This document shows, one piece after another, positions 1 through 21,307 of a stretch of 21,307 nt of DNA (within the stretch, counting starts at the first letter, position 1; each line of letters begins with the position of its first letter). The DNA is from a virus. A program made the translations under genes and the position numbers. The stretch covers positions 1 to 21,307 of the IMG/VR virus record IMGVR_UViG_3300044678_001478. One strand, 5' to 3'. The notes beneath the pieces were generated by a model. It had not been told where the DNA came from. It did not search any database and worked only from the letters and a program-made list of their open reading frames with translations.

Positions 1-815
1 GCGGCAAGGGCCAGACGCTGATGTTCATGAAGGCCGGAACGGCCGCGAACGCCATCGGCAACAGCGAGGACTTGTGGATTGCCGCAGGAACACCGCCAGC
101 CGGTGGTGCCGGGGCTGCTGCTCCGGGGGGAGCCGCTTGCACAGTTGCGACCACTGGGGCGCTGGGATTCAGCAACCTGGGGGCCGCGAACTCAGGTCAC
201 TATCTGAATTGGGCGCTGACGGCCTCGGTAGCAAATAATAGCCTGCTGCTGTACGACCGCCTGTTCCACGTCGCCAAGACAATGAACAGCACTGCGACGG
301 AGGCGGTGACGGGTGTCCCGACGAGGTATCAGAACGGTACAGCTGGTGCAGTGGACTACATCGGCGGAAATTTCTGCTTCCCGATGATCCCGACCACGGT
401 GCTGCCGGCCACGGCGCATAACTGGACTGTCTGCCAGTACACCGACCAGGGAAGCGCAACAGGTAATAGCTTTTCGATGTTTGCGGGGGTTTCGGCTTGC
501 ACAGTCGGCGGCGTCGATCTTGCTGCCGGCGACTGGTTTCTCGACCTTGCTGCTGGCGATACGGGCGTCAAGGCGTTGACGCAGATGCAATGCTCGGCAC
601 TGGTTGCCACGGGCACGGTGACGTTCGTCATCGGCCATCCGATTGCCATCAACGCCTGCCCGATTGCCAACATCGCTTGCGTGGATGACGGGCTCTATAC
701 CGCGCTCAACCTGACGCCGATTCTCGACAGCGCCTGTTTGACGTTCCTCGAAGTCACGAAGCCGGCGACCACGGCGACGAATTACAGCGGATTCCTGCGA
801 ACCGTCAGCGAGTAA
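1..815 (+). CDS. Uncharacterised cysteine-containing virion-type protein, 5' truncated
   Basis: The reading frame is open from the left edge (codons from base 3 give GKGQTL before the first ATG at 21), so the gene probably begins outside the window. At least 265 residues are visible. I do not recognise a named family. The protein is rich in Ala, Gly and Thr, has no clear membrane segment, and reads like a beta-rich secreted or particle protein. Eight cysteines are scattered through it (for example NFCFPM, TVCQYT, NACPIANIAC), which is unusual for a cytoplasmically assembled capsid component. It ends three bases before the next ATG and lies upstream of the prohead protease, where a head decoration or minor head protein would be expected. 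A structural role is inferred from position only. Confidence 0.6.
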   Translation, partial: GKGQTLMFMKAGTAANAIGNSEDLWIAAGTPPAGGAGAAAPGGAACTVATTGALGFSNLGAANSGHYLNWALTASVANNSLLLYDRLFHVAKTMNSTATEAVTGVPTRYQNGTAGAVDYIGGNFCFPMIPTTVLPATAHNWTVCQYTDQGSATGNSFSMFAGVSACTVGGVDLAAGDWFLDLAAGDTGVKALTQMQCSALVATGTVTFVIGHPIAINACPIANIACVDDGLYTALNLTPILDSACLTFLEVTKPATTATNYSGFLRTVSE

Positions 816-818
816 GCC

Positions 819-1664
819 ATGCCGCGTGCAAACACGCCGCTCAAGGGCGGGACGCTCAAGGGCAGGACGCTCATCCTTGCCACGCCTGGCGACTCGCTCT
901 ACCCGGCGGTCATTCAGATCAAGTCGGTCGGCGGTGGCGCCCCGGCGACCACCGGCGCCGCCGCCGGGAAAGTCGGCGCTGGCGGTACGGCGGCAGCGAA
1001 GAAGGCTGCGGCGGCTGACACCGCTGCGCGCCTCGGCCAGGCAGCCGCCAGCACCGCCACGGCAACGAGCGCGCCGGCCACTATCGGCGCGGCAGCGGGG
1101 CAGATCGGCATCGCGTCCGGCGAACAATCTGCCAAGGGCGGCAAGGGCGCGGCGGCAGGAGCCGTCGGCGAGCAAGGCGCGGCCTTCGCCGCCAAAGCAT
1201 CGAGCGGCGGCAGCAGCGGGAAAGTCGGCGCTGGCGGCACGGCGGTTCTGAATAAGGGCGCGCTGACATTGGTCGGCGGCAGCGCTGGCAGCGCCGCGAC
1301 GGACACCGCGCAGCACGGCGGGCAGGGCGCGGCCATCAGCGCCTTGGGTGCCGGCGGCGCATCGACCGCCACCGCATTCAGCGTCGGCGGCGAGGCGCAC
1401 AGCGGCAGCGCGACGGGTGCGACAGGTTTTGCCGGGAGCAGTACGGCAGTGACACAGATCGCCGCTGTCACGTCTGGTGGGATGGGATACCGCCCGCGAT
1501 TTAATCCCAGGGCGGCGATCCGTGTGCCGTCCGAGGTAGTGAAGAAGCAAGGTTTTGCGCGCGGCACGATCGGTTCATCCGGTCGCGCTACGGCAATAGC
1601 AACGCTGGTGCATCGGCCCCGGCGGATTCGTGAAGAAGAACTTTTGCTGCAAAGAGCAGCGTAG
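819..1664 (+). CDS. Ala/Gly-rich low-complexity repeat protein in head gene cluster
   Basis: This 281-residue ORF starts three bases after the previous stop. Residues 1-35 (MPRANTPLKGGTLKGR..., then ILATPGDSLYPAVIQIKS) look like an ordered N-terminal segment. Residues about 36-215 are almost entirely Ala, Gly, Ser, Thr and Lys, with imperfect repeats such as GAAAGKVGAGGTA. The last 60 residues are basic (YRPRFNPRAAIRV, HRPRRIREEE). I do not recognise the family. Position between a presumed virion protein and the prohead protease suggests a head-associated or fibrous structural component. Two copies of the dispersed 25-bp repeat (968-992, 1220-1244) lie in it. Long minus-strand ORFs also cross this gene, but they follow from its GC-rich codons. 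The plus-strand frame fits the spacing and strand of its neighbours. Confidence 0.65.
   Translation: MPRANTPLKGGTLKGRTLILATPGDSLYPAVIQIKSVGGGAPATTGAAAGKVGAGGTAAAKKAAAADTAARLGQAAASTATATSAPATIGAAAGQIGIASGEQSAKGGKGAAAGAVGEQGAAFAAKASSGGSSGKVGAGGTAVLNKGALTLVGGSAGSAATDTAQHGGQGAAISALGAGGASTATAFSVGGEAHSGSATGATGFAGSSTAVTQIAAVTSGGMGYRPRFNPRAAIRVPSEVVKKQGFARGTIGSSGRATAIATLVHRPRRIREEELLLQRAA
968..992 (+). repeat. Dispersed 25-bp repeat, copy A
   Basis: GAAAGTCGGCGCTGGCG, then GT, then ACGGCG. It lies in the Ala/Gly-rich gene and is read as KVGAGGTA. Confidence 0.85.
1220..1244 (+). repeat. Dispersed 25-bp repeat, copy B
   Basis: Same 17-base opening as copy A, then GC, then ACGGCG. It is in the same reading frame as copy A. 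Confidence 0.85.
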
Positions 1665-1672
1665 GAGACACC

Positions 1673-2365
1673 ATGGACCACCTGAATTGTGGCTTGATCG
1701 AAGTCAAGTTCGCCTCGCCCGGCAAGGGCACGGAAGCCATGAGCTTCACCGGCTACGGCGCCGTCTTCGGCAATGTCGATGGCGGCGGCGATCTGATCGA
1801 ACCGGGCGCCTTCGCGGCCTTCCTTGCCGACGTCAAGGCCGGCCGTCAGGATTGGCCGGCAATGATGTCGCAGCATGGCGCCATGGGCCTGACCACGGAA
1901 GATCTGACGCCAATTGGTGTTTGGACCGATTTTGCCGAAGACGGACACGGCCTCAAGGTTGAGGGTACTTTTGCAGATACCCCGCGCGGCATCGAGATGT
2001 ACAAGCTCATGAAAATGCAGCCGCGCCCGGCCATCAACGGCCTGTCGATCGGCTACATCGCCAAGGAATCCATACCGCGCAGCCAGCCGCACGAGCCGCG
2101 CCGGCGCTTGAAGCGCGTCGACCTGATCGAAGTCTCGCCCGTCACGCGCCCCATGAACGGCAAGGCGCGCGTCACCAGCGTCAAATCGCTTGAAGAATTG
2201 TGCAGCCTTTCCGAAATCGAAGACTACCTGCGTGAGGCAGGCGGCTTCTCCCGCAATGAGGCGAAGACCCTCATTGCCCGCATCAAGAAATCCACCGGCG
2301 CCGATGCCGGCGACGACTTGACGCAAGTTACCGCAGCCCTCACCGCGCGACTCAAACAATTCTGA
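1673..2365 (+). CDS. HK97-type prohead protease (peptidase S78 family)
   Basis: This 230-residue serine protease should trigger capsid maturation by removing the scaffold-like delta domain of the major capsid protein and then degrading itself. Family signs are the N-terminal GYGAVFGNVDGGGDLIEPGAF region (split as GYGAVFGNVD at 28-37 and LIEPGAF at 41-47), the QHG motif with candidate catalytic His68, GLSIGY with candidate nucleophile Ser125, and LIEVSPVTRPMN, matching the conserved LxEVSxVxxPxN block. The start at 1673 follows an AGGAG ribosome binding site and lies nine bases after the previous stop. It directly precedes the major capsid gene, the usual order. The C-terminal 60 residues are helical and variable, as is common in the family. 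Confidence 0.93.
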   Translation: MDHLNCGLIEVKFASPGKGTEAMSFTGYGAVFGNVDGGGDLIEPGAFAAFLADVKAGRQDWPAMMSQHGAMGLTTEDLTPIGVWTDFAEDGHGLKVEGTFADTPRGIEMYKLMKMQPRPAINGLSIGYIAKESIPRSQPHEPRRRLKRVDLIEVSPVTRPMNGKARVTSVKSLEELCSLSEIEDYLREAGGFSRNEAKTLIARIKKSTGADAGDDLTQVTAALTARLKQF

Positions 2366-2390
2366 CCATCACTGTCGCGCCCTCCATCGA

Positions 2391-2411
2391 ACCCGCCTCG
2401 GCGGGTTTTTT
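2391..2411 (+). terminator. Intrinsic-terminator-like hairpin between protease and capsid genes
   Basis: ACCCGCC (2391-2397) pairs perfectly with GGCGGGT (2400-2406), and is followed by a T-run (2406-2411). This has the form of a rho-independent terminator but lies inside an apparently continuous late operon, so it may attenuate, process or protect mRNA, setting the protease:capsid ratio. Confidence 0.7.
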
Positions 2412-2430
2412 ATTGCCGAAAGGAAATGCA

Positions 2431-3750
2431 ATGAGTGAAATTCTCGAAATCAAAAAGCTGATCGAAGACCAGGGCACCGCCTGGGCCGAATTCAAGAAGG
2501 CCAATGACGACCTCATCAAGGCCAAGGCAGACGGCAAAGCCGTCGGCGATCTCGAAGCCAAGCTCGTCACCCTCAGCACCGCCATGGACAAGCTCGCCGA
2601 CGATCGCAAGATGATCGAAGACTTCATGGCCAAGATGACCGCGCCCGGCGCCGGTGGCACCAAGGAAGACAAGGACCTGGCCGCCGAAGTCAAGGGCTTC
2701 AACGCCATGCTGCGCGCCGAATACCAGTCGAAGGGCAAGGCCGCGCCGACGCCGCTGGATGCAGATGCCTACACTCACTACAAGAGCGGCTTCTTCAAGG
2801 TGGTGACCGGCGAGCCGATCGATTCGCTGACCGCCGACGAGCGCAAGGCAATGCAAGCTGGTAGTGATCCCGATGGCGGCTACCTTCTGCCCGAATCGAC
2901 CGTGGGTCGCATGGTGTCCAAGGTGTACGAGCAGTCGACCATGCGCCAGCTCGCTACCGTGCAGACCATCAGCACCGACAAGCTGGAAGGCATCATCGAC
3001 AACAACGAAGCCTCCGCCGGCTGGGTCAGCGAACTGGGCGCGCGCTCCGACAGCGGCACGCCGCAAGTGGGCAAATACGAGATTCAGGCGCACGAAATGT
3101 ACGCCATGCCGAAAATCTCGCAGAAGCTCATCGACGATGCCAGCCTGGATGTCGAAGGCTGGCTCGCCGGCAAGGTCGCCGACAAGTTCGCTCGGGTCGA
3201 GGGCACGGCGTTTTGCACCGGTACGGGCGTCGGGCAGCCGCAAGGCCTGTTCGCCTACCCAACCGCCGCGACCGCCGACGACACCCGCGCCTGGGGCACC
3301 TTCGAACACGTCAAGACCGGCACCAACGGTGGCTTCAACGCCACCACCAAGTCCGATCCGCTGTTCGACCTGATCGGTGCCTTCAAGGACCAGTACCTGC
3401 AGAGCGCCAGCTGGCTGATGCGCCGCGAATTGCGCACCGCCATTCGCAAGTTGAAGGGTGCCACCAGCGACCTGTACCTGTGGGAGCCGGGCTTGGCCGC
3501 CGGCGTGCCGGATCGCCTGCTCGGCTATCCGGTCAAGATCGACCAGTACGTCCCCGCGCTGGCCACCGATTCGCTGTCCCTGGCGTTCGGCGACTTCAAG
3601 GAGGGCTACACCATCGTCGATCGTATTGGCGTGCGCACCTTGCGCGATCCCTACACCGCCAAGCCCTACGTCGTGTTCTACAGCACGAAGCGGACCGGCG
3701 GCGGCGCCATCAACTTCGAGGCCGTCAAGTTCCTCAAGCTCTCGGCCTAA
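2431..3750 (+). CDS. Major capsid protein, HK97 fold
   Basis: This 439-residue protein should form the icosahedral shell. Residues 1-70 are a charged helical coiled-coil region typical of the HK97 delta domain that the protease removes. After a linker (residues 70-145) the mature shell domain starts near AGSDPDGGYLLPE (GYLLP at 150-154), the recognisable HK97-family N-arm/E-loop boundary. Later blocks such as FARVEGTAFCTGTG and the C-terminal YVVFYSTKRTGGG agree with the family. I chose ATG 2431 because AAAGGAA lies just upstream; an earlier in-frame TTG at 2413 would sit against the terminator hairpin and overlap the ribosome binding site. Length is normal for the unprocessed form. Confidence 0.95.
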   Translation: MSEILEIKKLIEDQGTAWAEFKKANDDLIKAKADGKAVGDLEAKLVTLSTAMDKLADDRKMIEDFMAKMTAPGAGGTKEDKDLAAEVKGFNAMLRAEYQSKGKAAPTPLDADAYTHYKSGFFKVVTGEPIDSLTADERKAMQAGSDPDGGYLLPESTVGRMVSKVYEQSTMRQLATVQTISTDKLEGIIDNNEASAGWVSELGARSDSGTPQVGKYEIQAHEMYAMPKISQKLIDDASLDVEGWLAGKVADKFARVEGTAFCTGTGVGQPQGLFAYPTAATADDTRAWGTFEHVKTGTNGGFNATTKSDPLFDLIGAFKDQYLQSASWLMRRELRTAIRKLKGATSDLYLWEPGLAAGVPDRLLGYPVKIDQYVPALATDSLSLAFGDFKEGYTIVDRIGVRTLRDPYTAKPYVVFYSTKRTGGGAINFEAVKFLKLSA

Positions 3751-3767
3751 GCGCCACTTGGTGATCA

Positions 3768-3787
3768 GGGGCGGCTTTGGCCGCCCC
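3768..3787 (+). other. GC-rich intergenic hairpin after capsid gene
   Basis: GGGGCGGC (3768-3775) pairs perfectly with GCCGCCCC (3780-3787) across a TTTG loop. Only a weak T-rich stretch follows (gttccctcattt), so a strong terminator is doubtful. A 3'-end-stabilising or processing hairpin for the abundant capsid mRNA is more likely. Confidence 0.65.
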
Positions 3788-3815
3788 GTTCCCTCATTTC
3801 TCGAAAGGAAAAATC

Positions 3816-4247
3816 ATGCAAGCCAACAACGATCTGTTCGACAACATCAACCTCAAACGCGGCATCAGCCCGTATGACCACGCTACGGGCGATGCCGCCG
3901 TGACCAGCGAGATCATCGACATGCAGGGCGTCTCCGCCCTGGTCTTTGCCATCGCCCTGGGCTCGCTCGCCGACGTCGATGCCACCTTCACCGTCTTGGT
4001 GGAAGAAAGCGCCGACTCCGGCATGGCGGGTAAAAACGCTGTTGCCGACGAAGACTTGCTGGGCACGGAAGTCCTCGCCAGCTTCACCTTCACTCACGAC
4101 AACGCCCTGCGCAAGATCGGCTACAAGGGCAGCAAGCGTTATGTGACGCTGACCATCACCCCGGCGAACAACACCGGCGCTGCACTCCTGGCCGTGATCG
4201 CCATCACGGTCCCGCAACTCAAGCCTGCTGCCAATCCGCCTGCCTGA
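3816..4247 (+). CDS. Conserved phage head-region protein, function unknown
   Basis: This 143-residue protein starts at ATG 3816 behind the same GAAAGGAAA ribosome binding site pattern used by the capsid gene. It begins with NNDLFDNINLKRGISPYD and has a beta-rich body with VLVEESADSG and YVTLTITPANNTGAALL. I recall similar short proteins directly downstream of HK97-type capsid genes in many siphophages, usually annotated as hypothetical. They may be head decoration or stabilisation proteins, but I see no motif that proves this. Flanking hairpins (3768-3787 and 4261-4284) isolate it as its own translation unit, which may mean it is made in high amount. Confidence 0.8.
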   Translation: MQANNDLFDNINLKRGISPYDHATGDAAVTSEIIDMQGVSALVFAIALGSLADVDATFTVLVEESADSGMAGKNAVADEDLLGTEVLASFTFTHDNALRKIGYKGSKRYVTLTITPANNTGAALLAVIAITVPQLKPAANPPA

Positions 4248-4260
4248 TAGGCATCTCACC

Positions 4261-4284
4261 GCCGGGGCTGTTCGCAGCCCCGGC
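4261..4284 (+). other. Long intergenic hairpin with TTCG tetraloop
   Basis: GCCGGGGCTG (4261-4270) pairs perfectly over ten bases with CAGCCCCGGC (4275-4284) across a TTCG loop. No T-run follows; the next gene's AGGAG lies a few bases downstream. It could be a transcript-processing or stabilising stem. Confidence 0.7.
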
Positions 4285-4300
4285 GCAGGAGCGTAACCCC

Positions 4301-5227
4301 ATGGGCCTCACCCTCACCACCGCCCCCGCCACTGAGCCGGTTACCTTGGCTGAAGTCATGGCGCACCTGCGCCTTGACAGCAGCAACCAGGAGCCGGCCC
4401 CCGGTGCGCCCTCGGCGGCGATCATCGCGCCCGCCACTCCCGGCAACGTCGACAACGGTGCGCACCGCTGGCTGGTCACCTTCGTCACCGCCGCCGGAGA
4501 AACGCAGGCCGGCACGCCGACCGCTGCCGTCACCGTGGCCGACAAAACGGTGAACGGCAAGGTCGCACTGACCGCCATCCCGCTCGGCGGCAGCGCCGTC
4601 ACCGCGCGCAAGCTCTACCGCACTACGGCCGGCGGCAGCACCTACCTGCTGCTCGCCACGCTGGCCGACAACACCACCACCACCTACACCGACAACATCG
4701 CCGACGCCAGCCTGGGTGCCGGCGCGCCCAGCACCAACACCACCGACGATCCGCTGCTCACCGCGCTGATCACCGCCGCCCGCCGCCAGGCCGAAGCCCT
4801 CACCGGGCGGGCCCTGATTACGCAGCAGTGGTCCTACACGCTCGACGCATTCCCCGCCGCCGCCATCAGCCTGCCCAACCCGCCGCTGGTCACCGTGCAG
4901 TCGGTCAAGTACCTCGACAGCGCCGGCGTGCTCACCACCCTCGACGCCGCCGACTACACCGTCCATACGTCTGCATTGCTCGGCCTGGTGGCACCCGCCT
5001 ACGGCCTCAGCTGGCCCAGTCCGCGCGACGTGCCGGAAGCCGTCACCATCGCCTTCACCGCCGGGTACGGCGCCGCCGCCGCGGTGCCGCAGGAAATCAA
5101 ACAGTGGATGCTGATCCAGATCGGCCATTGGTACGCCAACCGCGAAGCCAGCGGCGTGGTCAAGATGGAACCGCTGCCCTTCGTCGATGGCTTGCTCGAC
5201 GCCTACCGCGTCATCCGGTGCGGCTGA
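4301..5227 (+). CDS. gp6-like head-tail connector with inserted Ig/Fn3-like domain
   Basis: This 308-residue protein should form the adaptor ring under the portal. The gp6-like connector fold is visible in two pieces: residues 1-26 (PVTLAEVMAHLRLD) and residues about 148-308 (DDPLLTALITAARRQAEALTGR, then LPNPPLVTVQSVKYLD and PQEIKQWMLIQIGHWYANRE). Between them, residues about 27-147 form a Thr/Ala/Gly-rich beta domain (HRWLVTFVTAAGETQAG, ARKLYRTTAGGSTYLLLATL, TYTDNIADASLG) resembling Ig/Fn3-like modules of phage structural proteins. Without the insert, the protein would have the usual length of about 190 residues. Start at 4301 follows AGGAG. The order capsid, small protein, connector, head closure is standard. 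Confidence 0.85.
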   Translation: MGLTLTTAPATEPVTLAEVMAHLRLDSSNQEPAPGAPSAAIIAPATPGNVDNGAHRWLVTFVTAAGETQAGTPTAAVTVADKTVNGKVALTAIPLGGSAVTARKLYRTTAGGSTYLLLATLADNTTTTYTDNIADASLGAGAPSTNTTDDPLLTALITAARRQAEALTGRALITQQWSYTLDAFPAAAISLPNPPLVTVQSVKYLDSAGVLTTLDAADYTVHTSALLGLVAPAYGLSWPSPRDVPEAVTIAFTAGYGAAAAVPQEIKQWMLIQIGHWYANREASGVVKMEPLPFVDGLLDAYRVIRCG

Positions 5228-5228
5228 C

Positions 5229-5549
5229 ATGCAAGCCGGCCGCCTCGATCAGCGCATCACCCTGGAAGCCGCCACCGTCACGCGCGACGCGGTCGGTGGG
5301 CCGGTGGAAACCTGGGCGGTAGTGGACACCGTCTGGGCCGAAATCAAGCCGTTGACCGGCAAGCAGATCGCTCAAGCACAGCAAGTGGGCGCCGCGCTCA
5401 GCAAGGCCGTCACGATTCGCTGGCGCAGCGGTATCACCTCCGCGCTGCGCGTCAGGTTTGCCGACGGGGCAACTGCCAAGGTGCAGTGGGTTGAGGAATA
5501 CCACCGGGAAGGCCGCATCGTGCTGGTCGTGGAAGATCGCAATGGCTAG
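5229..5549 (+). CDS. Phage head closure / head-tail joining protein
   Basis: This 106-residue protein begins with MQAGRLDQRITLEAATVTRD, the hallmark opening of the head closure (Phage_H_T_join, SPP1 gp16-like) family, followed by TWAVVDTVWAEIKPLTGKQ and a C-terminal IVLVVEDRN strand. It should form the stopper ring that holds packaged DNA and offers the tail a docking surface. The ATG at 5229 is one base after the connector stop. Its end overlaps the next gene by eight bases, showing translational coupling. Length is normal. Confidence 0.88.
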   Translation: MQAGRLDQRITLEAATVTRDAVGGPVETWAVVDTVWAEIKPLTGKQIAQAQQVGAALSKAVTIRWRSGITSALRVRFADGATAKVQWVEEYHREGRIVLVVEDRNG

Positions 5550-6021
5550 CAGTGTCGAAATCAAGGGCCTCGCCGAACTGCACAAGACCCTGCAGGAACT
5601 GCCCGCCAAGATCGAACGCAACGTCCTGCGCGGTGGTCTGCGCGCGGGCGCCAAGGTTCTCGAAGAGGCGGCCAGGTCGCAGGTGCCGGTCAAGCAGGGC
5701 GACTTGCGCAAGTCGATCCGGGTATCGATGCGGGTCTCGTCGAAAACCGGCATCGTGCGCGCCCAGGTGAAGGCGGGCGACAAGAAAGCCTGGTACGCCC
5801 ACCTGGTCGAGTTTGGTACCGCCCGCCACTGGATCAAGCCGAAGAATCGCAAGAGCCTGTTTGTCGCCGGCCTGTTCAAGGAAGTCATCGATCACCCCGG
5901 CGCAAAGAAGAAGCCCTTCATGCGGCCCGCCTTCGACGGCAAGTGGCGCGCCGCCATCGACGCCATGGCGGACTACATCCGCACCCGGTTGCCGAAAGAA
6001 CTCGGAAGGGCGCGTAAATGA
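5542..6021 (+). CDS. HK97 gp10-like tail-joining protein
   Basis: This 159-residue protein starts MASSVEIKGLAELHKTLQEL and continues with a basic helical region, VPVKQGDLRKSIRV, then WYAHLVEFGTARHWI and PFMRPAFDGK. This succession (LRKSI, YAHLVEFGT, PxPFMRPA) is characteristic of the HK97 gp10 family, which acts at the head-tail junction or in tail completion. Start is the ATG at 5542 inside the end of the previous gene. The stop overlaps the next start as ATGA. An unusually Lys-rich segment (GAKKKPF) precedes the final conserved block. Confidence 0.87.
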   Translation: MASSVEIKGLAELHKTLQELPAKIERNVLRGGLRAGAKVLEEAARSQVPVKQGDLRKSIRVSMRVSSKTGIVRAQVKAGDKKAWYAHLVEFGTARHWIKPKNRKSLFVAGLFKEVIDHPGAKKKPFMRPAFDGKWRAAIDAMADYIRTRLPKELGRARK

Positions 6022-6416
6022 GCGCCGAAGTCGTCATCAAGACCCTGCTCGACGCCAGCAGCGGCCTCGCCGCGCTGGTGTCCACGCGTCTGTACTCGGA
6101 AACGCGACCGGAAGGCGATGCGCTGCCGGCCATCGTCTGGTCCGAGATCGACGACGCGCCGCGCCCGCCGATCGATATCACCACCGGCGCCGAGCCGATG
6201 ACCGGGCGCATTCAGGTCAATTGCCTGGCCACCACCTCGGCCGGCGTCAAGGCGCTCAAGGACGCCGTCATTGCCGCGTGTCACAAGCAGAGCGGCAGCA
6301 TCGGCAACATCAATGTGCAGTCGGTTTTACAGGACACCGCAGGCCCCCGCAGTTACGACGCGCTGGTGGATACCTACCAGCAGCCCGTCGATTTCATCGT
6401 CCAGTACGTTCGCTAA
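6018..6416 (+). CDS. Tail completion/terminator protein (DUF3168-like)
   Basis: This 132-residue protein has the layout of DUF3168 tail terminator proteins: an N-terminal helix (SAEVVIKTLLDASSGLAALV), RLYSETRPEGDALPAIVWSEI, then a TGRIQVNCLATTSAGVKAL block and a final FIVQYVR strand. Family members cap the tail tube and join it to the head. The start overlaps the previous stop (ATGA), and the gene lies between the gp10-like protein and the tail tube, the expected position. Confidence 0.85.
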   Translation: MSAEVVIKTLLDASSGLAALVSTRLYSETRPEGDALPAIVWSEIDDAPRPPIDITTGAEPMTGRIQVNCLATTSAGVKALKDAVIAACHKQSGSIGNINVQSVLQDTAGPRSYDALVDTYQQPVDFIVQYVR

Positions 6417-6428
6417 GGAGTTTCAGCC

Positions 6429-7637
6429 ATGACCATCGCCGCCGGCGTTGCCAAGCAACTGCGTTACAAAGTCGAATCCGCCTTCGGCACCGCGCCCGGT
6501 GCCACCGGCGCCCAGGTCCTGCGCCGGGTGTCCTCCAATCTCGATCTGTCGAAAGACACCTACCAGTCCGGCGAGATCCGCGCCGACATGCAAATCGCCG
6601 ACATGCGCCACGGTGTGCGCCGCGTCGGCGGCAACATCAAGGGCGAGCTGTCGCCGGGCACCTACAAGGACTTCATCGCCGCCGCCCTGCGCAAAGCCTG
6701 GGCCACCACCTCGGCCATGACCGGCTTGTCGATCACCGTCGCCGGCGCCGGGCCCTACACCCTGACGCGCTCGGCCGGTGACTTCCTCGCCGCCGGCGTC
6801 AAGATCGGCGATGTGGTGCGCCTCACCGCCGGCAGCTTCGTCGCCGGCAACCTGAACAAGAACATTCTGGCGACCAATGTCACGGCGACCGTCATCACCG
6901 GCATTGTCCTCAACGCCAGTGCCCTGACGGCGGAAGGCCCGATTGCCGCCGCCACCGTTACGGTGGTTGGCAAAAAGACCTGGGTGCCCACCAGTGCCCA
7001 CACCGATCTGTCCTACAGCATCGAGCACTGGCATTCCGATGTCGCGCAGTCCGAGCTGTTCCGTGGCTGCAAGGTCAATACCCTCGGCATCAACCTGCCG
7101 CCCACCGGCATGGCCGAGATCGACCTCGGCTTCGTCGGCCAGGACATCACCACCGGCACCGCCGAGTACTACACCACCCCGACCGCCGCCACCGCCACCG
7201 GCATCGTTGCGGCGGTCAATGGCGCGCTGCTGGTCGGCGGCGTGCAGATCGCCACCTGTACCGGGCTCTCGGTAAGCATCGCCGGCGGCTATACCGGCGA
7301 GCCGGTGGTCGGCGCCAACACCATCCCGGCGCTGCTGCCCGGCCGTGTCGCGGTCAGTGGGCAATTCACGGCCTACTTCACCGACGCCACGCTGCGCGAC
7401 AACTTCATCAACGAAGACGAGATCACCCTGGTCGTCGCCCTCACCACCAGCAACGCCGCCGCCGCCGATTTCCTGACGCTGGTGCTGCCGCGCATCAAGG
7501 TCGGCGGCGCTGGCAAGGACGACGGCGAAAAGGGCCTGGTCGCCACCTTCCCCTTCACCGCGCTCTACAACAGCGCAGGCGGCTCCGGCATCAGCAGCGA
7601 GCAGACCACGCTGGTAGTGCAGGACAGCACGGCATGA
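6429..7637 (+). CDS. Major tail tube protein
   Basis: This 402-residue protein starts MTIAAGVAKQLRYKVESAFG, a typical opening of siphophage tail tube proteins, followed by LRRVSSNLDLSKDTYQSGEI and a gly-rich beta body. Residues about 100-190 (TVAGAGPYTLTR, VKIGDVVRLTAGSF and onward) look like an inserted beta module. The C-terminal EDEITLVVALTT... region returns to the tube fold. It should polymerise around the tape measure protein. A good AAGGAG lies nine bases upstream of ATG 6429, the best ribosome binding site among the tail genes, fitting a protein needed in many copies. The next gene overlaps it by four bases (ATGA). Confidence 0.9.
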   Translation: MTIAAGVAKQLRYKVESAFGTAPGATGAQVLRRVSSNLDLSKDTYQSGEIRADMQIADMRHGVRRVGGNIKGELSPGTYKDFIAAALRKAWATTSAMTGLSITVAGAGPYTLTRSAGDFLAAGVKIGDVVRLTAGSFVAGNLNKNILATNVTATVITGIVLNASALTAEGPIAAATVTVVGKKTWVPTSAHTDLSYSIEHWHSDVAQSELFRGCKVNTLGINLPPTGMAEIDLGFVGQDITTGTAEYYTTPTAATATGIVAAVNGALLVGGVQIATCTGLSVSIAGGYTGEPVVGANTIPALLPGRVAVSGQFTAYFTDATLRDNFINEDEITLVVALTTSNAAAADFLTLVLPRIKVGGAGKDDGEKGLVATFPFTALYNSAGGSGISSEQTTLVVQDSTA

Positions 7638-8128
7638 ACCTTCTGCATCGTCTGTGGCGCCGCGTCTTCGCGCGGCAGTACGTTGTCGACGCGTGCGCCG
7701 TATCGCCAGCGCCGACTTTCTCCGGCGCGGACGTGGTCGACCTCGCCACCATCCGCAGCCGGCTGCAGGCCACGGTGGATCTGCGCCACCCGGTCACCGG
7801 CGACTTGCTCGGCGCCCGCGTCACGCTCGCCAGCCCGGACCACCCGGCGCGGCGCCAGGCGCGGCTCGACATTGCCCGCGCCGATCGCGGCCGTGACGAT
7901 CTCGATGGCGACACCGCGCTGGAGCTGGTCGACGAAGCCGCCATCGAATTCCTCGCCCGTATCGTCTTCGGATGGGAAGGCATCAAGGTCGATGGCGCGC
8001 CGCTGGTGTATTCCGCTGCCGCCGTGCGCGAGCTGCTGCGCCCCGAGCCGATGCGCTGGCTGGTGAATCAGCTGCTCAACGAAGCGGCGCGCGCCGAAAA
8101 TTTTATCGAGACCTCCGCACCCGCCTGA
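7634..8128 (+). CDS. Tail assembly chaperone (G-type, pre-frameshift product)
   Basis: This 164-residue protein lies between tail tube and tape measure, the fixed place of the G/GT chaperone pair. The chaperone-like part starts at about residue 36 (VDLATIRSRLQATVDL, then HPVTGDLLGARVTLASPDHPARR and FGWEGIKVDGAP). Residues 1-35 are an apparent N-terminal extension, of which VSPAPTFS (23-30) is encoded by the dispersed 25-bp repeat. A GTG near 7733 could be an alternative start, but its ribosome binding site is poor and ATG 7634 is coupled to the tube stop. Near the end the frame contains the A AAT TTT heptamer, after which the unshifted product runs only eight more codons. Confidence 0.85.
   Translation: MNLLHRLWRRVFARQYVVDACAVSPAPTFSGADVVDLATIRSRLQATVDLRHPVTGDLLGARVTLASPDHPARRQARLDIARADRGRDDLDGDTALELVDEAAIEFLARIVFGWEGIKVDGAPLVYSAAAVRELLRPEPMRWLVNQLLNEAARAENFIETSAPA
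7696..7720 (-). repeat. Dispersed 25-bp repeat, copy C (inverted)
   Basis: The reverse complement has the same 17-base opening, then AT, then ACGGCG. On the plus strand it encodes AVSPAPTF in the N-terminal extension of the tail chaperone. Confidence 0.85.
8098..8104 (+). other. Programmed -1 frameshift slippery site
   Basis: In the chaperone frame the codons read GAA AAT TTT ATC, giving the X XXY YYZ heptamer A AAT TTT. A -1 slip re-pairs both tRNAs perfectly (AAA TTT) and joins the frame to the downstream ORF, which stays open to 8457. Location and geometry match the lambda G-GT mechanism conserved in long-tailed phages. Confidence 0.8.
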
Positions 8129-8457
8129 TCGCACACGCGGAGGGTGAAGCACGGCTGGCCAAGCCGCAAGGCGACGGCAAGCCGCTGCGCGATCACCTCA
8201 AGGCCGTCGCCCGCGCCACGCGGCAACGGCCGAAAGAACTGGATGTACCGGCCCTGCCGGTGTCGCTGCAACCGCTGTGGCAGATCTACCTGCAGCTCGA
8301 TGCCGGGCGCGGCGGTACCGGCTTCGGCGCCGCCGTCATCGGCTGGCAGGACATCGCCGCCTGGCAACGCATCACCGGCCAGCCGCTCACCGGCTGGGAA
8401 GCAGAAACACTGATCCGCACCGATCGCGCCGTCCGCGCGATCCTCGACAAGGACTGA
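8104..8457 (+). CDS. T extension of tail assembly chaperone, reached by -1 frameshift
   Basis: Reading in the -1 frame from 8104 gives YRDLRTRLIAHAEGEARL and continues for 117 residues to the stop at 8457, two bases before the tape measure start. A full GT fusion would be about 274 residues. No good ATG with a ribosome binding site begins this frame near the junction. The C-terminal part, including GWQDIAAWQRITGQPLTGWE and LIRTDRAVRAIL, is typical of T-domains (DIAAWxRxTGxxLTxWE), which bind the tape measure while G binds tube subunits. The same frame is open upstream to 7972, but that part is only a shadow of the chaperone gene. Confidence 0.8.
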   Translation, partial: YRDLRTRLIAHAEGEARLAKPQGDGKPLRDHLKAVARATRQRPKELDVPALPVSLQPLWQIYLQLDAGRGGTGFGAAVIGWQDIAAWQRITGQPLTGWEAETLIRTDRAVRAILDKD

Positions 8458-8458
8458 C

Positions 8459-10339
8459 ATGGCAACGGAAATCGGCAGCCTGCTGATCGACATGCGGGCG
8501 GATGTGGCACGTCTGTCGCAGGACATGGCCAAAGTTCAAGGCACCGTCGATGGTGCCATGAAGAATGTCCAGACGGCAGCCAGCCGCGCAGTGACGGCGC
8601 TTGGGTTGATCGGCGTCGGCGTGTCAGTCGCGGGAATGATCGGCATCGTCAAGCACGCCGTCGGCGCCATGGCCGCACTGGACGACATGGCCGCCAAGGC
8701 CGGCACCACCGTCGAAAAGTTTTCCGCCCTGGCAGATGTTGCCAAGATCGGCGGGCACGACATCGGGCTGGTCGAAGGCGCCATGGTGCGTTTGACCAAA
8801 GCGCTGGCGGGTGGCGATGAGGAAGCCAAGGGTGCGGGGCATGCGCTGGCCGCGCTCGGGCTCAAGGCAGAAGAGTTGCGCAAGATGGACACCGCCGACG
8901 CCATGCTGAAGGTGGCGATGGCGCTGAACAAGTACGAAAACAGCGGCGCCAAGACTGCGCTCATGCTCGACCTGCTGGGCAAGAGCGGCGCTGCGGCCAT
9001 TCCCTACCTCGAAGACCTCGCTGAAAAAGGCGAGTTGGTGGCCAAAGTCACCACCGAACAATCTGCCGCCGCCGAGAAGTTTGAAAAGAATCTCGGCGCG
9101 GTAAAAGTGGCTGCCGACGATCTGACGCGCAGCCTGGCCGTTCCGCTGGTCGGCGCACTGAATGAGGTCATCAAGAACTTCAACGCCGCGCGCGATGCCG
9201 GTTATGGATTCTTTCAGTCCTTGACCGGCATCGGCGTGCGCGGGCTGGGCGAGGGCATCGGCGATGCCAAGGCCAATGCCGGGCAGCGCATCAAGGAATT
9301 GAAGGAGGAAATCGCTAGCCTTGAAGCGGATCGTGATCGCCAGTTGAAGTTCGGTGCGGGCGCCAGCGCCACCAGTGTGCAGGTCGGCATCGACACCGCG
9401 CAGCAGCGTCTGAAGTACTACAAAACCATTCAGCGACAGGCCGCCGAGGATCAGTGGTCCGGCACCAGTCATCTGGACGCCCGCGATCTGCGGGCGCGGC
9501 AAAAAGAGAGCCTGGCCGGTTACGAATCCAAAAACGACAAGGACAAGAAGAAAAAAAAGGATCATTTCGACCCGGAAGGCGACTTCGACCTCAAGTTCGC
9601 TGTCATGAACGAAAAGGCCAAGCGCGCCGGTTTCGACGAGCGCGACAAGGCCGCCGAAGCCGAGGCCGCCGCGCTCGACAAGCTGCGCGAAAAATACATC
9701 GGCATGGCCGACCCCCTGCAGCAGTACCGGGTGCAGCTCGACGAAATCAACAATCTGCGCGCCAACGGCCTGCTGAGCACCGACCAGGCCCTCGAAGCCG
9801 AGTGGGCGGTGAACGAGGCCATGGACAAGGCCATCGACAAGATGAACGGTCTGGGCGAAGCGATGAAAGAGAACGGCAACTTCGCCCGCGACATGGGGCT
9901 GTCGTTTACCAGCGCCTTCGAAGACGCCGTGGTCGGCGGCAAGGAAGCCATCGACGTGATCCGCTCGCTGGGGCAGGACATCAGCCGCATCATCATGCGC
10001 AAGAGCATCACCGAACCCTTTGGCAACGCCCTCAGTGGTGCCCTGGGGAAAATCGACTTCGGCAATCTGTTCAAGGCCGAAGGCGGCCCGGTCTCCGGCG
10101 GGCAGTCCTATATTGTCGGCGAGCGCGGACCGGAGCTTTTCACGCCGGGGGCCTCCGGCAATATCACGCCAAACAATAAGCTGATCGGCGGCGGCACCAG
10201 CAACCACTTCACCGTCGACATGCGCGGCGCCTCCGTCGAAGCCGTCGCGCGCCTCGAACAACTGGTGATGTCGGTCAACGGCTCCATCGAGCGGCGCGCC
10301 CTGAACGTGATGGGCCAGGCCCGCGTGCGGGGCGGGTAA
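8459..10339 (+). CDS. Tail tape measure protein
   Basis: This 626-residue protein should span the tail lumen and set its length. The N-terminal 50 residues are helical (LLIDMRADVARLSQDMAKVQ), followed by a hydrophobic segment (ALGLIGVGVSVAGMIGIVKH, residues about 44-63), then long charged helices including a Lys-rich stretch (KNDKDKKKKKDHFD). The C-terminus has the diagnostic tape-measure block GGPVSGGQSYIVGERGPELF followed by TPGASGNITPNN. By the usual rule of about 1.5 A per residue, the tail would be of the order of 90-95 nm. The last base of its stop is the first base of the next ATG (TAATG). Confidence 0.92.
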   Translation: MATEIGSLLIDMRADVARLSQDMAKVQGTVDGAMKNVQTAASRAVTALGLIGVGVSVAGMIGIVKHAVGAMAALDDMAAKAGTTVEKFSALADVAKIGGHDIGLVEGAMVRLTKALAGGDEEAKGAGHALAALGLKAEELRKMDTADAMLKVAMALNKYENSGAKTALMLDLLGKSGAAAIPYLEDLAEKGELVAKVTTEQSAAAEKFEKNLGAVKVAADDLTRSLAVPLVGALNEVIKNFNAARDAGYGFFQSLTGIGVRGLGEGIGDAKANAGQRIKELKEEIASLEADRDRQLKFGAGASATSVQVGIDTAQQRLKYYKTIQRQAAEDQWSGTSHLDARDLRARQKESLAGYESKNDKDKKKKKDHFDPEGDFDLKFAVMNEKAKRAGFDERDKAAEAEAAALDKLREKYIGMADPLQQYRVQLDEINNLRANGLLSTDQALEAEWAVNEAMDKAIDKMNGLGEAMKENGNFARDMGLSFTSAFEDAVVGGKEAIDVIRSLGQDISRIIMRKSITEPFGNALSGALGKIDFGNLFKAEGGPVSGGQSYIVGERGPELFTPGASGNITPNNKLIGGGTSNHFTVDMRGASVEAVARLEQLVMSVNGSIERRALNVMGQARVRGG

Positions 10340-10959
10340 TGGCGATCACCTTCCCCCTCTCGCTGCCCTCGGTCGGCGGCATCTCCGGCGTCACCATCAC
10401 CATGGTCGACGTGGTCGGCGTCGGCGAATCGCCCTTCACCCTCTCGCAGGAGACCTTCGAGCACGCCGGCAAGCGCTTCGAGGCCGCGGTGCAGGTCGGG
10501 CGCATGGCCCGCGCCGATGCCGAGCAGTGGGTGGCCTTCCTCGCCACCCTGCGCGGGCGGCGCGGCACCTTCCTGATGGGCGACCCCATCGGCGCCACGC
10601 CGCGCGGCGTCGCCACCGGCACGCCGCTGGTGAAGGGTGCCGCCCAGACCGGCGGCACCCTGCTGACCGACGGCTGGACCATCAGCACCACCGGCATCCT
10701 CAAAACCGGCGACTGGATACAGCTCGGCACCAGCACGTCGTCGCGGCTGCACAAACTGCTGCAGGATGCCAACAGCGACGGCAGCGGCAACGCCACGCTG
10801 GAGCTGTGGCCCGGCCCGCGCATCGCGCCGGCCGACAACGAGGCCATCGTGGTCAGCAATGCCAAGGGCCTGTGGCGGCTGGCCGGCAATTCGCGCAGCT
10901 ACGACATCGGCGCCGCCATGACCATCGGCCTCGGCTTCAACTGCGTGGAGGCCTTGTAA
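10339..10959 (+). CDS. Putative distal tail / minor tail protein
   Basis: This 206-residue protein follows the tape measure and is translationally coupled to it (TAATG). It starts MAITFPLSLPSVGGISGVTI, has SPFTLSQETFEHAGKRFEAA and a RGRRGTFLMGDPIG block, and ends with a beta strand TIGLGFNCVEAL. I recognise it as the conserved protein found here in phages with a lambda-like tip order (positionally like lambda M or L). It probably forms the ring that joins tube to tip. The assignment rests mainly on position and general resemblance. Confidence 0.7.
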   Translation: MAITFPLSLPSVGGISGVTITMVDVVGVGESPFTLSQETFEHAGKRFEAAVQVGRMARADAEQWVAFLATLRGRRGTFLMGDPIGATPRGVATGTPLVKGAAQTGGTLLTDGWTISTTGILKTGDWIQLGTSTSSRLHKLLQDANSDGSGNATLELWPGPRIAPADNEAIVVSNAKGLWRLAGNSRSYDIGAAMTIGLGFNCVEAL

Positions 10960-10961
10960 TC

Positions 10962-11522
10962 ATGGCGCGCGCACTTACCGCCGGCATGCTCGCCGCCATG
11001 GCCACCGGCAATCTGCGACCGCTGATCCTCTACGAGGGCGAGTTCGCTGGCGGCACCGTGCGCCTGTTCTCCGGCCACGGCTCGCTGGTCTGGAACGGCA
11101 ACACCTTCACCGGCAGCGGCCAGATGCTGCGGATATCCGCCATCCAGGAAGTCTCGGCCCTGCAGGCAATCAACTTCACCATCTCGCTCAACGGCGAGCT
11201 GCCGGCGCTCATCCAGGTGGCGCTGGCCCAGGTGCGCCGCGGCAAATCCGGCAGCGTCTGGCTTGGCCTGCTCGACAGCAACAACGCGCTGATCGCCGAT
11301 CCTTTCTTGTGCTTCAAGGGCCGCGCCGACAAACCGGACATCGTGCCCGACCCGTCGCACACCGTGATTTCCGTCGCCTACGAATCGCGCCTGATCGACG
11401 CCTCGCGCCGGCGCGAGCGGCGCTACACCTCGGAAGACCAGCAAATCGATTTCCCGGGCGACAAGGGCTTCGATCAAGTGCCCAGCCTGCAGGACACACA
11501 ATTCACCTGGGGGCGGCGATGA
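10962..11522 (+). CDS. Tail tip protein with DUF2163/BR0599-like features
   Basis: This 186-residue protein begins MARALTAGMLAAMATGNLRP and contains LILYEGEF, GSLVWNGNTFTGSGQMLRIS and a C-terminal RRRERRYTSEDQQIDFPGD followed by KGFDQVPSLQDTQFTWGR. The C-terminal block (RYT.EDQ....GD..F..VP..QD....WG) is typical of tail tip proteins in the DUF2163/BR0599 group. It occupies the lambda L position before a gpK-like NlpC/P60 protein and J. ATG 10962 is two bases after the previous stop, and the end overlaps the next gene by four bases. Confidence 0.8.
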   Translation: MARALTAGMLAAMATGNLRPLILYEGEFAGGTVRLFSGHGSLVWNGNTFTGSGQMLRISAIQEVSALQAINFTISLNGELPALIQVALAQVRRGKSGSVWLGLLDSNNALIADPFLCFKGRADKPDIVPDPSHTVISVAYESRLIDASRRRERRYTSEDQQIDFPGDKGFDQVPSLQDTQFTWGRR

Positions 11523-11941
11523 GGCGCGACGGATGGGAATCACGGCTCGCCGCCGTGATCGAAGCCGCCGCCGGGCGGCCCTACGTGCTGGGCGAGAACG
11601 ATTGCCTGCGCCTGGCTTGCGCCGCCGTCGAGGCGCTGACCGGCGTCGACTTCTGGCCGCGCTTTAGTGGAAAACGCGGCTACAAAACCAAGCGGCAGGC
11701 GCTGGTGACCATCGCCAAGATCGCGCCCTCACTGGGTGAAGCAGTGACGGCCACGCTCGCCGTGTCGCCAGCGCCGACTTTCTCGGCCCTGCGCGGCGAC
11801 CTGCTGCTGTACCGCGACGAGCAGGGCGAAGACCATCTGGGCGTCTGCGTCGGCCGCGACGTAGTGCTGATGGCCGCTGAAGGACCGCTCACCGTCGGCA
11901 TCGAGCATGCCGGCCTGCTGTGTTCGTGGAGGATCGGCTGA
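11519..11941 (+). CDS. NlpC/P60-like tail tip protein (DUF6950-like, gpK position)
   Basis: This 140-residue protein has the sequence YVLGENDCLRLACAAVEALTG with candidate nucleophile Cys29, and GEDHLGVCVGRDV with candidate His106, matching small NlpC/P60-type proteins encoded between the L-like protein and J. The family is thought to cut peptidoglycan cross-links during DNA entry or to act in tip assembly. Residues 81-89 (AVSPAPTFS) are encoded by the dispersed 25-bp repeat, at the loop just before the conserved RGDLLLY strand. The start overlaps the previous stop (ATGA); the stop overlaps the next start (TGATG). Confidence 0.82.
   Translation: MRRDGWESRLAAVIEAAAGRPYVLGENDCLRLACAAVEALTGVDFWPRFSGKRGYKTKRQALVTIAKIAPSLGEAVTATLAVSPAPTFSALRGDLLLYRDEQGEDHLGVCVGRDVVLMAAEGPLTVGIEHAGLLCSWRIG
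11758..11782 (-). repeat. Dispersed 25-bp repeat, copy D (inverted)
   Basis: The reverse complement has the same 17-base opening, then AC, then ACGGCG. On the plus strand it encodes AVSPAPTF in the NlpC/P60-like gene, in the same frame as copy C. Confidence 0.85.
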
Positions 11942-14565
11942 TGCCTACCTCTGTTGTTGCCGCGGTGGCCGCTTCAGCTGTCTCCGAGTATGTGGTCGGC
12001 GCCGCCATATTTGAAACTGTGCTGGCGAATCAAATCCTCGGCGCAGTGGCCGGCGGCCTGACATCCATGGCGGTCAACGCCGCCTTCTCCGATTCCTCCG
12101 ACACCAGCCAGGGCCAGCAGCAATTCGTCCAGGAACTGCGCGACAACCTGGTCACCGTGCGCCAGCCGATCTCGCACTGGCGGTACATCTACGGCCGCGA
12201 CCGCGTGCCCGGCGCGCTGACCTTCATGCATGAGAGCGCGGACGACAAGCTCCACATCGTGATCACCTTCGCCGGACATGTCTGCGAAGAGATCGAGGCC
12301 ATCCAGTTCAACGACGAGGTGGTGCCGCTCGATGTCGACGGCAACGCCACCGGCCGCTACGCCGGCTACGTGCGCATCAAGAAGTCGCTCGGTGCCGAAG
12401 CCGGCCAGCCCTTCCCCGACTTGGTGGCCGAATCCGAAGGCAAGTGGACCGACACCTGGCGCCAGAGCGGCCGCACCAAGATTTACGTGCGTCTCACCTT
12501 CAGCCCTGACATCTTCCCCACCGGCCTGCCGAACATCACCGCCATCATCAAGGGCAAGAAGGTCTATGACCCGCGCACCGCGACCGAGGTGTGGAGCGAC
12601 AACGCCAGCCTGTGCCAGGCCGACTTCCTCTGCGACGCCCCCGCCGGGCTCGGCTCCGTCTATGCCGTCGAGATCGACGAGCCGCAGCTGATCGCGGCGG
12701 CAAACATCGACGACGAGCCGGTCAACCTCGCCGCCGGCGGCACCGAAAAACGCTACACGCTCAACGGCAGCTTTTTCGTCAATGCCGAACCGCGCACCCC
12801 GCTGGGGCGGATGCTGACGGCGAACGCCGGCAAGGCGCGCTACATCGGCGGCGTCTGGCGCCTGCATCCGGCGGCCTACGCCACGCCGACCATCACGCTG
12901 AATGAAGGCGACGTCCGCGCCGTGCCGCACATCACCCCGCGGCTGTCTGGTGCCGATCTGGCCAACGGCGTCAAGGGCTTGTACGTCTCGGAAGACAACT
13001 ACTGGCAGTCGACCGACTTCCCGCCGATCACCAACGCCACCTACCTCGCTGAAGACGAAGGCGAGCGCTCCTGGCGCGAGCTGGACCTGCCCTTCACCAA
13101 GAGCGCCGCCACCGCGCAGCGCATCGCCAAGATCGAGCTGGAGCAGGTGCGCCAGCAGATCGGTGTCGATTGGCCGGGGAAATTCACCTGCTACCGCCTG
13201 CAGCCTGGCGATACCGTCAAGCTGGATTTCACCCTGCTGGGCTGGTCCGAAAAGGTCTTCGAAGTCGAGCAGGCCGGGCTGGTGTTCGAAGAAGACGACG
13301 GCATTCGCATCGGCTGCGACATGGTGCTGCGCGAAACGGCGTCGAGCGTCTTCGACTGGAATTCCGGCGAAGAAACCATTGTCGACCCCGCGCCGGACAC
13401 CAACCTGCCCGACCCCTACACCGTCGCCGCCCCCGGCACGCCCGACGTCGCCGAAGCCCTGTTCGAGACCACTGGATCGGCGGGCGTCAAGGCCCGCGCC
13501 ACGATGTCGTGGGCGGCGGTCACCGATGCCTTCGTGCGCGATTACCTGCCCGAGTACCGCGTCGCCGGGGGCGCGTGGGTAGTGCTGCCGGCCTCCGCCG
13601 CGCTGGCGATCGACATCAACGACATCGCGCCGGGGCAGTATGAATTCCGCGTCCGCGCCCGCAATTCGATGGGTGTTTCGTCTGCGTATTCCGCCACCCG
13701 CGCCAAAGAAATCCTCGGCCTCACAGCGCCGCCAGCGGACATTACGGGGCTGGGTATCCAGGCCGCCGGCGGCTTGGCCATCCTCACCTTCGCGCTGCAT
13801 CCGGATCTCGATGTGCGCCAGGGCGGCGCGATTCGTGCGCGGCACTCGCCCAGCCTTTCCGGCGCGACATGGGAAACCAGCACCGGCATCGGCGAAGCCG
13901 GCGCCGGCACGGCCACCGTGCTGGTGCTGCCGCTCAAGGCCGGCACCTACCTGCTCAAGGCTGAAGACAGCGGCGGCCGGCCCTCCGTCACCGCCGCCAG
14001 CATCAGCACCAAACAAGCCACCGCGCTGGCGTGGAGCACGCTGTCATCGGTGCAGGAGGACGACGACTTCCTTGGCACGCATTCCAGCACCTACGTCGAC
14101 GGCGTCGATCTGCAACTGGGCAGCGACACGCTGTTCGATGCCGCGACGGGCAATTTCGACGATGCCGCCGGCCTCTTCGACTACTTCGGTGGCGTGGCAG
14201 CAGCTGGCACTTATGACTTCGCGGCCGGCATGGACCTGGGCGTCGTGTCGCGCGTTCGCCTGACCTCGTTGATCGCCGCCTCGGCGGTCAACGTATCGAC
14301 CAGTTTCGACGAAACGGCCGGGCTGTTCGACGATGCCGCCGGGCTGTTCGACGGCACCGAAGGCGCGCCGGTCGACGCCTGGGTCGAAGCGCGCGAGACC
14401 GACGACGACCCCGCCGGCACCCCGACGTGGTCTGCCTGGAAGCGGCTCGACGCCGCCGAATTCGTCGCCCGCGGCTTTGATTTCCGCGCCCGCCTGACCA
14501 GCGGCGACCTGAACTACACCATCAAGATCACTCAGTTGCGCGTCGCGGCTGAGCAAATTGCCTAA
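11941..14565 (+). CDS. Tail tip attachment / host specificity protein J-like
   Basis: This 874-residue protein should form the central tip and contact the host receptor. The N-terminus (residues 5-50) is hydrophobic and Ala-rich. The next 280 residues hold tip-hub features such as ELRDNLVTVRQPISHWRYIY and GRDRVPGALTF, DKLHIVITFAGHVCEEIEAI and TNATYLAEDEGERSWRELDL (phage tail protein family 3-like). An Fn3-like segment lies near residues 505-590, ending YEFRVRARNSMGVSSAYS. Toward the C-terminus, repeats of FDDAAGLFD occur between residues about 730 and 806. It is shorter than lambda J but of normal size for this phage group. The last gene of the coupled tail block, it is followed by a separate fibre gene with its own ribosome binding site. 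Confidence 0.88.
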   Translation: MPTSVVAAVAASAVSEYVVGAAIFETVLANQILGAVAGGLTSMAVNAAFSDSSDTSQGQQQFVQELRDNLVTVRQPISHWRYIYGRDRVPGALTFMHESADDKLHIVITFAGHVCEEIEAIQFNDEVVPLDVDGNATGRYAGYVRIKKSLGAEAGQPFPDLVAESEGKWTDTWRQSGRTKIYVRLTFSPDIFPTGLPNITAIIKGKKVYDPRTATEVWSDNASLCQADFLCDAPAGLGSVYAVEIDEPQLIAAANIDDEPVNLAAGGTEKRYTLNGSFFVNAEPRTPLGRMLTANAGKARYIGGVWRLHPAAYATPTITLNEGDVRAVPHITPRLSGADLANGVKGLYVSEDNYWQSTDFPPITNATYLAEDEGERSWRELDLPFTKSAATAQRIAKIELEQVRQQIGVDWPGKFTCYRLQPGDTVKLDFTLLGWSEKVFEVEQAGLVFEEDDGIRIGCDMVLRETASSVFDWNSGEETIVDPAPDTNLPDPYTVAAPGTPDVAEALFETTGSAGVKARATMSWAAVTDAFVRDYLPEYRVAGGAWVVLPASAALAIDINDIAPGQYEFRVRARNSMGVSSAYSATRAKEILGLTAPPADITGLGIQAAGGLAILTFALHPDLDVRQGGAIRARHSPSLSGATWETSTGIGEAGAGTATVLVLPLKAGTYLLKAEDSGGRPSVTAASISTKQATALAWSTLSSVQEDDDFLGTHSSTYVDGVDLQLGSDTLFDAATGNFDDAAGLFDYFGGVAAAGTYDFAAGMDLGVVSRVRLTSLIAASAVNVSTSFDETAGLFDDAAGLFDGTEGAPVDAWVEARETDDDPAGTPTWSAWKRLDAAEFVARGFDFRARLTSGDLNYTIKITQLRVAAEQIA

Positions 14566-14576
14566 AGGACCCCGCC

Positions 14577-15725
14577 ATGCCGCAACATGACATGATCATC
14601 GCAAACGCGAACTTCCCCACCCTTCGAGCCGACGTCAACGACGCCCTCGCGGCGCTGGTAGCCAACAGCAGCGGCGCCACGGCGCCGGCTACCGCTTACG
14701 CCCACCAATGGTGGGCCGATACTACCGCTGGCATTCTCAAGCGCCGAAATACCGCCAACAGTGGATGGATCGATGTCATGAGCCTGGCCACCGGCCTGGT
14801 CATCGGCACCGACGTGCAGGCGTATGACGCCAACACGGTGAAGAAGAACGTCGCCAACACCTTCGGCGCCGCCCAGCGCGGCGCCTACGTCGTACTCACC
14901 GATGGCGCGACGATCACGCCGGACTTCGCACTGGCCAACCAGTACCGGGTGCAGCTCGGCGGCAACCGCACCCTGGCGAATCCGAGCAACCTGGTCGCCG
15001 GCCAATCCGGCGCGATCGACATCTACCAGGACAGCACCGGCAGCCGCACGCTGGCTTACCAGTGGGGCTGGCAGTTCGCCGGGGGTACGGCGCCGACGCT
15101 CACGACCACAGCGCGCGCCAAGGACAAGCTGGCCTACTCGGTCGATGTGTATGCGCAAGCGACCGTCACCATCACCATCGCCACACCGGGCGTGGTGACC
15201 TGGAATGCCCACGGCTTGATGGCGGGGCAGCAGGTACAGCTCTCCACCACCGGAGCGCTGCCCACGGGCCTTGCGGCAGCCACGACTTACTTTGTAATTC
15301 CGGTAGACGCCAACAGCTTCCAGCTCGCCGCGACGCAGAGCGGTGCCGCGATCAACACCACCGGCTCACAGTCCGGCGTGCACACCATGACGGCGATCAG
15401 CATCACCGGCGCACTGAACACCGGCGAGTCTGCTCCAATGTTTGAATGCTGTGCATGGGTGTTTTTCAACGGCACCGGAACTGTTTCGATTTATGGTAGC
15501 GGCAACGTGTCGAGCATTACTGACCACGGGACCGGCGATTACACCGTGAATTTCACGGCGGCACTGCCTGATGCGAATTACGCCATTGTCGGCAGCACGC
15601 AGTCGGTCTTCAACTCCTACAACGGCACCGACGCTCGGACGGCGTCTGCCGCCAGGGTGCGGACCATCAACTCCGGCGGATCGGTAACTGATTGGTCCTA
15701 CGTTGATATTGCCTTCTTCCGCTAA
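14577..15725 (+). CDS. Tail fibre / receptor-binding-type protein with FCCH-like module
   Basis: This 382-residue protein starts behind AAAGGA at 14577. Residues 1-60 are a coiled N-terminal segment (NFPTLRADVNDALAALVANS) that probably attaches to the tip. The middle contains NQYRVQLGGNRTLANPSNLV. Residues about 195-271 resemble FCCH-like beta modules of phage fibres (TPGVVTWNAHGLMAGQQVQL and LPTGLAAATTYFVIPVDANS). The C-terminal 90 residues (SITDHGTGDYTVNFTAALPD, then NYAIVGS) form the typical distal fibre domain. It probably determines receptor choice together with J. No diversity-generating reverse transcriptase or template repeat was seen in the window. Confidence 0.8.
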   Translation: MPQHDMIIANANFPTLRADVNDALAALVANSSGATAPATAYAHQWWADTTAGILKRRNTANSGWIDVMSLATGLVIGTDVQAYDANTVKKNVANTFGAAQRGAYVVLTDGATITPDFALANQYRVQLGGNRTLANPSNLVAGQSGAIDIYQDSTGSRTLAYQWGWQFAGGTAPTLTTTARAKDKLAYSVDVYAQATVTITIATPGVVTWNAHGLMAGQQVQLSTTGALPTGLAAATTYFVIPVDANSFQLAATQSGAAINTTGSQSGVHTMTAISITGALNTGESAPMFECCAWVFFNGTGTVSIYGSGNVSSITDHGTGDYTVNFTAALPDANYAIVGSTQSVFNSYNGTDARTASAARVRTINSGGSVTDWSYVDIAFFR

Positions 15726-15748
15726 CTACTACCGCAAGGAGACCCCCG

Positions 15749-16003
15749 ATGAATACGCGCATTATTTTTCAAAACAACGCAGGCGGCGTTGTCATCATTA
15801 TTCCGTCACCAGAAGCCCTCAATAAATACGGGATCGAGGCCATCGCGCAGAAGGATGTGCCGGCGGGCAAGCCTTACAAGATCGTCGATGTCGCCGACAT
15901 TCCAACCGACCGCACCTTCCGCGCGGCATGGGAAGTTGATGTCGCCACCCTCACCGACGGCGTTGGCGCAGAGAGCAACGAATTCCCGCAGGAGGCTATG
16001 TGA
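15749..16003 (+). CDS. Small conserved protein downstream of tail fibre
   Basis: This 84-residue protein starts at ATG 15749 behind AAGGAG. It begins MNTRIIFQNNAGGVVIIIPS and has AIAQKDVPAGKPYKIVDVAD followed by IPTDRTFRAAWEVD. This pattern (IIFQN...G.V.II.P, KDVPAG.PYKIV, DIP.DRTFR.AWE) recurs in small proteins encoded just after tail fibres. The role is unknown; a fibre-assembly or accessory role is inferred from position. It overlaps the next gene at ATGTGA. Confidence 0.75.
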   Translation: MNTRIIFQNNAGGVVIIIPSPEALNKYGIEAIAQKDVPAGKPYKIVDVADIPTDRTFRAAWEVDVATLTDGVGAESNEFPQEAM

Positions 16004-16296
16004 TTACGATCAATCAAAATAGAGCGGCACTACATACCCGAGCCACCGCCAAAGTCGCCCGCGCCGCCGCCGTCGCCGCGATCGCCGTCACGGTGGGCGA
16101 CAAGACGTTCGACGGCGACGAGCAAAGCCAGACCCGCATGGCCCGCGCCATCCTCGGCCTGCGCGCCGCCGGCGTGCCGACCATCGTCTGGACGCTGGCC
16201 GACAACACCGTGACGCCGGTGACCGAAGCCGAGCTGACTCAGGCGCTGATCCTTGCTGGACAAGCGCAGGCCGCGCTGTGGCCGCTCAACGTGTGA
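16000..16296 (+). CDS. DUF4376-like fibre-associated protein
   Basis: This 98-residue protein starts with GTG at 16000, preceded by a very strong AGGAGG and overlapping the previous stop. After a helical Ala-rich N-terminus it reads VGDKTFDGDEQSQTRMARAI, then VWTLADNTVTPVTEAELTQA, the recognisable DUF4376 pattern (FDGDE.SQ.RM..A, W...DN....T...L). Such domains occur at the end of tail fibre or fibre-assembly operons. The molecular function is not known. The stop overlaps the next ATG (TGATG). Confidence 0.8.
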   Translation: MITINQNRAALHTRATAKVARAAAVAAIAVTVGDKTFDGDEQSQTRMARAILGLRAAGVPTIVWTLADNTVTPVTEAELTQALILAGQAQAALWPLNV

Positions 16297-16580
16297 TGTA
16301 CGAGTACTTCCACAACCTGTTCCTCGCCGTGGATCAACTGTGCAACACGATCATCGGCGGTGATCCCGACGAGACATTTTCATCGCGGGTGGGGAAGTGC
16401 CTGCGCGGGGATCATGGAGTGCTCATCAGCATCTTGGCGTACCCGCTGGCGGTGGTCATCAACCTGCTGTTCATCTGGCAGGGCTGGAAGATGGATCACT
16501 GCCAGCAGTGCATCGAGGATGACGAAGGGCAACGAGAGCTGGTTTTGAATACCCACTTGAAAGGACAGAATGGTGCCTGA
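16296..16580 (+). CDS. Small membrane protein at start of lysis cassette
   Basis: This 94-residue protein starts MYEYFHNLFLAVDQLCNTII, followed by GGDPDETFSSRVGKCLRG and one strong hydrophobic segment (VLISILAYPLAVVINLLFIW, residues about 47-66). The C-terminal tail is charged (CIEDDEGQRELV). I recall similar single-spanning proteins upstream of holins in proteobacterial phages. It could be a holin, antiholin or pinholin-type partner of the next protein, but a specific role is not shown. Overlaps on both sides (four bases before, eleven after) tie it to the lysis genes. Confidence 0.7.
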   Translation: MYEYFHNLFLAVDQLCNTIIGGDPDETFSSRVGKCLRGDHGVLISILAYPLAVVINLLFIWQGWKMDHCQQCIEDDEGQRELVLNTHLKGQNGA

Positions 16581-16890
16581 AAAAATCGTCCAAGCCGCCA
16601 CCGAATGGCGCGAGGCCATCGCACAGGCGCTTCTGTTCGGCCTGATCGGCACGCTGACTGGCCTTGGCCAGCTTCTGGCCAGCAAGGAAATCCTGACGCG
16701 GCGCATTGTGATCGGCCGCTGCCTCTCCACAGCAGGCATCGCCATGGCGGCGGGCGTGGTACTGCTGGCTTTCCCTGGCGTGCCGCCGATCGCGCAGATC
16801 GGCGTGGCGGCCGCTCTCGCCAGCCTGGGAACCTCGGGCCTGGAGCGCGTCATCCAGCGCGCACTCGGCATCGGCCGGGCGGGGGGCTGA
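16570..16890 (+). CDS. Holin-like protein (LydA-type family likely)
   Basis: This 106-residue protein has three hydrophobic segments: ALLFGLIGTLTGLGQLLA, LSTAGIAMAAGVVLLAF and IGVAAALASLG, with an amphipathic N-terminal helix and a short basic tail (ERVIQRALGIGR). Size, number of segments and position directly before an endolysin and spanins fit a class I holin; the general look matches the LydA-type holin group. It should form membrane lesions that release the endolysin, which has no visible signal peptide. AAGGACA precedes ATG 16570. Confidence 0.72.
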   Translation: MVPEKIVQAATEWREAIAQALLFGLIGTLTGLGQLLASKEILTRRIVIGRCLSTAGIAMAAGVVLLAFPGVPPIAQIGVAAALASLGTSGLERVIQRALGIGRAGG

Positions 16891-16893
16891 GCG

Positions 16894-17010
16894 ATGAATA
16901 CCGTCGTCATCCTCGCGCTGATTCTTCCCGTTGTGCTGATCGCCGTCGGTGGCTGGGCGATGTTTTGCGGGCACCGACATGACCGCGACAATCGAAAGGA
17001 GAAACCATGA
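16894..17010 (+). CDS. 38-residue single-spanning membrane peptide in lysis cassette
   Basis: An ORF of 38 codons starts at ATG 16894, three bases after the holin-like gene, and its stop overlaps the endolysin start as ATGA. It reads as a hydrophobic helix (VVILALILPVVLIAVGGWAM) followed by a short, strongly charged tail (HRHDRDNRKEKP). Coupling on both sides supports expression. It may be a holin partner, antiholin or pinholin-like peptide; alternatively it only serves to carry ribosomes to the endolysin start, whose AAAGGAG lies within it. Confidence 0.6.
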   Translation: MNTVVILALILPVVLIAVGGWAMFCGHRHDRDNRKEKP

Positions 17011-17489
17011 TGATCGATCCGCAATGGCTCGCCATCGCCCGCCCGTTGGTCGGGCTGCATGAAATACACGGCCCGGACCACGCGCCGGAGATCCTCGACA
17101 TGTGGCGCGCGATCAAGCGCAGCGGCATCCAGTCGGACGAGGTGCCGTGGTGCGCGGCGTTCGTCGGTGCCTGTCTGGAACGCGCCGGCATCCGCAGCAG
17201 CCGCTTCGAGTCGGCGGCGAGCTATCTCACTTGGGGCGTGCGGCTCGACGGGCCGCAGCATGGCTGCATCGTAGTGTTCAGCCGCGAGGGCGGCGGCCAT
17301 GTCGGGTTCGTGGTCGGCATGGACGCGGCGGGCAAACTGCTGGTGCTGGGCGGCAACCAGGGCGACAGCGTGAGCGTGAAGGCGTTTCCGCAGGATCGCG
17401 TGACCGGCTACCGTTGGCCGGTGGATGTGCCGATTCTGTCGCATGTGCTGCAAATCGGCACGGCGGAAACCAGTGCGAGCGAGGCGTGA
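17007..17489 (+). CDS. Endolysin, CHAP-like amidase/peptidase (TIGR02594-type)
   Basis: This 160-residue protein should degrade peptidoglycan at lysis. It starts MMIDPQWLAIARPLVGLHEI, the common opening of TIGR02594-type proteins, followed by VPWCAAFVGACLERAG with candidate nucleophile Cys49, GGGHVGFVVGMD with candidate His98, and VLGGNQGDSVSV with Asn117 as a possible third residue. No signal peptide is visible, so export would depend on the holin. AAAGGAG precedes the start. Length is normal for a single-domain endolysin without a cell-wall-binding module, as usual in phages of Gram-negative hosts. Confidence 0.87.
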   Translation: MMIDPQWLAIARPLVGLHEIHGPDHAPEILDMWRAIKRSGIQSDEVPWCAAFVGACLERAGIRSSRFESAASYLTWGVRLDGPQHGCIVVFSREGGGHVGFVVGMDAAGKLLVLGGNQGDSVSVKAFPQDRVTGYRWPVDVPILSHVLQIGTAETSASEA

Positions 17490-17490
17490 T

Positions 17491-17844
17491 ATGAATCCGA
17501 CCATCCTGCTCGCGATCCTGCTCGCTATCTCCGTCGCCGGTAACGCCTGGCTGTTTCACGACCGCGACAAGCAGATCGCCGTCAGCGCCAAGACCGAGCA
17601 ATTGGCCAAGGATACTCAGGCCGCCGCGGAGGCCTGCACGGCCGGCGTGACCGATCTCGAAACCGCCGGCAAGCGCCGCCATGCCGACCTGGTGGCCAAG
17701 CTCGCCGCGCAATCGGGCGAAGTGTCGGCGCTGAAGGGCGCTGCGATCGGCGCGCTCAACGCCAAGCCGACCGATCCCGCCGACTTGTGCAAGAGCATCG
17801 AACTCTACCTGCGCGGCGAAATACGCAAGGAAAGGGGAAGGTGA
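17491..17844 (+). CDS. i-spanin (Rz-like)
   Basis: This 117-residue protein has an N-terminal anchor (ILLAILLAISVAGNAWLF) followed by a charged periplasmic helical region (DRDKQIAVSAKTEQLAKDTQ and beyond), the usual form of an inner-membrane spanin. With Rz1 it should fuse inner and outer membranes in the last lysis step. It starts one base after the endolysin stop. Its TGA shares a base with the next ATG (TGATG), so Rz1 follows it rather than being embedded as in lambda. Confidence 0.82.
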   Translation: MNPTILLAILLAISVAGNAWLFHDRDKQIAVSAKTEQLAKDTQAAAEACTAGVTDLETAGKRRHADLVAKLAAQSGEVSALKGAAIGALNAKPTDPADLCKSIELYLRGEIRKERGR

Positions 17845-18113
17845 TGCGCGCACATAAATCAATGTGTCTGGCGGCGCTGTCCGCGATCGCGCTGGCCGGA
17901 TGCGCTGGCACAGCTACCGCGCCTGGTACGGTCAAGGTCGCCGTGGCCACCGCGTGCGATGCACCGGTGCCCGCCAAGCCGGTATTCCCGGCCGACACGC
18001 TTACGGGCGACGAGGACATCTTCACCTTGGGCAAAACGCTGTGGGCCGACCGCAAGGCGCGGCAGGCTTACGAGTTGGAGATACGCACGGCGCTGGAGGG
18101 TTGTGTGAAATGA
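17844..18113 (+). CDS. o-spanin lipoprotein (Rz1-like)
   Basis: This 89-residue protein has a lipoprotein signal (CLAALSAIALAGC, lipobox LAGC with Cys20 as the lipidated residue). The mature part contains a short Pro-containing stretch (CDAPVPAKPVFPADTL) and a helical C-terminus (ADRKARQAYELEIRTALEGC). Position directly after Rz and coupling at TGATG support an outer-membrane spanin. At about 70 mature residues it is longer than lambda Rz1. An in-frame GTG at 17841 is a less likely alternative start. Confidence 0.8.
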   Translation: MRAHKSMCLAALSAIALAGCAGTATAPGTVKVAVATACDAPVPAKPVFPADTLTGDEDIFTLGKTLWADRKARQAYELEIRTALEGCVK

Positions 18114-18126
18114 GATCCGGAATATT

Positions 18127-18146
18127 GCGCTGCCGATCGGCAGCGC
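18127..18146. repeat. 20-bp perfect palindrome with central GATC
   Basis: GCGCTGCC (18127-18134) and GGCAGCGC (18139-18146) flank GATC; the whole 20 bases are self-complementary. It follows the Rz1 stop without a T-run. It may be an mRNA 3'-end stem, or a protein-binding site whose central adenines could be methylated. Confidence 0.75.
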
Positions 18147-18180
18147 TTCGACGGCGGCGTCGATAAAAGAGTAGGCGACC

Positions 18181-18301
18181 GGCAGGGTGTGTCACCACCC
18201 CGCCGGCCGCCGCAACCCACAGGCATGCACCTGTGAGCCTTGGCCAAGGCCTACCCACCACGCGCGTGGCGGGCCGAAGCCTACCAGATTCGAGGGCTCA
18301 C
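18181..18301 (+). promoter_or_regulatory. Highly structured leader upstream of the methyltransferase gene
   Basis: Several stems can be drawn in 120 bases ending at the ATG. GGC-A-GGGTG (18181-18189) pairs with CACCC-C-GCC (18196-18204). CACAGG pairs with CCTGTG around 18218-18235. GTGAGCC (18233-18239) pairs with GGCTCAC (18295-18301), closing a domain that contains AGGC/GCCT (247-250 with 279-282 of the 18 kb block) and the hairpin CCC-A-CCACG / CGTGG-C-GGG (18254-18273). The closing stem covers part of the GAGGG that would serve as ribosome binding site. A cis-acting RNA or autoregulatory site is inferred; I do not recognise a known riboswitch class. Confidence 0.45.
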
Positions 18302-18302
18302 C

Positions 18303-19094
18303 ATGTCTGCACCCATCATTCCCTGGCTCGGCGGCAAGCGCCGCCTGGCCGATCGCCTCATTCCACTCTTCCCGCCCCATGAGTGCTACGTCGAGTTGTT
18401 CTGCGGCGGCGCCGCGCTCTATTTCCTGCGCCCGGTGCCGGCATCGGTCGAGATCCTCAACGACGTCAACGGCGAGCTGATCAACCTCTATCGCGTGGTG
18501 CAGCACCACCTCGAAGAGTTCGTCCGCCAGTTCAAGTGGGCGCTGACCAGTCGCCAGGTGTTCAAGTGGCTGCAGGACACCAAGCCCGAGACGCTCACCG
18601 ACATCCAGCGCGCCGCGCGCTTCTACTACCTGCAGCACCACGCCTTCGGTGGTCGCGTCGAAAGCCAGTCCTTCGGCACCTCCACCACGGTGCCAGCGAT
18701 CAACCTGCTGCGTATCGAGGAGAGCCTCTCGGCCGCACACCTGCGCCTGGCCAACGGCACCACCGTCGAGAACCTGCCCTGGCTGGATTGCCTGACACGC
18801 TACGATCGCGCGCACACCTTCTTCTACGCCGACCCGCCCTACTGGCAGACCGAGGGCTATGGCGTGCCGTTTCCCTTCAGCGAATACCAGGCGCTGGCCA
18901 GCGCCATGCGCACCATCAAGGGCCGCATGATGGTCAGCATCAACGACCACCCGCAGATCCGCGAGGCCTTCGAGGGCCTTGTGATGCACGATCTGGAGAT
19001 CACCTACTCGGTCGGTACCGCCGACTCGCACCGCGCCAGCCGCGAGCTGGTGATCACCAACTGGGAGATCTCGGACCTGGGGCAATTATTTTGA
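18303..19094 (+). CDS. D12-class DNA N6-adenine methyltransferase
   Basis: This 263-residue protein transfers methyl from S-adenosylmethionine to adenine in DNA. Motifs appear in D12/Dam order: PWLGGKRRLADRLIPLFP (motif X, residues 7-24), YVELFCGGAALYF (motif I, SAM binding), NDVNGELINLY, and FFYADPPYW with catalytic DPPY (motif IV). The C-terminal RELVITNWE is also usual. It starts at ATG 18303; an in-frame upstream extension to 18240 begins with TTG inside the structured leader and is unlikely. There is no restriction enzyme gene next to it, so it is an orphan phage methylase, probably protecting phage DNA from host restriction or influencing regulation. GATC is the most common target of this class but the specificity cannot be read directly. 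Confidence 0.92.
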   Translation: MSAPIIPWLGGKRRLADRLIPLFPPHECYVELFCGGAALYFLRPVPASVEILNDVNGELINLYRVVQHHLEEFVRQFKWALTSRQVFKWLQDTKPETLTDIQRAARFYYLQHHAFGGRVESQSFGTSTTVPAINLLRIEESLSAAHLRLANGTTVENLPWLDCLTRYDRAHTFFYADPPYWQTEGYGVPFPFSEYQALASAMRTIKGRMMVSINDHPQIREAFEGLVMHDLEITYSVGTADSHRASRELVITNWEISDLGQLF

Positions 19095-19164
19095 CTGGAA
19101 CCGCTTGACTTGTGCCGGCACCAGAGCGTTACTGCCGACGTCGCCAACGCGCCCGGAGCCCACC

Positions 19165-19335
19165 ATGGACCAGACCCTGCAGCAGATCGCCAAAACCGCC
19201 CTCGATATCGATACCCTGGAGACGCAGCGCTCTGACCGTCTGGACTTCCACGACGTGGCCGTCTGGCGCCTCAAGGCGGCCCTGGAAGCGGCCTACCAGG
19301 CTGGCCAGCAGGCGGCTGCCGGGAGTCGGTCATGA
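19165..19335 (+). CDS. DUF6900-like small protein
   Basis: This 56-residue protein starts at ATG 19165 after a modest GGAG. It reads MDQTLQQIAKTALDIDTLET, then QRSDRLDFHDVAVWRLKAAL, and ends in a short Ala/Gln tail. The pattern (IA...L.IDTLET..SD.LDFH.VAVW....AL..AY.AG) is the DUF6900 small-protein pattern seen in phages, plasmids and integrative elements. The function is unknown. It overlaps the next start by four bases (ATGA), and it belongs to the accessory block between methylase and integrase. Confidence 0.75.
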   Translation: MDQTLQQIAKTALDIDTLETQRSDRLDFHDVAVWRLKAALEAAYQAGQQAAAGSRS

Positions 19336-19910
19336 GCCAATACACCAGCGGGGAATTCACGGTGGACCAGATCGGATTCATCCAGATCGCCGACGTCGAG
19401 GTCCTGGCCGCCGTTGCGCGCGGCGAGATCGACCTCAACCAAATCGCCCGCGAGGAGCTGGCCAGCCGGGGGATGAGCGATCAGGGACGGTGGGTGGGGT
19501 TTGATGCTGCAAAAAAATTCTCGAAAGGACTTGACTTGTTCGCAAACGCGAACTATGATCTAATCATAGTGAATCGCAACCGGCGGTTCCTACTCCAGGA
19601 GAACACCATGAACACACAACTTCAAGCCTTCGCAGTCGCCACCAACAACGAGCTGTTCGATGTCGACTACAACGGCGGCGAGTGGATGATCGAAGCGGTC
19701 GAAACGCACGAGACGATCGACCAGTTCGTGCAATCTTCAAACGGCTACAACGAGTGCACCCGCGAGAAGTTCGGCGAGATCGCCGGCTTCAAATTCGTGG
19801 CCTTCAGTCAAGTTCAGCCGCGCAAGGGCGATCAGCGCCGCCAGCTCTCGGTGATCGACTTCGGTGATGTACGCTACGCGCTCAATTGCGATCTGACCGA
19901 CTTCACATGA
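19332..19910 (+). CDS. Conserved accessory protein, possibly fused in frame to the downstream gene
   Basis: From ATG 19332 the first 60 residues (SQYTSGEFTVDQIGFIQIAD, then EVLAAVARGEIDLNQIA and GRWVGFDAA) match a short protein family common in mobile elements, which usually ends soon after the WVGF block. Here the frame has no stop: it passes through a poly-A tract, the strong promoter at 19531-19559 and the ribosome binding site at 19597, and continues in frame through the gene at 19608, giving a 192-residue ORF. The natural stop may have been lost by a deletion or recombination joining two units. Whether the full fusion is made cannot be told. The N-terminal 60 residues are confidently coding; the linker residues (about 62-92) do not look like a conserved domain. 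Confidence 0.55.
   Translation: MSQYTSGEFTVDQIGFIQIADVEVLAAVARGEIDLNQIAREELASRGMSDQGRWVGFDAAKKFSKGLDLFANANYDLIIVNRNRRFLLQENTMNTQLQAFAVATNNELFDVDYNGGEWMIEAVETHETIDQFVQSSNGYNECTREKFGEIAGFKFVAFSQVQPRKGDQRRQLSVIDFGDVRYALNCDLTDFT
19531..19569 (+). promoter_or_regulatory. Strong sigma-70 promoter with two palindromic operators
   Basis: TTGACT (19531-19536) and TATGAT (19554-19559) are separated by exactly 17 bases. The palindrome GTTCGCAAACGCGAAC (19538-19553) fills the spacer. A second palindrome, CTATGATCTAATCATAG (19553-19569), covers the -10 box and the start region. This is the layout of a repressed promoter driving the 19608 gene and the HTH gene behind it. The HTH protein encoded downstream is the natural candidate to bind one or both sites. 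Confidence 0.85.
19608..19910 (+). CDS. Unrecognised 100-residue acidic protein; anti-CRISPR candidate
   Basis: ATG 19608 follows AGGAG (19597-19601) and lies about 40 bases after the expected transcription start of the strong promoter, so this start is likely used even though the frame is open upstream. The protein begins MNTQLQAFAVATNNELFDVD and contains NGGEWMIEAVETHETIDQF, YNECTREKFGEIAGFKFVAF and VIDFGDVRYALNCDLTDF. It has 16 acidic against 8 Lys/Arg residues, no membrane segment and no motif I know. It is followed, with a four-base overlap (ATGA), by an Aca2-like HTH gene. Small, acidic, family-less proteins directly before an aca gene are typical anti-CRISPRs, so this is a candidate by association; activity and CRISPR type are unknown. 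Alternatives are another anti-defence protein or an unrelated early protein. Confidence 0.75.
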   Translation: MNTQLQAFAVATNNELFDVDYNGGEWMIEAVETHETIDQFVQSSNGYNECTREKFGEIAGFKFVAFSQVQPRKGDQRRQLSVIDFGDVRYALNCDLTDFT

Positions 19911-20365
19911 CCCCTGCCACCCTGCAGGCGCTGCGGCGCCTGCTCTTCTTCACTGTCGAGGAGGCCGCTGCGATGATCGGCGGTGTTTCGCCTCGCTCGT
20001 GGCAATTCTGGGAGCGTGGCGAACGGACCATTCCGGCCGATGTGATCGAAACCGTCCAGCGCCTGCTGGCCTGGCGTGCCCAGGCGCTGGCTACGGCTCA
20101 AAACGCCATGGCCGAGATTCAGGCCCAGCACGGCCCGGCTGAGGGTATTCGGCTGGTGTGGTACCAGTCCGCCGACGATTGGGCCACGGTGCCAGGATTT
20201 GATCCGCTGCTGTGGCGTCCGCATTGCTCGGTAGCCGCTGACCTGGCCGCGAATCATGGCGCGGAGCTGGTGGCGTTCGATGGTCCGGCCTACGCGGCCT
20301 GGCTCGGGAAGCGCAAGGACTCTGAGTCGATGCGGGGTGCGTGGGCGGCGAATTCTTGTCAGTAA
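19907..20365 (+). CDS. Aca2-like HTH transcriptional regulator (DUF1870-like)
   Basis: This 152-residue protein has an N-terminal helix-turn-helix: LQALRRLLFFTVEEAAAMIG (residues 6-25) then VSPRSWQFWERGERTIPADV (27-46), where the VSxRSWQxWE recognition-helix pattern matches the Aca2 family as I remember it. The C-terminal dimerisation region also fits: RLVWYQSADDW, then WRPHCSVAADLAANHGAELV, matching the Aca2 order (RLxxY...D, WR...SVAA, HA.L). Aca proteins repress their own acr-aca operon by binding inverted repeats at its promoter, and two such repeats exist at 19538-19569. The last 25 residues extend beyond the usual Aca2 length. The stop codon lies inside the first att arm-like repeat. 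A general DUF1870/YdiL-type regulator is the alternative. Confidence 0.82.
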   Translation: MTPATLQALRRLLFFTVEEAAAMIGGVSPRSWQFWERGERTIPADVIETVQRLLAWRAQALATAQNAMAEIQAQHGPAEGIRLVWYQSADDWATVPGFDPLLWRPHCSVAADLAANHGAELVAFDGPAYAAWLGKRKDSESMRGAWAANSCQ

Positions 20366-20368
20366 TTC
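20357..20368 (+). repeat. att-flanking 12-bp motif, copy 1
   Basis: TGTCAGTAATTC; it contains the stop codon of the Aca2-like gene (TAA at 20363-20365). Candidate arm-type integrase site on the left of the tRNA-like core. Confidence 0.75.
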
Positions 20369-20394
20369 CAACGAGAACGGCGCAACCACGCGGG

Positions 20395-20400
20395 TATAAT
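20395..20400 (+). promoter_or_regulatory. Perfect -10 hexamer before the tRNA-like sequence
   Basis: TATAAT at 20395-20400, preceded by GGG rather than an extended -10 TG, lies 35 bases before the tRNA-like 5' end. No good -35 is seen at 16-18 bases, so the promoter call is tentative. Confidence 0.35.
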
Positions 20401-20408
20401 AGCTGCCT

Positions 20409-20420
20409 GAATTACTGACA
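20409..20420 (-). repeat. att-flanking 12-bp motif, copy 2 (inverted)
   Basis: GAATTACTGACA, reverse complement of copy 1. It is part of the 16-mer CTGAATTACTGACAGA (20407-20422), which recurs exactly at 20549-20564. Confidence 0.75.
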
Positions 20421-20435
20421 GAATATAACTAAGTC

Positions 20436-20507
20436 GCTGTTTTGTCGGGTTTTGGCGTCTGCTTCGTAATCAGTAGGTCGCCAGTTCGATTCCGGCCAAC
20501 AGCACCA
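20436..20507 (+). tRNA. tRNA-Thr(CGT)-like sequence with degenerate D-arm; probable att core
   Basis: A 72-base tRNA shape can be drawn: acceptor GCTGTTT (20436-20442) with CAACAGC (20497-20503, six of seven pairs), discriminator A, then encoded CCA (20505-20507). The T-arm has stems GCCAG/CCGGC around TTCGATT (one mismatch), the variable loop is five bases, and the anticodon loop is TTCGTAA (anticodon CGT, Thr) on a weak stem with end mismatches. The D-arm is reduced to about 15 bases without a recognisable AGCTCAG...GGTAGAGC region. The 3' half, from the anticodon loop on, is tRNA-like enough to act as the identity segment for integration into a host tRNA-Thr gene. A working tRNA is doubtful; a decayed or phage-carried tRNA fragment is more likely. 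Confidence 0.5.
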
Positions 20508-20515
20508 ATACTTCA

Positions 20516-20546
20516 ACGGGTTAGCATTGCGCTAGCCCGTTTTTTT
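20516..20546 (+). terminator. Rho-independent terminator after the tRNA-like sequence
   Basis: ACGGGTTAGC (20516-20525) pairs with GCTAGCCCGT (20531-20540) across ATTGC, with one G-T wobble, followed by seven T (20540-20546). It works on the plus strand only; on the minus strand no T-run follows. It would end both the tRNA-like transcript and the acr-type operon, and shields the convergent integrase gene. The integrase stop codon (20532-20534) lies within the stem-loop. Confidence 0.88.
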
Positions 20547-21307
20547 GTCTGAATTACTGACAGATGTCAGTAATTCCGCCTCCTCTGGCCGCATCGGGAT
20601 CGATCCCGGTAGCGTGTCGATTCGCACCTCGTAATGACGTGCGGTTGTGCGCGGGTCGGTATGCAATCCGCGTCGGCGCGCCTCCTCGAGCGTGGCTGCC
20701 TGGTTGAGGCTCGTCTTGCGCAGATCCCTCATCTGCCAGTCGATGAAGGCTTCGCCAATATCTTCCCTCGCCTTGATTCTGGCGTCGTCGAATCGATTGC
20801 GCAACATGGCGTGGGTTACTCGCTGGCCCTCGTCCGTCTGCAGCAGCCAGGGGCCGGTCGCCTTCCGCTTGCGTTCCTTCAGTTCCTCGATCAGCGCCTT
20901 CAGGTCGCGCTCGACGGCCATCAGGCCGAGCGTTCCCGTCTTGGTCGATCGGTACCGCAGTGCATCCTTCTTGTCGCCGTCAGTCACCACGTCTGTGCGC
21001 ATGATTCTGGTGATGTCGCTGACCCGTTGGCCGATGACGATGTCCAGACGCATCCAGTCTCGCAGCACCTGGTCGCCGCGATCGTAGATCGCCCAGAACA
21101 TTTCCGCCGTGACCAGGACTGTGCGCACTTCTTCGGCGTAGCCTTCGACGCCGGTGCAAGGGTTGGGTAGGTCCGTCTTGCCGCGTGATCGCGCCCAGTT
21201 CCACATGCGCGAGAGCGTGGCCTTGATGCGGTTGGCCAGCACCGGCGTGCCGGCCAGTTCGTCAAGCAGCTTGCCGACGTGTACCGGCTTGATCGTGGCC
21301 ATGGGCG
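20532..21307 (-). CDS. Tyrosine integrase, N-terminus beyond window
   Basis: The minus-strand frame runs off the right edge; 256 residues are visible from an internal Met. The start of this part (KLLDELAGTPVLANRIKATL, then MWNWARSRG) belongs to the core-binding domain, so about 100 N-terminal residues are missing. Catalytic residues in visible numbering are Arg93 (VIGQRVSDI), Lys121 (YRSTKTG), Arg195 in MRDLRKTS (the usual His is Arg192, a known variation), His214 (GLHTDPRTTARHY) and Tyr224 as nucleophile. It should integrate and excise the phage at the adjacent att site. It converges on the tRNA-like/terminator region, and its last codons cross the 26-bp palindrome and T-run, so the C-terminal SVSNSDKKTG is dictated by att DNA. 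Confidence 0.92.
   Translation of the reverse strand, partial: PMATIKPVHVGKLLDELAGTPVLANRIKATLSRMWNWARSRGKTDLPNPCTGVEGYAEEVRTVLVTAEMFWAIYDRGDQVLRDWMRLDIVIGQRVSDITRIMRTDVVTDGDKKDALRYRSTKTGTLGLMAVERDLKALIEELKERKRKATGPWLLQTDEGQRVTHAMLRNRFDDARIKAREDIGEAFIDWQMRDLRKTSLNQAATLEEARRRGLHTDPRTTARHYEVRIDTLPGSIPMRPEEAELLTSVSNSDKKTG
20551..20576. repeat. 26-bp palindrome made of motif copies 3 and 4
   Basis: GAATTACTGACA (20551-20562), two bases GA, then the exact reverse complement TGTCAGTAATTC (20565-20576). It lies inside the last codons of the integrase gene. Together with copies 1 and 2 it frames the tRNA-like core and is a candidate arm-binding or excisionase/operator site. Confidence 0.85.

Follow-up and report, generated by a model that had tools for sequence, protein, structure and literature searches.

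The window, by which we mean the whole stretch of DNA analysed (21,307 nucleotides), is a 21.3-kb virus contig. It carries capsid, tail and lysis-side genes together with a D12 adenine methyltransferase gene, a small gene at 19332, a two-gene operon, a tRNA-Thr site and an integrase gene on the minus strand. Among the matches listed, those of the tail and capsid genes to phage records are all <45% identical. An earlier note on this DNA had described a promoter with two palindromes, a short acidic open reading frame and an overlapping helix-turn-helix (HTH) gene, and each of these was found at the coordinates given there. The features of the region are as follows.

18240-19094: D12 adenine methyltransferase gene, located 5' of the candidate (PF02086, E 1.1e-23)
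19332-19535, plus strand: upstream small gene, phrog_22970-like (PHROG E 3e-15)
19531-19559, plus strand: sigma-70-like promoter TTGACT-N17-TATGAT (-35 at 19531-19536, -10 at 19554-19559)
19538-19553, unstranded: predicted Aca2 operator GTTCGC-AAAC-GCGAAC, which occupies the promoter spacer
19552-19570, unstranded: second perfect palindrome, ACTATGAT-CTA-ATCATAGT, with 8-nt arms
19571-19589, plus strand: 5'UTR hairpin GAAUCGC-AACCG-GCGGUUC, 7 pairs, immediately 5' of the ribosome-binding site
19608-19910, plus strand: candidate anti-CRISPR gene, encoding an acidic protein of 100 aa whose family has not been described
19907-20365, plus strand: predicted aca2, an HTH repressor with a C-terminal dimerisation domain (152 aa)
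20459-20507, plus strand: attP core, the 3' end of tRNA-Thr(CGT), matching a tRNA-Thr gene at 96% identity over 49 nt
20515-20541, plus strand: intrinsic-terminator-like stem-loop, 3' of the operon

The stop of the 19608-19910 frame and the start of the 19907-20365 frame overlap as ATGA. Since the tRNA-Thr(CGT) attachment site lies immediately 3' of aca2, the operon is placed at the prophage end. A D12-class adenine methyltransferase, called by sequence only, is also found 5' of the candidate gene in a related locus, L004 (2196-3050); perhaps the methyltransferase genes upstream in the two loci are part of a counter-defence region.

The regulator and its operator

The HTH gene at 19907-20365 encodes 152 residues, among them the VSPRSWQFWE and WRPHCSVAA blocks on which the earlier assignment to Aca2 was based. 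That assignment holds by the family model, by comparison with solved structures and by an exact match to a known Aca2 operator. The PF08965 (Aca2_YdiL) match (E 1.5e-19) spans residues 1-118 of the protein and positions 1-114 of the 118 in the model, taking in both domains. Among solved structures the best match is Aca2 7ezy (E 8.9e-18, 67.7 bits), followed by further Aca2 entries (E about 8e-13) and then by chromosomal YdiL (E 8.6e-5, 25.5 bits). By this comparison the protein resembles phage Aca2 more than it does the chromosomal YdiL, and it does not show the grouping with chromosomal regulators that had been considered as a possible objection. Arginine 30, which is needed for autoregulation by the Aca2 of phage ZF40 (PMC8434428), is invariant in the Aca2 alignment, the window protein included. 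Judged from its sequence, 19907-20365 is a gene for full-length Aca2.

The promoter at 19531-19559, with a spacer of 17 bp, is the sole sigma-70-like site detected in 19000-20640. Both palindromes (19538-19553 and 19552-19570) are perfect. The exact sequence GTTCGCN4GCGAAC occurs once in the window, where 0.19 matches would be expected with one mismatch allowed, and its operator score was unmatched by any of 500 shuffles of the 130-bp leader. The ZF40 promoter reads TTGCTT-GTTCGC-GATT-GCGAAC-A-TATAAT and that of the window TTGACT-T-GTTCGC-AAAC-GCGAAC-TATGAT; the half-sites are identical and in both cases lie inside the 17-bp spacer between -35 and -10. Aca2 binds the ZF40 repeat, IR1 (PMC8434428), and the half-sites of the window operator recur in a probe, given in PMC9410881, to which Aca2 binds. 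From half-sites and position identical to those of ZF40, 19538-19553 is recognisable as an Aca2 operator. The operon thus has, inside its own core promoter, the inverted-repeat operator that marks an Aca2 repressor.

The palindrome at 19552-19570 covers the -10 box and the start region. It is unlike the Aca2 site and is possibly a site for another regulator. The 5'UTR hairpin at 19571-19589 has an RNA fold energy of -10.9 kcal/mol (z -1.95), and the leaders of ZF40, CFP3 and Pm86 have hairpins at the matching position. Aca2 of ZF40 reportedly binds such a hairpin in mRNA as well.

The closest described arrangement is thus shared with the acrIF8-aca2 locus of Pectobacterium phage ZF40, in which a small cargo gene precedes aca2, the pair adjoins an integrase gene, IR1 (GTTCGC-N4-GCGAAC) lies between -35 and -10 and a second hairpin stands before the ribosome-binding site. 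It differs in that the window cargo is unrelated in sequence to AcrIF8, the Aca2 proteins are about 37% identical and the second palindrome of the window is unlike its first.

Exchange of cargo behind related Aca2 genes is evident. In the phage locus L041, where Aca2 is 62% identical to that of the window, the promoter is near-identical, the operator identical and aca2 likewise overlaps the cargo gene, but the cargo is an unrelated 90-aa protein (2232-2504), itself a second candidate anti-CRISPR. In L040 the Aca2-like gene (64% identical) overlaps a preceding ATP-grasp R2K gene (1704-2504). This suggests that Aca2 controls a different kind of cargo there, and it means that the Aca2 clade of the window does not regulate anti-CRISPRs alone. 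The more distant Aca2 loci L043 and L049 have AcrIF6 and AcrIF8 homologues with Aca2-type operators, and one genome carries two Aca2-like genes behind two different cargos. Known acr genes are found upstream of just 3% of Aca2-like proteins (PMC9410906). Small open reading frames precede Aca2-like genes in L083 (1055-1489), L090 (148-456), L042 (2184-2504) and L047 (2162-2446), those of L042 and L047 being without a Pfam match; these are possible further candidates.

The nucleotide homology of the phage backbone to L063 and L064 (89% identity) stops at 19504, that of the cargo extends over about 19626-19905, and that of aca2 to L041 starts at 19906. Because the breaks at 19504 and 19905/19906 coincide with gene borders, gene-sized shuffling is confirmed.

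The 100-residue protein and its family

The product of 19608-19910 has 100 residues, 16 of them acidic and 8 basic, with a pI of 4.38. It has no match of weight in Pfam, NCBIfam, PHROG, PADLOC, PDB or Foldseek; in particular, Foldseek against PDB and viral models gave nothing significant, and tblastn returned 0 homologues in phage and plasmid records. A PHROG 8066 match (E 0.0018) was set aside, since the profile within which it falls is 522 positions long and has no known function, and fold matches to DcrB, PsbP and AcrID1 were dismissed (best E 0.09, low TM-scores). The earlier note recognised no known Acr in the protein; the sequence and fold searches of these databases agree, as they match it to no described Acr family. 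It had also allowed for a family with another proven function, of which the family and fold searches found none, and the same family, PDB and fold searches gave no match to a known anti-restriction protein.

The family is found in about ten distinct places. The relatives, 48-74% identical, comprise about nine distinct virus-contig sequences together with those of a Xylophilus metagenome bin and of another genome belonging to that order. Every member is acidic (pI 4.4-5.5), and an alignment of twelve of them reveals a conserved core, ATNNELxDxxYxGGxWM..., SVVDxGDxR. The AlphaFold2 model (pLDDT 93.7) predicts a helix, a strand, a helix, a four-strand meander and a short helix. In the Xylophilus bin (L008, 1153-6534) the family domain lies near the C-terminus of a protein of 1793 aa that also has InPase and DarA_N domains. 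This member thus belongs to a polyvalent protein of the DarA type (Iyer et al. 2017, PMC5512222), whereas that of the window is stand-alone, with aca2 and an Aca2 operator. In L012, L013, L014, L016 and L018 the family members lie within clusters of small open reading frames, with a leader sequence repeated before several genes; these clusters also hold YD-repeat-like small proteins and repeated 'MHLPSGLGDEHSACSIAAINLALSG' proteins.

The regulator behind the family changes as well. It is Aca2 in the window and an Aca10-family gene in L007, directly behind, and in L020 and L004, one or two small genes further on; comparison with Aca10 (PDB 7xi5) gives E 1.4e-16 for L004, 8.7e-20 for L007 and 1.1e-10 for L020. 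An overlapping HTH_17 protein follows the member in L023, an overlapping 63-aa GAGRK-type protein that in L021, and a longer GAGRK relative, also overlapping, that in L019. The GAGRK-type proteins, which have no Pfam match, are putative DNA-binding proteins. No recognised regulator lies directly behind the members of L012-L018.

The operators follow the regulators. An exact Aca2 site is found upstream in the window and in L041 (0/500 shuffles each) and an Aca10-like site in L004 (14/19 positions, 0/500 shuffles), L007 (13/19, 2/500) and, weakly, L020 (12/19, 19/500). The remaining loci compared have neither an Aca2 nor an Aca10-like site upstream. Operator type therefore tracks regulator type across the family loci, and the family is a naturally occurring example of a cargo that passes between control by Aca2 and control by Aca10. 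The survey for homologues ahead of other aca genes, which had been proposed earlier, accordingly turned up aca10 as well as aca2. Such a recurrent position before aca genes of different families is the guilt-by-association sign of an anti-CRISPR. Exchange of this kind is a trait of acr-aca operons, and one acr has been found with different aca genes (PMC9410906). Aca10-like HTH genes are common in plasmids too, so that the Aca10 linkage is supportive rather than proof.

Another close described system is the acrIC7-acrIC6-aca10 operon of Pseudomonas citronellolis. It is comparable in that the homologues of the 100-aa protein in L004, L007 and L020 stand before Aca10-family genes with similar operators; the window itself differs in having Aca2. 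L004 (3953-3969) and L020 (1300-1316) have in common a hairpin in the 5'UTR, upstream of the ribosome-binding site; the two are identical in the CGGTA loop and differ by one compensatory change from G-C to T-A. From these hairpins, Aca10 might also act on RNA.

Probable role in counter-defence

Both host genomes with family members encode type I-C Cas genes, namely Cas5c and Cas8c in each, Cas7c in G001 and Cas1c in G330. Cas8c is found in 41 of 399 genomes of the order, and its presence in both hosts has a probability of about 0.01 by chance (n=2). Two genomes underlie the type I-C link, and at least one is a metagenome bin, in which the cas1 match is truncated. The self-targeting spacers envisaged in the earlier note did not appear when each prophage region was compared with its own genome: in G330 this gave repeats and one 49-nt match of the attachment-site type only, and in G001 nothing spacer-like. 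A CRISPR array with the usual I-C repeat end was not found in the two host genomes. Aca10 is known from the operon of AcrIC6 and AcrIC7, inhibitors of type I-C and I-E (PMC7913775). Type I-C or I-E is favoured as target because the hosts carry I-C genes and because Aca10 has AcrIC6 and AcrIC7 as partners; we hold this subtype assignment to be somewhat less likely than not.

We read the region as an operon cassette of the acr-aca2 type beside the attachment site of a temperate phage. A counter-defence role for the 100-aa protein is very probable, and it is somewhat better than an even guess that its target is the host CRISPR-Cas system. The acr-aca operon is itself a known kind, and its cargo here constitutes a new candidate family. 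From the gene layout, the identity of Aca2 and its operator, and the exchange of regulator and cargo observed among relatives, we infer repression, CRISPR inhibition and subtype along the following lines. Upon infection, the strong, still unrepressed promoter would produce a burst of the acidic protein, which would inhibit host CRISPR-Cas, with type I-C, as far as the evidence goes, the likeliest target. The shared transcript would also yield Aca2, which would then occupy GTTCGCN4GCGAAC between -35 and -10, shutting the promoter, and which may in addition block translation by binding the 5'UTR hairpin.

The protein could instead serve another counter-defence function, for example as an anti-restriction factor, under the same Aca2/Aca10 control. 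Any early counter-defence gene would profit from a burst followed by shut-off, a D12 adenine methyltransferase gene lies just upstream in the window and another upstream in L004, and a close Aca2 relative appears to drive an ATP-grasp gene. Moreover, in L008 the family forms a C-terminal domain beside InPase and DarA_N; DarA is a defence-against-restriction protein packaged in the head of phage P1 (PMC5512222), and the presence of the domain inside a DarA-type polyvalent protein makes another counter-defence target possible. However, neither sequence nor fold ties the family to a known anti-restriction protein, it is associated with two different Aca families that occur in known anti-CRISPR operons, and the hosts are enriched for type I-C. 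We regard this alternative as rather unlikely.

The polyvalent protein also admits a model in which an anti-CRISPR domain is used in two ways, early as a protein of its own controlled by Aca2 or Aca10 and, packaged in the virion, as a domain of a DarA-type protein. This is a speculative proposal that we think will probably prove wrong. If true, the domain injected with the DNA could block CRISPR before any phage gene is expressed, and the possible link between anti-CRISPRs and packaged polyvalent proteins is relevant to the survival of the first phage at a stage when no anti-CRISPR can yet be expressed. As for CRISPR inhibition by the stand-alone protein, its confirmation would establish an anti-CRISPR family with a fold unmatched in the PDB, possibly directed against type I-C, with test genes at hand from about ten phages.

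It appears very unlikely that the two genes have nothing to do with host defence and form an ordinary autoregulated accessory pair of a prophage or a unit of toxin-antitoxin type. The Aca2 type of HTH is common to the antitoxin MqsA, and the gene order resembles that of type II toxin-antitoxin units (PMC9410906). Yet the partner of the family is freely swapped (Aca2, Aca10, HTH_17, GAGRK) or absent, or the domain is built into a polyvalent protein. A specific toxin-antitoxin pair would not withstand such changes, and the 100-aa protein is small and acidic and has no toxin family match.

No stop closes the upstream gene before 19608, so that one open frame extends from 19332 to 19910 and reads as 192 aa. 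It is scarcely credible that this fusion, rather than a separate 100-aa protein, is the true product: the window and two contigs identical to it do lack a stop codon between the parts, but the joined frame takes in the promoter, the operator and the ribosome-binding site, proteins related to the first part end near 19520 while those related to the second start near 19608 without it, and backbone homology ends at 19504, before the second part. The upstream gene has the motif 'ELASRGxxxxGxWVGFxxA', and its relatives stop 2-8 residues past the WVGFxxAR motif, near 19520. The 192-aa frame thus arose because the upstream gene lost its stop at the cassette border; the fusion is incidental, the joined part being promoter and operator DNA.
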